In this document: one piece after another, positions 1 through 64,000 of the stretch | Layout of the letters: each line of letters opens with the position of its first letter | Numbering within the stretch: the stretch's first letter is position 1 | Source: Coleofasciculus sp. FACHB-1120 | GTDB taxonomy: Bacteria > Cyanobacteriota > Cyanobacteriia > Cyanobacteriales > FACHB-T130 | Assembly (NCBI RefSeq): GCF_014698845.1 | Contig: NZ_JACJTV010000014.1 | Span: 1 to 64,000 of the forward strand | DNA: 64,000 nt | Direction of reading: 5' to 3' | The notes under the pieces: model-generated | Database searches by the model: none | What the model was told of the DNA's origin: nothing | What the model saw: only the letters and a program-made list of their open reading frames with translations | Translations under genes and position numbers: made by a program

Positions 1-203
1 AACAAAAAAACTGTGTGGGTGGCATCTATTGAAGTTGAACTGTCACACCTCGAAGGGAAGAGAACAACTGCTATCGTCATGAATGCCTCAACCTTTGATG
101 AAGCCAGCGACATTGATTATTTTATTACCAATGTTGTCGGCTCAATAGCAACACCTGAGTGGATAGTAACCACCTATTCTCAAAGGAATTGGGTAGAAGT
201 TTT
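1..203 (+). pseudogene. 5' portion of an interrupted IS701-like transposase
   Basis: The frame is open from the first base of the window and reads through NASTFDEASDIDYFITNV and PEWIV.TYSQRNWVEV, a segment I recognise from cyanobacterial IS701-type DDE transposases. The frame breaks at base 204, where an ISL3 element has inserted. The matching continuation (FYREAKG...) resumes at 1641, so this is the left half of one broken gene. The true start lies outside the window. Family assignment is from memory of the conserved C-terminal sequence. Confidence 0.8.
196..203. repeat. Target site duplication, left copy
   Basis: GAAGTTTT directly precedes the left inverted repeat of the ISL3 element and is repeated exactly at 1641-1648 after the right one. 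Eight bases is the usual ISL3 duplication length. Confidence 0.93.
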
Positions 204-229
204 GGTTCTTCAGTACTTAGTATGCTAAA
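204..229 (+). repeat. Left terminal inverted repeat of the ISL3 element
   Basis: Begins GGTTCTTCAGTACTTAG and ends TATGCTAAA. It matches the reverse complement of 1615-1640 at 25 of 26 positions; the sixth-position difference is C here and T in the right end. Confidence 0.93.
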
Positions 230-366
230 CAGACAGCAGAGAAGGGAAAAAAGAGAAAATAAGTAAAATTAATAGCGACTAGAAGCCTGAGTAGGATTGA
301 CAGGCGAGGCACAATTATTATTGACTGTAAGCAGAAGGAAAAAGCTGTTCAGACACATTTACAGTC

Positions 367-1614
367 ATGACCGTGAAAAAGGGGAGCAAACATCTAACAG
401 AGCTGCTGAATCTAGAGGGAATCAAAGTAATTTCGCAGCGCCAGCCTGAAGGGATTGGGATAATTTTGCAGCTTCAGCCAATCTGGAAAGAAAGTGTATG
501 TCCACGTTGTCGAACAAAAAGTCAGAGAGTCCATCAAAATCATCGATATCTAGTTAAAGATTTACCTTGGGGAGAAAAGCCAGTATTTCTAGAAATTAAC
601 AGGCGACAATTCAAATGTGAAAAATGTCGAAAGCCGTTTAGTGAAGAGTTAGATTTTATTAAAAAAAGAAGGACTTACACAAAAAGGCTAGCTACCCAAA
701 TCTTACAAGAAGTTCTGGAGAACGATATCCACAATGTCGCAAAAAAAAGTGTGGTGACAACAGAAGAAATAGAAAGGATGTTAAAAGATGCGGCTTCAGA
801 ACTATTAGAATCAAAACCGACCGAGTTGAAGAGATTAGGGATTGATGAAATAGCGCTAACCAAAGGAAAAGGAAATTACTGTGCAGTATTGATAGATTTA
901 GAGAAGTCTAAATTAATCGGGATTATCGATGGAAGGACACAAGCAGAAATTAGTCAAGTCATCAGGGGATGGGGGAGAGAGGTCTTAGAGTCAATAGAAG
1001 AAGTAACTATAGATTTATGGAAAGGCTACAAAAATCTAGTAATAGAATTAATGCCAAAGGCTCAGGTAGTTGCCGACAGATTTCATGTGATGGCACAAAT
1101 CAACAAGGAGTTAGATATTCAGAGGAAGAGAGAGAAAAGAAAGGTAGAAGACTTAATTAAAACAGCTAAAAGGTTAGAAGAGAAAGCAGAACATGAACAA
1201 GTATTAGCGGGATTAAAGAAAAGTAAGTATGCCTTACTAAAGAACGAGAAAGACCTGAGTGAAGAGCAAGAAAGTAAACTTGTTCAAGTTAAAGCGGTAT
1301 CTTCTGAACTTAAAATAATGCATGAGTTAAAAGAGGAGATAAGAAAGATATTTAAGCAGAGTGAGAATTGGTTAACGGGGTTATTAAAACTGGGGATATG
1401 GCTAGCCAGTGCGAAAAAGTATTTTCCCAGTAGTCAGAAAACTATTATCCGTTGGCTTGATGAAATTATTGCTTACTTTGACAACAAGACTACGAGTGGT
1501 GTTGTTGAGGGCATCAACAATAAGCTCAAGTTGATTAAACGCTCTGCCTATAGTTTTAGAAACTTTGAGAATTACCGAATTAGGTGCTTGCTTAGTTGGC
1601 ACATTAATTGTTGA
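367..1614 (+). CDS. ISL3 family transposase
   Basis: A 415-residue DDE transposase that catalyses movement of the surrounding IS. An N-terminal zinc-binding region has the Cys pairs C45/C48 (CPRC) and C84/C87 (CEKC). The likely catalytic triad is D160 in LGIDEIAL, D237 in VADRFH and E381 in SGVVEGINN, the usual ISL3 pattern. A lysine-rich helical insert of about 130 residues lies between the second Asp and the Glu. The ATG at 367 gives the full family length and no frameshift is seen, so the protein is probably functional. Its AT-rich, Lys-rich codon use differs from the host genes nearby, as expected for mobile DNA. Confidence 0.95.
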   Translation: MTVKKGSKHLTELLNLEGIKVISQRQPEGIGIILQLQPIWKESVCPRCRTKSQRVHQNHRYLVKDLPWGEKPVFLEINRRQFKCEKCRKPFSEELDFIKKRRTYTKRLATQILQEVLENDIHNVAKKSVVTTEEIERMLKDAASELLESKPTELKRLGIDEIALTKGKGNYCAVLIDLEKSKLIGIIDGRTQAEISQVIRGWGREVLESIEEVTIDLWKGYKNLVIELMPKAQVVADRFHVMAQINKELDIQRKREKRKVEDLIKTAKRLEEKAEHEQVLAGLKKSKYALLKNEKDLSEEQESKLVQVKAVSSELKIMHELKEEIRKIFKQSENWLTGLLKLGIWLASAKKYFPSSQKTIIRWLDEIIAYFDNKTTSGVVEGINNKLKLIKRSAYSFRNFENYRIRCLLSWHINC

Positions 1615-1640
1615 TTTAGCATACTAAGTACTGAAAAACC
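1615..1640 (-). repeat. Right terminal inverted repeat of the ISL3 element
   Basis: Reads TTTAGCATACTAAGTACTGA then AAAACC on the plus strand. It is the inverted partner of 204-229 with one mismatch and starts at the base after the transposase stop codon. Confidence 0.93.
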
Positions 1641-1934
1641 GAAGTTTTTTACCGGGAAGCAAAAGGATAGTTAGGACTTAAGGAATACCAAGTTAGAGAT
1701 AAACGCAGTCTATATAGGCATTTTATTCTTGTCTTCTGTGCCTATACTTTCATTTTATGGCACACCTTAACAGGAGGACTCAGACGCAGGTGGGCTAACA
1801 AACCTTTAAACACATTTCCTGAAGCGTTGGAGGCATTTCGTACAGCGATGTCTTTCCGCTTTATTGAGTGGTTGAACCATAAGCGGGACGTATTCTTAGC
1901 TTATAAAGCTTGTTTGGGCTTGATATTTGTTTAA
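1641..1934 (+). pseudogene. 3' portion of the interrupted IS701-like transposase
   Basis: Starts with the right copy of the 8-bp target duplication (1641-1648). If the IS and one duplication are removed, the frame continues from WVEV into FYREAKG, then LGLKEYQVRDKRS, the hydrophobic FILVFCAYTFILWH, and ends at TAA 1932-1934. A second lesion is an in-frame TAG at 1668-1670 where the family has Trp (TGG), so the gene carries a nonsense mutation as well as the insertion. Confidence 0.85.
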
Positions 1935-2024
1935 GTCCCGGTATTCCAACACAATTGCAACCGCAACTAGAGTCGCCCTTCATTCAGTGTGAAGTGCATT
2001 GAACGCAAGTAAAAAACGCGCTAA

Positions 2025-2576
2025 TTAGCGCCGGAAGGGACCAGGATTGAGTAAGTTGACTTCGGTAATTTTGATAATGTAGGGGTGGAATTTGCTTTTG
2101 TCGTAAGATCCCACCCAAACTCCATAAGTTCCAGGTTGCCACTGACCAGCAATGCCAGGGTTTTTGCCTTCATACTCATCATTGCACCAGCTGCCACCAG
2201 GCCCTTTGATCACGAGGGTAGTGTCTTCTGGGCTTTGCACTTGGATGGATAGAAAGTTGAAAAACGAAGTTAAAACTACGGTGTGATCGGGCTTATCGTC
2301 CGTAAAACCAACACATGGCCCAGTAGCGGTTTCCCCGCGACCTGCAATTTTTTGGGCCGCTATTTCGCCGCCACTGATACCCCGAATCGTCAACGGATCG
2401 GGCGAAAACCGGGGACCGAGGGTGACATTCTCGAATATGGGCGGGGATTGTACGGATTGGGCTTGCACCCTCGAAAGGCTCAACACTCCAACCGCCATCA
2501 GGGCTATGGTTGTGATGCCTGCCCAGAGGGACTTTCCTACCGATTTTTCCCCTAAATTGGGTACGGGTTTGTACAT
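2025..2576 (-). CDS. Exported protein of unknown function
   Basis: About 183 residues from the ATG at 2576. An upstream in-frame GTG at 2597 would add seven residues, but the ATG has a GGAAGTGAGG purine tract just before it. An N-terminal signal sequence (ITTIALMAVGVLSLS, then VQAQS) predicts export. The mature part has two cysteines (GPCVG and SWCNDE) that may form a disulphide, and a compact beta-rich region including TTLVIKGPGGSWC and GQWQPGTYGVWVGSYD. This resembles the small pre-peptidase C-like beta domains of secreted cyanobacterial proteins, but that is only a resemblance. No operon partner: gltX lies 158 bases away on the same strand behind its own terminator. Confidence 0.75.
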   Translation of the reverse strand: MYKPVPNLGEKSVGKSLWAGITTIALMAVGVLSLSRVQAQSVQSPPIFENVTLGPRFSPDPLTIRGISGGEIAAQKIAGRGETATGPCVGFTDDKPDHTVVLTSFFNFLSIQVQSPEDTTLVIKGPGGSWCNDEYEGKNPGIAGQWQPGTYGVWVGSYDKSKFHPYIIKITEVNLLNPGPFRR

Positions 2577-2675
2577 CCTCACTTCCAAAAACGGCACCTT
2601 GTTACCGATTATGTAACGGCTCTAGTTGTAGCAGTGACGATAGTATCCCACAAGAAGTTCCAAAGAAGAAGCCAA

Positions 2676-2706
2676 AAGCCTTCTCAGGCTGAGCTTGAGA
2701 AGGCTT
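2676..2706 (-). terminator. Rho-independent terminator of gltX
   Basis: Perfect 11-bp stem AAGCCTTCTCA / TGAGAAGGCTT with a 9-base loop, 29 bases past the gltX stop. On the minus strand it is followed by a short T run (TTTT). Confidence 0.8.
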
Positions 2707-2734
2707 GCAAAAGTGAAAAAGAAAGAAGATCAGG

Positions 2735-4174
2735 TTACTTTTCTAGGGCTTGCTGTAAACGTAGCTTGTCCAGACCCCGATGATTCAGGATCAACCAAGA
2801 TTGAATCAAATCAGGACCATGCAAATCGCCGGTTAGAGCCGCGCGAAAACTTCGCATCACTAATCCTTTCTTCAGATTCTTCTCCTTGGTCAGCTGTTTG
2901 ATGATGTCTTGGGCACCCTCTGCTGTCAAGGTTTGATAATTTTCCAGGGCGTCCAGAATCGCTTGCAAAGCGGTTTCAGTGCCTTCCTGCTGCAACTGAG
3001 TCAATCCTTCTTCGCTGTAGGCTACAGTCTGGCTAAAGAATATCCGACTCATCTCGACTGCATCCTGCAAGCGGGTCAGGCTGGCACTCAGCAGGCTGGT
3101 GAGCGGTTCTAACCATGAGCGATCGCTTATCGGGTCAAATTCGTATCCAGCCGCCTGCCAGTAGGGAATCAGCTGATTTAATAGCTCATCTATCGGCATC
3201 TTGTGCAAATACTGACTGTTGAGCCAATTCAGCTTATCCCAGTCAAACTTTGCCCCTGCCTTATTGACTCGCTCAAAGCCGAACTGTTGAGCCGCTTCTG
3301 GCAAAGTAAAGATTTCCTTTGTGGAATCTGGGGGCGTCCAGCCCAGTAATGTCATGTAATTCGCCAAGGCTTCAGGTGTGTAGCCCATTTGTTGGAAGTC
3401 GGAAATGGAAGTAACGCCATCCCGCTTCGAGAGCTTTTTGCCTTCCTTATTCAAAATCAAGGGCGTATGGGCAAATTCGGGGATTGCACTTCCCAGTGCC
3501 TCATAGAGCAAAATTTGCTTAGCTGTATTCGCAATATGGTCTTCTCCCCGGATGACATGGGTGATCCGCATATCAATGTCATCCACCACCACTGCCAAAT
3601 TGTACAGCGGCTGACCAACTGGATCGTCTGAGGCACGGGCAATCACCATATCGCCGCCGAGGTCGCTGGCTTTCCAGCTAACTTTGCCTCTTACCAGATC
3701 GTTCCAGGAAATCTCCCGGTCATCATCAATTTTAAAGCGAAGCACCGGACGACGCCCTTCGGCTTCAAAAGCTGCTTGTTGTTCTGGCGTCAAATTCCGG
3801 TGGCGGTTGTCATAACGGGGAGCCTCTTTTCTCGCCGCTTGAGCCGTCCGCAATTCGTCTAGTTCGGCTTCGCTGGTATAGCAGCGATAAGCATAGCCCT
3901 TATCTACTAAAGTTTGAATGGCTTTGCGGTAGAGGTCGAGGCGCTTAGATTGAAAAAACGGCCCCTCATCCCAGGTCATTCCCATCCATTTCAGACCATC
4001 AAGGATGTTTTGAGTATATTCGGGGCGCGATCGCGCTTCATCTGTGTCTTCAATTCGCAGGATGAACTCGCCGCCATGATGGCGAGCAAACAACCAGTTA
4101 AATACAGCGGTTCTCGCCGTCCCAATATGTAAGTTCCCAGTAGGACTTGGTGCAATCCGAACTCTAACGGTCAC
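2735..4174 (-). CDS. gltX: Glutamyl-tRNA synthetase
   Basis: Class I aminoacyl-tRNA synthetase that charges tRNA-Glu for translation; in cyanobacteria glutamyl-tRNA also feeds 5-aminolevulinate and so chlorophyll synthesis. The HIGH-type motif is HIGT near residue 16 ([16 protein letters not shown]) and the KMSKS-type motif is KLSKRDG. The GTG at 4174 gives the typical N terminus [13 protein letters not shown] and 479 residues; the frame is open 23 codons further, to 4243, but that stretch (MLKPAPTIV...) does not look like the family. A tRNA gene lies about 100 bases upstream on the same strand. Confidence 0.97.
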
Positions 4175-4275
4175 AGCAGATTCTCTCAAAAGGTTTCTAT
4201 CTTTGTTGTAGCTGCTAACAATTGTAGGGGCAGGTTTCAACACCTAACCCCTACTACTTTCTCTTCTACTTTTTA

Positions 4276-4349
4276 CGGGACTGACGGGGCTCGAACCCGC
4301 AACTTCCGCCGTGACAGGGCGGTGCTCTAACCAATTGAACTACAGTCCC
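4276..4349 (-). tRNA. trnD-GUC: tRNA-Asp (GTC)
   Basis: Read on the minus strand, the acceptor arm GGGACTG pairs with CAGTCCC, the anticodon loop is CTGTCAC (anticodon GTC) between CCGCC and GGCGG, and the T arm is GCGGGTTCGAGCCCCGT. The discriminator base is G, as expected for tRNA-Asp. CCA is not encoded. Confidence 0.96.
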
Positions 4350-4526
4350 TTGTTTTCCGAGCCATTAACGATTATGTCGATTATCGTTGGCTTTGTCAAC
4401 CCCTTTTTTTAATTCCCTTTCGAGTGGTGGGGTAGACACGGCTTTTTCGGTCTCGTGCCAAGGCGCAAAGACGTTAAAACTTTGCTTCATTTGGCGTCTT
4501 TGCATCTTAGCGCGATATTGTGCGGA

Positions 4527-5744
4527 TTAACTATGAATGCGGCGCTTGACTTTAATGCTCATAAGTGCAGCAAATGCCAAACCTGCGAGTGCCGAAGGTT
4601 CCGGAACAGAACGATGCGCCGCTGACTTAGCGCCAATGCCAAAGGCGAGTACCTGGGTAAACTGAGTCGGACTAAAATTGTTATCGCTAACTACAATCAG
4701 CGACTTTCGTCCATCTGCCAAATCAGGGCCAAAAGTCAACCCTTCAATATTATCTAGAGCCAGACTTAACTTGTCGAAATCAAGCAGCAGTTTTTTCTGA
4801 GCTGGTTTGATAGTGTTGAGGTTGATTCCACTGAGACTGTTAATACTGCTAATATCGCTTGCCTTTTCTAAAGACACCTCAAATAGCTTGATCGTGTTCC
4901 CCACTCCAGTAGAAAAAGACCGTTCTAAACTAAGAAAAGTATCCTCATCCACTGCTAGCAAATCTACTAAACCGTTGGTCTTGAAACTATCAGCAGGATT
5001 TGGTACTGCGGCAACTGGATCGGTAACGTATAAAAATTCCTGTTCCGGCTTCCCAGTTACGAGGTTATATTTCAATATTCGCGAAGGACTTGCCACCTTG
5101 ATGTCGGCAACCGAACCATCCTGAGCCAAGGCATTTTCTGTAGCTGTAAACAAATAGTTTTGGTCAGTTGTAAGCGTCAAGCTTTCAAAGGCTAAGTTAT
5201 TGCGAATTCCGCTATCTTTAGCCGCTGTTGGTAAAAATTTCTGAGGAACTGGCAGGGTTTGCAGTTGCTGACCTGCCAAAGAAAATTCATTAACAAAAGG
5301 ATTAATTAATTGGTTAGCATCTCCTTCAGAAGAGATAAATAGACTTCCCCTGCTAGTTAAGGCAATCCCTTCTGGATCGAGACTTAAAGGAGCAAAAGGT
5401 TGACCATTATTATTTAACAAGGTCGTCACATCTACAGGCGTCACTCCCCCCTGCTTTAAAGAACCCTGAGAAATATCAATTTTGAGGGTATAAAACCGAG
5501 CCAGTGCCTTTTCACTCCGGTCATCGGAAATACTGTAATAGACGTTTTTACTGGCATCGTAAGTAATTCCTGATAGCCCTCCCAATTCAGTTCCCTGAAA
5601 TGAAAAACCAGTCGGAAAAGTGGATTGCCCTAAGTAATCCACGCCGGTAATTTTGAATGCCTGAGCGGGATGCGCTATCAAAACTGCTGTAGTTAATCCA
5701 CCAATAAAACAGAAAGATGTAAAAAATTTATCGATCTTACTCAT
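4527..5744 (-). CDS. Esterase-like phytase-family protein with PEP-CTERM anchor
   Basis: Predicted exported protein of about 405 residues. The ATG at 5744 places a normal signal peptide at the N terminus (MSKIDKFFTSFCFIGG, then AHPAQAF); the frame is open to 5792 but those residues do not fit a leader. The body (GLSGITYDASKNVYYSISDDRS, DPEGIAL, IEGLTFGPDLADGRKSLIVVSDNNF) matches the esterase-like activity of phytase family, a beta-propeller-like extracellular domain. It ends with VPEPSALAGLAF followed by a hydrophobic stretch and KVKRR, a PEP-CTERM sorting signal. The substrate is unknown. Confidence 0.88.
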   Translation of the reverse strand: MSKIDKFFTSFCFIGGLTTAVLIAHPAQAFKITGVDYLGQSTFPTGFSFQGTELGGLSGITYDASKNVYYSISDDRSEKALARFYTLKIDISQGSLKQGGVTPVDVTTLLNNNGQPFAPLSLDPEGIALTSRGSLFISSEGDANQLINPFVNEFSLAGQQLQTLPVPQKFLPTAAKDSGIRNNLAFESLTLTTDQNYLFTATENALAQDGSVADIKVASPSRILKYNLVTGKPEQEFLYVTDPVAAVPNPADSFKTNGLVDLLAVDEDTFLSLERSFSTGVGNTIKLFEVSLEKASDISSINSLSGINLNTIKPAQKKLLLDFDKLSLALDNIEGLTFGPDLADGRKSLIVVSDNNFSPTQFTQVLAFGIGAKSAAHRSVPEPSALAGLAFAALMSIKVKRRIHS

Positions 5745-5860
5745 GATTGCCAGTGTTAAGTTAAGCCATTCACACCAGCACCGTATCATCATAAAAATAA
5801 GAAATTTTTAAGAAAAGGTTATTAGAACATTGAACTTGGAAAATTTGGGGGTTGGAAGGG

Positions 5861-7390
5861 TCATTCCCGCGCAGTTTCCAACTGAGACGCATCCTGCATA
5901 AAGTCTACCAGCCAGTCTTTCAGGTGACGGGTAGCGCGGCAATCGTCCTCGTTGTAGCGCAGAATGGCATCGAGGAAAGTGCGATCGCGTGTTTTTAACC
6001 ATTGGTCGTACCAATAGATACACACTTGCCCATTCGCCCCCGCATCGCGCCACTCAAAGCCCAACCAATGGGCGATCGCTTTTAAAGCATAACTTTCGAC
6101 TGGTAGTGTCACCATTCCTGTCACCCAGTCGTGGATATCCACAAACCGCGATAGCACCGGACGTAGCCTCTCCGGCGGAGTGTTGTAGCATTTAGCCAGT
6201 CGCTTCATCGTCAAGATTTCGTAGTCGCAGAAATGGAAAATGGGAGCAAGAGGATAAGTCCAAACCAAATCTAAAAATTGCTGCCAAACCAATTCTTCGT
6301 CGTTGGGTTCTTCTGCTAAGAAAGGATAAAACGTTTCTGTGTTGGCTTGACGATCAACCACTAAAACTCCCAGCAGATAATCCAGTTCTAGCGACGGTTC
6401 TGCTTCAATATCAAAGTAAAGTTCGATAGGTGAAAGGAGAGAAGATGGATTGTCCATCAACCATTCTGCTGTTTTAGTGGTTTTAGCGATCGCAAAGGGT
6501 TTCTCCAGAAGCATCGCCCGATTCTGTACCACCGATTGCGCTTGCTGTACTAGCTGTTGCGCTACCTCCTCTCCCAAAGCTGGCTCCAAAAAAGCCGGAC
6601 TGACACTCGCCAAAGACTCCCGACTCGTCAGTTCAAGCGTCTGCAAATGCTGATAGCGACTTGGTGTTACACCCGGAATCAAAGAGAGATGTTGCTGTTC
6701 TTGAGCGATCGCATAGCAGTGATTTAACCAAGGGCAAAGATTGCACCGCTGACGGGTAATGAACACCTCTGGCTCTTGCCGAGACAGGAGCATTTCGATA
6801 CACTCCTCTACAAGTGCCTGCATCATCGGCACCCATTTACTCAAATTGACTGCATAAGCCTTTTTTTCCCGTAATCGCAGCCAAACCGTATCCGGCAAAA
6901 CCCCCTGAACAGATGCCAGCAGATGAGCGTGAAAAGCTGCAACCGTTTGATATTCCAGCTTAGGACGCCGACCTAAATGAATGTCACTGGGAACGTAAAT
7001 CCAATCGCCAAAGTTTGATTGTCCGGGTTGTTTAACCAAAAAATCGGGACAACTCACGAGGGTCACTGTCTTTGGAAGGTGCAAGAAGGATTCATCCTCT
7101 ATCCTTACTTCTTCCTCTTTCAGAAGCACGCCTCGGTAAATTAGCTCAACGCCCTCTTGCATCAAGGCAATGGTGGCATTTGCACCGGCGTGCCAATCTC
7201 CCCAAGCATAATTGGGTTTGTGATAAGTCTGTCCCGCCAGAATGGTTTGCTGGAGAGCATTCCGATCCTGTTGCAATTTGGCGCGAAAATCACTTTGAAA
7301 ATCCTGCTGGGTAGGATCTCCATATAAATCGAGAAAAGACCGGCGACTACAACGTTGGTAGTGCCGCAACATATTAACAGTTAGCAGCAT
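5861..7390 (-). CDS. TM0106-family RecB-like nuclease
   Basis: A 509-residue protein with a RecB-type PD-(D/E)XK region in the first half and a YprB/RNase H-like exonuclease region in the second. Evidence for the first: CPDFLVK, then DIHLGRRPKLEYQTVAAFH, and cysteines at YQRCSRRSF and CNLCPWLNHC that look like an Fe-S cluster as in AddB/Cas4-type nucleases. Evidence for the second: ELYFDIEAEPSLE (DxE), then YEILTMKRLA and YNEDDCRATRHLKDWL. The biological role is not established. No CRISPR array or recombination gene is nearby. Start ATG at 7390 gives MLLTVNMLRHYQRCSRRSFLD, a typical N terminus. Confidence 0.9.
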   Translation of the reverse strand: MLLTVNMLRHYQRCSRRSFLDLYGDPTQQDFQSDFRAKLQQDRNALQQTILAGQTYHKPNYAWGDWHAGANATIALMQEGVELIYRGVLLKEEEVRIEDESFLHLPKTVTLVSCPDFLVKQPGQSNFGDWIYVPSDIHLGRRPKLEYQTVAAFHAHLLASVQGVLPDTVWLRLREKKAYAVNLSKWVPMMQALVEECIEMLLSRQEPEVFITRQRCNLCPWLNHCYAIAQEQQHLSLIPGVTPSRYQHLQTLELTSRESLASVSPAFLEPALGEEVAQQLVQQAQSVVQNRAMLLEKPFAIAKTTKTAEWLMDNPSSLLSPIELYFDIEAEPSLELDYLLGVLVVDRQANTETFYPFLAEEPNDEELVWQQFLDLVWTYPLAPIFHFCDYEILTMKRLAKCYNTPPERLRPVLSRFVDIHDWVTGMVTLPVESYALKAIAHWLGFEWRDAGANGQVCIYWYDQWLKTRDRTFLDAILRYNEDDCRATRHLKDWLVDFMQDASQLETARE

Positions 7391-7491
7391 GACTTCAAGC
7401 TAACAGAGAATGAGTGAGCTTTCGCGATCGCTCTTATCGCACTCAGCCTAAATGGCGCTAGACAAACAAAGCCTGACGAGAGCGGACTTGT

Positions 7492-7515
7492 AGAGACGCG
7501 ATATATCGCGTCTCT
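7492..7515. repeat. 24-bp perfect palindrome (dispersed cyanobacterial type)
   Basis: AGAGACGCGATA followed by its exact reverse complement. It sits in the divergent gap between the RecB-like nuclease and the TPR-CHAT gene. A related arm (AGAGAGACGA / TCGTCTCTCT) occurs at 31540-31565 and a degenerate one (GACACGATTTATCGCGTC) near 28427-28444, so this belongs to a scattered repeat class. Confidence 0.8.
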
Positions 7516-7584
7516 AAGTGTAGATTTTGACAGCTATTCACCATCGGTTAAAGTAGTGGCGATTTCGAGCGTGAGGGTGTAGGC

Positions 7585-10500
7585 ATGGTTAAGCGCAGTA
7601 AACGGCAGTTGATTGGGTGGCGATCGCTCTCATTTTTACTTCCTATATCGTTTTCAGCTTCTATCTATCGTAGTTTGGCTTTATTTGTAGCTGTTCTATT
7701 GTTGTCATCAGTGAGGGCACAGGCAACCAACGTTTCAATTGCCCAGCAGCCAGCGACTTCCTCACCAAATGCAACGACTACTGATGAGCAACAAACTTAC
7801 GAACAGGGACTGCAACTGATAAAGCAAGGACAACAACTAGAGAAACAAGGAACGGTAGAACAGAGGCAACAAGCGCTTGCCAAATACGAAGAAGCACTCT
7901 CTATTTGGCAGCAATTGGCGGTTAACGAAGCTCCGCCGTATGAGGCTCGCAGTTGGGAAGCACTGACTCTTTCTCTCATCGGTACCATCTACAATGTTGA
8001 CCAAGACGAGCCTCAGAAGGCGCTGGACTATTTCGAGCGGGGGTTAGCTGTCAGGCGCGAGTTGAAAAACCGCCTTCAGGCCGCGATCGCTCGCGCCTCT
8101 ACCGATAATGCTGGCTCCAACTCGGACGACCAACAAAAGCTACTCGATTCATACAAGCAAGCACTTGTAAGTACAAGCATTGGGGAAGCTACCCTGCTCG
8201 ATCTCCTGGGTCATGCTTATTTCAATTTGCGCGAAATGCAAAAAGCGCTCGAATATCACAATCAAGCCCTATCGCTGTTTCGAGCTGAGAAACAAGCCTT
8301 GCCTGAAGCTATTACGCTGAAAAACATCGGTGATGTCTACTTTAATTTAGGCGAGACTCAAAAGGGACTCGACTTCTACAATCAAGCGCTGGAGATCCAA
8401 CGTGCCGAGAAGGATACCGACGCACAGGCTAAGACACTCCAGCATATCGGTCTGCGCTACCGTAACTTGGGCGAATCGCAACAGGCGCTTGCCGCCTACA
8501 ATCAAGCACTGGAACTCCAGCGAGAAAGGAAGGATTTGGCTGAGCAAGCGGATATCCTCAGCAGTATTGGCTCCCTCTACTACGGGTTGGGTCAGTATCA
8601 GAAGGCGCGGGATTCCTATAACCTAGCGTTGGAACTCCAACAAACAGCACAGAGAAATTTATCAGGAACAGCTTTAACCTTCAACCTCTCTCAGCAAGCT
8701 GAGATTCTTACGGGTATTGCTGACACCGCCTACTTAGATGGATTGGGCGATCCTGCCAAAGTCCTGAACTTATACAACCAAGCGCGATCGCTTTACCAAA
8801 AGGCGGGAAACCGACCTAAGGAAGCGTTGCTTCTCTACTACATCAGCTTTGTCTACGATCAATTGGGGGAAACGCAGAAAGCCCTCAACTTTTTGAATCA
8901 AGCGCTTGTGCTGCACCGTGCCATGTCCTATGCCGAAGGGGAAGCTTCTACCCTCCGTCAAATTGCTGATATCTATAATTCAATGGGTGAGCCGCAGCAG
9001 GCGCTCGACTTTTACAACCAAGCCCTGGATATCCAGCACCGGGTGAACGATCATTATAATCAAGCCGTCACGCTTTACAAGATTGCTAGAGTCTACAGTT
9101 CATTAGGGGATAATCAGCTCAGTATCGATACATACAACCAAGCGCTGGAAATATTCAAAAGCATTGGCGAGCGCACTAGGCGAGCTATGACCCTTATGGA
9201 AATTGGCAGCGTCTATCAAAAAGCGAAAGATTATCAGAAGTCGCTGGACTATCACAATCAAGCGCTAGCTTTGGCAAAACAAACTAACAATTTCTCGCTG
9301 CAAGCCACTGTACTTGCTTCTATGGTTGTACCCTACGAGTTATTGAAGGATTATCCCAAAGCGTTTGATGCCGCGAACCAAATCCTTTTACTCTCGCGCC
9401 AACAGACTAACAGCGAGTTGGAAGCTGCGTACTTTGTTATGAGGGGCAGGATATATCTGGCATCGGGAGATTATCCCAAAGCACTGGAAGCCACGGAAAA
9501 GGCAGTGGCTAGACACCGGAAGGCAAGGTTTCGTTTAGGAGAAGCCAACGCCCTGCGAAACTTGGGTAAGATATACAATTCATTGAAGCAGTACGAAAAA
9601 GCGCTCTCAACTTACGATCGCGATCTAGAACTGCGGCAGTTGTTGGGCGATCGCACAGGAGAAGCGGATACACTCTATAACGTTGCGATTACACAACGCG
9701 ATAAGGGCAATCTCAACGAAGCGCGTACCCAAATCGAAGCCGCCATCAAAATTGTTGAGGACATCCGCATTAGAGTCACCAGCCAGGAACTGCGTACTTC
9801 CTACTTTGCCTCCGTGCAGAATTACTACCAGTTCTACATCGACGTGCTGATGCAGTTGCACAAAAAAGACCCATCTCAAGGGTATGATGCTCTGGCACTG
9901 CAAGCCTCGGAACGCGCCCGCGCCCGCAGTCTTTTGGAACTCCTCACCGAAGCTAACGCTAATATTCGGCAAGGAGCCGAGCCAAAACTGCTGGAACAAG
10001 AGCGCACCTTGCAGCAAAAACTTGATGCCCTTGAAAAACGCCGAGTTGAGTTATACAGCGGCAACCCCACCAAAGAACAGGTAGAGAAAATTGAACGAGA
10101 ACGAGAAAATCTCTTAGAAGAGTATCGGCAAGTCCAGGCACAAATCCGAGCCACCAGCCCCCGCTATGCCGCCCTTACTCAGCCAAAACCCCTCACCTTG
10201 GCTGAGATTCAGCAGCAGGTTCTTGATGACGATACGCTGCTTTTGGAATACTCGCTAGGCGAAGAACGCAGCTATCTTTGGGCTGTCACCAAGACTGGCA
10301 TCACCAGCTACGAACTCCCCATACGCGCCGAAATTGAGTTAGCGGCACGGGGTTTCTATGAACTTTTGAACACCCCTGGCTATAGCCTGGAAACCCGAAA
10401 GCCGACCGATAAGCGAGGAGGAATTGAGGTTGAACTCGCTCCCGCTAGCACCGAAGTCGTAACCAAACTCAGCCAGATGCTCTTGGGGCAAGTGGCTGGG

Positions 10501-11445
10501 AAACTGGATAAGAAACGATTACTCATTGTCAGTGACGGTGCATTGCAGTATGTCCCCTTTGCAGCGCTACCATTACCAACGCAGGCAAGCACAGAAAACA
10601 AAGCAAGTTCTTCCACCTCACCGACTCCCCTGTTAGTCAATTACGAAATCGTCAACCTGCCCTCAGCCTCCACGCTAGCCGTTTTAAGACAAGAACAAGC
10701 TGGGCGCAAACCCGCTGCTAAAGCTGTGGCGGTGCTAGCCGATCCCGTCTTTGGCAGTGACGATGAGCGAGTCAATAAAGTAAAGGGGCAGGCAGACGAA
10801 CAGAATAGAGGAGAAAACCTTGCACTCCGCGCTTTAGCAAGATCCGCTAGAGAATCGGATGTCACTTTTAAGCGCCTACCCTTTACCCGGCAAGAAGCTG
10901 AGCAAATTCTATCCCTCGTACCAGCCGCAGAACGCAGGCAAGCCTTCGATTTTGCTGCCAATCGCGCCTCTGCAACCAACCCAGAACTCAGCCAATACCA
11001 GATCGTGCATTTTGCCACTCATGGTATCCTCAACAGCGTGCATCCAGAGTTATCAGGGGTGGTGCTGTCCCTGCTAGATGAAAAAGGCGAATCGCAGAAT
11101 GGTTTCTTGCGACTGCACGATGTTTTCAATCTCAACTTGCCAGCAGAACTGGTAGTGCTGAGTGCCTGCGAAACGGGATTAGGTGAAGAAGTCAAAGGCG
11201 AAGGATTAGTGGGCTTGACACGCGGCTTTATGTATGCAGGTGCGCCGCGAGTGGTAGTGAGTTTGTGGAGTGTTAGCGATCGCGCAACATCCGAGTTGAT
11301 GACCAAATTTTATAAAGGAATGCTGGGAAAAAACCTACAGCCAGCAGCCGCATTGCGAGCAGCACAGATAGAAATGTGGCAAAAAACGGAATGGAAAGCA
11401 CCCTATTACTGGGCAGCTTTCGTGCTGCAAGGCGAGTGGAAATAA
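7585..11445 (+). CDS. Exported TPR-CHAT domain protein
   Basis: A 1286-residue protein. The N terminus has a hydrophobic export or anchor segment (YRSLALFVAVLLLSSVRAQA) after a basic start. Residues about 70 to 740 are tandem tetratricopeptide repeats with recurrent ALEYHNQALSL, GETQKGLDFYNQALEIQ and ARVYSSLGDNQLS units. A coiled segment (about 790-850) follows, then a C-terminal CHAT domain. CHAT is a caspase-like fold; the expected catalytic dyad is visible as H1146 in VHFATHG and C1195 in LSACETG. The extreme C terminus (APYYWAAFVLQGEW) is typical of CHAT. Cyanobacteria carry many such proteins; substrates are mostly unknown. It stands alone, with no CRISPR genes nearby, so it is not a Craspase-type partner. 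Confidence 0.93.
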   Translation: MVKRSKRQLIGWRSLSFLLPISFSASIYRSLALFVAVLLLSSVRAQATNVSIAQQPATSSPNATTTDEQQTYEQGLQLIKQGQQLEKQGTVEQRQQALAKYEEALSIWQQLAVNEAPPYEARSWEALTLSLIGTIYNVDQDEPQKALDYFERGLAVRRELKNRLQAAIARASTDNAGSNSDDQQKLLDSYKQALVSTSIGEATLLDLLGHAYFNLREMQKALEYHNQALSLFRAEKQALPEAITLKNIGDVYFNLGETQKGLDFYNQALEIQRAEKDTDAQAKTLQHIGLRYRNLGESQQALAAYNQALELQRERKDLAEQADILSSIGSLYYGLGQYQKARDSYNLALELQQTAQRNLSGTALTFNLSQQAEILTGIADTAYLDGLGDPAKVLNLYNQARSLYQKAGNRPKEALLLYYISFVYDQLGETQKALNFLNQALVLHRAMSYAEGEASTLRQIADIYNSMGEPQQALDFYNQALDIQHRVNDHYNQAVTLYKIARVYSSLGDNQLSIDTYNQALEIFKSIGERTRRAMTLMEIGSVYQKAKDYQKSLDYHNQALALAKQTNNFSLQATVLASMVVPYELLKDYPKAFDAANQILLLSRQQTNSELEAAYFVMRGRIYLASGDYPKALEATEKAVARHRKARFRLGEANALRNLGKIYNSLKQYEKALSTYDRDLELRQLLGDRTGEADTLYNVAITQRDKGNLNEARTQIEAAIKIVEDIRIRVTSQELRTSYFASVQNYYQFYIDVLMQLHKKDPSQGYDALALQASERARARSLLELLTEANANIRQGAEPKLLEQERTLQQKLDALEKRRVELYSGNPTKEQVEKIERERENLLEEYRQVQAQIRATSPRYAALTQPKPLTLAEIQQQVLDDDTLLLEYSLGEERSYLWAVTKTGITSYELPIRAEIELAARGFYELLNTPGYSLETRKPTDKRGGIEVELAPASTEVVTKLSQMLLGQVAGKLDKKRLLIVSDGALQYVPFAALPLPTQASTENKASSSTSPTPLLVNYEIVNLPSASTLAVLRQEQAGRKPAAKAVAVLADPVFGSDDERVNKVKGQADEQNRGENLALRALARSARESDVTFKRLPFTRQEAEQILSLVPAAERRQAFDFAANRASATNPELSQYQIVHFATHGILNSVHPELSGVVLSLLDEKGESQNGFLRLHDVFNLNLPAELVVLSACETGLGEEVKGEGLVGLTRGFMYAGAPRVVVSLWSVSDRATSELMTKFYKGMLGKNLQPAAALRAAQIEMWQKTEWKAPYYWAAFVLQGEWK

Positions 11446-11778
11446 CAGAATAATCGCGATCGCCAAAATCCGTTCTACCCAAAACTTCATCAACCTAGGT
11501 AAAGTAGCAGCACTAAGTTATCAATGTGTTCTGAGGTAATTTTGATGAAGTTGAACATTGTCCACCTTCAACACATTGTCTGCTCATCTGAACAGGGTAA
11601 GAAATATCCTTCTATAGATTTTATCAGTTTTTTGGATATAAACTATACCGACAGTCTGTTTTTTGTCAAATACTCTACTAAATCCGCCCTCAGGCGGATA
11701 TTGTTACAAGGATTACAAAGTATTTTTACTTATATGCTAGATACGAGAAAACCTTTTTATTATGAAGAGTTGCCGTCT

Positions 11779-12354
11779 ATGAGGATCGTATGTAGTCGGT
11801 ATAAACCACTTACAACTAAAAAAATTTTAGTTGCCATGTTGATTAGTTTGGTGTCTGGAACGGGATGCAGTGTACAAAAGACTCAAGCTGTTGACTTATC
11901 AAAACAACAGACTCAGACGGTTGGCTGGGTAGAGAAAGCAAAAATTCCTGGCGTTGAAAAAGAGATCAAAGCAAAGCTCGATACAGGCGCGACAACTACC
12001 TCTATTAATGCCGAAATCTTAGAAGCTCCAGATGAAGAGACCGAATCTGGCGGAATGATTAAATTCCGATTTCTAGATGGAGAAGGAAACAAAGAAATTT
12101 TCGAGCGTCCAATTGTGCGGTGGGTTCGCATCAAGAGTCGTGAAGGTGCTGATATACGCCGCCCTGTGGTGCGAATGAAATTGTGTGTTGCGGGTCGGTG
12201 GATTGAAGAAGAGGTCAACCTTGCAGATCGAGACGATTTCAACTATCCAATCTTAATTGGACGCAATATGTTGAAGCAAGGAAAACTGGTTGTGAATTCT
12301 TCTGTGACTTTCACCGCAGAGCCATCATGTCCAGCAAAGGAAGAACAGCAGTGA
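11779..12354 (+). CDS. Retropepsin-like putative 'ATP-dependent zinc protease' lipoprotein
   Basis: Member of the RimB/Zn_protease family (PF05618). Despite the family name, the motif KLDTGATTTSI is the DTGA signature of retropepsin-type aspartic proteases, and the C-terminal PILIGRNML fits the same fold. The ATG at 11779 yields a leader with a lipobox (LISLVSGTGC), preceded by GAAGAG as ribosome site. The frame is open back to 11524, but that 85-codon extension is not family-like. It overlaps the next gene by four bases if the latter starts at GTG 12351. In this family the protease works together with an ATP-grasp ligase, which is two genes downstream here. Confidence 0.85.
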   Translation: MRIVCSRYKPLTTKKILVAMLISLVSGTGCSVQKTQAVDLSKQQTQTVGWVEKAKIPGVEKEIKAKLDTGATTTSINAEILEAPDEETESGGMIKFRFLDGEGNKEIFERPIVRWVRIKSREGADIRRPVVRMKLCVAGRWIEEEVNLADRDDFNYPILIGRNMLKQGKLVVNSSVTFTAEPSCPAKEEQQ

Positions 12355-13979
12355 ATCGTACCTTTCGCGCCGTCCTCTTAGCGTTGTTTTTAACAGCAAT
12401 CGGACTCGCTATTTTTTTCCATAAGGTGATGAACTCAGATGTGCCACTGTTTCCCAACCAAACCTACAACAGTTGGTATGTTGAGGCAAAGCTATCTTTG
12501 AATTCAGAACAATTCGGGCTGGAGTCAGAGGAAGCGCTACCAAGTACCCTTCAGTTTCATCTTCCTCAAGCATCTCAGCGCTATGAGATTGTAAAGGAAG
12601 ATTTTGTTAATGAGGGCTTCGAGCGCCAGATCGGGACTTTGAAGGATTCATCAGACCGAGTGGCTATCTTCACAAGACAAGATGATACTGGCAACAAATC
12701 TATATTTTATCGAGCCGTTATTCGTAGGCGAGATAACGTTAAACCTGGAATTGAGGAAGTTCCCATTTCAGGGCGACGGTTGGTGGATAAACAACTGGTT
12801 GCATTTGGCGAAAATACCGATAGAGTTCGGGACAATCGGAAAGAGAATCTGCCAACTGCGGAGATTAACTCTCTCTTGAACGAGGCTAAAAAGGAGTCGA
12901 GCGATCCCCTGACTTTCGCAAAGAAAATCTATCAACTAGCTCTGAATACAGATGACATCAGAGTTCAAGCTATCCGCAGAAATTTGAGAAAGGAGGAATC
13001 GATCACACAATTAGTGGCATTTCTGTTGAACCAAGAGAAGGTTCCGGCGCGGGTTGGGAATGGCATTTACTTGAGGAGTGAAGAGGTCTATTCGACCGAT
13101 TTTGTTCGGTGGTTAGAGGTCAAGGATGGCGATCGCTGGCTAGCCTTCGATCCGATAAACTACGGTTTCGGAGAGCAAGACCGCTATCTCACTTGGTGGT
13201 ACGGTTCAGATCGGGTTATACAAGCAAAAGGAGCAGACGATATCGCTTTAGAAGTCGTTGTCCAACCCAATACTGACAATGGGCTTACACGAGCGGTTTG
13301 GCGAGGCAGGAGAGTATCAAATCTATTTTTAGAGTACTCCTTCCTTAAGTTACCCCTGACGAGCCAACGAGTTTTTCAAGTCCTTGTTCTAGTTCCTATC
13401 GGCGCTCTAATCATCTCCATTTTGCACCAGATGTTTGGGTTGAAAACCTTCGGTACATTCACACCGATCCTGATTTCTCTCGCCTTTCGGCAGACTGGAT
13501 TGTTTGTCGGCATTCCAATGTTCATTCTGGTTGTGATTATCGGGCTTTTGATTCGCGGCTACCTGAATCGATTGCAACTGTTGATCGTGCCTAGACTCGC
13601 CGCAATTTTAACCGCAACCGTGTTGATAGTCGGCTTGCTAGCCGTCATCATGCAAAATCTCGGTATTAATTTAGGCTTATCCGTTGCTTTGTTTCCGATT
13701 GTGATTCTGGCTATGACGATCGAGCGAGCAGCTTTGATGTGGGAAGAAAACGGTGCAAAGGAAACGATCGTTGCCGGACTGGGCACCGTTTTAGCAGCTT
13801 CGATCGGGTATTTCTGCATGATTAATGACTATGTGCAGCATTGGGCATTTGTCTTCCCGGAACTGTTGCTGTTGGTTTTAGGCGTAAATATCCTCGTCGG
13901 GCGCTACAACGGCTACAAGCTCATTGAATATTTCCGATTTTTGTCATTACAGCGGCAGTTGAATCAAACACAGGGGTAA
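12351..13979 (+). CDS. Inactive transglutaminase fused to seven transmembrane helices
   Basis: The first half is a periplasmic region after one N-terminal membrane helix (AVLLALFLTAIGLAIFF), containing a transglutaminase-like domain (AFLLNQEKVPARVGNGIYL, VKDGDRWLAFDP) in which I see no obvious catalytic Cys. The second half has about seven hydrophobic helices, starting at VFQVLVLVPIGALIISIL. This matches the 7TM_transglut family, normally encoded beside the ATP-grasp ligase and DTGA protease found here. GTG 12351 overlaps the upstream stop (GTGA) and has AAGGAAG before it; an in-frame ATG at 12327 is also possible. Likely the membrane scaffold of the three-gene system. Confidence 0.87.
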   Translation: MNRTFRAVLLALFLTAIGLAIFFHKVMNSDVPLFPNQTYNSWYVEAKLSLNSEQFGLESEEALPSTLQFHLPQASQRYEIVKEDFVNEGFERQIGTLKDSSDRVAIFTRQDDTGNKSIFYRAVIRRRDNVKPGIEEVPISGRRLVDKQLVAFGENTDRVRDNRKENLPTAEINSLLNEAKKESSDPLTFAKKIYQLALNTDDIRVQAIRRNLRKEESITQLVAFLLNQEKVPARVGNGIYLRSEEVYSTDFVRWLEVKDGDRWLAFDPINYGFGEQDRYLTWWYGSDRVIQAKGADDIALEVVVQPNTDNGLTRAVWRGRRVSNLFLEYSFLKLPLTSQRVFQVLVLVPIGALIISILHQMFGLKTFGTFTPILISLAFRQTGLFVGIPMFILVVIIGLLIRGYLNRLQLLIVPRLAAILTATVLIVGLLAVIMQNLGINLGLSVALFPIVILAMTIERAALMWEENGAKETIVAGLGTVLAASIGYFCMINDYVQHWAFVFPELLLLVLGVNILVGRYNGYKLIEYFRFLSLQRQLNQTQG

Positions 13980-13982
13980 ACT

Positions 13983-14978
13983 ATGTTTCCATTTTCACTG
14001 CGGCGTCACGGCATCCTAGGAATCAACGCTCGCAATTTAGACTATCTCTTCCCTAATAATCCACGTCGGCTCTATCGTTATGCTGACTGTAAGCTAGAAA
14101 CAAAAAAACTTGCTCAATCCATTGGTGTGCCTGTTCCAGAAACCTATGGAGTTATTACATTCCAACATGAGGTAAAGAAGTTATCAAACATCGTTGGAGA
14201 ACACAAATCTTTTGTGATTAAACCGGCTCAAGGAAGTGGCGGCGATGGCATTGTCGTGATTAGCGACGTAACGGAAAAAGGCTACCGCAAAGCTAGTGGT
14301 TCAATTCTTGAAGCGGGAGACTTGCAATATCACATTTACAACATCCTCAGTGGAATGTTTTCCCTAGGAGGACAAAGCGATCGGGCAATTGTTGAATATA
14401 CCGTGCAGTTCGATCCAATTTTTGATGAAATTGCCTATCAAGGTGTCCCTGATATTCGGGTAATTGTTTACCGAGGTGTCCCAGCAATGGGAATGTTGCG
14501 TCTTCCCACGCGGGCTTCTGATGGTAAAGCTAATTTACATAGAGGGGGTGTGGGTGTCGGTATCGATCTAGCAACGGGCACGACACTGGCTGGTATCCAG
14601 AAAGACCGCTATATCGACAACCATCCTGAAACAGGGCATTCGTTGCGCGATCGCAAAATCCCTCATTGGCAAACTATCTTGGAGATGGCTGCCAAGTTAG
14701 GCGATAAAACAGAATTTGGCTATCTCGGCGTTGATATTGTTCTGGATCGAGAAAAAGGACCGCTGTTACTGGAGATAAACGCACGCCCCGGACTGGCAAT
14801 CCAAATTGCCAATCGAGAGGGACTGATTGGGCGACTTGAAACAATTGACTGTGCTTTGCCAAAACTATCGGGAATTCCAGAAAAAATTAAGTTTGCCCAA
14901 GAAACATTCGCGGTGGAAACGTCTTTATTTAGGAAGATAACAGTTCTCAACGATAAAGCTAAAACTCTGACTAAATAA
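13983..14978 (+). CDS. RimK-related alpha-L-glutamate ligase-like ATP-grasp protein
   Basis: A 331-residue ATP-grasp ligase that starts 3 bases after the 7TM gene, with AGGGG six bases before its ATG. Features: FVIKPAQGSGGDGIVVI (ATP-binding Lys and glycine-rich loop), PDIRVIVYRGVPAMGMLRLP, YLGVDIVL, and LLLEINARPGLAIQIANR with the metal-binding Glu and Asn. It belongs to the rimK_rel_E_lig group. Related RimK enzymes add glutamates to a ribosomal protein; the target of this branch is unknown. Operon order is protease, 7TM protein, ligase. Confidence 0.9.
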   Translation: MFPFSLRRHGILGINARNLDYLFPNNPRRLYRYADCKLETKKLAQSIGVPVPETYGVITFQHEVKKLSNIVGEHKSFVIKPAQGSGGDGIVVISDVTEKGYRKASGSILEAGDLQYHIYNILSGMFSLGGQSDRAIVEYTVQFDPIFDEIAYQGVPDIRVIVYRGVPAMGMLRLPTRASDGKANLHRGGVGVGIDLATGTTLAGIQKDRYIDNHPETGHSLRDRKIPHWQTILEMAAKLGDKTEFGYLGVDIVLDREKGPLLLEINARPGLAIQIANREGLIGRLETIDCALPKLSGIPEKIKFAQETFAVETSLFRKITVLNDKAKTLTK

Positions 14979-15151
14979 GGGGTACAGCTATCATTTTTAA
15001 CATAAATACAGTTGCCGCAACGGATATAACCTTTGCCTGCTCAGATTCCTCGAAATATTAAAGCGATCGCTGCCGTAAGGCTTGATGTGGTCATCGTTTG
15101 TGTCGGTACTTGCTCAGCGAATGAATGAGAGCGATCGCACTTCCAACTTCC

Positions 15152-16936
15152 TTATAAGCTAACGGGTAGACGAACTGTGAAACTAGACCCCATCCCTTCC
15201 TGACTTTCTACAGTAATGTCACCCCCCATCATCTGGCAGAAGTGGCGGCTAATCGCCAACCCTAGTCCAGTACCCCCATACTTTTTCGTAGTCGAGGCAT
15301 CTCCTTGTATGAAGGCTTGAAACAATTGCTGTTGTTGTTCATCCGAGATCCCAATCCCAGTATCGGCAACCCGAAAAAGGATGAAGGACGTTTTTAAGGA
15401 TGAAGGATTTAGGGTCAAGGATGAATCAGAGTTTCGGGTTTTTAGGTTTGCTGCTGATAGTTGACTCTGGGCGATCGCGCTTTCATCTTTCTGCACCGTC
15501 AGCGTCACTTTACCTTGTTCGGTAAACTTTGCAGCATTGGAGAGCAAATTAAACAATATCTGCCGTACCTTAATCTGGTCAGCGTACATGGTGCCCAGAT
15601 TCTCGTCACAATGAACCTCTAAGACATTTCTATTCTTCTCTACCAACGGTTTTACTGTAATAACAACGCCAATAATCAACGTTTTGATATCAAACGTCTC
15701 CGGGTAGAAAGTCATTTTCCCGGCTTCAACCTTCGACAAGTCAAGGATGTCATTAATCAGTGCCAACAGATGTTTGCCAGAAGAGTTAATTGATTGAAGA
15801 TCGCTAACAAAAGCCTCATCGCTTAAGCCGATATCCTGGGCATCTTCTTCGAGAAGTTGGCTCAAGTTAATGATGGCATTCAATGACATACGCATCTCGT
15901 GGCTGATCTTTGCCAGAAACTGGCTTTTAGAGCTATTCGCAGCTTCAGCGAATTCTTTCGCTTGTTCCAATTCTTGGGTACGTTCGGCTACCCGTGCGAT
16001 GAGATGATTGAGAGAAGTGGCTAATGACCCAATTTCATCGTCAGTTGTGACGGGGGCACGCAGGTCAAAATTTGAGTCCTGTGCCACCTGCTGAGCCACC
16101 TGAGTAACGGTGACGATGGGCTGTGCGATCGCGCGACTGGTACGCAACGCCATTATCCCGGCGATCGCTACCGAAACCAGCATACTCAGGATAACAATTA
16201 GTTTCCCTAGTCGTTGGGCATCCTCCATCACTTCTGCCCCTTGCTGCTCCTGCTTTTGAGCAATGTCAAGGATACGGCTCAATTCGGTGTTGAAGCGCTC
16301 TAAGGTCATTGCTGACTCCCCACGGATCGCCATGAGTAGTTGCCGTCGCGCTGACTCGACCGCCTCTGACTGCAATTGCGATCGGTCAATTTGCTGCAAG
16401 CTGGACTCAGTTTGCTGAGTGTAGGAGTCTAAAGTAGTCGTGTAAGCCTGTAATAATCCCTGTAACGTGTCGGGGGTTGCGGCTAACCAGACAGGGTTGC
16501 TCTGGATGAACCGTTCAATTTCTCCCCTCAACTTCTGAGTCCTGGCAACACAGTCAAAAAATTGGGCTTTTTCCGATTGCAGCTGTTGTGAATCCTCTAG
16601 TACAGCCGCTAAATGTGAACCATGTAATTGTACTTCGACGACTGCATCCTTAAAATTTGCTAGCAGTTGCGCTTGTACGTGGGCATCATTGAGTTGCTTG
16701 ATGCCTTGATCCTGGTAGTAGTCCGCGATTCCCAACCCAGTCAAGGAACCGAAAAAGCCAATTGCAATTGCGAGGAAATACCCGTAGCCAATTTTTTGGT
16801 GGATGCCCCAGGAACCGGCTCTCGGCTTCCAAGGTAAGAGATATTTTAGCAGGCGGCTCTCTGTCGAGAGCTGCTGCGCTAAAACTTTTTGGCTCTGTGT
16901 ATTGTCGTCAGAAGCGGTTGGCTCTTGAGGTTGCAT
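15152..16936 (-). CDS. Membrane sensor histidine kinase (HAMP-HisKA-HATPase)
   Basis: 594 residues: cytoplasmic N terminus, membrane helix ([22 protein letters not shown]), a periplasmic helical sensor of about 170 residues, a second helix ([19 protein letters not shown]), a HAMP domain, a coiled linker, then the kinase. The phosphoacceptor is H346 in [11 protein letters not shown]; the ATPase has [10 protein letters not shown] (N box), DTGIGIS (G1) and [10 protein letters not shown] (G2). There is no receiver domain and no neighbouring response regulator, so the partner must be encoded elsewhere. The H-box reads HEMRMSLN where HEMRTPLN is usual, a small departure. Divergent from the SIMPL gene. 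Confidence 0.93.
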
Positions 16937-17195
16937 CAGCAGAAATTCCTTGCCTTACCGCTAAAAATGACCAAATCAGCCCAGCCAGTCAAATCGGTTT
17001 CAGTCTCGATCGACATTTAGCTCCACTTCTTTTATAACAGCACCACCGTTGACCCGATCTACTTTAGATCGCCTTTGAAATAAGATCGAGGGAAGATGTT
17101 AAGTTTCCAAAACTGTAACCTAAAGCACTACTCGAAAGCTACAGTGCCAGATTAGAAACACGAGATTATTTGTGTTCTAATTTGTGTTCTAAAAG

Positions 17196-17942
17196 ATGAA
17201 TCGCCCTCTCCGGTATAGTTCTAAGTCGAATCGCTGGAATCGTGTAAAAATTATCTCTTTAACGCTGAGTATTCTCAGCTTGAGTGCCTGCCAATCTGCC
17301 CCGACGCTAGAGAAACTACCCAGAACCCTCACTGTCTCCGGCAAAGGAGATGTCAGCATTTCCACAACGATTATGGAAGCACGTTTGGGTGTTGAAGTTC
17401 AGGGGAAAACTTCTCAGGAAGTTCAGCAGCAAGTAGCCCAACGCTCTTCTGCGGTAGTGAAACTGCTGAAATCCCGTCAGGTGGAAGAACTAAAAACGAC
17501 TGGGATTACTCTCGCCCCTAACTATAGTTTCAAAGACGGTAAGCAAACCCTGAATGGATATATCGGCACCAACATTGTAAGTTTTCGGACTGGTCATGAA
17601 AAAGCTGGGGCGCTGTTAGATGAAGCCATCAAAGCCGGTGCAACGCGAATTGATGGCGTTAATCTTGTTGCTGCGGATGAAGCGATCGCGCAGGCTCAAC
17701 AGGAAGCGATTAAAGAAGCCTCCGAAGACGCCCAAAAGCAAGCGGCTGCCGCTTTGGGGGCACTCGCTCTCAATCAGCGAGAAATTGTCAGCATTCAAAT
17801 CAATGGAGTCAATCCGCCGCAGCCAGTCATCGCCTCCGAGCAGGCTTTATTATCAGTGCGAAATCAGGCAGCAGCTAACACGCCGGTTGTAGGTGGCGAA
17901 CAGAAAGTTCTTTCATCCGTTACGCTGCAAATTCGCTATTAA
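17196..17942 (+). CDS. SIMPL (DUF541) domain lipoprotein
   Basis: A 248-residue predicted lipoprotein: basic start, hydrophobic core, lipobox ILSLSACQ. The mature part begins RTLTVSGKGDVSI and contains ARLGVEVQGKTSQEVQQQV and DEAIKAGATRIDGVNL, the repeated-helix pattern of SIMPL proteins. These are exported, often linked to oxidative stress or envelope roles, with no known enzyme activity. A short direct repeat (TTGTGTTCTAA) sits just upstream of the start, at about 17170-17191. Ends 15 bases from a convergent gene. Confidence 0.9.
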   Translation: MNRPLRYSSKSNRWNRVKIISLTLSILSLSACQSAPTLEKLPRTLTVSGKGDVSISTTIMEARLGVEVQGKTSQEVQQQVAQRSSAVVKLLKSRQVEELKTTGITLAPNYSFKDGKQTLNGYIGTNIVSFRTGHEKAGALLDEAIKAGATRIDGVNLVAADEAIAQAQQEAIKEASEDAQKQAAAALGALALNQREIVSIQINGVNPPQPVIASEQALLSVRNQAAANTPVVGGEQKVLSSVTLQIRY

Positions 17943-17957
17943 CTATTAAAGAGCAGC

Positions 17958-18341
17958 TTAACGTTTCAGGATGCGTCCAATCCAAATCACGGCTAAAATC
18001 CCTAACCCAAACCAGATAGCCACCACAATAATGGCAGCAATCCAGTTTGTGGGTTTATCTTCAGCGATCGCGCTTGTTGCTCTTTCCCGACAATCCGCCA
18101 TCACTGCCGGAGGAATCATCTTCAGTACCAGCCAAATTCCCAACGGCACAATAATCAGATCGTCTAGATAACCAATGATTGGGATAAAATCTGGAATGAG
18201 ATCGATCGGACTGAAAGCATAAGCGACGATAAACCCAGCCAATATCCTCGCATACCAAGGAACTCTAGGATCTTTACAAGCCAAGTAAATTGCGTAGGTT
18301 TCTTTTTTCAACCGATGGAGCTGTTGTTTCCATCCCTGCAT
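17958..18341 (-). CDS. YkvA family (DUF1232) membrane protein
   Basis: 127 residues. The DUF1232 core is DPRVPWYARILAGFIVAYAF, then SPIDLIPDFIPIIGYLDD and LIIVPLGIWLVLKMIPP, which form two hydrophobic segments; a third helix follows near the C terminus (IAAIIVVAIWFGLGILAVIW). Family members are small membrane proteins of unknown function. No operon partner is apparent. Confidence 0.92.
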   Translation of the reverse strand: MQGWKQQLHRLKKETYAIYLACKDPRVPWYARILAGFIVAYAFSPIDLIPDFIPIIGYLDDLIIVPLGIWLVLKMIPPAVMADCRERATSAIAEDKPTNWIAAIIVVAIWFGLGILAVIWIGRILKR

Positions 18342-18394
18342 CTGCGTTGACCTGAATGAACGTTAAACGCTAATGAAGCTGTAGCGATCGGTGA

Positions 18395-20002
18395 CTACAA
18401 TACTTGAATAAGTTGCCACTCTCGGACTTTCCCGATTGGTCGGTAAGGCAAAGATAAATTGGCGAGTTGTTCTGACCTAATCCAAGCGTAGCTAGACGGT
18501 TGCAGCTCTGAAACTTGTTTAACCTGTTTCCCCAAATCGGGAGTGTAAAAGCATAGTAGCACTCCAGTTTTTCCCGTTCCTCTGATCCAATTCACTGGCT
18601 GAGTTTGTAACACAGTGGCAATTTCAGGCTGCTGCAATAATGCCTTGATCTCAGAGTTGTAATCTCCAATTAAACCCGTGCTTCCAGCTACGGTTAAAGC
18701 AAACCAAGGCCCTACCAACCAAGCTGCCAACCAATAACGAGCCGTTAAAAACTTTTTGCCAAAGTAATAACGACCCATCCACACGACTGGTAACATTAGC
18801 CAACCCAACCCCAAACCAAGAGCGATCGCTCCATACTTTTGCATTTGTGCGTCCCCTTTTACGCCAGGAATCGGGACGCCACTGTACAACGCCACACCTG
18901 CTAACACCAGCAAACAAGCTAACCCCCCAAAGGCATAACTGAGATTCTGAGGAAGCCATTTTCGCGGCGATTTGTCCTCATAAATTCTGGCAAGCCAATC
19001 CAAAGCGAGTCCTGCCAACAAAGCTACAAAAGGATAAAGAGCCAAGGCATAATGGGGCAAACGAGTTGAGAAAAAACTGAGTTCTACAAACAGAATCAGA
19101 GGGAGAACAACTAATATTAGCTGCTGTCGAGGAAGTAGATTTCGTAAACAAATGCCTATGCCTAACAGACTGAATAGAGGCCAGGGAAACGCTTTGGCTG
19201 GAATATTCCAAAAATAGTAAGACCAAGTATTTCCATCACTTTCATCTGAGCTAAGTCTAAAAATAAACCAAAATAATTCCTGAAAAGTATTTTCTTTATA
19301 GTGCAGCCAGCCATTCAGAATCCAGATGATTGTCAGGCTGAAGCCAACTGCCAAGCCTAAATAGAGCATGGGATTCGAGAGATGTCTGTGACGACGATGC
19401 TCCCAAATCAGGTAAGGCAACAGAGCGATCGCTGGCAAAAAAATCATATAGCTTCTGATTAAGAAGCCCAGACCCAAACTCACACCAGCGATAAAGCTCC
19501 AAATCCCCCGATATTTTGGATGTAATTCAGCTTTTAATAAAGACCAAATCCCCAAAAGTGCCATGCAAACCATCGGCACATCTGGAACTGCTAAGCGACT
19601 ATATTGAAACCAAAAAAACTCAACACTTAGAATTGCTGCTGCTAACCACGCGGCTCGTTTATTTAACAAAATTGTCCCAATTTCATAGACCAGTAGCACA
19701 CTCATCATGCCAGCAATAATACTTGGTAGTCGGGCAGTTGCCTCACTAATCCCGAATAGCCAGAACGAACTAGCAATCAACCAATAGGAGCCGGGAGTTT
19801 TACCATAATTAGTGATAGAGGGCTTTAACCAGTTGCCAGACTCCACCATCAATTTGGCTCGCCAAGAGTAAAGTCCCTCATCATGAGCCATCAGGCTTTG
19901 CTGTTCGTGACTAAATAGCAATAAAGGGGCTAACCAAAGCAACAAGGTCAAATAGGGCAATAATGCCTGTAGACGAGGGCTTTTAAGCATTTGACTTCTC
20001 AT
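18395..20002 (-). CDS. GT39-family (ArnT-like) integral membrane glycosyltransferase
   Basis: About 535 residues with 10 or more membrane helices. The first extracytoplasmic loop carries AHDEGLYSWRAK, the acidic DE motif typical of GT-C enzymes such as ArnT and PMT, followed by ITNYGKTPGSYWL and ATARLPSIIAG. Such enzymes transfer a sugar from a polyprenyl-phosphate donor to lipid, glycan or protein on the outer face of the membrane; the acceptor here is unknown. The start is ambiguous: ATG at 20002, the next ATG at 19990 (MLKSP) with AGAAG before it, or TTG at 20005. Its terminal region lies 53 bases from the DUF1232 gene on the same strand. Confidence 0.9.
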   Translation of the reverse strand: MRSQMLKSPRLQALLPYLTLLLWLAPLLLFSHEQQSLMAHDEGLYSWRAKLMVESGNWLKPSITNYGKTPGSYWLIASSFWLFGISEATARLPSIIAGMMSVLLVYEIGTILLNKRAAWLAAAILSVEFFWFQYSRLAVPDVPMVCMALLGIWSLLKAELHPKYRGIWSFIAGVSLGLGFLIRSYMIFLPAIALLPYLIWEHRRHRHLSNPMLYLGLAVGFSLTIIWILNGWLHYKENTFQELFWFIFRLSSDESDGNTWSYYFWNIPAKAFPWPLFSLLGIGICLRNLLPRQQLILVVLPLILFVELSFFSTRLPHYALALYPFVALLAGLALDWLARIYEDKSPRKWLPQNLSYAFGGLACLLVLAGVALYSGVPIPGVKGDAQMQKYGAIALGLGLGWLMLPVVWMGRYYFGKKFLTARYWLAAWLVGPWFALTVAGSTGLIGDYNSEIKALLQQPEIATVLQTQPVNWIRGTGKTGVLLCFYTPDLGKQVKQVSELQPSSYAWIRSEQLANLSLPYRPIGKVREWQLIQVL

Positions 20003-20085
20003 CAAGCGGTCATTATTTTCAGGTAAAAATTAGCTGAGAAGATTTTAAGTTTTTTCATCCAAGCTTTTTTGGTGATCCTCACAAA

Positions 20086-20134
20086 AAAGCCGAGAGGAAA
20101 CTGCTTTTTTGAAAGCAAGCATCTCTTCGGCTTT
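20086..20134 (-). terminator. Terminator of metK
   Basis: An 11-bp stem with one bulged base (AAAGCCGAGAG / CTCTTCGGCTTT) enclosing a small inner hairpin (GCTTT...AAAGC). On the minus strand the stem is followed by TTTTTT. It starts about 35 bases past the metK stop. Confidence 0.75.
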
Positions 20135-20169
20135 AACTTTAGAGGTATTTAGGTGCTTGAAGTAAAAGG

Positions 20170-21426
20170 TTAAGCAGTCGCTTCACACTGGGTCATTGCT
20201 TCTCGCAGGAGGTCTGCTTTGTCAGTTTGTTCCCAAGGCAAATCTAAATCCGTCCGTCCAAAGTGACCATAAGCAGCGACATCTTGGTAGAAACGACCGC
20301 CGCGATCGCTTGGGAGGTAACATAACTTGAATTCTTGGAGAATTCCCGCCGGACGCAATTCAAAGTGCTGTTTCACCAGTTCTAGTAAGCGCTCATCGTC
20401 TACCTTGCCGGTACCGAAGGTTTCTACCAAAATACTGACGGGTCGAGCGACGCCAATTGCATAGCTCAACTGGACTTCGCATTTTTCTGCCAAGCCAGCT
20501 GCCACAATATTTTTAGCCACATAGCGACAAGCGTAAGCCGCACTGCGGTCTACTTTTGTCGGGTCTTTTCCGGAGAAGGCACCTCCACCATGACGGGAGT
20601 AGCCGCCATAGGTATCAACAATAATTTTCCGCCCGGTGAGACCAGAGTCGCCTTGAGGTCCCCCGATGACAAATTTGCCAGTGGGGTTGACCAGAAAGCG
20701 GGTTTCTTCGTCTGGCTGAATCGCCATATCCGCAAAAACAGGTTGTACAACCGCCGTCCACAAATCTTCTTTAATCTTGGCTTGAACTGCGGATTGCTCG
20801 GTGATGTCACCAATATTGGCGGTGTGCTGGGTGGAAATCAGGATGGTGTCAATCCCAACGGGTTTCCCATCTTCATAGATAACCGTGACTTGAGTTTTGC
20901 CATCCGGACGCAGATAAGGCAATTGTCCAGTTTTCCGAACGGCTCCAAGGCGGCGAGAAATCCGGTGTGCCAAACTGATCGGCAAAGGCATCATTTCTGG
21001 TGTCTCGTTGCAGGCGAAGCCAAACATGATGCCTTGATCGCCAGCTCCAATGGCGTCTAATTGGTCGTCGCTAGCTTGTTCGCGGGTTTCCTGCGCGGTG
21101 GTAACGCCTTGGGCAATATCTGGAGATTGTTCATCCAAGGCAACTAAGACTGAGCAGCTGTTGGCAGAGAAGCCGTTGTCAGCATCGGTGTAGCCGATCT
21201 CTGCAATCTTTTTCCGGGCTAAATTAACGAAATTTACTTGAGCTTTGGTGGTGATTTCACCCGTGATTAGGACTAACCCGGTGTTGACGACGACTTCTGC
21301 GGCGACGCGGCTCTTGGGGTCTTGTGTCAGTAGCGCATCTAAAATTGTGTCAGAAATCTGATCGCAGATTTTATCGGGATGACCTTCAGTAACAGATTCA
21401 GAGGTAAATAGGTAGCGACGAGACAA
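20170..21426 (-). CDS. metK: S-adenosylmethionine synthase
   Basis: Makes S-adenosylmethionine from methionine and ATP in the cytoplasm. Seen: [18 protein letters not shown] at the N terminus, [12 protein letters not shown] (adenine/phosphate loop), and [20 protein letters not shown]. About 418 residues. The start is decided by the ribosome site: AGGAGG lies eight bases before TTG 21426 ([10 protein letters not shown], as in relatives), while the TTG at 21432 is only two bases from it. Use of TTG is notable. Divergent from the Uma2 gene. Confidence 0.96.
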
Positions 21427-21742
21427 GGGCAATTCCTCCTGGGATGATGGCTCTTGCTAGGGAAGTGATTTGGGTTAAGTTAAGCTATTTTAACCTGCGA
21501 TTATAAAAACATTGAGATGCGATCGCTGTAATCGTCAATTTATTTGATAAAGCTTTGATGAAGCGAATCGGCTGCCCTAGTATTTGGCGTTACAGTGATT
21601 ACACTGGGAAGACATCTGGGATCTGCTTATAGCCGCAAATTTCCCAAAATTCCTATAGAAATATCCGCTTTTGGTGAAGCACGCGGGAGCGATCGCGCCC
21701 ATGCCAATTAGAATAAATCGGTAACGCTGAGGCGGTGCGAGT
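21427..21742. other. Divergent intergenic region metK / Uma2 gene
   Basis: 316 bases holding the metK ribosome site (AGGAGG at about 21435-21440, minus strand) and two HIP1-type GCGATCGC motifs. It must contain both promoters. I see no SAM riboswitch-like structure, hairpin or ORF. Confidence 0.5.
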
Positions 21743-22489
21743 ATGACAGCAATTTTACCGACAGCCCAAACCGCAGATATTTTTTACCCTAGTGCCGATG
21801 GTGAACCAGTAGCAGAAACCTATGACCACCTCTATGCCATTTTGACGACTTTGGAAGTCCTCAAACAATACTTGGCGGAGCGTCAGGCAACTGTCCTTGC
21901 TAACCAGTTTCTTTATTATTCCCAAGGCTTTCCTAAGCTGCGAATTGCTCCTGATGTGATGGTCATTTTTGATGTCGCTCCTGGGGGAAGGGACAACTAT
22001 AAAATTTGGGAAGAAGATCAGGTTCCTGTGGTGGTTTTTGAAATGACTTCCAAAGGTACGCAAGAACAAGATCAAGGTTTGAAAAAAACTTTGTACGAGC
22101 AATTGGAAGTAAAGGAATACTGGCAATTTGACCCTAAAGGAGAATGGATAGAGGAAAAATTACGGGGGTATCGCCTGCGGGGAGAAAAGTATGAAGCGAT
22201 CGCAGATAACCGCAGCGAACCATTACATCTGCGTTTAGCAGTCGAAGGGAAACTTCTTGGCTTTTACCGAGAAGATACTGGGGAAAAGTTGTTAATTGCC
22301 GATGAGCTAATGCAGGCGCTCAAGCAGGAAACTCAGAGACGACAGCATGCAGAAGAACAAGCTGAACAAGAACGCCAACGAGCTGAACAAGAACGCCAGC
22401 AACGGGAATTTGCTCAACAACAGCTTGCCGATATGGAAAACCTGTTAGCTCGTTATCGCGATCGCTTTGGGAATTTGCCGGATGGCTAA
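21743..22489 (+). CDS. Uma2 family (DUF820) putative restriction-like endonuclease
   Basis: 248 residues of the Uma2 group, a PD-(D/E)XK fold greatly expanded in cyanobacteria. Candidate active-site residues are D in RIAPDVMVIFD and E in VVVFEMTSKGT, followed by YEQLEVKEYWQFDP. After the fold comes a strongly charged heptad-like tail (QAEQERQRAEQERQQRE) ending ARYRDRFGNLPDG, common in this family. The cellular role is unproven. A stand-alone gene between divergent metK and a convergent HAD gene. Confidence 0.93.
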   Translation: MTAILPTAQTADIFYPSADGEPVAETYDHLYAILTTLEVLKQYLAERQATVLANQFLYYSQGFPKLRIAPDVMVIFDVAPGGRDNYKIWEEDQVPVVVFEMTSKGTQEQDQGLKKTLYEQLEVKEYWQFDPKGEWIEEKLRGYRLRGEKYEAIADNRSEPLHLRLAVEGKLLGFYREDTGEKLLIADELMQALKQETQRRQHAEEQAEQERQRAEQERQQREFAQQQLADMENLLARYRDRFGNLPDG

Positions 22490-22513
22490 TTGCTCATTCA
22501 GAGGTTCTCCCGA

Positions 22514-23260
22514 TTAGCCATTCACATCCAAAATTTGGATTTCGTCGAGTTGCGCGATCGCGACATCTGCACTCTCTAGATGCGCCGCCTCCGGTTTTCC
22601 CCAGCAGATGCCAATACAACCCGCTGCACCCGCCTGACGTGCCATCTGAATATCTCCGGCAGAATCACCCACCATCAGAGTATTACTGGGTGATACTCCC
22701 AGTCTTTGGCAAGCTTGCACAAACAAAGCCGGATCGGGTTTGCTGGGACCTTCATCAACTCCCATCTCTAGCTGAATATAGGACGAGAGTTGATGGCGTT
22801 TGACAAATGCTTCCACTCGTGAAGTTGAAGCGGCTGATAAAATTCCTAATTTCAAGCCAGCTTGAAAGAGAAGTTGCAGCACTTCCAAAGAACCGACAAA
22901 TAAGGGGGAAGGAGCAGCATCTTTTAGAAATTGCTCTGCTTCATTAAAGGCGCGACGAGCGATCGCTCTTGATTCTAACCACCCCCGTCCGGTCTCAGCA
23001 ATATAGGCAGCCGCAGCAATTTCATTCTCTCCGTGACTGCCTACTGCTAGTAACCCCGTAGGGTCGAGAGTCCCTCCATTGATACCAAACGCCATTAATA
23101 AAGGGTCTCCAGTTCCGGGGATTTGGGCGTCGATGATGCGCGATCGCTTTTGCCCCAAATTTCTCAAAAATGACTCCGAATCCTCTAGGGTGCCGTCCTT
23201 GTCAAAAATTACCGCCTGGATATTCGGAAACGTGACCTCTCGACAGCGAATTGTTACCAA
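22514..23260 (-). CDS. HAD superfamily hydrolase (phosphatase-like)
   Basis: 248 residues with the four HAD motifs: FDKDGTL (nucleophile Asp), LSAASTSRV (Ser), SKPDP (Lys) and MVGDSAGDIQMA (acidic pair). A helical cap lies between motifs I and II, as in phosphoglycolate phosphatase-like enzymes, but the substrate cannot be told. The start is TTG at 23260 with GAGGGGG about five bases upstream; I see no better ATG. It sits behind the rpsA terminator, so it is likely transcribed separately. Confidence 0.88.
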   Translation of the reverse strand: MVTIRCREVTFPNIQAVIFDKDGTLEDSESFLRNLGQKRSRIIDAQIPGTGDPLLMAFGINGGTLDPTGLLAVGSHGENEIAAAAYIAETGRGWLESRAIARRAFNEAEQFLKDAAPSPLFVGSLEVLQLLFQAGLKLGILSAASTSRVEAFVKRHQLSSYIQLEMGVDEGPSKPDPALFVQACQRLGVSPSNTLMVGDSAGDIQMARQAGAAGCIGICWGKPEAAHLESADVAIAQLDEIQILDVNG

Positions 23261-23289
23261 AATTTCCCCCTCAACTCATTAAACTGCAA

Positions 23290-23315
23290 TAAAAAAAGAG
23301 GGAATTTCCCTCTTT
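23290..23315 (-). terminator. Terminator of rpsA
   Basis: AAAGAGGGAA / TTCCCTCTTT with a one-base centre; on the minus strand a run of seven T follows. It lies about 60 bases past the rpsA stop. Confidence 0.85.
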
Positions 23316-23376
23316 GGCGATCGCTAATTTCAAATTCCAAATTTCAAATCTGAAATTTCTCTGTCCCGCAACAAAA

Positions 23377-24546
23377 TTACTCTTGTTCGATAGCGGGTGA
23401 AAGCTCTTTAGCTTCTACAGCGGATGGAACATCTTCATCTTCTGTAGCAGGTGGCACGTCTTCAGCTTCTACAGCGGATGGAACATCTTCATCTTCTGTA
23501 GCAGGTGGCACGTCTTCAGCTTCTACAGCGGATGGAACATCTTCATCTTCTGTAGCGGATGGCACATCTTCATCTTCGATAGCAGGTGGCACGTCTTCGT
23601 CAGAAACGCCGATTTCCATAGAAGGTACACCAGCGTTACCTTGCAGCTTGGCTCGCATCTGCTCCCGATACTTAGCCGCCATTTCTTCCGCCATGTCATA
23701 GACGCGATCGCGGTTCTTGATCATGTCGCCTGGTTCTGGCTCTAGCTGCTTGGTGGAGAGCGAAATCCGTCCCCGTTCAGCATCAAGGTCAATGATCATC
23801 ACTTTCACTTCATCATTGACATTGAAGACACTGTGAGGTGTGTCGATGTGGTCGTGGGAAATCTCGGAGATGTGCAGCAGTCCGCTGACGCCGCCAATAT
23901 CGATAAATGCACCATAAGGCTTGATGCCTCGTACCGTTCCAATGACGACCTCGCCCACTTCCAGACGATTCATCTTCCGCTCGACTAGCGCCCGTCTGTG
24001 AGAAAGAACTAGACGGTTGCGATCTTCGTCTACCTCTAAGAATTTTAGCGGTAGTTCTTCACCAACTAAATCTTCCTTGGGTTTGCGAGTGCTGATGTGA
24101 GAACCGGGAATAAACCCGCGCAATCCTTCAATCCGTACCAATGCACCACCGCGATTGGTAGCGAAGACGAGCGATCGCACTGTAGCGTCTTCTGTCTGCA
24201 ACTGCCTGACTCGCTCCCATGCTCGCATATACTCAATGCGGCGGATGGAAAGGGTTAGCTGTCCATCTTCATTCTCGTCGGTCAGAATGAAAAATTCTCG
24301 CGTCTCGTTGGACTGCAACACTTCTTCCGGAGCATCAACCCGATTGATTGACATCTCCTGAATCGGAATGTAAGCCGCTGTTTTAGCGCCAATGTCAATC
24401 AGAGCGCCCCTAGGCTCCAAACTGAACACGGTACCGGCGACAATATCACCGGGATTAAAGTGATAGTCGTACTTATCGAGTAGGGCCGCAAAATCTTCGT
24501 GAGAAAATCCAATATCTGCTGTAGCGGTTGTTTTCTGATTGACCAT
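23377..24546 (-). CDS. rpsA: 30S ribosomal protein S1
   Basis: 389 residues with three S1 RNA-binding domains, the usual cyanobacterial layout: about 30-100 (GDIVAGTVFSLEPRGALIDIG), 115-185 (EGLRGFIPGSHIS) and 200-270 (GTVRGIKPYGAFIDIGGVSG, LLHISEISHDH). S1 binds mRNA and the 30S subunit. Unusual: after residue about 315 the protein continues with eight acidic 9-residue repeats (DEDVPSAVE type). Starts at ATG 24546. Lies downstream of psbB-psbT-nrdR, a gene order I recall from other cyanobacteria, here with an extra S1 paralogue in between. Confidence 0.96.
   Translation of the reverse strand: MVNQKTTATADIGFSHEDFAALLDKYDYHFNPGDIVAGTVFSLEPRGALIDIGAKTAAYIPIQEMSINRVDAPEEVLQSNETREFFILTDENEDGQLTLSIRRIEYMRAWERVRQLQTEDATVRSLVFATNRGGALVRIEGLRGFIPGSHISTRKPKEDLVGEELPLKFLEVDEDRNRLVLSHRRALVERKMNRLEVGEVVIGTVRGIKPYGAFIDIGGVSGLLHISEISHDHIDTPHSVFNVNDEVKVMIIDLDAERGRISLSTKQLEPEPGDMIKNRDRVYDMAEEMAAKYREQMRAKLQGNAGVPSMEIGVSDEDVPPAIEDEDVPSATEDEDVPSAVEAEDVPPATEDEDVPSAVEAEDVPPATEDEDVPSAVEAKELSPAIEQE
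23386..23601 (-). repeat. In-frame tandem repeat, eight 27-bp units in rpsA
   Basis: Encodes eight 9-residue units of the form (D/A)EDVP(S/P)A(V/T/I)E. At DNA level the units pair into near-identical 54-bp blocks starting at 23411, 23465 and 23519, so the array probably grew by recent slippage or unequal exchange. The last unit (AKELSPAIE) is the most diverged. Confidence 0.93.
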
Positions 24547-24797
24547 GCGTATACGTTTCCTGGTGTTATCTCCGTATTTAACTGTGCCTCCTGTCGATGT
24601 ACGCCCACGTTTACCGCGTGCAGTTTACACCTACATAGCTCTCTCGCCAAACCTATTGTATGAGATTTTCTAGAAGCGAGAAGTTGTCCAGACAGGATAT
24701 TATAACTTAATTTGCTCGTCCTCTGTCTAGCTAAAATTGCTCCCCAGCAGTGGGTAAGCGGTTTTTCAGCTAAAGCTTACATCCGAGGCGATCGCTG

Positions 24798-25607
24798 CTA
24801 TTTCTGCATCTGGTTGCGGTATTTTGCCGCCATTTCCTCAGCTTTTTCATAGACTTTCTGAGGATTTTTCAGCATATCACCTGGTTCGGGTTCGAGTGCT
24901 TTTGTGGAGAGTGAGATCAGACCTCTTTCAAGATCCACGTCAAGGATCATTGCCTTTACTTCATCATTGACCTTGAAAACACTATGAGGCGTATCTAAAT
25001 GAGCATGGGAAATTTCAGGATAGCGTAGCAGGGCGTTGACTACTCCGATATCAATGAATGCACCATAGGGCTTAATTGCGCTTACCAAACCAAGTACGAC
25101 CTGACCCACTTCTAGACGATGGCTGAGTGCCAGATGCCCACGGTATTCATCCACCTCCAGAATCTTTAAAGGCAGTTCTTCTCCAACTAACTCTTCCTTG
25201 GCTTTAGGAGTGGAGAGGTAAGAACTAAGAATCTTGCCACGCAAACCTTCAATCCCTACTAATACGCCGTATCGATAAGTATCAATAACTTTAGCGGACA
25301 ACGTAACGTTTTCGGCTTGCATTTGACGCACTCTCTCCCAAGCCAGCTTTTCTTCTCGCTGTCGAATGGAAAGGGAAAGCATCAAATTCCCGGCTTCATC
25401 GTATTTTCTCACGATCAAGAATTCGCGGGTTTCATTTAGTTGCAAGGCTTCTTCTGGAGAGTCAATCTCATTAATTGACATCTCCGAAATTGGGAGAAAA
25501 ATAGCTGTTGGTGCGCCAATGTCAATTAAAGCGCCTCCCGGCTCCAGAGCGATCGCTTTACCAATTACAACGTCGCCAGGACAAAAGCTAGATAAAGTTG
25601 AGTTCAA
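24798..25607 (-). CDS. S1-domain protein, diverged tandem paralogue of rpsA
   Basis: About 269 residues, clearly homologous along its length to the adjacent ribosomal protein S1. Differences: the N terminus lacks about 20-30 residues and the only start candidate is TTG at 25607 (no ATG or GTG before the in-frame TAA at 25635-25637); about ten residues are missing between domains two and three (LSHRLEVGQ against LSHRRALVERKMNRLEVGE); the RNA-binding LLHISEIS is replaced by LLRYPEIS; and the acidic tail is absent. It may be a regulatory S1-like protein or a decaying duplicate. Located between nrdR and rpsA on the same strand. Confidence 0.85.
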   Translation of the reverse strand: MNSTLSSFCPGDVVIGKAIALEPGGALIDIGAPTAIFLPISEMSINEIDSPEEALQLNETREFLIVRKYDEAGNLMLSLSIRQREEKLAWERVRQMQAENVTLSAKVIDTYRYGVLVGIEGLRGKILSSYLSTPKAKEELVGEELPLKILEVDEYRGHLALSHRLEVGQVVLGLVSAIKPYGAFIDIGVVNALLRYPEISHAHLDTPHSVFKVNDEVKAMILDVDLERGLISLSTKALEPEPGDMLKNPQKVYEKAEEMAAKYRNQMQK

Positions 25608-25672
25608 AAATGTTCGGCTGTAACTACCACATCTTTAACGCATACTATAGCATATTTGTCAACTGCTAGTTG

Positions 25673-26236
25673 CTAATGACCAATAACCAAAGAAGCCTGG
25701 TTTTCTGTTTCACCAGGCTCTAACAAAGGAAGTTGATGATTTTCAAGAGAATTTGTTACTCTTATTTCTTCCTGTGTTCCACTGCCATGACTTCGCAGAT
25801 GATTCAAGGTATCTACAAAATCTCGAATTCCTTGAAACTGGCGATATACAGAGGCAAAACGGATATATGCAACTTCGCTGATAGATTGCAGACGTTGAAG
25901 GACTAATTCCCCAATTTCTTGACTGGTAACTTCTCTAACGATTCGCTGCTGTAATTCTGCTTCAATTTCATCAACCAATATTTCCAGAGTTCCTTGGGGG
26001 ATGCCGGTTTTTTCACAGGCTCGAACAATCCCACGAATTAACTTGGAACGGTCAAAGGAGTCTCGCTGACCCCCCCGCTTGATCACTGTAATCGGAACAA
26101 ATTCAATGCGTTCGTAGGTGGTAAAGCGATGATTGCACTTCAAACACTCGCGGCGTCGCCGGATACTTTGTCCGGCTTCTGTAGAACGGGACTCAAGGAC
26201 ACGGCTATCGGTGTACTGGCATAAAGGACATTGCAT
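25673..26236 (-). CDS. nrdR: Transcriptional repressor NrdR
   Basis: 187 residues. The N-terminal zinc ribbon has CPLC and CLKCNHRF pairs ([18 protein letters not shown]), followed by the ATP-cone ([20 protein letters not shown]). NrdR represses ribonucleotide reductase genes according to ATP/dATP level. The start at ATG 26236 gives the invariant MxCPxC beginning; the frame is open to 26365 but that lies partly in a hairpin and is not family-like. The C terminus is longer than usual by about 20 residues. Downstream of psbB-psbT. Confidence 0.96.
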
Positions 26237-26321
26237 TTTAAAAAGTCCTCGCTTGTTGGATAGACGAGCGTGAGGAAGGATTAGAATTATCTGCCACTTT
26301 ACTAAATAAATACCTAAAATT

Positions 26322-26398
26322 GGAAAAGCTGAGCCGGTTATTGCCCGTACCTTGTGGAAATACAAGGGTACGGACAGTTGCGGCTCAGTAGCTTTTCC
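26322..26398 (-). terminator. Large nested hairpin after psbB-psbT
   Basis: Outer arms GGAAAAGCTGAGCCG (26322-26336) and CGGCTCAGTAGCTTTTCC (26381-26398) pair with a small bulge. Inner arms CCGTACCTTGT (26345-26355) and ACAAGGGTACGG (26362-26373) form a second stem. Together they make one long hairpin between psbT and nrdR. The position fits a terminator or 3'-end stabiliser for psbB-psbT mRNA; no long T run follows, so full termination is uncertain. Confidence 0.7.
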
Positions 26399-26437
26399 TA
26401 AATATTAAGTTGTCGTGCTGCGAGCTTTAGGTGCGAA

Positions 26438-26536
26438 TTACTTCTTCTCAATCCGAGGAGGTTCGCGGAAAGCGATCGCAAAGAAGAGAGTACCCAATGC
26501 GAGGGTCAAAATCAAAATGTAAGCAGCGGCTTCCAT
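26438..26536 (-). CDS. psbT: Photosystem II reaction centre protein T
   Basis: A 32-residue single-helix protein: [15 protein letters not shown] followed by [17 protein letters not shown]. The sequence is characteristic of PsbT, which lies at the photosystem II dimer interface and helps assembly and repair. It starts 113 bases after the psbB stop on the same strand, the classical psbB-psbT pair. Confidence 0.97.
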
Positions 26537-26649
26537 ATCAGAATTTCCTGATTGTTTGCTTTACTACCAGTCTACCTTGTCAAGAAAAACTAAAAAGGCA
26601 AAAGGCGGAAGAAAAATTTTTAACTTTTGCCCTTTGCCCGATTACCTTT

Positions 26650-28179
26650 CTAGACAGCTTCCTTCTTGCGGGTACTCTTGTCACCCACTTTCTGGAACAG
26701 ACCCCACTCAACCTGCTCTTCCAAGTCAGCCTCAACCCCAGCAAACACATCCCGGAACAGAGTCCGAGAGCCATGCCAGAGGTGCCCGAAGAAGAACAAC
26801 AGGGCAAATACAGCGTGTCCGAATGTGAACCAGCCGCGGGGGCTGGTGCGGAACACCCCGTCAGAATTCAAGGTTTCGCGGTCGAATGCAAAAGGCTCAC
26901 CTAGCTGAGCTTTACGAGCAAATTGCTTCACTTTAGCTGGATCATCAAAAGTTTTCCCATCCAAAGCACCGCCGTATAAGCTTACAGTGACACCCGCTTG
27001 CTCAAAGCTATTTTTGGATTCTGCCCGACGGAACGGAATATCGGCGCGAATCACCCCGTCTTTATCGGTCAAGATCACGGGGAAGGTTTCAAAGAAGTTG
27101 GGAAGACGACGTACCGACAATTGCCGACCTTCAGCATCTGTGAATACCGGATGCCCTAACCAAGCCTGAGCAATCCCATCTCCCTTATTCATTGGACCTG
27201 CGCGGAACAAACCACCCTTCGCAGGGCTGTTTCCGACATAGTCATAAAACGCCAGTTTTTCTGGAATTTGTGACCAAGCTTCGGTAGCGCTCATCCCATC
27301 AGCCATATTGGCTTGAATGCGCCGGTCAATTTCCTGTTGGAAGTAACCGCCATCCCACTGATAACGGGTAGGGCCAAACAGCTCAATTGGAGTTGTCGCA
27401 CTGCCGTACCACATCGTACCTGCCACAACGAAGGCGGCAAAGAATACAGCGGCAATACTGCTGGAAAGCACGGTTTCGATGTTCCCCATCCGCAAAGCTC
27501 TGTAGAGCCGCTCTGGGGGTCGAACTGCTAGGTGAAACAAACCAGCGATAATTCCGACAACACCTGCTGCAATGTGGTGAGCGACGACACCCCCAGGATT
27601 GAACGGGTTAAAGCCATCGGGTCCCCACTCTGGCGCGACAGGTTGGACGCTGCCAGTGATACCGTAGGGGTCGGAAACCCACATACCAGGGCCAAATAGT
27701 CCCGATAGGTGAAATGCACCGAATCCAAAGCACAAAAGACCCGACAAAAGCAGGTGAATGCCAAACATCTTTGGCAAGTCGAGCGCTGGTTCGCCGGTGC
27801 GGGGGTCTCTAAACAGTTCCAAATCCCAGTAAACCCAGTGCCAAACGGCAGCCAGGAACAGCAGACCGGAAAGGACAATATGAGCGGCAGCAACGCCTTC
27901 AAATGACCATACGCCAGGGTAGTTTCCTGAGCTGCCAGTAATGCTCCAGCCACCCCAGGATTCGGTTACACCCAAGCGAGCCATGAATGGCAGTACAAAC
28001 ATCCCTTGACGCCACATGGGGTTCAGGACTGGGTCGCTGGGGTCAAAAATTGCGAGTTCGTACAGGGCCATTGAACCGGCCCAGCCTGCCACGAGGGCAG
28101 TATGCATCAGGTGTACAGAAATCAATCGACCTGGATCGTTCAGAACGACTGTGTGTACTCGGTACCAGGGTAGTCCCAT
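26650..28179 (-). CDS. psbB: Photosystem II CP47 chlorophyll apoprotein
   Basis: 509 residues, the standard length. It starts [20 protein letters not shown] and shows six membrane helices with the expected His ligands (for example [49 protein letters not shown]) and a large lumenal loop between helices five and six. CP47 is the inner antenna that passes excitation to the reaction centre. The final residues ([12 protein letters not shown]) are stroma-side. Co-transcribed with psbT. Confidence 0.99.
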
Positions 28180-28596
28180 TGACTACGCTCCTCCTCAGAT
28201 GAATAAGTGTCTACTTCGACGCTTCTTTTTTTATGTGCGATTTGCCGTTGTTTACCATAATCTAAGCCAGAGAAGCTCTCTTGCAAGACTGCGGGACTGT
28301 TTCACAAGGCAAAAGTGAAAATGAAAGATTATGTTACCTACTCTTAGCTTCAAGATCCATGCCGATTGCAGGCTTTATGCGTGAGAGTTTTGCGTACTTG
28401 ATGTTTTACCTCGGCAGATGTTGCAGACACGATTTATCGCGTCGATGAGGTTTTTGGCCTCGTCACACCAGGTTCACGCCATTCCTAGGTCGGAAGACCG
28501 AGGGGAGTTACCATTTAAAGAAGTGTAACTATTGTTAGAATCCATTGCAAGCGGGTTGACAGTTGGGATTAAGGTAGCGATCGCATTCTTAACGTT
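28180..28596. other. psbB upstream region
   Basis: 417 bases that should hold the psbB promoter and leader on the minus strand. It contains a degenerate copy of the dispersed palindrome (near 28427-28444) and a short inverted pair TCGG/CCGA near 28490-28502. No ORF or RNA gene is recognisable. Confidence 0.5.
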
Positions 28597-28929
28597 TCAT
28601 CCCGATTCCTGGGTACTGCTGAGTTGGGGTAACGCTGCTGACTCGTTCATTCTCTGGATGACATCTTCAGCATCAATCAAGCGTTTTAGCACTACTTGAC
28701 CAATATTCTGATTGCCTGAGTCAGTTGGGACATGAGCTGTGGGTTTGACTTCGACCATGAGAATAGCGTCTTCTACTCGATACAGCCACAGTTTTTCGCC
28801 TTGCTCGAAAATGCAAAGGTTCATTTGCTGAATTTCGGGTTTGCGTCGCCAGGAGTTTTCGTTCCACAAGCCGCCGAATTCCCATACTCGACCGACAGTC
28901 CATCCATCAGAAAGGAAAAAATACTTCAC
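28597..28929 (-). CDS. Conserved cyanobacterial hypothetical protein
   Basis: 110 residues from GTG 28929. The sequence (MKYFFLSDGWTVGRVWEFGG, LWNENSWRRKPEIQQMNLCI, LWLYRVEDAILMVEVKP) resembles a short hypothetical protein I associate with cyanobacterial genomes, but I cannot assign a fold or function. Trp/aromatic-rich first half, soluble, no signal peptide. It is upstream of psbB on the same strand, separated by 417 bases. Confidence 0.72.
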   Translation of the reverse strand: MKYFFLSDGWTVGRVWEFGGLWNENSWRRKPEIQQMNLCIFEQGEKLWLYRVEDAILMVEVKPTAHVPTDSGNQNIGQVVLKRLIDAEDVIQRMNESAALPQLSSTQESG

Positions 28930-29551
28930 GAACTTTCAACTTTCTTTATACAGGCGCTAGATTTGGAAGTTGTTCACCATTAACTACCACTTCTATCACC
29001 CAGATGTCCTGGTTATAACGAAATCTGCTCTCTTAGAAACTATAAATTAAACTTATGAGTATATTTTGTTACCCTTTCTCAGGAAGCGTGACTAAAGTTG
29101 TGATCGCGCCTATGTGAGCTTGAGGGAATGCAAAAGGATTCAAGGCGAAGCGAACAAAGCGTCCCTTGGCTAGCGCATCTTGGTTGATGAAGGCGATCGC
29201 ACTTTGTATAATTTAAATTAAAATACCCTACAAAAAAGATATTTTAGCTAGATAATAATGAATTAAAAAGACACGGGTACCCGTGTCTTTTTAAAACGTT
29301 TCGCAGTACAGAGAAATTAATTTGAGTCTTGGCATAGTAACCAACCTTGTATTTAATCGACAAATCTTGAATACAAAACCTCATCCGAAAAATCCGAGTG
29401 ATATGCTTTAACTTGAAAAGAATCAACCAATAGAATTAAGTTTATATACTGCCTAAATTGGGTTTATTTTGCCACTCAATAGCTGGAACTCCAACCAGAC
29501 TGGTGTAATCGCTAATATGAAGGATGAGTCCTTGCTACTCAGGCACTTACC
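28930..29551. other. Gene-free region with a 32-bp perfect palindrome
   Basis: 622 bases between a minus-strand gene and mnmG. The only strong structure is the palindrome at 29263-29294. A 60-codon minus-strand frame (29244-29426) runs through that palindrome and looks random. AT-rich, with a mnmG promoter expected near its end. Confidence 0.55.
29263..29294. repeat. 32-bp perfect palindrome, bidirectional terminator-like
   Basis: TTAAAAAGACACGGGT and its exact reverse complement. RNA from either strand would fold to a GC-rich stem followed by a T run, as in a bidirectional terminator, yet the nearest gene ends are several hundred bases away: the flanking genes point outward. Confidence 0.8.
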
Positions 29552-31480
29552 ATGACCATGACCGCGCGATCGCCCATAGAATTTCAAGACGCTTTTGATG
29601 TTGTTGTAGTTGGAGCCGGACACGCCGGTTGCGAAGCTGCCCTTGCTACAGCACGATTGGGCTGTCGTACTTTGCTGCTAACCCTTAACCTGGACAAAAT
29701 TGCTTGGCAACCGTGTAACCCAGCAGTAGGTGGTCCTGCCAAGTCCCAGGTGACGCATGAAATCGATGCGTTGGGTGGGGAAATTGGGAAAATGGCGGAT
29801 CGCACCTACCTACAAAAGCGGATTCTGAACTCCTCACGAGGACCTGCGGTATGGGCATTGCGGGCGCAGACGGATAAACGGGAATATGCGGCGGTGATGA
29901 AGGAGATTGTCGAGAACCAGGAAAACTTGACAATCCGCGAAAGCATGGTCACAGATTTGGTAATCGGCGCTAACGATGAAGTGATTGGCGTCGAGACTTA
30001 TTTTGGTGTGGCGTTTGGGTGCAAAGCAGTCATCCTGACAACAGGCACTTTTTTGGGGGGTCGCATCTGGGTTGGTAACAAGTCGATGTCAGCGGGTCGT
30101 GCGGGGGAATTTGCCGCAGTTGGGTTGACAGAAACTTTGAATCGGCTAGGGTTTGAAACGGGACGGCTAAAGACGGGAACTCCAGCACGGGTTGATAAGC
30201 GATCGCTAGACTATACTAATTTGGAACCCCAGCCGGGTGATACGGAGGTGCGGTGGTTCAGCTTTGACCCCTCCGTTTGGGTGGAACGGGAACAGATGCC
30301 TTGTTATCTGACCCGGACAACGCCGGAGACTCATCGGATTATTCGAGAAAATCTGCACCTGTCGCCAGTCTATGGCGGTTGGGTGGATGCAAAGGGGCCG
30401 CGTTATTGTCCTAGCATTGAAGATAAAATTGTGCGCTTTGCCGATAAGGAAAGCCACCAGATTTTTATTGAACCGGAAGGACGGGAGATTCCAGAACTGT
30501 ATATCCAAGGGTTTTCGACGGGATTGCCGGAGAATTTGCAGTTGCAAATGTTGCGAAGTCTCCCCGGCCTAGAAAACTGTACGATGCTGCGTCCAGCTTA
30601 TGCGGTGGAGTATGATTATCTACCTGCAACCCAGTGCTATCCGACACTGATGACCAAAAAGGTAGAGGGACTATTTTGTGCTGGTCAAATTAACGGCACA
30701 ACCGGATATGAAGAAGCTTCTGCTCAAGGGATTGTAGCGGGAATCAATGCAGCTCGATTTGTCCGCAATCAAGAAATGATTGTGTTCTCGCGCGAACACA
30801 GTTACATCGGAACGCTAATGGACGATCTGTGTACCAAAGATTTGCGGGAACCTTACCGGATGCTAACTAGCCGTTCTGAGTATCGATTGTTACTGCGTTC
30901 AGATAATGCAGATCAGCGCTTGACGCCTTTGGGTCGGGAAGTCGGCTTAATTGATGACCGCCGCTGGGAGTTGTTTCAACACAAGCAAGCGAATATTGTC
31001 GCTGAGAAAGAACGGTTGTACTCAACGCGGATTAAGGAGCATGATGAGATTGGGAAGGCGATCGCGTCCGACACCCAACAAGCCATCAAAGGCTCGATTA
31101 CTCTGGCTGATTTGCTACGACGCCCTGGTTTCCACTACGTTGATTTAGATCGTTACGGGCTGAGCAACCCCAGCCTAGATTCCGTGGAGAAGGAAGGCGC
31201 AGAAATCGATCTCAAATACTCTGGGTATCTTCAGCGTCAACAGCACCAAATTGACCAAGTGAGCCGTCATGCAAACCGCCAACTACCACCGGATCTAAAT
31301 TATGCGGCGATCGAGACGCTCTCGAAAGAGTCTCGCGAAAAGTTAGCGCAAGTGCAACCGCTCACGATTGGGCAAGCGGCTCGAATTGGCGGCGTCAATC
31401 CGGCTGATATCAACGCTTTACTGGTATATCTAGAATTGCGCTCTCGGCAAGCCCCGTTGGTTAGCAGCCACTCATCATAG
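29552..31480 (+). CDS. mnmG: tRNA uridine-5-carboxymethylaminomethyl modification enzyme MnmG (GidA)
   Basis: 642 residues. FAD-binding glycine motif [20 protein letters not shown] near residue 20; conserved [56 protein letters not shown] and [12 protein letters not shown] blocks. With MnmE it installs the cmnm5 group on wobble U34 of several tRNAs. The N terminus could begin at ATG 29552 or at the third codon (also ATG). No mnmE in the window. Confidence 0.98.
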
Positions 31481-31828
31481 GGGCTTCCTCGGTGCCGTCT
31501 CCTTATCTTAGGGAACAAGGAAAACGTCAACAACTGACAAGAGAGACGACGAATCTCGTCTCTCTACCCGCTGACAATTGACAAGGGACAAAAAGCATGG
31601 TTTGCTAACTGGGTCAAGCCCAATTTAACGATAAATTTGGCTTGGTCGCCACGGGAAAATATAAGCTAGAAGTAAGCCTTTCTTTGAACCAATCAGTCAG
31701 GGAGCATTGACAACTGATTGCCGTAGGGAATAATGTCCCCCAATTAGGAATTTATTCACAGATATAAGCCCTATAAAATACCTTAAGGCTTATCGTTGAT
31801 TCAGTGTAGCCACGAGAGTGAGCAATCG
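31481..31828. other. Intergenic region with an inverted repeat
   Basis: 348 bases. Holds the inverted repeat at 31540-31565; the rest shows no ORF or RNA gene. The promoter of the following proline-rich gene is expected here. Confidence 0.5.
31540..31565. repeat. Inverted repeat related to the 7492 palindrome
   Basis: AGAGAGACGA, loop CGAATC, TCGTCTCTCT: a perfect 10-bp stem 60 bases after mnmG. The arms share the AGAGACG core with the palindrome at 7492-7515. It could also act as the mnmG terminator, though no T run follows. Confidence 0.75.
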
Positions 31829-33124
31829 ATGACTCAGGATGTTAGCAATAACCAAAGGGACTCAGCACCCTTGGCAAATTCCACTTCTATCCAACCTTGG
31901 TCGGTTGACAAATATGCCGATCAATTGATGGACGACTTGTTTGCAGACATCGACCGGGTTTTGGAGGGCGGCAGCATCTCAACTCCAGAGCAGCCGCAGT
32001 CAGAGTATATCTCCTTGCAACCTGTCCAAGTTTCGCAAGTTACATTGCCCCCGACCTGGGTGCCACCAGAGGATCTACTCCAGGAGCAACCAGACAACAC
32101 ACCCCGTAGTATTGTGCAAACGCCTTTGGCGCTGGATATCAGCGCAGAGGAGATTCAACCCGTAGACGGCAATCATCGTGGGGAAGGCAAACTATTCGAG
32201 AAGCTCCTGCTGGGGCTGGCTTTGGCATCGGCGGCAGTGACATTGCTGCTGTGGATGGTGAGTCAGGGCAGGCTGAATTGGCTCTTTTCGCCCCCCGCAA
32301 CGGTTCCGCCCGTCAGCCAAGAGGTTCAGTCTAAAGCAGATGATCAGTTTGTGAACTATATGGAGCGATCGCTCGAAGTCATCGATCGCAAGGCCGACGC
32401 GAACAAACGTCCGGGAAGTGCTAACGTGCCCCAAGGGACTAATCCGCCACCCGTGACAACTGTCCCTGGAAATGCGGCTGGGGCAGCGAGAGGATCGGGT
32501 GTTATGGAAAGAGTTTACATCCCCATCTATCCATCACCCCAAAGTCAGTCTGTAGTTCCACAATCTGCCTTAGGACTGCAAGGCGTTTCCCCCTTAGTAC
32601 GTCCTCCCTTGCTTCCGTCACTGCCAAGGCGTCCGGTACCGCCAGTGCGTCCCGCGCCCTCAGTCAGTTCGATGCTGCCAGTACGTCCCAAACCTCCAGT
32701 TAGTTCGATGCTGCCGCCAGTACGTCCCAAACCTCCAGTCAGCCGTCCGGCACCGTCGGTTCGTCCCGCAGCACTTCCATTGGGTTCCAAACCTCTGACA
32801 CTGCCTCCGATGGCTGCCACAATGCCCCGACTTCCTATCCCTGCCTTACCACCCCTCGCACCCCCAGCACCCCCAGCACCCCCAGCCGCAGCACCTGCAC
32901 CCATCCCCGATCCAGCTCCGACAGCGATACATACGCTTGTGGGAGTTCTAGAGTTGGGCGATCGCTCTGCGGCTCTATTTGACTTTGGCGGTGTTGCCAA
33001 CCGCATCCGCGTGGGCGAAAATATTGGCTCTAGTGGATGGACTTTGGTTTCCGTCTCCAATCAGGAAGCGGTGATTCGACGCAATGGAGAAGTCCGTTCT
33101 GTTTATGTTGGGCAGAAGTTTTGA
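31829..33124 (+). CDS. Proline-rich single-pass membrane protein with PilP/GspC-like C-terminal domain
   Basis: About 431 residues from ATG 31829 (an in-frame TTG at 31796 is less likely). Layout: acidic cytoplasmic part (YADQLMDDLFADIDRVLEGG), one membrane helix (LLLGLALASAAVTLLLWMV), a long linker of repeated VRPKPPVSSMLP-type proline units and Ala/Pro runs, and a C-terminal domain of about 65 residues (LVGVLELGDRSAALFDFGG, IRVGENIGSSGWTLVSV, NQEAVIRRNGEVRSVYVGQKF). The last part looks like the small beta domain of PilP/GspC proteins of pilus and type II secretion machines. The function here is unknown. Confidence 0.8.
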   Translation: MTQDVSNNQRDSAPLANSTSIQPWSVDKYADQLMDDLFADIDRVLEGGSISTPEQPQSEYISLQPVQVSQVTLPPTWVPPEDLLQEQPDNTPRSIVQTPLALDISAEEIQPVDGNHRGEGKLFEKLLLGLALASAAVTLLLWMVSQGRLNWLFSPPATVPPVSQEVQSKADDQFVNYMERSLEVIDRKADANKRPGSANVPQGTNPPPVTTVPGNAAGAARGSGVMERVYIPIYPSPQSQSVVPQSALGLQGVSPLVRPPLLPSLPRRPVPPVRPAPSVSSMLPVRPKPPVSSMLPPVRPKPPVSRPAPSVRPAALPLGSKPLTLPPMAATMPRLPIPALPPLAPPAPPAPPAAAPAPIPDPAPTAIHTLVGVLELGDRSAALFDFGGVANRIRVGENIGSSGWTLVSVSNQEAVIRRNGEVRSVYVGQKF

Positions 33125-33240
33125 ATAAGTCATTAGTAATTTAGTGATGAGTCTATTACTAATGACCAATGACTAATGGCGGATGAGCGATCGCTCCTAA
33201 TTGCTAACATGATGACAAACCTGTAGTCGGAGTTCTTGCA

Positions 33241-33819
33241 GTGGGTCTATTTGACGATTTCAGCCGGTTTTTAGAAACCCGATTAGAAGAATTCTTGCGG
33301 AATAATCCTCATTTGGAATTACAGGCGCTAGAAGAGCAGCTACGGGAACAAGAAGACGACGCCCTCAAGCTGATTGCAGACCTGCAACTGCAAGAGAAAA
33401 AATTACAGGATGAAATTCTCTCAACCGCTCAAGAAATTCAGCGTTGGCATATTCGGATTGAAAAGGCAAAAGCTGCCAACAGGTTCGATTTAGTCCAGCC
33501 TGCCCAAGAGCGAGAAGCCGCCCTGCTGCGCCAAGGGAATCAACTTTGGGGGCAGATGCAAGGGATTAAACAGCGAACTGAGCAAGCAAAACAGCTACAG
33601 CGTCAAATTCAGGTTCGCCGACAGGAAGTCCATACGAAAGCCGTTCAAGCGCAAGCAGCCCGTGCAAGTTCTCAAACTCAGCAGCGTGCGGAGACGGTTG
33701 GCTGGAATCAGAATTACCACCGCCCGATCAACAGTGGTCCCGATCCATTAGAGGCTAAATTTAAGCACTGGGAAGCGGACGACGAGCTTGAGCAGTTGAA
33801 GCGAAATATTGGGCGGTGA
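33241..33819 (+). CDS. TIGR04376-like coiled-coil protein
   Basis: 192 residues from GTG 33241. The N-terminal GLFDDFSRFLETRLEEFLRNNPHLELQALEEQLREQ matches, from memory, a cyanobacteria-specific family (TIGR04376). Most of the protein is a long alpha-helical coiled coil rich in Gln/Glu/Arg, with a short C-terminal LEAKFKHWEADDELEQLKR. No signal peptide or membrane segment. It follows the proline-rich membrane protein by 116 bases on the same strand; their pairing may reflect a common process. Confidence 0.8.
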   Translation: MGLFDDFSRFLETRLEEFLRNNPHLELQALEEQLREQEDDALKLIADLQLQEKKLQDEILSTAQEIQRWHIRIEKAKAANRFDLVQPAQEREAALLRQGNQLWGQMQGIKQRTEQAKQLQRQIQVRRQEVHTKAVQAQAARASSQTQQRAETVGWNQNYHRPINSGPDPLEAKFKHWEADDELEQLKRNIGR

Positions 33820-33900
33820 AGAGTTTTTGAGGTGGGTAATAGGTAATGGGTAATTGGGAGAAGTGATATTAACTTTGGTTGATTACCCGTAATAAAAGAA

Positions 33901-33967
33901 CCCCACCCCGCCATCACCTACGGCTCCGGCTCCCCTCTCTGCTTGCGGGAAGGGGTTGGGGGTGGGG
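33901..33967. repeat. GC-rich inverted repeat between convergent genes
   Basis: CCCCACCCC (33901-33909) pairs with GGGGTGGGG (33959-33967), with an inner CCCCT/AGGGG pairing. It lies between the converging TIGR04376-like gene and chlD, and may serve as a shared transcription stop; the sequence type recurs in cyanobacterial intergenic regions. Confidence 0.65.
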
Positions 33968-33985
33968 TTTCCGGAGATTTTTGCC

Positions 33986-36049
33986 CTAGCGAGATTTCAT
34001 ATCTGCGATCGCGCCTCTGGTCACTCCAGCGATCGCTTGCTCCGTTGCCTTGGGTAAGTGATAATATTTACCCCCTGATTGCTTTGCCAATTCCTTCGCG
34101 AAGCCAGTGGAAATAAATTTATTTTCCGTATCAATCACTAACAACTGAATCCCCAAAGCGCGAATTCTGGCAGCAATATCCAACAATTCAGCTTTAATAT
34201 CTGGCTTTTCCCCTTCCTGCATCGGTTCGCCCAAAGAACGAGCTAAAGGAATATTGCCCCGCCCATCGGTAATCGCCACAATCACCACCTGACCGATATC
34301 TCCAGACATCTGAGCATTCATCCCGACGCGCACTGCCTGAGTCAAACCATGAGCCAGAGGGGAGCCGCCGCCACAAGGCAATAGCTCCAGACGCCGCCGC
34401 GCTAAGGCAATCGAACGGGTGGGCGGTAGCAGCACATCAGCTTGTTCTCCCCGGAAGGGAATCAACGCCACTTGGTCGCGGTTCTGATAGGCTTCCGTCA
34501 GCAGGCGCATCACTGCACCCTTTGCTGACTGCATCCGGTTCAACGCCATCGAACCAGAGGCATCAACGACGAAAACGACTAGCGCCCCGGCTTTCCGGAC
34601 TAAGCGCTTGGAGCGAACATCCCCCTGCTCGACGAATACCCGCCGATCTCCTCTTTGTTCTCCCTGACCTAGAGGGGATTGGGCGATCGCGGCATCGTTT
34701 CGCTCCCGCCTCGCCTTTTGGTAGGGTGCAGCGGCTCTGAGCGTTGCATCAACAGCAATTCGCCGCACCTTGCCTTTCGGCAACATTGGCTTGACGTAGC
34801 GCCCTCGATCTTCTGAGATGATCAGACTGCGACTGCCCGACTTGCCGTGACGTTGCGCCATCTGAGCAAAGTAAAGCACGGTGGGGTCGAGGATGACACC
34901 CTCTGGATCAAAGACAAATTCTTCTGGAATGCTAGGCTGATCGTCCTGGGGTTCTTCCGGTTCCTCTGGTTCCTCTTCATCCTGCTCATCCTGCTCTTGC
35001 TGAGATTCATCTTGGGGGGGAGGCGGTGGGGGAGGCGGCGGAGGTGTTTCTTCTGGTGGCGTCTGCACTACTGTTGCGCGAGGCACGATCACTAATTCCA
35101 CCGCACGGCGTAAGTCTTCCGCCGTCACGTTAGTGCGTCCTTCTAAAGCAGCAGCCGCCTTAGCAACTCGCACCGCAAAGAGTTCGGCTCGATGTCCCTG
35201 CACTCCGCCTCGAATTGCTTCATCTACTAGATAAGCAATTTGTTCGCGGGTGATGCGAACATCCTTCAGCCATTCCCGCGCCAAGACGATCTGAGTTTTC
35301 AGGTTGTCGATGTCTTCGGTGTACTGTTCTAGAAATTTTTCTGGGGATTTGGCGTAGGCGAGAGCTTGTTCTACTGCTTGCACTCGTTCATCTAAGCCGA
35401 GGACACCATCAGCGGAAAGCGCGATCGCAATTCTATCGAGCAAATGTTCTCGCAGTGGCCCTTCTTCCGGGTTATAGGTGGCAATAAATAAAGGCTTACA
35501 AGGATGCTGAAAGCTAATCCCCTCCCGCTCAATCTGGTTGCGCCCTTCAGATAAAACGGTCAGCAGTTGGTTAGCAATTTGCTCATCAAGTAGATTAATT
35601 TCGTCTACATAGAGGACGCCCCGGTGTGCTGCCGCCAGTAACCCAGGCTGAAATATCGTGTCCCCCTGTTTAACGGATTGCTCGACATCCACAGAACCTA
35701 GCAGTCGATCTTCTGTGATTCCCAAAGGAATTTGCACGAATGGAGCCGGAATCACCTGCGCGTCAATCTGAGCATCCGGCTGGGCACCCGCTTCTACCAA
35801 TAATTTGTCATCCCACTCGCTGGGGGAATCGGGGTCGCAATTGCTAATCGATCCTTTGACGACTTCAATGGGGGGCAAAAGGGAGTGCAAGGCGCGTGCC
35901 ATGACCGATTTAGCAGTCCCGCGACGACCCGCGATCGCTACCCCTCCCAGTCCGGGATCAATTGCTGCCAATAGCAGCGCCATTTTTATTGCTTCTTGCC
36001 CCACAACAGCAGCGAGGGGGAAGGCGGGGTTAGCTACAGATGCAGGCAT
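33986..36049 (-). CDS. chlD: Magnesium chelatase subunit D
   Basis: 687 residues. With ChlI and ChlH it inserts Mg2+ into protoporphyrin IX, the first committed chlorophyll step. The N-terminal AAA+ domain has GRRGTAKS (residues 41-48) and [13 protein letters not shown]; then a linker with about 13 prolines in a row region and an acidic stretch (residues about 335-375); and a C-terminal von Willebrand A domain with the MIDAS start DASGSM near residue 495. Starts at ATG 36049. No other chelatase gene nearby. Confidence 0.97.
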
Positions 36050-36510
36050 AGTTTAAAAGCGATGCAAGTCCAATTTTTCAGCATAGCGCAAAGTTTGTCG
36101 CCTTCAACTAAGCCCTCCGCTTAAAATCCACCTAATTAACCTTGACATCCAAGTTTTTCCAATGCTAGATTTAGCCCATACATTGCAGACAGTACAAAAA
36201 TCTCGCATTAAAGAAGTTTTGAATGCTGTCTCAGGTACACGGTTTTTTTGTTTCCTACTGAGCGTCTAGTCAACCATTTGGCTGAACAGTATGTCCGTTC
36301 AAATGGTTGACTGCACGCTTAGCAGGAAGCTAAAAGTTCTGTACCTGAGACTGCAACTTCAATACTCCTCAGGCAAAAGAGTTGATTCAGGCTATTAACT
36401 TAGTCGGGGTTTATTATCTTTTTTTTAAATCCTTCACTCGGCTTTTTTCTAAGGTTAGATGCGCGATTTGTTGATGCTGTCCATTCAACCCGTATTTTGG
36501 ACGTATCAAA
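36050..36510. other. Intergenic region holding a long imperfect inverted repeat
   Basis: 461 bases between divergent chlD and the NYN gene. Dominated by the inverted repeat at 36228-36351; chlD and NYN promoters are expected at the two sides. No ORF of note. Confidence 0.6.
36228..36351. repeat. Two-tier inverted repeat, possible structured RNA or miniature element
   Basis: Outer arms GTCTCAGGTACA (36228-36239) and TGTACCTGAGAC (36340-36351) are perfectly complementary. Inner arms of 30 bases (36251-36280 and 36300-36329) match at 25 of 30 positions around a 19-base loop. The whole 124-bp unit would fold to a long two-part hairpin. No transposase or target duplication is visible, so a MITE is only one option. 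Confidence 0.8.
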
Positions 36511-37284
36511 ATGAAAAGCATTTTTGGATCTTCCCAAACAAAAATCAACAAGCAGAAACCGTTAGTTTCAATTTACTGGGATTCTCAAAATGTCCCCTTT
36601 ACAGAAGAAAAAGCAAAGTTAATGGCGGCTTTTGCCAATTCAAAAGGGCGTTTGATTAGTGGAAAGGTTTACTACAATTCAAAGTCCGGAAACCATTTTT
36701 TTACCGAAAAAAATCTAGGAAGTATTGGTTTCACTGGGATTGATGTCCCTTGTCCTTTAAAGAACGCTGCTGATGATCGATTAATGAGTGACTATCTTGA
36801 AGATATTCACGGCAACCAGCCTCCCGATGTGGCTATTATTGTATCGGGAGATGGGGATTTCAAAAAGTTAGTTTTGAATCAGAAAAAGTTGAGTAAAAAG
36901 GCGATAGTTGTCGCTCAACGAGGTAATGTGAAGCAAAATCTAAAAATTGTTGCTGATGACTTTCACTTTGTAGATGAACTACCTAACTTAGTTAGCAACA
37001 AGGCAGTGATTCAGAAAGATGGCAAGTTGCCTTATATCACCTACGATGATGCTGTTAACTGCTTTATTGAAGCTATCAAAACTGCGGTTCGAGAGGGTAG
37101 GAGTACAACATATTCCATCATTGCCAGCCTGATGTGTCAAAGTCAGCGGTTTCCTAACTATAAAGGGGTTTCCACGATTCATAAACCTGATGGGACGAAA
37201 TTTTCAAGCTTCAAAAATTTTGTTGCGGCTGTCGTAAAACAGGGCAAAATAAAATTACAAAATGATGAAATATTGTTAGTATAG
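36511..37284 (+). CDS. NYN domain (LabA/DUF88-like) putative ribonuclease
   Basis: 257 residues. The PIN-like NYN fold shows the acidic residues D24 (IYWDSQN), D88/D89 (AADDRLMSDYL) and D114/D116 (VSGDGDF), then KKAIVVAQRG. NYN proteins are metal-dependent RNases. The C-terminal 80 residues (CFIEAIKTAVREGRSTTYSI, then a winged-helix-like segment ending KLQNDEILLV) resemble an OST-HTH/LOTUS-type RNA-binding module. RNase III follows 189 bases downstream, but a terminator separates them. The RNA target is unknown. Confidence 0.9.
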   Translation: MKSIFGSSQTKINKQKPLVSIYWDSQNVPFTEEKAKLMAAFANSKGRLISGKVYYNSKSGNHFFTEKNLGSIGFTGIDVPCPLKNAADDRLMSDYLEDIHGNQPPDVAIIVSGDGDFKKLVLNQKKLSKKAIVVAQRGNVKQNLKIVADDFHFVDELPNLVSNKAVIQKDGKLPYITYDDAVNCFIEAIKTAVREGRSTTYSIIASLMCQSQRFPNYKGVSTIHKPDGTKFSSFKNFVAAVVKQGKIKLQNDEILLV

Positions 37285-37365
37285 TTAAGCCGATTACTGA
37301 AAGGTTGAGAATCAAGCGATCGCTACTTATCAAAAACTCGGTTTGGACAGAAATCGAGTTTATCC

Positions 37366-37390
37366 AAAAGCCGCCCACTAGCGGCTTTTT
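37366..37390 (+). terminator. Terminator after the NYN gene
   Basis: AAAAGCCGC, loop CCACTA, GCGGCTTTTT: strong stem with a T run, 82 bases past the NYN stop. Confidence 0.88.
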
Positions 37391-37473
37391 CGTGTTCGCC
37401 TAATTAACAACCATCAATTACTGGTACTGATAGTTCCATGCAATTAATTTACCCAAAAACAGGAGAGATAAAA

Positions 37474-38160
37474 ATGAAATTGCCAACATTTCAGAATGAA
37501 AAAATTTTGCTTCATGCGCTTACTCACCGTTCTTATGCCAATGAAAACCCGGGAGAGTGCGAAAACAACGAGCGTCTAGAATTTTTGGGTGATGCTTTGC
37601 TAACTTTCTTAAGTGGCGAATATCTCTATCGTCGTCATCCAAAAATGGGAGAAGACCAAATGACTCGTAGGCGTTCCGCGTTGGTAGATGAAAAGCAGCT
37701 AGCAAAGTTCGCTACCGAGATTGGTTTAAACTTCAAAATGCGGTTAGGTCAAGGAGCCATTCGCGAGGGAGGCTACTACAATCCAAATCTACTAAGTAGC
37801 ACCTTTGAAGCCGTCGTCGGCGCTTATTATCTAGATAACAATTTAGATGTTGAGAAAGTCCGCGATTTTGTAGAACCGCTATTTGATTCCGTTCCGGAAG
37901 ATATTGTAGTGTCTCTCTCCAATGTGGACTCAAAAAATCGGTTTCAGCAATGGGTGCAAGCAGACCCCGATCTTGGCTCAGCGCCACCAAAATATGTCAC
38001 AAAACAAGCAGGAGGAACACCCCATGCTCCAGAGTTCATCGCCACAGTGTTTGTAGGTGATAAAGCCTACGGGGAAGGTAAAGGACGCAGCAAAAAAGAT
38101 GCTGAGAAAGCTGCTGCTGAAGATGCACTGTCCAAACTGAAAAAACGAGGGCTGGTGTAA
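37474..38160 (+). CDS. rnc: Ribonuclease III
   Basis: 228 residues from ATG 37474, which has AGGAGA eight bases upstream; the ATG at 37438 lacks one. The catalytic domain carries the signature ERLEFLGDA (E33, E36, D40) and E112 in STFEAVVGAYYLD. The C-terminal double-stranded RNA binding domain begins near residue 155 (NRFQQWVQADPDLGSAPPKY) and ends KGRSKKDAEKAAAEDAL. It cleaves dsRNA in rRNA and other transcripts. Cyanobacteria often have more than one copy. The protein is normal in length. Confidence 0.95.
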   Translation: MKLPTFQNEKILLHALTHRSYANENPGECENNERLEFLGDALLTFLSGEYLYRRHPKMGEDQMTRRRSALVDEKQLAKFATEIGLNFKMRLGQGAIREGGYYNPNLLSSTFEAVVGAYYLDNNLDVEKVRDFVEPLFDSVPEDIVVSLSNVDSKNRFQQWVQADPDLGSAPPKYVTKQAGGTPHAPEFIATVFVGDKAYGEGKGRSKKDAEKAAAEDALSKLKKRGLV

Positions 38161-38259
38161 GCTGGAATTCTGGAAAAACTCTAACTTTCGGGTCTTTTAA
38201 CTTCTTGACAAGGCGCTGCAAACTCAAAGAAGAGTGGTAGCGCAGACTAGAAGTTAGTT

Positions 38260-39360
38260 ATGAAGCCAAAAGATATAGTAGGACTGCTTAAAGACACATT
38301 TTCAGAATGGCAAGAAGATAAGGCATCGCGGTTAGCGGCGGCGCTAGCGTATTACACCGTGTTTTCTCTAGCACCGCTAGTCATTATTGCGATCGCGATC
38401 GCTGCCTTAGTATTTGGGCAAGAAGCTGCTCAAGGCGGAATAGAAGAGCAACTTCGAGGCTTACTCGGTATGCAGGGTGCCGAAGCCGTCGAAGAAATGA
38501 TCGCGAATTCTCGCAAGGCAGAGCAAGGCACAATTGCCACCCTGATTAGCGTTGGTCTACTCCTGTTCGGTGCTTCCGGCGTTTTTGGTCAGCTGCAAGA
38601 TTCACTAAACACCATCTGGGAAGTCGCTCCCAAGCCTGGACGCGGCATCAAAGGCTTTATCAAAGACCGATTTTTGTCCTTCTCGATGGTACTGGGCATC
38701 GGCTTTTTGCTCTTGGTTTCCCTCATCTTGAGCGCTGGTTTAACAGCAGTCGGCGATTATTTCGGTCATTTGATACCCGGCTTGCCCTTCCTGCAAGTCC
38801 TAAACTTTCTCCTTTCCTTCGGCGTCGTGACGGTGCTGTTCGCGTTGATGTTTAGAATTTTGCCAGATGCCAAAATTGCCTGGGGTGACGTTTGGATCGG
38901 TGCTGCCATCACTTCTTTACTCTTTACCGTTGGTAAGTACTTACTGGGGTTGTATCTTGGGAATGGCAGCGTCGGCTCAACCTACGGTGCTGCGGGATCG
39001 TTTGTAGTGCTGCTGTTGTGGGTGAATTATTCCGCCCAGATTCTCTTTTTCGGTGCCGAATTTACCCAAGTCTATGCCAACAAGTACGGCTCTCGAATTG
39101 TCCCCTCTAAAAATGCCGTACCCCTTACCGACGAAGCAAGGGCACAGCAGGGAATGCCGCGCACTGATGACATCAAAGCATCTGGCGCACAAGATCAACG
39201 CGATCGCGCCTCTGGAACGTCTACCAGCACCATACAGCAAGTAGAGCCGCCAAAGTCCAGACACCCGATGGTAACACTCCTCGCGTTAATGATTGGCGTT
39301 TACCAAGGCTTTGCTTCTCTAGTGGGTGCAAAAGGAAAGAAGAACAACAGACAAAAATAA
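38260..39360 (+). CDS. YihY/virulence factor BrkB family membrane protein
   Basis: 366 residues, about six membrane helices. Family pattern: DKASRLAAALAYYTVFSLAPL at residues 20-40, FGQLQDSLNTIWEV, ILPDAKIAWGDVWIGAAI and YGAAGSFVVLLLWVNYSAQI LFFGAEFTQVYA. The C-terminal tail (about 285-345) is polar and ends with another hydrophobic stretch. The function of the family is not settled; it is not RNase BN. It starts 99 bases after rnc. Confidence 0.93.
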   Translation: MKPKDIVGLLKDTFSEWQEDKASRLAAALAYYTVFSLAPLVIIAIAIAALVFGQEAAQGGIEEQLRGLLGMQGAEAVEEMIANSRKAEQGTIATLISVGLLLFGASGVFGQLQDSLNTIWEVAPKPGRGIKGFIKDRFLSFSMVLGIGFLLLVSLILSAGLTAVGDYFGHLIPGLPFLQVLNFLLSFGVVTVLFALMFRILPDAKIAWGDVWIGAAITSLLFTVGKYLLGLYLGNGSVGSTYGAAGSFVVLLLWVNYSAQILFFGAEFTQVYANKYGSRIVPSKNAVPLTDEARAQQGMPRTDDIKASGAQDQRDRASGTSTSTIQQVEPPKSRHPMVTLLALMIGVYQGFASLVGAKGKKNNRQK

Positions 39361-39788
39361 TGTATTCTGGGAGACTTTGCTGCGATTTATCAGGTGAGTT
39401 TTCTTAGGCGCAGAGGCTATCAGTATATGTTTTTGTTTGTTACAACTTTCTCATAAGTATTGACTTTGTTAGGCAAGATAGCAGTAAAGGCAGAAACAAC
39501 TTTAGCTTGGGCTTTGTCTACCCCCAGTGGAAATGGTGACGGAAGATGCAAAACGTTAGCCTTCCGTTCGCTGCCCATATAGATTTATTTATACCTGTGG
39601 CAGTGCTTTTAGCCCTTGCATTTACTGAGACTGACCTTTAGGGTAAAGTCGTAATGTACGAACACGCGAATATTTTGCGTGCTAGAAACCAGTCCGATTG
39701 ACTTGTTCGCTGCCATGAATCACTTCTTTCTTGCTGAAAGACTAAGAAGCAAGACAGCAACAAAGCTCTTGAATAAAGGATTAAATTT
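39361..39788. other. Upstream region of the GTPase signalling cluster
   Basis: 428 bases. It holds an inverted pair ACGGAAG / CTTCCGT (about 39538-39566) that could terminate the YihY gene, and CACGC/GCGTG arms near 39663-39681. The cluster promoter is expected near the end. No ORF. Confidence 0.5.
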
Positions 39789-40412
39789 ATGAATCCCTCT
39801 GAAGACAAACACATTACATACATGGAATTGGAATCAGAACAAACGAACCCAATCCAGACTAGAAATAATTCTCAGCTTACTAGCATGAATGGGACGGAAA
39901 GTGGAAATCTCGATAAAGTTAGAGATATTCTTTTCGGGAACCAGACGCGGGAATACGAAAAAAGGTTTGCTCGTTTAGAAGAACGTTTAGTGAAAGAATC
40001 CACTAACTTACGCGATGATACGAGAAAACGCTTAGATAGTATTGAAAACTATCTCCGAAAAGAACTTGAATCAATAACAGCTCGATTAAAAACTGAGCAA
40101 TCAGAACGAGACGAGTCCGTAAAAGGACTTTCACTGGAACTGAAAAACTTAATCAGTTCTTTGGAAAGAAAGCTTGCCCAACTAGATGAAGAAAGTACAA
40201 CAAAAGAGCGAGACTTGCGTCAGCAGATTTTAGAGCAATCTAAAAATCTAGACGATGAGATTCGACAAAAATATGAAGAACTTTTGGCTGCATTGGAACG
40301 AGAAGCCCAAGAACTTCGTAATGATAAGACAGACCGTTCTACTCTGGCATCTCTGTTTGCAGAACTAGCGATGAGACTGAACAATCAAGTGGGAACTTCT
40401 GGCAAGGAATAA
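39789..40412 (+). CDS. Coiled-coil protein, first gene of the GTPase cluster
   Basis: 207 residues, almost entirely predicted coiled coil from about 55 to 185 (ARLEERLVKESTNLRDDTRK and similar heptads), highly charged, no membrane segment or signal peptide. Residues 41-68 (LDKVRDILFG, then YEKRFARLEERL) resemble residues 24-46 of the OmpA-like protein encoded next (LSELRSLLLG, then LDKLHERL), suggesting a common binding element. It precedes the OmpA-like gene by 127 bases on the same strand. I do not recognise a known function. Confidence 0.82.
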   Translation: MNPSEDKHITYMELESEQTNPIQTRNNSQLTSMNGTESGNLDKVRDILFGNQTREYEKRFARLEERLVKESTNLRDDTRKRLDSIENYLRKELESITARLKTEQSERDESVKGLSLELKNLISSLERKLAQLDEESTTKERDLRQQILEQSKNLDDEIRQKYEELLAALEREAQELRNDKTDRSTLASLFAELAMRLNNQVGTSGKE

Positions 40413-40539
40413 TTCTTCTAGAAGAGAAGTTTTTAAGGAGGGAATTCAGAATTATCCGTCCCTAGGTTACTAAATCGCTCTAGCTCCCTCATCTAATGTC
40501 CGCATAAAAATTTAGTTGTTGAATAGGGGGATTTGAGCA

Positions 40540-42321
40540 ATGGCTGACTATTCCGCCCATAATTTATCTAGCAATTCTCCAGAGAATAATCTTTCAACTA
40601 ACGAAGATCTCTCTGAGCTTCGGAGTCTGCTCCTTGGTTTTGAGCAAAGCGAACTTGATAAATTGCATGAGCGACTGAATAATCCCGATATTCACGCAGA
40701 GGATATCAGCCGACTGCTTCCAGAAGCGATTATTCTACGGACACTGCAAGATAAGCAGCTAAGCGAGGCAATCGTGCCCACAGTCGAAGAAGCCATTCAT
40801 TTATCGGTCAAAAAAGACCTGAATATCCTCTCAGAGGCGATTTTTCCTGTAATCGGTCCAGCCATTCGCAAAGCGATCGCAACTGCTCTAGAAACCACAG
40901 TCCAGTCTCTCAATCAAACAGTGGAACATAGCTTGTCTCCACAAAGCTTTAAGTGGCGATTGGAAGCTTTACAGACAGGCAAATCATTTGCCGAAGTTGT
41001 TCTTCTCCGTACTCTTCTCTATCGAGTTGAACAAGTTTTTTTGATTCACAAAAAAACTGGATTGTTACTTCAGCACGTAGTAGCGCCAAACGTAGCCGCT
41101 CAGGATGCAGACCTAGTTTCAGCGATGTTAACAGCGATCCGGGATTTTGTCCAAGACTCTTTTAGCGTCCAAACCGGCGATTCTCTAGAAACGTTGCAGT
41201 TTGGTGAACTCACCATTTGGATTGAACCTGGTCCGCAGGCAATATTAGCAGGGATTATCCGGGGAACTGCACCTAAGGAATTAAAGTTAGTGTTTCAAGA
41301 AATAATAGAGAAGATTCACCTCAAATACGACCAGAAATTTAATTCGTTTGAGGGAGATACTGCTCCTTTTGAAGGCAGCACGCTTTATCTTGAAGATTGC
41401 TTTCAGGCTCAGTATCAACCCAAAAAAACAAAACCTTCCCCTGTTATCTGGATTTTATTAAGCTCTATATTAATAGCTTTGGGTAGCTGGTTCTTTTTTG
41501 ACTTCACAGACAAACAGCGCTGGGCAGCGTATTTGGAAAAATTAAATGCCCAGCCAGGAATGACCGTAGTTACTTCCGAAAAACGTCAGGGAAAATATTT
41601 TATTTCTGGGCTTCGAGATCCCTTAGCGGCAGATCCAATTCAGATAATGAAAAAATCAAATATTAATCCCAAAACAGTTATTAGCCGCTGGGAGCCTTAC
41701 TTATCTTTTTATCCAAAGTTTACCGAAACCAGAGCTAAAGACTTGCTCCAACCTCCGGTAACTGTATCTTTAATTGTTGATGAAAGCGGAATTCTACATG
41801 CTAAAGGTTCTGCGCCTTATCAATGGATTGTTGAAACTAGAAAACTGGTGCGAGCCATTCCCGGAATTAATAAATTCGACGAAAATAATCTTGTTGAGAT
41901 GGAACTCAAAGAACTTGAGCGCAGCAAAAACGAGATTGAAAAACAATTACTTCTTTTTACAGAGGGAAGAACACAACTTCAACCCGGACAGGAGGCAAGG
42001 ATACAAAACCTTATTAAAGAAGTTCAAAAGCTTACGAATACCGCGCCCTATTTAAGTAAAAACATCCAGATTAAAATTTTAGGACACGCTAACAAAATAG
42101 GCTCAGAAGAGAGAAATCTGATCCTAAGCCAAGGGCGTGCTAATGCCATCCTTGCTACTCTAGTTTCGCAAGGAATCAAAAAAACCAATCTTTCTGCCGT
42201 AGGTGTGGGTACTGGAGAAACTGTGGATAAGAAACGCCCACAGGATCGAGCATTGAGCCGCAGCGTCTCTTTCAAGGTAATTTTAACTGATACCCCCAGT
42301 AGAGAGATAAACCGGCGATGA
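40540..42321 (+). CDS. Transmembrane OmpA-like protein with cytoplasmic regulatory domain
   Basis: 593 residues. Part 1 (1-300) is cytoplasmic: the LR.LLLG motif, helices, then at about 150-265 a strand-helix-strand pattern (VFLIHKKTGLLLQHV, DADLVSAMLTAIRDFVQD, GELTIWIEPG, AILAGIIRG) that resembles a roadblock/longin-type fold. Part 2 is one membrane helix (301-321). Part 3 (about 330-455) looks BON-like. Part 4 (about 460-585) is an OmpA C-terminal domain (IQIKILGHANKIGSEERN, then LSQGRANAILATLVSQGI); the usual GHTD Asp is Asn, but Arg is kept. Its stop overlaps the GTPase start (ATGA). ATG 40540 has a GGGGG tract upstream. Probably joins cytoplasmic GTPase signalling to the periplasm. Confidence 0.85.
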   Translation: MADYSAHNLSSNSPENNLSTNEDLSELRSLLLGFEQSELDKLHERLNNPDIHAEDISRLLPEAIILRTLQDKQLSEAIVPTVEEAIHLSVKKDLNILSEAIFPVIGPAIRKAIATALETTVQSLNQTVEHSLSPQSFKWRLEALQTGKSFAEVVLLRTLLYRVEQVFLIHKKTGLLLQHVVAPNVAAQDADLVSAMLTAIRDFVQDSFSVQTGDSLETLQFGELTIWIEPGPQAILAGIIRGTAPKELKLVFQEIIEKIHLKYDQKFNSFEGDTAPFEGSTLYLEDCFQAQYQPKKTKPSPVIWILLSSILIALGSWFFFDFTDKQRWAAYLEKLNAQPGMTVVTSEKRQGKYFISGLRDPLAADPIQIMKKSNINPKTVISRWEPYLSFYPKFTETRAKDLLQPPVTVSLIVDESGILHAKGSAPYQWIVETRKLVRAIPGINKFDENNLVEMELKELERSKNEIEKQLLLFTEGRTQLQPGQEARIQNLIKEVQKLTNTAPYLSKNIQIKILGHANKIGSEERNLILSQGRANAILATLVSQGIKKTNLSAVGVGTGETVDKKRPQDRALSRSVSFKVILTDTPSREINRR

Positions 42322-42815
42322 TCCAGAAAAAAATGTGTATGGTAGGTGCCTTCGCCACCGGAAAAACAAGTTTGGTCGCGCGTTTTGTTAGAAGTATTTA
42401 CTCGGACACTTATCAGACCACTGTAGGAGTAAAAATTGACAAAAAATCGCTCAGTGTAGGAGGAAAAGAATTAAATCTCATCCTTTGGGATCTTTACGGA
42501 GAAGACGAATTCCAAAAGGTTCGGATGTCGTATCTGCGGGGTTCGTCAGGCTATTTCTTAGTAGCTGATGGAACCCGTCGCACCACCTTAGATAAAGCTT
42601 TTACTCTGCAAAAAAGAGTAGAAGATACAATTGGCACTCTTCCCTTCATTTTGGTACTTAACAAATGGGATTTAACGGAGGAATGGGATATTGATGAGAC
42701 GGCGATGGATGAAATGGCGGAAAGGGGTTGGCTGGTCATTAAAAGCAGCGCAAAAACAGGTTTAGGTGTAGAGGAAGCTTTTCTAACGCTTGCGAAGAAA
42801 ATGATGGAGGCATAG
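42318..42815 (+). CDS. Rab/Ras-like small GTPase
   Basis: 165 residues, a complete small G domain: G1 GAFATGKTS (10-18), G2 Thr at 34/35 (YQTTVGVKI), G3 WDLYGEDE (57-64), G4 NKWD (115-118), G5 SSAK (143-146). At the position of Ras Gln61 there is Glu62, and DxxG reads DLYG. No C-terminal Cys, so no prenylation. ATG 42318 overlaps the upstream stop by four bases and the next gene starts at the base after its stop, so translation is coupled. Likely partner: the cytoplasmic domain of the OmpA-like protein. Confidence 0.93.
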   Translation: MIQKKMCMVGAFATGKTSLVARFVRSIYSDTYQTTVGVKIDKKSLSVGGKELNLILWDLYGEDEFQKVRMSYLRGSSGYFLVADGTRRTTLDKAFTLQKRVEDTIGTLPFILVLNKWDLTEEWDIDETAMDEMAERGWLVIKSSAKTGLGVEEAFLTLAKKMMEA

Positions 42816-43832
42816 ATGCTTGACCTCCCTTCGCCAATTCTGAATTATATTCACACTTTGGCAGTCGAAAATCGTTCTCCAGCCTATCTACTGGTAGAAA
42901 AAGATGGTTGCTTGTCCGATTGGGGAGGGAAACTGGAAGCCTATGGATTGAATGATTTGCAAAAAGGGGAATACGTCGGGAAACAAGTCTTTTTTCTAGA
43001 AGGTCTTTTTCCTCTAAACGGTTCTCCTATCTGTATCCCTTGCATGAAAACAGAATATGGGCTTTCCGCAGATGTCCATCTTGTACCTGGGGAAGAGAAG
43101 GACTGGGTGTTGCTATTAGATGCAACTTTAGAAGAAAGCCAGCACCGCCTGATGCAACAACAAGGAAACGAATTGAACCTTCTGCGAGAGGAACACTGTA
43201 AGATATTAAATCACTATTTTGGAAAGGGTGTTACCCAATCACCACAAGCGATTCCTATTCTTCAAGAGAGAGGAGAACGGCGGGATGTAACCATTCTTTC
43301 TGTCCATATTTGCGGACTTACTTCCTACAGTGAAAACAATCCTCCGGAAGCGGTTTTTAAAACCCTGAATTTATACATCCCTACGATGCTCCAGGCACTT
43401 GTTGATGAAGCTGGTATGGTGAATAAAATAACTGGAGATGTAATAACGGCTTTCTTTGGGGTTATTCCCTCAACGGGATGTCCCAAAAGTCAGGCAATCA
43501 AGGCTGCACGAGCTATGATTGAGGCGATCGCAGAGATTGGTAAAGCGAGACAAGGAGAGCTTGGTTCACTGCTCGAAGTTGGTATTGGTATTGCTTCTGG
43601 AGCGGTTGCTTTGGGCGTTTTGGGTGGCAAAGGTAGCAGGATATTTAGCGCTATCGGCTACTATGTTAATTTAGCGACTCACCTAGAAAGTCAGGCGCGT
43701 CCCAGCGAGATTCTCATCGACGACAATACATTCCAAAAGCTTGATGAGATGAAAAAAAAGTTTTCCAAAAACCCCCTTCTGTTGAAAGGACTTGTTGAAC
43801 CTATATCAACTTATTCTTGGCGGTTGAAATAA
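42816..43832 (+). CDS. PAS-like plus degenerate class III nucleotide cyclase domain
   Basis: 338 residues. The N-terminal 100 residues look PAS-like (AYLLVEKDGCLSDWGGKLEA). After a coiled linker a cyclase homology domain runs from about 155 to 335. Key residues are altered: the first metal Asp is H164 (ILSVHICGLT against FADIRGFT), the base-selecting position is Y282 (GYYVN against GDTVN), and the transition-state Arg is H289 (VNLATHLES). D208, K204 (NKITGD) and N285 remain. It is probably catalytically inactive, or acts only through a partner subunit. Ends overlapping the kinase start by one base (TAATG). Confidence 0.88.
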   Translation: MLDLPSPILNYIHTLAVENRSPAYLLVEKDGCLSDWGGKLEAYGLNDLQKGEYVGKQVFFLEGLFPLNGSPICIPCMKTEYGLSADVHLVPGEEKDWVLLLDATLEESQHRLMQQQGNELNLLREEHCKILNHYFGKGVTQSPQAIPILQERGERRDVTILSVHICGLTSYSENNPPEAVFKTLNLYIPTMLQALVDEAGMVNKITGDVITAFFGVIPSTGCPKSQAIKAARAMIEAIAEIGKARQGELGSLLEVGIGIASGAVALGVLGGKGSRIFSAIGYYVNLATHLESQARPSEILIDDNTFQKLDEMKKKFSKNPLLLKGLVEPISTYSWRLK

Positions 43833-44950
43833 TGAGTGAATCTATTACAAGCGAGCTTTTTGCAGCCCTGAATATTGTAGTTTTAGAACGTCTAGATAAT
43901 GGTTTTTTTTCAATCGTTGGGCTGATGCCAGATTGGTTTAATAATGTCTATAGAGATACTACACAGGAACCGGATAGATTAGATTTAGGTCAGCAATTCC
44001 CTTTTCTCGACAACTTTCTCATCGACGCTGAAGATTTCTGGATGGGAAAAGGTACAGAACCCCTAAAATCGGGGCTGTGGACTGAAATTAATATATTAGG
44101 AAACGAATGCCATCTTGAGGCATCAGCCGTTTTTCTGAAAGGCAAGAAAATACTTTTGATTGAGTGTTTAGGGATTGCTTATGAAGAGAAACAATCTCTA
44201 ATCCAAAAGGCAAGGCAAAATAATTTAACTTATCAACATCTTATTAAAGAGATACAGAAAAAAGAAATTTTACTTCATTGCTTTGTCCACGATATAGCAG
44301 GACAACTAACGGGACTTAACTGCTGTTTCGCACTTCTTGCTTTAGAAAGTTTGACACCAAAAGGCAGAGAACGTCTAGAAATTGGAAGGAAGCAATGTAC
44401 CAAGCAACAGATGTTGATTCAGGATATATTGAAGGCATTTTCTGCCGAAGTAAAATCATTAGAAGCTTTTTCACTTGATCCTGTTCACGCTCCGGATGCA
44501 ATTCTTTGTGCAATGGAAGTTGTGGATGCTTTATTACCGACTTTTACCTTCAATAAAAAGCAGTTGCAATTGGCTGCCGATATTAATCGGTCGAAAGATT
44601 GGAAGGTGGTTGGGGAAACCTCGCGTTTGGAGAGGGTTCTTTTTAACTTAGTGGAAAATGCTCTTAGACATAGTCCGGCTAGTTCTACTGTGACTGTTAA
44701 TCTCCAAGAAGATGGAGAATTTATTCTGGTAAGCGTGGACGATGAGGGTTTTGGTGTACCGCCGGAGCTTTCTAAAAATTTATTTCAAAAATTTTCTCAA
44801 GGAAGAGAGAAAGCTGGCAAAGCGGGTTTAGGACTTTATTTTTGTCGGATTACGGTTGAACGCTGGGGTGGCAGTATTGGTTATTCACCCCGTACTGAAA
44901 GAGGTTCACGATTTTGGTTTCGGCTTCCTCGACCCGTTGTGCAATCATAA
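43832..44950 (+). CDS. Soluble histidine kinase of the GTPase cluster
   Basis: 372 residues from ATG 43832 (overlaps the cyclase stop). No membrane segment. The N-terminal 120 residues look PAS-like (LDNGFFSIVGLMPDWFNNVY). The H box is HCFVHDIAGQLTGLNC, the N box FNLVENALRHSP, G1 DEGFGVPP and G2 GKAGLGLYFC. No receiver domain or response regulator is encoded nearby, so its output may be within the cluster. Last gene of the coupled run: the next gene starts 186 bases on. Confidence 0.9.
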   Translation: MSESITSELFAALNIVVLERLDNGFFSIVGLMPDWFNNVYRDTTQEPDRLDLGQQFPFLDNFLIDAEDFWMGKGTEPLKSGLWTEINILGNECHLEASAVFLKGKKILLIECLGIAYEEKQSLIQKARQNNLTYQHLIKEIQKKEILLHCFVHDIAGQLTGLNCCFALLALESLTPKGRERLEIGRKQCTKQQMLIQDILKAFSAEVKSLEAFSLDPVHAPDAILCAMEVVDALLPTFTFNKKQLQLAADINRSKDWKVVGETSRLERVLFNLVENALRHSPASSTVTVNLQEDGEFILVSVDDEGFGVPPELSKNLFQKFSQGREKAGKAGLGLYFCRITVERWGGSIGYSPRTERGSRFWFRLPRPVVQS

Positions 44951-45136
44951 ATTTGTATTTTAATTATCTACAAAATTTTCCGCTCGGAGAAGGTACTAAG
45001 CGGTTGGAACCGCACAGCGACAGGAAGCATACAAACGAAACCTGCATCAGCAGATTACAAATTTGTATCTAAAGTGATTTCAATCTGGCAGCAATATCGT
45101 AGAATCTGAGTGAAATCGTGTGGGAGAAAGCGTGAA

Positions 45137-45526
45137 ATGGAGAGTCGAGTATACGAATTTGACCAGACGCAGAACCAGCTGATTCGGGATCTTGCTCAGA
45201 AAATGCGCTTTGTTAGCTACTTTCTGATCGCTTTAGGGGTGCTTCTGGTTATAGATGGGATTGTCAGTATCCGGAAAGGTGAAATAGGCGGCATTGTCAG
45301 TGGCGTTGTTCAAATCGTTATTGGTTTTTGGACAAGTAAAGCAGCTTCTTCTTTCCAGCTTATTGTCAATACTCAGGGAAGCGACATGGAAAATTTGATA
45401 GGTGCCCTTGGGGAACTTAGAAAACTTTATACACTGCAATACTGGCTGATATTAATAGCGGTCATTTTTGTTGCTGTTGCACTCATTATGGCGCTAGTTT
45501 TTGGTGTATTTCAGGTTACTCAATGA
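45137..45526 (+). CDS. Small membrane protein of unknown function
   Basis: 129 residues from ATG 45137, preceded by GGGAGAAAG; a GTG at 45110 would add nine residues. Three hydrophobic segments (FVSYFLIALGVLLVIDGIVS, IVSGVVQIVIGFWTSKAA, YWLILIAVIFVAVALIMAL) with a short acidic loop (GSDMENLIGALGELRK). I do not recognise the family. It follows the kinase on the same strand but with a 186-base gap and no clear coupling. Confidence 0.72.
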   Translation: MESRVYEFDQTQNQLIRDLAQKMRFVSYFLIALGVLLVIDGIVSIRKGEIGGIVSGVVQIVIGFWTSKAASSFQLIVNTQGSDMENLIGALGELRKLYTLQYWLILIAVIFVAVALIMALVFGVFQVTQ

Positions 45527-45556
45527 CGAACTTTTGCTCGTTCATGGGGATGGAGA

Positions 45557-45775
45557 ATGAGTTTAAGAATCAGCAATATATCCATTTTTAAATATTGCGC
45601 GATCGCTATCTCTTTCATCCTCTCTCTTTTAGCTGATTGCTATAAACTAAACAGCAGCAATCCATCCAATACGCCTCAAAATTGGATAGCAATAGGTGAT
45701 AGTTTGGCAATTTTAGCCCAAGAAGACTTCTTGCCTACAACGAATTGTGGGCAAGGGAAATTTATTTTCAGTTGA
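45557..45775 (+). CDS. Short hypothetical protein
   Basis: 72 residues with one N-terminal hydrophobic segment (YCAIAISFILSLLADCY). A GGGGATGG purine tract precedes the ATG. The pattern could be the start of a truncated lipoprotein or esterase-like gene (NWIAIGDSLA is reminiscent of a GDSx segment), ended early at 45773-45775. Low certainty that it is expressed. Confidence 0.35.
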   Translation: MSLRISNISIFKYCAIAISFILSLLADCYKLNSSNPSNTPQNWIAIGDSLAILAQEDFLPTTNCGQGKFIFS

Positions 45776-45824
45776 AGTGAGAATTAAAAATCACTCCTAT
45801 TTTTGAATTTTTAATTCTTACTTT

Positions 45825-48572
45825 TTAATTCTTCACCCCTCGCTCGCCAAAGCGCAGCAGCCTTTCTAAAGTTGCCAAACGGTTGTCCCAAACTTGGACT
45901 TGGTAGGGCTGCTCTATACCTTCCCGTTTCATCCATTGATTGAACTGAAATTTAAAAGATTGAAGTGAAATTTTCGCCTTTGTTAGGTTATTTGCAGAAG
46001 GATTCGCAGCTAGTTGATTCAGTGCATTTGAGAGAGCATCTGATTGCTTGTGCCATTCTGAGAGCGCTGGTTCTTTAATCCCAAATTGGTTCGTTTCCAA
46101 CAGAAAATCCCATTCTTTTTGGAGTGCCGCATAACGAGTGGCAGCAGCTTGGAAAGGCTGGCGATAAGGCAGCGGTTCCGTGGATGATTTAATGACTCTC
46201 CCCTGAGCGCGGCGGAAGATTCCTTGCAGATTTTCGTTGAGATTTTCGGCAGCAAATAGAGCGTAACCGCTGGCAGGGAAATCCCGTAGCGCCTGTATTT
46301 GATCGATTGCCACAGCATCCGGCAGATTCAGTAGGCGAATCGAGGGCAAAACTAGAGTTGAACCGAGGAGAGCCTGAGTCAGTAAAGGCTGCGCCAAACT
46401 CTGGAGTTTGTTCGTATCCAAAGCGTAAGTCATCGGCACCAGCAAATCCACATCTCCTCGCTGCGCCCAAACTTCCCAATTTTGTTGTAGTTTTTGCAGA
46501 CGCTCCGTTTCAGGATAAGGAAACACTGCCGCCGACAAAATCAGGTTCGGTTTTAAGGCGCGTAGGCTTCTCGATGCATCTGCTACAAAAGTGTTGATCG
46601 CATTGGTGCGAAATTGCGTCCACTTTTGCCAGACATTGCGGTCTTTTGGCGAAATCTTTGCCGGATCGACTCCGTGTAACTGTTGAAATTGCTGACGCGC
46701 CGCCGTACCGTAGCCAAAAGCATAACCCGCACGAGGATCTTGGAAAGGATAGCGGATGTAATCGAACTGAATACCATCTATTTTATAGTTTGTCGCAATT
46801 TCCCCCAACATCTGTATTAAGTAGCGTCGTACCTCCGGATTCGCCGGATCGAGAAACGTTTTCCCCGAACCCAAGTGGAACAAACGCCCCCGGTTATCGT
46901 AGCCTGCCCAAGTCGGGTGCAGATCGAGAACCGGACCGGGATACTCTTTCGGACGGTTGACTAAGGCATTATGACGCTGGTTGCCGACGGCGAAAATCCA
47001 CACCCAGGCGTGCAACTCCATGCCGCGCTCATGAGCGAGTTTGACTGCACTAGCCAGGGGGTCCCAGCCACGCACCAGGGGATTCTGAATCTGAGCGACG
47101 CGGCTGGGATAAATGGGATATCCCGCGTTGACTGTTTCAAAAAAAACCGTGTTAAACCCCGCCGCCGCCAGTCGATCGAAAATTTTCGCTAATTTTTGCT
47201 CCGAACCAGCCTTGACAATGGTGCCCCGATCTAACCACATCGCCCGAATTTCTGACTGCCCTTGGGGCCGGTCGATGGGATAGTTGTCCCAGAGAGTTCG
47301 CCGTGCCTGAAGCCACTGCTGTCGGGCAGCACTGTAGTCTTGTTGAACAACTAGCTGAAGAAATTTTTGCAACCCTGTCCGGGCAGTTTTGAGGGCTGAT
47401 TCCTGATTAGAGCGTGAAGTTGTGTCAGCGATGAGCTTGGTTTGCGTTGAGGAATTGTTTCCGTTTGCTGTTCCCACCTTGTTTGTGGCGTTGGCAGTTA
47501 ACATCGCACTCTCAAAGCGTCCGATGAGCGCTTCCAACTCCTGACGCATGACGGTTGTTTGTCCACCTGTGATGGGCAGGGAGCTTGGCTTTACGTCGAG
47601 TCCAGGTGGAGCCACCAAACCATCAGCGTTGGCGTCTGCAACTTGGGCTGCTGGGGCAGGGGGGAAAACGATAGGGGTGTTTCCCGGTTGGGTGGGGGAG
47701 GTGGCAGGCGTCCGACCTGCCGCTGTCCCTGGGGAAACGGGATTTGTAGAGCTTGGCTGCCCGGTTGGTGGGCGTCGTGTGGCAGCCGCCGTGGTTCCGG
47801 CTGGGGAGGGGCACTGCTGGGGCGCATCGGTTGCTGAATTTTGGGCTTTTCTCACTCCCCCGTAGCGGTTCAGGGATGCCCGCAGCCATGCGCTATCCAG
47901 GTTTGGGCTAGAGGCAGTATCGACGCCCCAGCGCCAGCCCAGAAAGACTGAGCGATCGGTGGTTACGACCGCCGGTGGATTCTCAACCGACTTCCAAACA
48001 GCAGCTGTTTGACTGGTCAATCCGGCGGGAATGATCACACCTCCCTGGGCGGTTCCAGCGAGTCCGTTCTGTTGTACCCAGCCCTGATTGTTGGCAGGTG
48101 CGGGTGCCAAGGTGGAGGGGCTTTGCAAGCCGAATCCCCAATAAGCGCCAAAGAGCGATCGCAATTGCGATCGCACGTTCGCTTGTGAAAGGGTGCCCAA
48201 AGGACCACTCGCGATCGCACGTCCGCCTTTCCTCATCCACTCTTGGATTGCTTGTACCTGTACCGCGCTTAGGGTTTCAACGTTCGGTAAAAATAAAACC
48301 TGCGTCCCTGCTAAATCTGCCGCCTGCCGGACTTGCTGTAAATCCACCACACAGTAGGCAACACCACTGAGTCCCAGGCGCGTTGTAATTCCCTCCCATT
48401 GGTTGGCATTGTCCTGGGTTTTCACGACTCCCAGTACACTCGGTGCGGCACCGGCAGGAAAAGAATTAAAAGTTAAACAGAAAAAATTTAAGACTAAAAA
48501 CGCCAAGTTCCAAGTCTGGCATTTTTCCTTTCCCCAGCGTTGCTGTTTCAAACTAAAACCACTCCTCAACAC
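45825..48572 (-). CDS. GHL10 (DUF187) family glycoside hydrolase-like exported protein
   Basis: 915 residues from GTG 48572, with CAGGAG six bases before it. Signal peptide WNLAFLVLNFFCLTFNSF then AGAAPSV. Residues about 40-240 resemble a beta-propeller-free GATase-like module, then a Pro/Thr-rich linker to about 340, then a helical piece. The GHL10 domain begins near 445 (EIRAMWLDRGTIV, AAGFNTVFFETVNAG, GMELHAWVWIFAVG, DGIQFDYIRYPF). This family of putative glycosidases shares the TIM-barrel fold; the substrate is unknown, possibly cell-wall or extracellular glycan. No neighbours of related function. Confidence 0.88.
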   Translation of the reverse strand: MLRSGFSLKQQRWGKEKCQTWNLAFLVLNFFCLTFNSFPAGAAPSVLGVVKTQDNANQWEGITTRLGLSGVAYCVVDLQQVRQAADLAGTQVLFLPNVETLSAVQVQAIQEWMRKGGRAIASGPLGTLSQANVRSQLRSLFGAYWGFGLQSPSTLAPAPANNQGWVQQNGLAGTAQGGVIIPAGLTSQTAAVWKSVENPPAVVTTDRSVFLGWRWGVDTASSPNLDSAWLRASLNRYGGVRKAQNSATDAPQQCPSPAGTTAAATRRPPTGQPSSTNPVSPGTAAGRTPATSPTQPGNTPIVFPPAPAAQVADANADGLVAPPGLDVKPSSLPITGGQTTVMRQELEALIGRFESAMLTANATNKVGTANGNNSSTQTKLIADTTSRSNQESALKTARTGLQKFLQLVVQQDYSAARQQWLQARRTLWDNYPIDRPQGQSEIRAMWLDRGTIVKAGSEQKLAKIFDRLAAAGFNTVFFETVNAGYPIYPSRVAQIQNPLVRGWDPLASAVKLAHERGMELHAWVWIFAVGNQRHNALVNRPKEYPGPVLDLHPTWAGYDNRGRLFHLGSGKTFLDPANPEVRRYLIQMLGEIATNYKIDGIQFDYIRYPFQDPRAGYAFGYGTAARQQFQQLHGVDPAKISPKDRNVWQKWTQFRTNAINTFVADASRSLRALKPNLILSAAVFPYPETERLQKLQQNWEVWAQRGDVDLLVPMTYALDTNKLQSLAQPLLTQALLGSTLVLPSIRLLNLPDAVAIDQIQALRDFPASGYALFAAENLNENLQGIFRRAQGRVIKSSTEPLPYRQPFQAAATRYAALQKEWDFLLETNQFGIKEPALSEWHKQSDALSNALNQLAANPSANNLTKAKISLQSFKFQFNQWMKREGIEQPYQVQVWDNRLATLERLLRFGERGVKN

Positions 48573-48802
48573 AGACTACTCCTGAAATAGCTTTTAGCGA
48601 TTAGCTTTTCATCCTTAGTCATCAGTTATCAGTCATTAGTAACAAACTAACGACCCATGACGATTCATCTATGACCTTTTCTTTTAACAGCGAATGGCTA
48701 ATCGCTCATTCTAAGCAACGACTTCAGTGAGTCGCAACAAACTAATGACGAATGGCTAAGGACAAATCACAATGACCTTTTGACAGCGAACCGCTGGTTC
48801 TA

Positions 48803-48837
48803 AACGACCTCGTTAACTAGCAACGACCTCGTTAACT
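48803..48837. repeat. 16-bp direct repeat at the helicase stop codon
   Basis: AACGACCTCGTTAACT occurs at 48803-48818 and 48822-48837, three bases apart. The downstream copy codes for the last residues of the helicase; the other extends past its stop. Suggests a local slippage duplication. Confidence 0.85.
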
Positions 48838-51524
48838 GGAAAGCGGTCAATTAAATGAATCGCCCGATAGGCATTCTGCTGCAACGAATCTGAAATGTGA
48901 GGCACATGAGGAATTTGAGATAAGAAATCCACTGTCCGCCGCAACACTCGGACGACATCCCCTTCATCTAAGCTGGTGTTGGAGCAGAGTTGATCCCATT
49001 GAACCCCTAACGCCCACTGTTCCACCAAACCTGTTAAGTCATACTCCATCCAGACTGGCAGCGCTACGCGATACCGCCGCTGTAGCTGGAAGAGGTTGCG
49101 CCGCAAGCCCCGCAAACTTCCCAAGGCTTCGTCCATCTCAGCCGGTGCATCGTAGTGCGTCCAGCTGTCGGGTCGCATTGTTTCGGTTACAAAGGAGGCA
49201 CAAGCAGCGGCTAAATGGTGAGGATCTAACTCGTCAAGTTTCCCCGACAGCAGGGCTAAAGCCATCCAAAGCTCGTTATCACCCCGAATCGCAGCGGCAG
49301 CTTCTCCTAGAGGGGTCGGCATCACTCCCTCCAGTCCGCCCATCCGTTGCAAAATTTCAATCAGATCCATAAATTCTTCCCAGTGGCGTGCCAAGTTGTC
49401 CTGGAACAGGCTTTGAAGCTGGGAAATTTGGTCTAGCAATCCCTCTCGGCGCTGCTGGCGCTTGAGGAGGGCGGCGGGATTGCCCCATTGATGGGCGGGG
49501 TGATTTTGCAGTTGCGCTTCCACTGCGGCTAGCTGCTGCTGCTGTGCGACCACTTCTGGGGCAGTCTCTTCTTCTAGATCCGCGTCTGGACGACCGCCAG
49601 CGTCATTCCGACAAGCCCAGCCAATTTGACGGGCAATTACCTCTGTGGATTCCGTGCCTTTCTTGCAATGACCGGGCTTTATCGGCATTTCCGGCGGGGG
49701 CTGTACGGATTCGACATTGGACACGCGGCGTTGTTGGCTGCAAGCAACAACATCGGCAGTGGTGACGACATACCAGCGGTTATCTGCACCTAGGCAAATC
49801 AGGTAGGGCGATTGACCAGAACCGCGTGTCTTGGCGATTAAGACGGCGGGTACAGGAGAGGGCACTGGGATATGTTTCCCTTTTAAACTCAGCAGTGTAC
49901 CGGGTTCTACAGAAGCGATCGCAATCGCAATTTCGCGCGATCGCTCGGCTTCGGCTTGAGTTTGTAAAATTTTCAGTAATCGCCGTTCTTCTCTGAGACG
50001 TTCCTGAAGCTTTTCGTACTGTTGCAGGCTCTTACTGTCTACTGATGCCAGATCCGCTTCGATTTTTGCCAGTTCTTCGGATAAGTCAGCGATCGCTTTC
50101 CGAGTGGGTTCGAGATGCACGGTCGCCAAATACTGCCCAAAGCTGCGTTCTACTAATTCTCTCGCTTCTTCCAGACTATGGGTTTGCAGCAAGTTCAAGA
50201 CCATGCCGTAGCTGGGTGTAAATTGGCTCACCAACGGGTCAGGGCCGTTGGTTGCCAAATAAGCTGCTTCTTTAGAGCCTTCAAAAGGCGTCTGCAAGGT
50301 CACGACATGACCTGTGGTATCCATCCCCCGGCGTCCGGCGCGACCCGACATTTGCATGAATTCGCTGGGCGTCAGCAGTCGGTGTCCTCGGTCGGTGCGT
50401 TTGGAAAGGCTAGAAACTACGGTTGTTCGCGCAGGCATATTAATCCCCGCAGCCAGGGTTTCGGTGGCAAATACCACTTTTACCAATCCGTCCTGGAACA
50501 GTTCTTCTACCAGACCTTTCCATGCCGGTAAAATTCCGGCGTGGTGCGAGGAAATCCCCCGCAGCAATGGTTCAACTCCACCACTACGGGCTGCTTCTGG
50601 GTTGTGAGCTAAAAATGCTTCAACTTTCTGTTTTAAAAGTTTTGCTTCTTGTTCGTTTACCAGCGTCACTTCCCGCAATTCATCCACCGCCTTGTCACAA
50701 CCCCGGCGGCTGAAGATAAAGTAAATCGCTGGCAGCATATCCCGTTTCCACAGATGGCTCAGGACATAAACTAAGCTGGGGCTGTCTTGTCTTTTGCCTT
50801 TTTCTTTGGTTTGTGGGCGCTTGGGCTTGAGTCGCGGATTTAGTTTTTTTTGCGAGTCATCCAGGAGAGGAAACAGCCCTTTGGGATTGCAGAAGTGAAA
50901 CTGCAAGGGAACAGGACGAAAATCGGAGTAGATGAGCTTGGTGGGGCCATGAACCCGATTTAACCAGTCGGTGAGTTGATCGCTGTTGGCGACCGTTGCC
51001 GAAAGCGCGACCAGCTGAATTTCGCGGGGACAATAAATAATGGATTCTTCCCAAACCGTGCCCCGCTGTCGATCGTTCATGTAGTGGCATTCATCTAGCA
51101 CCACGGCTTCTACACCCGTGAGGGAGGTGCCGACTTCGCCGATGCGGGTGCCGTAGAGCATATTCCGGAAAATTTCCGTGGTCATCACCAGGATCGGAGC
51201 ATCCCGGTTGATGGACGTATCGCCGGTCAATAACCCTACCCGGTCAGCCCCAAAGCGATCGCGAAAATCTCGTAATTTCTGGTTCGATAGGGCTTTCAGG
51301 GGTGTGGTGTAAAATACCCGCTTTCCGCGACTCAGGGCGCGGTAAATGGCGTATTCCCCAATCAGCGTTTTTCCCGACCCGGTTGGGGCACACACCACGA
51401 CGGAGCAATCGGCATCTAACGCAGCGATCGCTTCCATCTGAAACTGATCCAGTTCAAAGGGAAATAAGGTCTTGAGGTCTAGCTCTGGTATGGTAGTGGG
51501 CACGGTACGGTCAAATAGTTCCAA
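48813..51524 (-). CDS. Ski2/Mtr4-like DEAD-box RNA helicase
   Basis: 903 residues. Helicase core: Walker A APTGSGKT near 46-53, DECHYMND (motif II), VALSATVAN (motif III), then ATETLAAGINMPARTTV and QMSGRAGRRGMD (motifs V and VI). The C-terminal half has a beta-rich insertion and an Mtr4-like DSHCT helical domain (ARHWEEFMDLIEILQRMGG, LLSGKLDELDPHHLAAACA). Such helicases unwind structured RNA. The start is TTG 51524 or a later GTG at 51503; neither has a strong ribosome site. The stop codon lies in a short direct repeat (48803-48837). Confidence 0.92.
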   Translation of the reverse strand: MELFDRTVPTTIPELDLKTLFPFELDQFQMEAIAALDADCSVVVCAPTGSGKTLIGEYAIYRALSRGKRVFYTTPLKALSNQKLRDFRDRFGADRVGLLTGDTSINRDAPILVMTTEIFRNMLYGTRIGEVGTSLTGVEAVVLDECHYMNDRQRGTVWEESIIYCPREIQLVALSATVANSDQLTDWLNRVHGPTKLIYSDFRPVPLQFHFCNPKGLFPLLDDSQKKLNPRLKPKRPQTKEKGKRQDSPSLVYVLSHLWKRDMLPAIYFIFSRRGCDKAVDELREVTLVNEQEAKLLKQKVEAFLAHNPEAARSGGVEPLLRGISSHHAGILPAWKGLVEELFQDGLVKVVFATETLAAGINMPARTTVVSSLSKRTDRGHRLLTPSEFMQMSGRAGRRGMDTTGHVVTLQTPFEGSKEAAYLATNGPDPLVSQFTPSYGMVLNLLQTHSLEEARELVERSFGQYLATVHLEPTRKAIADLSEELAKIEADLASVDSKSLQQYEKLQERLREERRLLKILQTQAEAERSREIAIAIASVEPGTLLSLKGKHIPVPSPVPAVLIAKTRGSGQSPYLICLGADNRWYVVTTADVVACSQQRRVSNVESVQPPPEMPIKPGHCKKGTESTEVIARQIGWACRNDAGGRPDADLEEETAPEVVAQQQQLAAVEAQLQNHPAHQWGNPAALLKRQQRREGLLDQISQLQSLFQDNLARHWEEFMDLIEILQRMGGLEGVMPTPLGEAAAAIRGDNELWMALALLSGKLDELDPHHLAAACASFVTETMRPDSWTHYDAPAEMDEALGSLRGLRRNLFQLQRRYRVALPVWMEYDLTGLVEQWALGVQWDQLCSNTSLDEGDVVRVLRRTVDFLSQIPHVPHISDSLQQNAYRAIHLIDRFPVNEVVAS

Positions 51525-52481
51525 TAAGATTGCAGACGGAATTCAGCCAACTCTCGCCATCCACTGTCGTCTTGTGCTTCCTTTAATCCTAAAGGACTTC
51601 CCAACACTAAATTATCTTAACAATGGCTCTAGGAACATAGCCATTCACCGGCTCCTAACGATGGCACATCGCTATTTTTTTTGGGAATTCCTTTTAGTGA
51701 AAATTAGCACTGGATCGCTGGGATGCACGATTGTATCGAAATTGAAAATGACGTTCGCCCTGAGAACCGTGACGCTATTTGCTTTTCTAGGTGCCATTTC
51801 CCGATATCAGTGTCTCAAGTTAGCCTCAAGTTAGTCGAAACCGCTTTACGAAACTTCAATTTTATTTGTAGCGGCAGAATAATAGAGCAATTGTCATTAT
51901 AATAAACAATATAGCTAAAATTCATGGAAAATCCAAATTAAAAAACCTAAATAATTGCGAATATCTGTCTGTTTGTGCCCAAAGCTTTCTTCTGCTTTCT
52001 CTGGCAAATTCGAGGCTTTTAAAACAGTTGCGGAAGAGCCTCTCAATGATTGTCTAAGTTAGGCTTTTTCCATCGCTGCCAATTGCCACATCTTCAGAAG
52101 ATAAGGGAACTTGGGGGAGAGGATGTAACGATAGATACAGTGATTGCCAAGATTGCTACGGTTATGCGAAATTGCGATCGTTCAAAAAGATAAAATCTAA
52201 AATCATCCTTTTGACTGATAGATAAAAGCTACGTTTAATCCTGACCCAGGCAACCGGAAAGGGAAGAAATGGGTATCCACTTCAAAAAAAGGCAGAAGTC
52301 GGATTCAAGATGACAGGCAAAAATTTTTATCGCTACTGATTCAGCAGTCAATTTCAGCAGTCAATTTGCAGTGTTGGGTTTCGTACCTCACCCCTCCACG
52401 CCCCCCAACCGACAAAATGACATGGTTGAATCAAACCCCCCAAACAGCCCTCAGTCCCTTATTTATCCTTCCTAAACGTCG
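51525..52481. other. 957-base intergenic region
   Basis: Between divergent helicase and TPR genes. AT-rich; one weak hairpin (GAGGCT...AGCCTC near 52012-52045). A 120-codon plus-strand frame (51472-51834) looks random. No tRNA, rRNA or known ncRNA is recognised. The length would allow a small RNA gene. Confidence 0.5.
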
Positions 52482-54665
52482 GTGCCACAAGCCAACGGAC
52501 ACTACCCTGCCAGCATGACGGTGACGGATACCGCTCACCGAAGAATTTCCGATGGAAACCGGATCATCTATCAGCGATTAAAACAGGCGCTGAGTCTTGG
52601 TTTGCGTCGCCAAATTTTTGTGGCGGTATGCGACGATCTCACCTTGAGAAATCGTCTGGCTGCCCGATTACACGCAGAATTAGCGATTTCGGAAGACGGA
52701 AAAAGAAACAAATCTAATCGCATTCATTCCTCTTTCCTACCGAATTCTGGCTCCTTCCAAGGCTATCCCCGACTGGTTAGCCTGAACTTAAACTTGAGCC
52801 AGCCGCATCCCATCGCTCAGATGAATCGCTGGTTAGCCAAGCACCCGCCCCCGGACGACAACCCACCCGGATTTCAGATTTTGGGTGTGGAGCTATTAAC
52901 CAAGCACCCAGCAACGGTACAGGGATTATTTCTGCGCTCTCTCAGGGGAATTGAGCGCAGTTTGCCGCGTTTGGAATCTAGCTTGTTGCTCTGGATGCCT
53001 CGCCCTTGGTTCCGAGCAATTCAGCAGTCGGCACCGGAGTTTTGGCGGTGTCACACGGGCTTCTTTGAGTTTGAAGGGGAACCCACGCCCGTATCAGAAG
53101 AGACGTGGTATCCGTCCTTACAATCCTCAGCACCCCGCAAACAAGCTGCTGAGCAAGAGACGGCGGTACCCCAAGAAAATCTGTGGCATATTCTGAACCG
53201 TGACTTCGCGAAATATGGCGAAACCCGTTCGGAAAAGTCAGTTTCAGACAATGGTTCTGGCAAGGAAAATGATTCTGGCAAGGAAGAGGTAGAAGCGACG
53301 TATCCGGGAGAGGAATCTCATGCTTCTCCCCTACAAGAATCAAAAGAGAAGAGTGATGAATCAGCATCCATTAATCCTTCCCCTCACGAAGCCCCTCATC
53401 AGGCGATTGAGAGTTTACCGCAGGTGCAATCGTTGCAGGAAATTGCTCAATTACAGCAGCAATCCTGTCCGCCAGAGGCACTTGCTGAAGCTTATCTGAG
53501 GCTGGGGAATCATTACCGCGATCTCATTGAACTCGAACAATCTAATACCTCACAAGAAAACCTGATCGTTGCCATCCAAGCTTACGAACAGGCATTGAGT
53601 TGGTTGGAGGCAGATTCGCCCCTAGTCGCTGATACCCTCAATGACTTGGGCAATCTCTACTGGATGCTGGCTCGCTATCCAAGCAAAGTTGAGGAGATGC
53701 TTGCCTATCTGGAGCAAGGGATTCAAGCGTATCAAACCGCTTTAACCACCTTCAATCCCGATGAATCGCCCCACACCTATGCGATGATTCAAAATAACTT
53801 GGGGGCGGCATACGGAGATTTGGCGCGTTATCGAGATGCTGCCGAGAACTTGCAACACTCGATTGGTGCGTATCAGGAAGCTTTGCGCTATCGTTCCTCT
53901 CAGATGGAGCCGCTCAAATATGCGGCGACGCAGAATAATTTGGGTACGGCTTACTGGCATTTAGCGCAGCAGCAGCAGCCAGTGACAAACTTACAACAAG
54001 CGATCGCATCTTATACAGAAGCGCTGTTGTATTACAATCCAGAGCAAGAGTCGCTCAGTTGGGCAATGCTGCAAAACAACATCGGCACCGCCTACTGGAA
54101 TCTTGCTCAGTACGAACAACCCGCAACCTATTTAAAATTTGCTATCGAAGCTTACTTGAATGGGCTGAAATATCGGACACCGGATGTCGTCCCGGCAGCT
54201 TGTGCGGCGACGCAGAATAATTTGGGTACGGCTTACTGGCATTTGGCAAGCCAGATAGAAACTAAGCTGGAGGCGCGACAAGAATATTTGCAGTTGTGTA
54301 TTACAGCCTATGAAACTGCGATCGCGCTTGTCCACCAGCTGAGCCAAAACAGTCCTCCAGTGCCGGTTACGTTTGATGCCTCTGCCACCTACAATAATTT
54401 GGGGTTGGCTCATTACCAGATGGCGACGGATAAGCAGTTCGCTTTGGCTCAGGGTTCTCTGTTAGAGCATCTAGAGGCAGCGTTGCACAACCATTTGCAA
54501 GCGTTGCGGGGCTTTAGTCATCAACCCGATGCCTACGAATCCACTCTGTCTTACGTTGTGCAGACAATTCGGGCATTCTTCCGCGAACGTGGCTTACAAG
54601 GGCAAAATCTCGCCCTTTCTAAGGTTCCGGGTAAGCTCTTGCCGGAATTGCTGCGGCGGTTGTAA
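52482..54665 (+). CDS. Tetratricopeptide repeat protein
   Basis: 727 residues. GTG 52482 (ATG at 52515 possible). The N-terminal 220 residues (RIIYQRLKQALSLGLRRQIF, VAVCDDLTLRNRLAARLH) form a non-TPR domain that looks ATPase- or receptor-like without a Walker motif I can see. A low-complexity acidic linker (about 250-310) follows, then about eight TPR-like units of the form ATQNNLGTAYWHLA / AIASYTEALLYY. Two units are identical at DNA level for 42 bases. Probably a protein-protein scaffold; no signal peptide. Stand-alone. Confidence 0.88.
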   Translation: MPQANGHYPASMTVTDTAHRRISDGNRIIYQRLKQALSLGLRRQIFVAVCDDLTLRNRLAARLHAELAISEDGKRNKSNRIHSSFLPNSGSFQGYPRLVSLNLNLSQPHPIAQMNRWLAKHPPPDDNPPGFQILGVELLTKHPATVQGLFLRSLRGIERSLPRLESSLLLWMPRPWFRAIQQSAPEFWRCHTGFFEFEGEPTPVSEETWYPSLQSSAPRKQAAEQETAVPQENLWHILNRDFAKYGETRSEKSVSDNGSGKENDSGKEEVEATYPGEESHASPLQESKEKSDESASINPSPHEAPHQAIESLPQVQSLQEIAQLQQQSCPPEALAEAYLRLGNHYRDLIELEQSNTSQENLIVAIQAYEQALSWLEADSPLVADTLNDLGNLYWMLARYPSKVEEMLAYLEQGIQAYQTALTTFNPDESPHTYAMIQNNLGAAYGDLARYRDAAENLQHSIGAYQEALRYRSSQMEPLKYAATQNNLGTAYWHLAQQQQPVTNLQQAIASYTEALLYYNPEQESLSWAMLQNNIGTAYWNLAQYEQPATYLKFAIEAYLNGLKYRTPDVVPAACAATQNNLGTAYWHLASQIETKLEARQEYLQLCITAYETAIALVHQLSQNSPPVPVTFDASATYNNLGLAHYQMATDKQFALAQGSLLEHLEAALHNHLQALRGFSHQPDAYESTLSYVVQTIRAFFRERGLQGQNLALSKVPGKLLPELLRRL

Positions 54666-54707
54666 TTCTCAAGCCCTGAATTCTCAAGCCTAAATTCTCA
54701 AGCGCTA
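54664..54707. repeat. Three tandem ~15-bp repeats after the TPR gene
   Basis: AATTCTCAAGC(C/G)CTR repeated at 54664, 54679 and 54693, beginning at the TPR stop codon. Confidence 0.8.
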
Positions 54708-55123
54708 AATCAATCTGGTTGGGTAGGTATCTTGGTTGAGTAGGTATCGCTATCCTATCCGAGTTGTCAGATGTCAGCGCTTCAGATTCCGGATCTCTAA
54801 GAAGTCGGGGATCTCGCCTTTAGAAAGCACAGAAAAATTATTTTCATTTATCTCAAGATAGTGAAGAAAATGAAGCTTTCCCAGACTCCTGCTACACTAT
54901 TGTGGGGAATGAAGCTATGAAAGATTTTCTGGATGCTGGATTAGTGAGTGACTATTAATAATAACTTTCAGAACTTTCAAAAAGTGATTAATCGTCTTAA
55001 GCTAATTGAAACCATTTTTATAAATGGGTGAAGCCAGAGTTTCTTCTTAGTAGGGGCGCTGCTGTGCCGTGTCCCTAGCACTCCATCAATCTGCCGTTAC
55101 CCAATATCCCTAAATCTATACCC
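54666..55123. other. 458-base intergenic region
   Basis: Begins with the 15-bp tandem repeats, then AT-rich sequence. No clear gene, hairpin terminator or RNA. Confidence 0.5.
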
Positions 55124-55435
55124 GTGCAGAACATACCTCAAGATGATTCACCGAATGTTCCTGTCCAAAAAAATTGGTATTTAGTGACATTAACTCAGGT
55201 GTCGAAGCGTGAATTATTTTGCAAGCAAATTTTACACGCGATAGAACAAGAGAAGCTACAAGACGTGATTTTAAGAGTGGAAATGCCAAAAGAATCTGTC
55301 TATCAGAATTTGGTATTGCTGGAGACGACGAGTTTTAAAGCTCTGCGCGATCGCTTGCGACAGCTTGACTACGATCCCAAAATTTCGCCTAAACCCTTAA
55401 CCTCCGATCAAGTGAATCGGATGTTAGGATTCTAA
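55124..55435 (+). CDS. Small conserved protein, NGN-like
   Basis: 103 residues from GTG 55124. After a short acidic tail the sequence KNWYLVTLTQVSKRELFCKQ, then VILRVEMPKESVYQNLVLLE, and a C-terminal DQVNRMLGF has the WY...KRE...pattern and length of an NusG N-terminal (NGN) domain, but without KOW. This is a resemblance only. No ribosome site is obvious. Confidence 0.65.
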   Translation: MQNIPQDDSPNVPVQKNWYLVTLTQVSKRELFCKQILHAIEQEKLQDVILRVEMPKESVYQNLVLLETTSFKALRDRLRQLDYDPKISPKPLTSDQVNRMLGF

Positions 55436-55443
55436 AAAAAACA

Positions 55444-55473
55444 GTAGGGGCAGGATTGTTATCCTGCCCCTAC
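55444..55473. terminator. Bidirectional hairpin between convergent genes
   Basis: GTAGGGGCAGGAT, loop TGTT, ATCCTGCCCCTAC: perfect 13-bp stem eight bases after the small NGN-like gene and 33 before the end of the converging repeat protein. The sequence type is common in cyanobacterial intergenic regions. Confidence 0.75.
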
Positions 55474-55505
55474 GTTTATGGATTAGCAAAGAAAATCGGT
55501 AACTT

Positions 55506-58500
55506 TTAATCGACTCCGGCGACGGCTAAAGCGCCAGCGATCGCGCTGACAATACCTGAAACTGCCGCAGTTCCAAACAGCCACCAAGCAGCAGAGGCAG
55601 CAGCTTTGCGGGTTTCTTCCGCTTGTCGCTGCGCTTGATACTTCACTTCGTCTAAGCGGCTTTGAGCTTGCTGTTGGAGGCGATCCACTCGTTGCAGTAC
55701 GCTGTTGCGTGCGCCTTCAATTTGATCGACAAGTCGGTTCGCATCTGCCTCGGAGATATCCTCGCGGGAAGACATAATGGCAACCAGAGTGTTGCGATCG
55801 AAATGGGACAGCCGATCTTTAAGCGAATCAAACCCAGCTTGCGGATCGTCAAACAACTGGCGAACATCTTTCTTGATGCTGTCATAGTTGAGTTCCGGGC
55901 GATCCAAGGAGTTGAGGTAGTTGCGAATTTGGGCAAAAATGCCGTCAATCGTGCTTTGAATTCGCCGCTGAATGCTGCGAATTTGCTCAACAAATTGGTC
56001 GCGTACCGAGAGGACTTGATCCACAATTCGAGCAGCTTCTTCCTCGGAGATATCCTGGCGTTGCGACAGCAAGGAGATCATCGTATCGCGATCGATGTGG
56101 GATAGACGATCTGTAATGCTCTCAACTCCGGTGCGCGGATCGTGCAGCAACAACTGCAAATCGCGCTTAATTGCTTCTGGGTTGAGTTCGTCTTTGCCAG
56201 TATTCCGCAGGTAGTCTTCCAGGGTGCTTTGGAAATCCTGAATTTGTGTCTGCGTCCGGGTGGCAAGGCGACGGGGCGCTCTGACGATGCTTTTGATCGT
56301 ACCCTGCACCTGATCGATGATCTGATTTACCTGATCTTCGCTGAGGTCTTGCCGCTGACTCAGTAGCTTCACCAAGGTATCGCGGTCTACTTGAGAGAGA
56401 CGTTGCCGCAGTGCGGTCGCACCTTGTTTGGGATCAGAGAGCAGTCTGGTCAAATCCCGCTGGATGCCTTCGGGATTCAGTTCATCCTTGCCTGTGTTTC
56501 GCAGGTATTCTGTTAGAGCAGTGCTGGTTTTGTCTACCTGCTGTTTGGCTTTATCCATGACCATTTGCGGTGCATGGACAACGTTGCTCCAAGAATTTTG
56601 TACCTGATCGATGATTTGATTTACCTGATCTTCACTCAAGTCTTGCCGCTGACTTAGTAGCTGGACTAAGGTATCGCGGTCAAAGCGAGAACCCCTTGCC
56701 TGTAGCGCCGATAGTCCGGCTTGCGGGTCGGAAAGGAGAGTTTTTAGATCCCGCTGGATGCCTTCCGGATTCAGTTCGTCTTTACCTGTGTTCCGCAGAT
56801 AGGACTCTAAATTCACCCACAGCGCCTCTGTTTCGGATTTTACCCGGTCTTGCAAGGCTTGGGATTCAATTAGGACGCGATCGCGCGATTGTTCCAAATT
56901 GGTACTGATTTGATCGGCTTGTGCCTCGGTAATGTCTGTACGTCCCCGGAGCAATTGCATTAAAGCATAGCGATCGTACAAAGCAAGGCGACGCTCAAGT
57001 GTGTCGTGGTCGGCATCTGAATCTTCCAGCACCCGTTTGAAATTGTCGTTGATGCCTTGTGCAGTCAGTTCAGTTGTGGGAGCCGTTTGGATATATTCTT
57101 CCACTCGGCGACGCAGATCCTGCGTCTTTTCTTCTTCCTCAGCTGCTCGGACTGTCACCAAAACTTCTTGGCGGATACCTTCTAATTGATCGGCAATGTC
57201 GTTGATTTTGTCTTGGGTAAATACGCCCCGCTGTTGCAGCAGGTTGGCAAAATATCCCCTGTCTACTTGCTCTAATTCGCGGCGAATTGTCCCCGGATCG
57301 GCTTGGGGATCGTAGATAACTTCTTTGAATTCCCGGTTGAGTCCTGGTCGGGTGATCTGCCAGGAGTAGGTGTTGAGCAGATAGTTTTCTACATCGGCTC
57401 GAATGGTGCTGTAGGGGAGTTCTGGTTTAACTCCTGCTTGTGTCGCTAGTTTGTCGGTTTGCTCGGTTACTTTGTTTTTAGCTTTGGAGAGTGAACTTAA
57501 GATGGTTTGCACATCTAAATCTGAGAGATCCGTGCGTCCCATTGCCAATCCCATGAGGGTCGTTAAACCCTGCTGAACGGTTAGCTGAATTGGGCCAGGA
57601 GCTGCTTCGTCAGCTGATTTTTGATCGGATTTCTTAGAGTCGCGCATCTCTGCAATCAGCTGGTCGAGTTTGGCGTTGATATCATCCGACTTCACTTGAC
57701 CAGGTTGTGCAGACTTCAGATAGTTGAGCAGTTCGCCCATCCGATCTGGTTGTTGCTCTCGCGCTCCCACAGCTTGCCGCCACACGCCTTCGAGTTGATC
57801 GACGATGCGGTTCATGTCGCGTTTTGAGAGGTCTGTGCGATCGCTTACCAAATTTATAAAGGTTTGGCGGTCGATGTTGCGGAGATTGTCGGTGTTAGCG
57901 ATCGCTTTTAGTTGAGGATCGCTCAGCAATCTTTCAAATTCACCCCGAATCTTTCGCATATCGAGTTCCGGGGGACGCAAGGAGCCTAAATAATCCTCCA
58001 GCGTTTCGCGGATGCTAGCAGGATCGATTCCCGATCCCAGTTCTCGCCGCACTGCTGCTGCTGCCGCCTCTGCGGTTGATACAACTTGATTGTTGACCGC
58101 TTGTGCGCCTATGGCTGCGGTTGCTGTGCCAACAATTGCTTGGAAGCCACTGGTTGCAGTGTTAACGACTGAACCCACTAACGATCCCACTGTCGTTGAA
58201 CTTACCCAAAATAGCAGGCAGAAGTAGGTTGCCCAAATTACCAAACCAATAATGGCACCTAAACCGCTACTGCTAACCAGGGTGAGTTTCACCGCCAGGA
58301 AACACGCGATCGCTAACGCAATGGTGACAGTCACCAGCGTCCAAATTCCGACTGCTGTCCCTATTTTGCGAATTGTCCCGCCCAAGCTGCCAGATTCATT
58401 ATCACTAGAACTCGAATCTGATTGATGCCCCAAGTAAGAGATCCCGGCGGCAACTGAGAGGTTTGTTAACAGTAATTGCAAAGCAAAGGCTAATACTACC

Positions 58501-58649
58501 CCAGCAATCAGTGCTACAAAAAACTCTGGTCCTGAAAATACAAGTGCCGCTCGTTCTGGCGTATTCACCGTTGGATCGACTGGCGTAATTTGAGCTATCC
58601 AGAATAGGGTTTTGTACATTCCCATGAGTATTCCCGTACTCTCAAACAT
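55506..58649 (-). CDS. Large membrane protein with about eight ~80-110-residue repeats
   Basis: 1047 residues. The N terminus has three membrane helices (about 40-62, 100-125, 130-155) with a Ser-rich loop (SDSSSSDNESGS). From about 205 to 1000 come about eight repeats, each with a YLRN.GKDELNPE start, DL..LLSDP, DRDTLV.LLSQR, and DLSEDQVNQIIDQV end. Repeats 5-7 are nearly identical; repeats 1-4 and 8 are diverged, the second being badly eroded. The C terminus has a last helix (WWLFGTAAVSGIVSAIAG). Not a family I recognise. Likely a membrane-tethered helical scaffold. Confidence 0.85.
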   Translation of the reverse strand: MFESTGILMGMYKTLFWIAQITPVDPTVNTPERAALVFSGPEFFVALIAGVVLAFALQLLLTNLSVAAGISYLGHQSDSSSSDNESGSLGGTIRKIGTAVGIWTLVTVTIALAIACFLAVKLTLVSSSGLGAIIGLVIWATYFCLLFWVSSTTVGSLVGSVVNTATSGFQAIVGTATAAIGAQAVNNQVVSTAEAAAAAVRRELGSGIDPASIRETLEDYLGSLRPPELDMRKIRGEFERLLSDPQLKAIANTDNLRNIDRQTFINLVSDRTDLSKRDMNRIVDQLEGVWRQAVGAREQQPDRMGELLNYLKSAQPGQVKSDDINAKLDQLIAEMRDSKKSDQKSADEAAPGPIQLTVQQGLTTLMGLAMGRTDLSDLDVQTILSSLSKAKNKVTEQTDKLATQAGVKPELPYSTIRADVENYLLNTYSWQITRPGLNREFKEVIYDPQADPGTIRRELEQVDRGYFANLLQQRGVFTQDKINDIADQLEGIRQEVLVTVRAAEEEEKTQDLRRRVEEYIQTAPTTELTAQGINDNFKRVLEDSDADHDTLERRLALYDRYALMQLLRGRTDITEAQADQISTNLEQSRDRVLIESQALQDRVKSETEALWVNLESYLRNTGKDELNPEGIQRDLKTLLSDPQAGLSALQARGSRFDRDTLVQLLSQRQDLSEDQVNQIIDQVQNSWSNVVHAPQMVMDKAKQQVDKTSTALTEYLRNTGKDELNPEGIQRDLTRLLSDPKQGATALRQRLSQVDRDTLVKLLSQRQDLSEDQVNQIIDQVQGTIKSIVRAPRRLATRTQTQIQDFQSTLEDYLRNTGKDELNPEAIKRDLQLLLHDPRTGVESITDRLSHIDRDTMISLLSQRQDISEEEAARIVDQVLSVRDQFVEQIRSIQRRIQSTIDGIFAQIRNYLNSLDRPELNYDSIKKDVRQLFDDPQAGFDSLKDRLSHFDRNTLVAIMSSREDISEADANRLVDQIEGARNSVLQRVDRLQQQAQSRLDEVKYQAQRQAEETRKAAASAAWWLFGTAAVSGIVSAIAGALAVAGVD
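55660..58015 (-). repeat. Repeat array inside the 1047-residue protein
   Basis: About eight protein repeats of 80-110 residues. The central three keep DNA similarity too: the segments near 56330-56390 and 56625-56685 (minus strand) are nearly the same, e.g. CTGATCTTCRCT and AGTCTTGCCGCTGACT. Confidence 0.85.
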
Positions 58650-60142
58650 GATATTTTCTTCCTCAAAGCAAATTCCGTCGCAAATTATAAATTAAGCTAT
58701 GTTGAGTGGTCAAAATCTGCAAAAAAGACCACGCTCTGAAACACCCGTTTGTCAAAAAAAACGGGTAATTATTTTTCTGGTTTCTTTGTACTCATCTACT
58801 TAAGTAGTAACTCTGTATGTGTCGCCTAACTCCTCTCTGTACGTCAGAATCGTCGAATCGGTCACTGCAAAGCATCCTCCTGAGGTCTGAAATGTATACC
58901 TATGGCAGGATGGAGAGAGGTAAGGGAAAAAACCACGAGCAATGAAACTACACTTGCAGACCTTTTTCCTAAAATAGGCTGCCGCTTCTTTTGATAAGCC
59001 GCTTTCCCTAGGCGGTCTGCTCCGAAGCCACAACCCACAGTTGACCTTAACGGCTGGAACAATAACCTTTAATGAAAGTTTATCTTCTATCCAAATTTTA
59101 AGAACTGAATCAAAAGCTACAGACGCTTAGCTCTAGGTTTAGGCTAACGAAAACCTTAATATATCAGATGATTTTATGCAAGCCTCTATCGGTATAAAAA
59201 TATTATGAACCCAAGAAATTGATTAGAAATTCACCCCTCCGGCATTACTTCTGAGTCATAAAGTAAGCTGTCATTTGCTAAAGATGGATGCAAGCGCAAT
59301 CTACGGAGCTATCAGTTATTCTCGATATCTGTAGAATAGAATTACGTTATTTTTACTCTCCCTAAATGCCCATATTCTATACAAATGAATTCATTTAATA
59401 GAATTACCCTCATATTTCCACCGTTAATTTCAAGGTTTATTGGCTAAGATTACCAGCAGCCATTTATGAGTTATTTGAGTTTTGCTAATTTGAGAATTTT
59501 AGCAGATGTATTGAAACTTGTATTACCTGAACACACAAAGCAAAATTTTAAGGGCAAAGGAATAATTTTATCCCTTGAAACGAAAGCCCCAGAGGGGCAA
59601 ATTTGATGCGGTTAGAAAAAGACGCGATAATTTTCCTTTTATAGAGGTTCTTTATGGAGTCTCTATAATCTCTACCGTTTCTCAGTTGAGTAGGAATCTA
59701 TGGCGGTTCTAATGTTCGCGTTCCACAGGGAGATAGCATTGCCATGTCCCGACAGAGGTTTCTTACCCAATCTTTAAAGAGCTTAATGCAACCCAACGAA
59801 TCATCTTATCCGAACCATATTGAGAAAATGACAAATATTCGGACAAAAAAGCTCATTCTGAACATAATATTATGAAGCATTAGCGACAGTATCGCTAATG
59901 CAGGATGTTAGTGCAGGTTCTCCAAGATGCCTCAGCTTACTGCATTTCGTAACCTTTTGGAAGCTTTCACCTAAAGAGTGACACAGGATACTTGAGTACC
60001 CTCTGCCTAAAGACTGACTTTTTTTTAAAAAATTATTTCATCACCCATTAGAAGTGTGTGTAGTTTGTGTCTAAAGACAGAAACCGCTGTATTTGTCGAT
60101 AGGTAGGATAAAAGGGCAATCAAACATTAAGGAATGTAAACA
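58650..60142. other. 1.49-kb gene-free region
   Basis: The longest stretch without a gene. It contains a perfect hairpin at 59877-59901 and a small one at 59586-59598 (GCCCC AGA GGGGC). Short frames at 58800-59062 are not convincing. It may hold a small RNA or a decayed gene; no tRNA is seen. The promoter of the high-light-inducible gene is expected at its end. Confidence 0.5.
59877..59901. repeat. Perfect hairpin in the gene-free region
   Basis: GCATTAGCGA, loop CAGTA, TCGCTAATGC. No T run on either side, so it is not a classical terminator. Confidence 0.7.
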
Positions 60143-60343
60143 ATGCAAACTCGCCCTACCGATTTACCTCCTGTTGCTAGCGCTTACAACGGCAAAGATC
60201 GCAATAGTTTCCTGTTTGGATGGAATCCCCAAGCTGAGCTATGGAACGGACGCTTTGCGATGATCGGATTCCTTGCTTATCTCCTGTGGGATCTGGGTGG
60301 CTATAGCGTGGTTCGTGATGTACTCCATCTGATTCAGTACTAA
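60143..60343 (+). CDS. High-light-inducible protein (HLIP/Scp)
   Basis: 66 residues with one membrane helix and the chlorophyll-binding motif ELWNGRFAMIGF (E32, N35, R37). HLIPs bind chlorophyll and carotenoid and protect photosystems and chlorophyll-binding intermediates under stress. ATG 60143 has AAGGAA eight bases upstream. Single gene with its own terminator; probably light-induced, as for the family. Confidence 0.96.
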   Translation: MQTRPTDLPPVASAYNGKDRNSFLFGWNPQAELWNGRFAMIGFLAYLLWDLGGYSVVRDVLHLIQY

Positions 60344-60713
60344 TTTTTAGAATTTTTATTTCAATATCTGATTGAAAAAATAAAAAGGCAAATGCATCAA
60401 GAAATGAGCAACTTTCTTGATGCATTTGCTTTTTTATTTTTGCTGTAGCTTTTGAAATTCGCTTTGGTTCTTCTCTTCCTTAGCTTCTAAAGGAAAGTGA
60501 GCGCATTTACACCCTTGTGCGCTACGCGATCGCTAACAGGATTCAGGAATAGAGATAACCTACCTGCAATCAGCTAGAACTGCGATAGAAACCTTTTAAG
60601 TAATCACGAATAGTGTTTTTTCAGGTATCGGTAAATGATAGAGACAAATCAAAACCATTTGAACTCCTATTGTTTGTCTCTAATTTTCACATTGGAAGAT
60701 TTCCGCTCAACGA
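60344..60713. other. Intergenic region between convergent HLIP and Usp genes
   Basis: 370 bases containing the HLIP terminator (60384-60436). The remainder is AT-rich with no ORF or RNA recognised. Confidence 0.5.
60384..60436 (+). terminator. HLIP terminator
   Basis: A 17-bp perfect stem (GCAAATGCATCAAGAAA / TTTCTTGATGCATTTGC) with an eight-base loop, followed by TTTTTTA on the plus strand; an A run precedes it, so it may work both ways. Confidence 0.92.
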
Positions 60714-61466
60714 TTAAACGGATTGGAAATCTGAAGAGCAATTTGAAGCATCTGCCGAATTCAAGATGGTGGGAATACCCAACACCGCGCAAGGAAAATT
60801 AAAACCTAGTTTTTTAACAACTGGATGATTAACAGAGGTACAGCCTAGCAACAATAAAGTCGCAGCTTCTAATTCAACAACTTTTCTCAGCTCTGTCGCA
60901 ACGCAACCAAACCGTAGATGAGCTTTGAAAGAACCTCGCCATTCTTCAGCCAGACAACGGGCTTGCGATAAGATCCGATCTGCTTGCTCGAAGGGATTCG
61001 TCTGATAGAAAATTGCCCTGAAATAGGAAGGATCTATCTCCGTCATTCGGGCGCGTGCGGCTAGTTCCACAGGGGTCGGTTGAGTTAAAACAGGTGTAGC
61101 ACACCTTACTTCCGATGCTTCTAGAGACTCTAGGGAAAACTGTTGGATGGAAGAGTCTCTAGCATTATCCCCGTTGCAGATATGTGGACAATGACTGCTT
61201 TGATCTTCATCGACAACATAAACAACTTGAACTGTGACCTGCGCCTTTGTAACTAAACGGGTTTGATGGGCAATCCATAGGGCAAGATCCAGAGCGGTTT
61301 GACTGCTGGGCGAGCGATTATAGCCTACGACTAAGTTAATTGATTTAGCATAATTCACCCGCTTGGAAGCGGAGGAAGCTGGCTCTGGCAGCAACACCAT
61401 TTGTTCAACGACATCCTGGCGACCCATTGCGCTTTCAAGACGGGCTAGCATTGACTTAATATTCAC
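60714..61466 (-). CDS. Universal stress protein family protein
   Basis: 250 residues from GTG 61466, chosen because AGGAGG lies nine bases upstream. The Usp-type core starts with INLVVGYNRSPSSQTALDLAL and ends with LLLLGCTSVNHPVVKKLGFN, close to the family's nucleotide-binding GxxxxP end. It is longer than a typical 150-residue Usp because of a 40-residue N-terminal extension and an inserted loop rich in Cys/Ser (SSHCPHICNGDNARDSS). Downstream of the ABC-transporter ATPase on the same strand, with a 136-base gap. Confidence 0.85.
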   Translation of the reverse strand: MNIKSMLARLESAMGRQDVVEQMVLLPEPASSASKRVNYAKSINLVVGYNRSPSSQTALDLALWIAHQTRLVTKAQVTVQVVYVVDEDQSSHCPHICNGDNARDSSIQQFSLESLEASEVRCATPVLTQPTPVELAARARMTEIDPSYFRAIFYQTNPFEQADRILSQARCLAEEWRGSFKAHLRFGCVATELRKVVELEAATLLLLGCTSVNHPVVKKLGFNFPCAVLGIPTILNSADASNCSSDFQSV

Positions 61467-61602
61467 AAACTCAAACCTCCTGAAGTGATTAGGCTAACTT
61501 CTTCACAGCTAAAGTAAGGGTTTCTAGTTGGGTAGAAACGCAATTGATTGCGTTTCTAGCCCAGTTGTTTTTTCTTTAATAAACAATGGATCAATGGATC
61601 GT

Positions 61603-62442
61603 CTACTCGTCTTGATTGAAATATTGATCTAGGAAATTCAGAGCGTGGTTACGCAGGTCAAAATACTCGCGGGAGTTGCGGAGGGCTTGGCGATCGCGTG
61701 GATGCTTAAAAGGCACGTCCAAAATTTCCCCAATTTTCGCGTGGGGACCATTCGTCATCAGGATAATTCGGTCAGACATATACAACGCTTCATCTACATC
61801 ATGGGTAATCATCATCACCGCTTGCCGCTGGTGTTCCCAAATATGCAGTACCTGCTGCTGTAATTTCCCCCTGGTTAGGGCGTCGAGTGCCCCAAAAGGT
61901 TCATCCATCAACAACATCTTGGGGCGAATTGCCAGGGCACGAGCAATCCCCACCCGTTGTTTCATCCCGCCAGAAATTTCATCGGGATATTTGTCAGCGG
62001 CTGCTGTTAAATTGACCATTGCTAAGTGTTCGTTGACGATGCTAATTTTTTCAGCACGAGAGGCCTTTTTAAGCACTTCATCTACCGCCAAACGGATATT
62101 TTCTTTGACCGTCAGCCACGGCAGCAGTGAATAGTGTTGAAACACCATCATGCGCTCGGCACCAGGTTTACGAATTTCTCTACCCTCTAATTGCACTGAA
62201 CCGGAAGTCGGTTTTTCTAACCCGGCAACCATTTTGAGAAGTGTTGATTTACCACAGCCAGAGTGACCAATTACGCAAATAAATTCGTTTTCACCTACAC
62301 TTAGATCAATTCCATCTAAGACAACAAATTCACCTCCATCTGCTGTGGGATAGGACTTGCGAAGATTTTCTATCTCCAGAAATCCAGGGCGGTTGACACT
62401 TTGATTATTGGCATCCGTTGATAATGAGGTGGATTTAGTCAT
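61603..62442 (-). CDS. Nitrate/bicarbonate-type ABC transporter ATP-binding protein (NrtD/CmpD-like)
   Basis: About 279 residues. Walker A GHSGCGKST, Q-loop MVFQHYSLLPWLTV, signature EISGGMKQRVG, Walker B MLLMDEPFGALDALTRG, H-loop MITHDVDEAL. Start: AAGGAG lies seven bases before ATG 62442, whereas the ATG at 62448 is right against it. The YSLLPWLTV segment and overall length match NrtD/CmpD/SsuB/TauB ATPases. It follows the substrate-binding gene by about 115 bases, with no permease between them. Confidence 0.93.
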   Translation of the reverse strand: MTKSTSLSTDANNQSVNRPGFLEIENLRKSYPTADGGEFVVLDGIDLSVGENEFICVIGHSGCGKSTLLKMVAGLEKPTSGSVQLEGREIRKPGAERMMVFQHYSLLPWLTVKENIRLAVDEVLKKASRAEKISIVNEHLAMVNLTAAADKYPDEISGGMKQRVGIARALAIRPKMLLMDEPFGALDALTRGKLQQQVLHIWEHQRQAVMMITHDVDEALYMSDRIILMTNGPHAKIGEILDVPFKHPRDRQALRNSREYFDLRNHALNFLDQYFNQDE

Positions 62443-62557
62443 ACTCATGCTCCTTCTTGGGACGAACTCTTGATAATTTTGAAGGTATAAACGAGATTAG
62501 CTGTTTCTAAAAAATAAGACTCAGCCGAACTCTTTGAACTGTAGCAAGTGCGGCGAA

Positions 62558-63964
62558 TTAGGAAAGGAAGAAACGAGTGGGACGGTTCGCCCGAATCTCA
62601 AAACCATTGAGATATCCAACTGGATCGCTGGGGTCAAAACCTTTCTTGTCAATGAATGCTTGCGGTGGTTCAACTTTGTAATCTTCTTGGGGACACTCGA
62701 TGCCCATTTCTGCGGCAATTTCTCGATAGAGATCGGTTCTCCAGCCTTGTTTGGCAAGTGCTTCAGCATTTTTTGGAAATTCTTTTATTTGTCCCCAACG
62801 AGCCGCTTGAGTCATTAACCAGAGACCTTGGGATTGCCAGAGAAATGTCGAATGTTCTCCAGGAAGTTTGGGAATGCTCCCAGGGATATCGAAGAAAATC
62901 GTAGTGTCATCCGCTTTGGCAATTCGAGTTTGATTATCAAAACCGCCATAATTATATTCGCCAACAATTGCGGGACGAGTAAATTTGGGTTTGGCACCCG
63001 TAAAGGAACGCTCGGAAATGAGTGTTGCCACTTCTTCTTGGTTTTCTGGCTTGCCGCAATACTGGCAAGCTTCAATCATCGCTTTGACGAGAGAACGATA
63101 AGTTTTGGGATTTTCTTTGATGAAAGATTCCATCACCCCCAGCAGTCGATCTGGGTGTCCCGACCAAATTTCTTTGCCTTGGGCGAAGGTAAAACCAATG
63201 CCTTCATTTCCGGTAATTGCGCGGGTATTCCAAGGTTCTGCGACCATGTAGGCTTGCATTGCCCCCATCCGCACGTTCGTCACCATTTGCGGTGGGGGAA
63301 CGATGATGACGCGAAACTCTTTCAGGGGATCGATTCCGGCGGCGGCGGATAAGTAGCGGACGAAGTATTCGTAAATGGCGGAACTGAGAACAACTGCCCA
63401 AACTCGTTGTTCTCGCGGCTGTTTTTCAAAGTAGCTGCGGAAATCCTTCCCAAAGGCTTCTAAGTCGCCGTTATAGTCCTGCCAGGGACGCAAACCCGCA
63501 TCCCACATTTTCCGGTTCATCGTCATGGCGTTGCCGTGTCGGTGAATGGTCATGGCGGCACATAGGGGGGCATGGCGTGCGCCTTCAGCACCGATTCTGG
63601 CGTTGGTAACGGCACCAGAGACAACAGGGGCGGCATCCGTGCGACCAAAAATTACGCCGTCACGAGAGGTTGCCCAGCTAGCTTCCCGGTTAAGTTGGAC
63701 GTTGAGACCGTACTTGCGGAAAAATCCTTTTTTCCAAGCGATCGCAAAAGGCGCACAATCATTCACCGGCACGTAGCCAATAGTTAGATCGGATTTTTCT
63801 AACGAGCCTGGCTCTACGATTTGTTTGATGGATGCAGATTCTTCAGTGAGTCCTTTCGCAGAGCGATCGCCGCTAATCGCACAAGACGATAGTGCCATTC
63901 CTGCTGCTGTGGCACCCATGCTCTCTAGAAATTTTCGTCGCGTCCAGTTTGTGGTATCACTCAT
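62558..63964 (-). CDS. NrtA/CmpA-family ABC transporter substrate-binding lipoprotein
   Basis: 468 residues from ATG 63964 (MSDTTNWTRRKF). Twin-arginine motif RRKFLES followed by lipobox LSSC (C28), so the protein is exported, probably by Tat, and lipid-anchored. The mature part has the NrtA-type opening SDLTIGYVPVNDCAPFAIAW, REASWATSRDGVIFG, and VVPPPQMVTNVRMGAMQAY MVAEPWN. It is recognisably in the NrtA/CmpA group but diverged, so nitrate, nitrite, bicarbonate or cyanate cannot be told apart. Upstream is the window edge, where a permease gene may lie. Confidence 0.92.
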   Translation of the reverse strand: MSDTTNWTRRKFLESMGATAAGMALSSCAISGDRSAKGLTEESASIKQIVEPGSLEKSDLTIGYVPVNDCAPFAIAWKKGFFRKYGLNVQLNREASWATSRDGVIFGRTDAAPVVSGAVTNARIGAEGARHAPLCAAMTIHRHGNAMTMNRKMWDAGLRPWQDYNGDLEAFGKDFRSYFEKQPREQRVWAVVLSSAIYEYFVRYLSAAAGIDPLKEFRVIIVPPPQMVTNVRMGAMQAYMVAEPWNTRAITGNEGIGFTFAQGKEIWSGHPDRLLGVMESFIKENPKTYRSLVKAMIEACQYCGKPENQEEVATLISERSFTGAKPKFTRPAIVGEYNYGGFDNQTRIAKADDTTIFFDIPGSIPKLPGEHSTFLWQSQGLWLMTQAARWGQIKEFPKNAEALAKQGWRTDLYREIAAEMGIECPQEDYKVEPPQAFIDKKGFDPSDPVGYLNGFEIRANRPTRFFLS

Positions 63965-64000
63965 AAGTCGTCCTCCCGCTTCCTCGCGCTCCATTTCCAC

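Follow-up and report, generated by a model that had tools for sequence, protein, structure and literature searches.

A candidate Rup-type small-GTPase signalling system with a predicted longin-OmpA membrane protein in a cyanobacterial gene cluster

The Rup GTPases are a prokaryotic group that a 2014 survey placed with the eukaryotic Ras superfamily (Wuichet & Sogaard-Andersen 2014, PMC4316618). The Group 1 Rup neighbourhood described there comprises genes for a coiled-coil protein, a protein with an unknown domain, a transmembrane (TM) segment and an OmpA domain, the Rup GTPase, and an output protein with an invariant N-terminal Gln. As stated in that paper, no Rup member had been experimentally characterised as of 2014, and its survey table couples 0 of 121 Rup sequences to MglB.

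We analysed a stretch of 64,000 nucleotides (the window) from Coleofasciculus sp. FACHB-1120 (contig NZ_JACJTV010000014.1, positions 1 to 64,000). ORF calling and Pfam searches revealed five co-directional genes on the forward (+) strand at 39789–44950, predicted to encode a coiled-coil protein (39789–40412, 207 aa), a longin-TM-OmpA membrane protein (40540–42321, 593 aa), a Rab-like, Rup-type small GTPase (42318–42815, 165 aa), a protein that joins a PAS-helix module to a degenerate class III cyclase domain (42816–43832, 338 aa), and a soluble histidine kinase with a second Gln-bearing N-terminal module (43832–44950, 372 aa from the ATG at 43832). The OmpA protein and GTPase genes overlap by 4 bases, the cyclase-like gene follows the GTPase gene in the same frame with a 0-base gap, and the cyclase-like and kinase genes overlap by 1 base. 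The five gene calls of the original prediction and its spacing of the last four genes were thus borne out, and its statement that a response regulator is lacking agrees with the Pfam scan, which found none among seven neighbouring proteins. A TTG at 43817 is an alternative kinase start that would add five residues.

Judged by gene content, and not by tree placement, this set corresponds to the Rup GTPase neighbourhood of Group 1. The GTPase is a single-domain Ras-superfamily protein of less than 240 aa without the catalytic Gln in G3, and the coiled-coil gene and the unknown domain-TM-OmpA gene lie adjacent. Output proteins carry an invariant N-terminal Gln, no MglB (Robl_LC7) gene was detected at E≤0.1 in a scan of the five proteins of the set plus two adjacent ones, and the set shares with the published group its presence in cyanobacteria (PMC4316618). 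Gln115 of the cyclase-like protein and Gln125 of the kinase would be the same Gln as in the sequence logo of that survey. The original prediction, which knew of no described function for the set, had missed this published counterpart.

Conservation was evaluated over 80 named GTPase-bearing loci, the best 80 of 325 relatives picked by GTPase similarity, with identical rows merged in the locus, fourth-slot and kinase N-module counts. The gene order is kept in cyanobacteria and extends to Desulfobacterota and Acidobacteria, the non-cyanobacterial loci including those of Desulfonema magnum, one Desulfococcaceae genome, one Deltaproteobacteria MAG, and two Acidobacteria/Blastocatellia MAGs. The OmpA protein is encoded upstream of the GTPase in 80/80 loci, a coiled-coil homologue lies upstream of the OmpA gene in 77/80, and a downstream ORF with a kinase-type N-module is present in 79/80, 74 of those 79 also matching the kinase part. 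The association of these genes is more than chance. Uniqueness of the order to one genome, named beforehand as the finding that would count against a single system, is not what was observed; the recurrence of the order across phyla supports the proposal that the set acts together; that its products form a physical complex is an inference. The order is better conserved than the overlaps: the OmpA-GTPase spacing is ≤20 bases in 61/80 loci, with overlap in 5/80, and the spacing before the kinase (from the fourth slot, or from the GTPase where that slot is empty) is ≤20 bases in 15/79. Because the overlaps vary between genomes, they argue only faintly for the fixed ratio of products that had been proposed from the window, where the spacing itself is as described. 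ORFs of 673–1249 aa matched by the GTPase at 25–26% were not counted, being multidomain GTPases of a different kind.

The GTPase (Pfam Ras 104.9 bits) is 163–175 aa long over the 80 named loci, and its closest PDB sequence matches were Rab23 and other Rabs. Motifs G1, G4 and G5 are kept, with Lys16, Asn115, Lys116 and Asp118 each present in 81/81 GTPases of type A, to which the window belongs, and all 81 carry Glu62 instead of the catalytic Gln in G3, at the position of Ras Gln61. The median dN/dS was 0.168 (668 pairs). The window GTPase has no C-terminal Cys for lipidation, and a Cys occurs within the last six residues in 9/80 named-locus GTPases.

In the topology that we infer, the OmpA protein would cross the inner membrane once. 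A longin-like domain (residues 160–295, 41017–41424) would lie in the cytoplasm, followed by a predicted transmembrane helix (41443–41499) and an OmpA domain (residues 472–569, 41953–42246; Pfam OmpA 49.1 bits) predicted to be periplasmic. The OmpA domain and transmembrane segment of the original prediction stand, with the correction that the protein would be a single-pass inner-membrane protein and not an outer-membrane barrel. The Kyte-Doolittle maximum starts at residue 302 (mean 2.26 over 19 residues); among 79 OmpA-protein sequences, hydrophobicity exceeds 1.6 somewhere in 68 and never does so in 11.

For the cytoplasmic domain, the prediction is a longin fold, as seen in eukaryotic Rab-GEF platforms and related to the roadblock fold of MglB. 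In the AF2 model, block-mean pLDDT was 76–97 over residues 161–290 (pTM 0.52 for the whole modelled 327 residues), and the elements follow the order b-b-a-b-b-b-a-a (E162–170, E176–181, H190–208, E218–221, E224–230, E234–241, H246–268, H275–289). The best Foldseek match was Mon1-Ccz1 (5ldd, E=1e-4), with MglB (3t12) at E=3.3e-4, and VIA-align placed the VAMP7 longin in its top row (Z 13.8, rmsd 2.2, 118 aligned), with Z 13.0 for Fuzzy-Inturned and 10.9 for MglB. At the sequence level, a PDB hmmsearch with this domain returned three weak unrelated rows at E≤10 and no longin or roadblock match. Pfam searches over a 56-member alignment, in which 30 of some 80 type A sequences were combined with 26 of type B, gave 74 families at E≤1, and the 25 of them that were listed included no longin or roadblock family. 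In the OmpA domain, Arg533 is invariant in 79/79 type A sequences. The canonical residue that presumably contacts peptidoglycan, an Asp, is replaced by Asn in the window and retained in only 25/79; since it is mostly not kept, wall binding may be weak. Between the window and locus L032, dN/dS was 0.326 for the OmpA domain and 0.075 for the N-terminal region of the same protein.

The N-module of the cyclase-like protein (residues 1–130, 42816–43205) is predicted to be a PAS domain plus a helix, which bears out the PAS domain of the original prediction as a modelled fold. Its model had a pLDDT of 92, its best VIA match was the ThkA PAS domain (Z 10.6, rmsd 2.0, 82 aligned), and the fold matches listed were mostly PAS, LOV, photoactive yellow protein, phytochrome or sensor kinase entries. 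Pfam PAS_9 matched just 2 of 69 members (best E 1.5e-4). In the model, Gln115 lies on the C-terminal helix, and it is invariant in all 69 rows of an alignment of 45 type A sequences (the window and 44 of 69 references) and 24 of 26 type B sequences.

The cyclase domain that follows (43281–43790) is probably catalytically dead in the window, judging by its residues. It scored 49.7 bits against Pfam Guanylate_cyc, compared with 226–233 bits for three type B relatives. At the positions that we take from mammalian enzymes to be the active site (two metal Asp, substrate Lys, Asn and Arg), the window has His164 in place of the first metal Asp, Lys204, Asp208, Asn285, and His289 in place of the transition-state Arg. 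All five catalytic residues are kept in 2/20 type A cyclases versus 11/11 type B cyclases examined (those with E<1e-5 and >400 aa). Between the window and L032, dN/dS was 0.282 for the cyclase part, fivefold that of its own N-module (0.055); being well below 1, it indicates that the domain is not simply drifting. Over the 80 named loci, the fourth slot holds a full-length cyclase-like gene in 14, the PAS-helix module alone in 56 and nothing in 9; these 9 loci show that the system can do without the PAS-helix module of this slot. The PAS-only genes are under purifying selection (median dN/dS 0.217, 257 pairs). The cyclase-like call was thus right in kind but needs amending, as the enzyme is probably dead and the catalytic domain is often absent, so that the conserved part is the N-terminal module. 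The observed series, from full cyclase through dead cyclase and deletion remnant to a lone PAS-helix, shows what the system tends to retain of its output protein.

The histidine kinase looks intact and soluble from its sequence. It scored 87.2 bits against Pfam HATPase_c, and the HisKA profile gave no match to the window kinase at E≤0.1. His153 (44288–44290), the predicted phospho-acceptor, Asn276 of the N box, and the D-x-G-x-G and G-x-G motifs of the G1/G2 boxes are kept in 72/72 aligned kinases, an alignment confined to sequences of 350–420 aa with a kinase match. Its N-module (residues 1–140, 43832–44251) has invariant Gln125 and Arg128, with Gln125 present in all 77 distinct kinase N-modules from ORFs of at least 200 aa. 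In hhalign comparisons, the cyclase and kinase N-modules each aligned co-linearly to the N-terminus of type B outputs, Gln on Gln, at low probabilities of 36% and 12% (E 3.8e-4 and 2.5e-3, single comparisons). The two N-modules compared directly gave no significant match (E 0.08).

The type B loci are looser. A relative of the longin region lies near the GTPase in 36/39 and a coiled coil is present in 25/39, and blastp detected an OmpA domain in 22 of the 36 longin-region relatives and not in 14. The residue at the Glu62 position varies (His 13, Ser 12, Gln 10 of 39). An ORF >250 aa lies within 400 bases downstream in 33/39 loci, and the type B N-module profile was built from 27 of these 33 ORFs, 6 being dropped (4 without an evident N-module). 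In a scan of five output proteins, the type B slot was occupied by PAS-GAF-PAS cyclases or by a hybrid kinase rich in PAS domains, while the kinase-type N-module of Acaryochloris is followed by GGDEF-EAL.

We favour, with a probability of about 0.57, a signalling system that is built on a Rup-type (Group 1) small GTPase and located at the inner membrane, where the GTPase would be loaded or held by the longin-OmpA protein and read by PAS-helix modules, with the kinase as output. The longin-like domain would bind the GTPase and hold or load it at the inner membrane, following the cell-wall state sensed by the OmpA domain, which is of the peptidoglycan-binding type. The PAS-helix modules would bind the GTPase as effectors and might also act as GAPs, contributing in trans the Gln that the GTPase lacks. 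This binding would set the activity of the histidine kinase, which would pass its signal to a response regulator from another locus. The cyclase domain would be a relic output, ancestrally a second-messenger enzyme, and the PAS-helix module may have been retained for GTPase handling in the many genomes without the cyclase. Because the module survives alone in the cyclase series, the speculated GAP role of its invariant Gln could be tested with a 130-residue protein.

Signal flow could instead run in reverse, with the PAS domains and the kinase as input, responding to a small ligand or a redox signal, and passing through the GTPase state to wall grip or oligomerisation of the longin-OmpA protein as output. 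PAS domains commonly serve as sensors, no response regulator was found among the seven neighbours, and the actinobacterial conservon has been read with the GTPase as output (PMC4316618). We nevertheless regard this direction as unlikely, given that the output enzymes are swapped for one another, from the cyclases and hybrid kinase of type B loci to the GGDEF-EAL of Acaryochloris, while the longin-GTPase core stays. It is less likely still that the longin-like domain is a membrane platform only, neither GEF nor GAP, and that the OmpA domain anchors the complex to the wall and does no envelope sensing. Many longin and roadblock proteins do act as scaffolds, and the faster evolution of the OmpA domain, its missing canonical Asp and its patchy detection in type B relatives fit such a role, but the invariance of Arg533 speaks against it. 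Ragulator has been described as an example of a roadblock/longin scaffold (PMC10933270).

Two further readings concern individual domains. A working cyclase acting as a second-messenger enzyme, with two outputs in parallel, would agree with the second metal Asp and substrate Lys still present in the window, the two relatives with complete active sites, and the constraint indicated by a dN/dS below 1. Yet two catalytic positions have become His, the Pfam score is far below those of type B relatives, the cyclase part evolves five times faster than its own N-module, and the full-length gene is missing from 66/80 named loci; we rejected a live output on the active-site residues and consider this reading highly improbable. 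PADLOC matched ZorB to the OmpA domain (37 bits) and PycC to the cyclase domain (47 bits), and weakly ZorA to the coiled coil (16.4 bits) and PDC-M43B to the kinase (17.4 bits), as might be expected of a Zorya-like or Pycsar-like anti-phage cassette. The stronger of these matches cover shared generic domains only, the GTPase had none, no other Zorya or Pycsar components occur among the five genes, and the cyclase is degenerate. The defence reading was rejected on the generic nature of these matches and is barely credible.

A broader claim, that bacteria carry a genuine Rab-longin pair, is one we hold tentatively and lean somewhat against. The longin-OmpA protein would then be an exchange platform, the GTPase state would report on the wall, and the PAS-helix readers would be interchangeable on kinases, cyclases and c-di-GMP enzymes. 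If true, the eukaryotic longin-Rab pairing of membrane traffic would have an equivalent in bacteria that does not belong to the roadblock-MglA line and is either ancestral or convergent. This direct parallel to Rab-longin control would bear on the origin of that pairing. The longin-like membrane protein in the same operon also offers a concrete, testable partner for a Rup GTPase, a group that the 2014 survey table never coupled to MglB (PMC4316618).

Compared with Group 1 Rup loci as published, the window set has two tandem outputs where that group has one (PMC4316618), and one of them is a class III cyclase-like protein, degenerate and in many genomes cut to the PAS-helix module. The unknown domain of that paper is predicted to be longin-like in the window set. 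The terms 'adenylate cyclase', 'class III' and 'longin' are absent from the main text of PMC4316618, and no description of a longin domain in Rup systems was found in the literature searched, which covered few subscription papers. What is new here is the predicted longin fold of the OmpA protein, the two Gln-module outputs, and the degenerate cyclase reduced to PAS-helix.

The actinobacterial conservons (AGPS, CvnA-D) likewise have an operon with a histidine kinase, a Ras-like GTPase and a roadblock/longin-superfold protein. CvnB is, however, an MglB-type roadblock and CvnA a sensor kinase (PMC13343842), whereas in the window a soluble kinase accompanies a longin-like partner that is predicted to span the membrane and carries an OmpA domain; no sequence match to an MglB-type roadblock was found in the five genes and two neighbours. 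MglA-MglB of Myxococcus and Thermus also pairs a bacterial Ras-like GTPase with a partner of this superfold. MglB is a soluble, sequence-recognisable roadblock protein, whereas the window partner appears membrane-anchored, gives no roadblock sequence match and has an extra C-terminal helix in the model, and the window GTPase, unlike MglA, is of the Rup type. The eukaryotic longin Rab regulators (Mon1-Ccz1, Fuzzy-Inturned and the TRAPP longins) share the combination of a Rab-like GTPase and a longin fold at a membrane. Their chains gave VIA Z values of about 11 to 13.4 at ~8–12% identity, and the window protein differs from them in being bacterial and apparently single-pass, with an OmpA domain.

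The five plus-strand genes of the original prediction were confirmed at the coordinates claimed for them: a coiled-coil gene (39789–40412), an OmpA-protein gene (40540–42321), a GTPase gene (42318–42815), a cyclase-like gene (42816–43832; this position is called slot 4) and a kinase gene (43832–44950). The claimed spacing also held, with a 4-base overlap between the OmpA gene and the GTPase, a 0-base gap between the GTPase and slot 4, and a 1-base overlap between slot 4 and the kinase; the coiled-coil and OmpA genes are separated by 127 bases. Pfam recognised OmpA, Ras, HATPase_c and, weakly, Guanylate_cyc in the window proteins. The stop codon of the GTPase gene is followed directly, and in the same reading frame, by the start codon of slot 4 (TAG-ATG, 42813–42818). 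A zero gap at this junction, which may reflect common descent, also occurred in 48 of the 71 slot-4-bearing loci among the best 80 of 325 relatives, where the stop codon was TAA in 39, TAG in 9 and TGA in 0. Located 3' of the kinase is a small hydrophobic protein with a weak DUF5362-like match (45110–45526; 21.7 bits, cutoff 25). Outside the set lie an NYN-domain protein (36511–37284; 71 bits, Pfam) and, 3' of it, a presumably RNase III-like gene recognised by eye (37438–38160).

The gene order, searched across cyanobacteria and other phyla, was not unique to the window genome. OmpA-protein relatives (E ≤ 1e-10) were found in 116 of 195 genomes of an order-wide sample, with close relatives (54–100% identical) in 13 of those, the window's own included. 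The GTPase adjoined the OmpA gene, with the kinase downstream, in all 12 other close loci. Nine of these had a full cyclase in slot 4, two had a deletion remnant and one had only the N-terminal module (N-module). Eight carried the coiled coil (in one case split), one more had a 55-aa fragment of it, and it was not found in 3. One close locus (L039) had its OmpA gene divided into two ORFs. GTPase matches at E ≤ 1e-12 occurred in 50 of 386 genomes of a phylum sample, 12 of these at 63–100%. Among more distant relatives (type B), the GTPase lay directly 3' of the OmpA gene in 8/8 loci found by the OmpA protein (about 25–33%). The type B total was 39 loci, mostly collected via the GTPase; 36 carried a longin-region relative upstream of the GTPase (≤400 bases away in 34), with an OmpA domain detected by blastp in 22 of these 36, and 25 of the 39 carried the coiled coil.

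A named-contig scan kept the best 80 of 325 relatives, which are not an unbiased sample because they were picked by GTPase similarity and partly overlap the other genome samples. Judged by its relatives, the window is probably cyanobacterial. By record title these 80 named loci were mostly cyanobacterial, the closest being Trichocoleus sp. FACHB-40 (GTPase 83%), and included Desulfonema magnum (complete chromosome), Desulfococcaceae bacterium HSG8 and MAGs of Deltaproteobacteria, Blastocatellia and Acidobacteria. The OmpA protein was present in 80/80, the coiled coil in 77/80 and a downstream kinase-type N-module in 79/80 (kinase-part match in 74), with slot 4 holding a full cyclase in 14, only the N-module in 56 and a deletion remnant in 1, and absent in 9.

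Across 81 window-like (type A) GTPases, the P-loop GxxxxGKT and NKxD were present in 81/81 and the SAK Lys in 79/81, and the Ras Gln61 position was Glu in 81/81; the best PDB sequence matches were Rab23 and other Rabs. Kinase residues His153 and Asn276 and the D-x-G-x-G and G-x-G motifs were conserved in 72/72 aligned sequences, a set restricted to proteins of 350–420 aa with a kinase match. Three positions N-terminal to the phospho-acceptor His, a Cys was also invariant (72/72; 44279–44290, residues 150–153); it may have a redox or metal role. In the OmpA domain (41953–42246), Asn518 of the window stands at what we take to be the canonical peptidoglycan-contact Asp position, which was N/D/S in 35/25/18 of 79 sequences; Arg533 was invariant (79/79).

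Structure prediction suggested that the cytoplasmic domain of the OmpA protein, previously of unassigned type, is longin-like. AlphaFold2 modelled residues 1–327 from an alignment of 56 sequences, 30 of type A and 26 of type B. Block-mean pLDDT was 76–97 for residues 161–290 (overall pTM 0.52), and the elements came in the order strand-strand-helix-strand-strand-strand-helix-helix. Foldseek against the PDB matched Mon1-Ccz1 with Ypt7 (E 1e-4) and MglB with MglA (E 3.3e-4), as well as TRAPP, Asgard Roadblock3 and AP sigma chains. VIA-align 2 returned the VAMP7 longin (Z 13.8, rmsd 2.2, 118 aligned), Sec22b (13.0), Fuzzy of Fuzzy-Inturned (13.0), Mon1-Ccz1 (11.6) and MglB (10.9), the longin/roadblock matches spanning residues 160–295 at 8–17% identity. 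By sequence, no longin or roadblock was found in a PDB hmmsearch or among the 25 of 74 Pfam families listed. The parts of the literature consulted describe roadblock proteins as sporadic in bacteria and roadblock/longin families as of archaeal origin (PMC10933270), with longins descending from a prokaryotic roadblock line (PMC3521125).

The predicted fold of residues 1–130 (pLDDT 92, pTM 0.78), in which a PAS domain leads into a long helix, supported the PAS domain proposed for the cyclase-like protein. The fold matches listed were mostly PAS, LOV, photoactive yellow protein, phytochrome or sensor kinase entries, the best among them being the FlrB PAS-like 7yrt (Foldseek E 6e-4), with VIA Z 10.6 to the ThkA PAS; Pfam saw PAS_9 in only 2/69 members. 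Gln115 on the C-terminal helix was invariant in 69 aligned type A and B sequences, as were Gln125 and Arg128 of the kinase N-module (residues 1–140) in 77/77 distinct sequences. In profile comparisons, both N-modules aligned co-linearly, Gln on Gln, with the type B output N-terminus built from 27/33 type B ORFs (hhalign E 3.8e-4 and 2.5e-3; probability 36% and 12%); compared directly, the two N-modules gave no significant match (E 0.08).

With catalytic positions assigned from what we take to be the mammalian-enzyme sites, the window cyclase has His at both the first metal-Asp and the transition-state Arg positions. All five tested catalytic residues were kept in 2/20 type A proteins versus 11/11 type B cyclases examined (E < 1e-5 and over 400 aa only); in these 11 the active site was complete, and the purine-selecting residue was also an Asp. 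When the window was compared with a locus of the same genus (L032), the N-module had a dN/dS of 0.055 and the cyclase part one of 0.282, the latter being relaxed yet still constrained. Two Trichocoleus-type genomes had lost the middle of the slot-4 gene and retained both ends. The 56/80 PAS-only genes encode 123–143 residues, ending soon after the Gln helix. Their dN/dS had a median of 0.217 over 257 pairs (dS 0.1–1.2); GTPases of PAS-only loci gave 0.168 (668 pairs). Since full-length genes also occurred in Desulfobacterota, Acidobacteria and Acaryochloris among the best 80 of 325 relatives, cyclase loss would be a simpler direction than gain.

The enzymes behind the N-module varied. GGDEF-EAL domains took the place of the kinase behind the kinase-type N-module in Acaryochloris (L169). 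Of the four type B outputs scanned, three (L045, L048 and L049) combined an N-module, PAS/GAF domains and a class III cyclase, and one was a PAS-rich hybrid kinase. One genome (G260, locus L060; 4 contigs, 99% completeness) had the PAS-only gene, with no kinase N-module found genome-wide at E ≤ 0.001; in another (G336, locus L053) the kinase N-module lay elsewhere, apart from the set. The exchange of enzymes behind the N-module, set against a constant longin-GTPase core, makes it more likely that the N-module proteins are outputs of the system than inputs. Sequences and models point to a membrane-spanning longin-like/OmpA partner, a Rab-like GTPase without its own Gln, and two Gln-bearing output N-modules attached to an intact-looking kinase and a degenerate or missing cyclase. 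The longin-like domain may serve as a membrane platform or exchange factor for the GTPase, the PAS-helix modules would be its readers, perhaps GAPs, and the kinase would be the surviving output.

The 2014 survey of small GTPases (PMC4316618), in the parts consulted, describes the Rup group as lacking the catalytic Gln, with the authors speculating on its supply in trans, lists MglB coupling for 0/121 Rup sequences in its table, and states that none had been experimentally characterised. A class III cyclase output, as in the type B Rup-like systems, was not named in its main text under the terms searched. The window set matches every testable feature of this Rup description.
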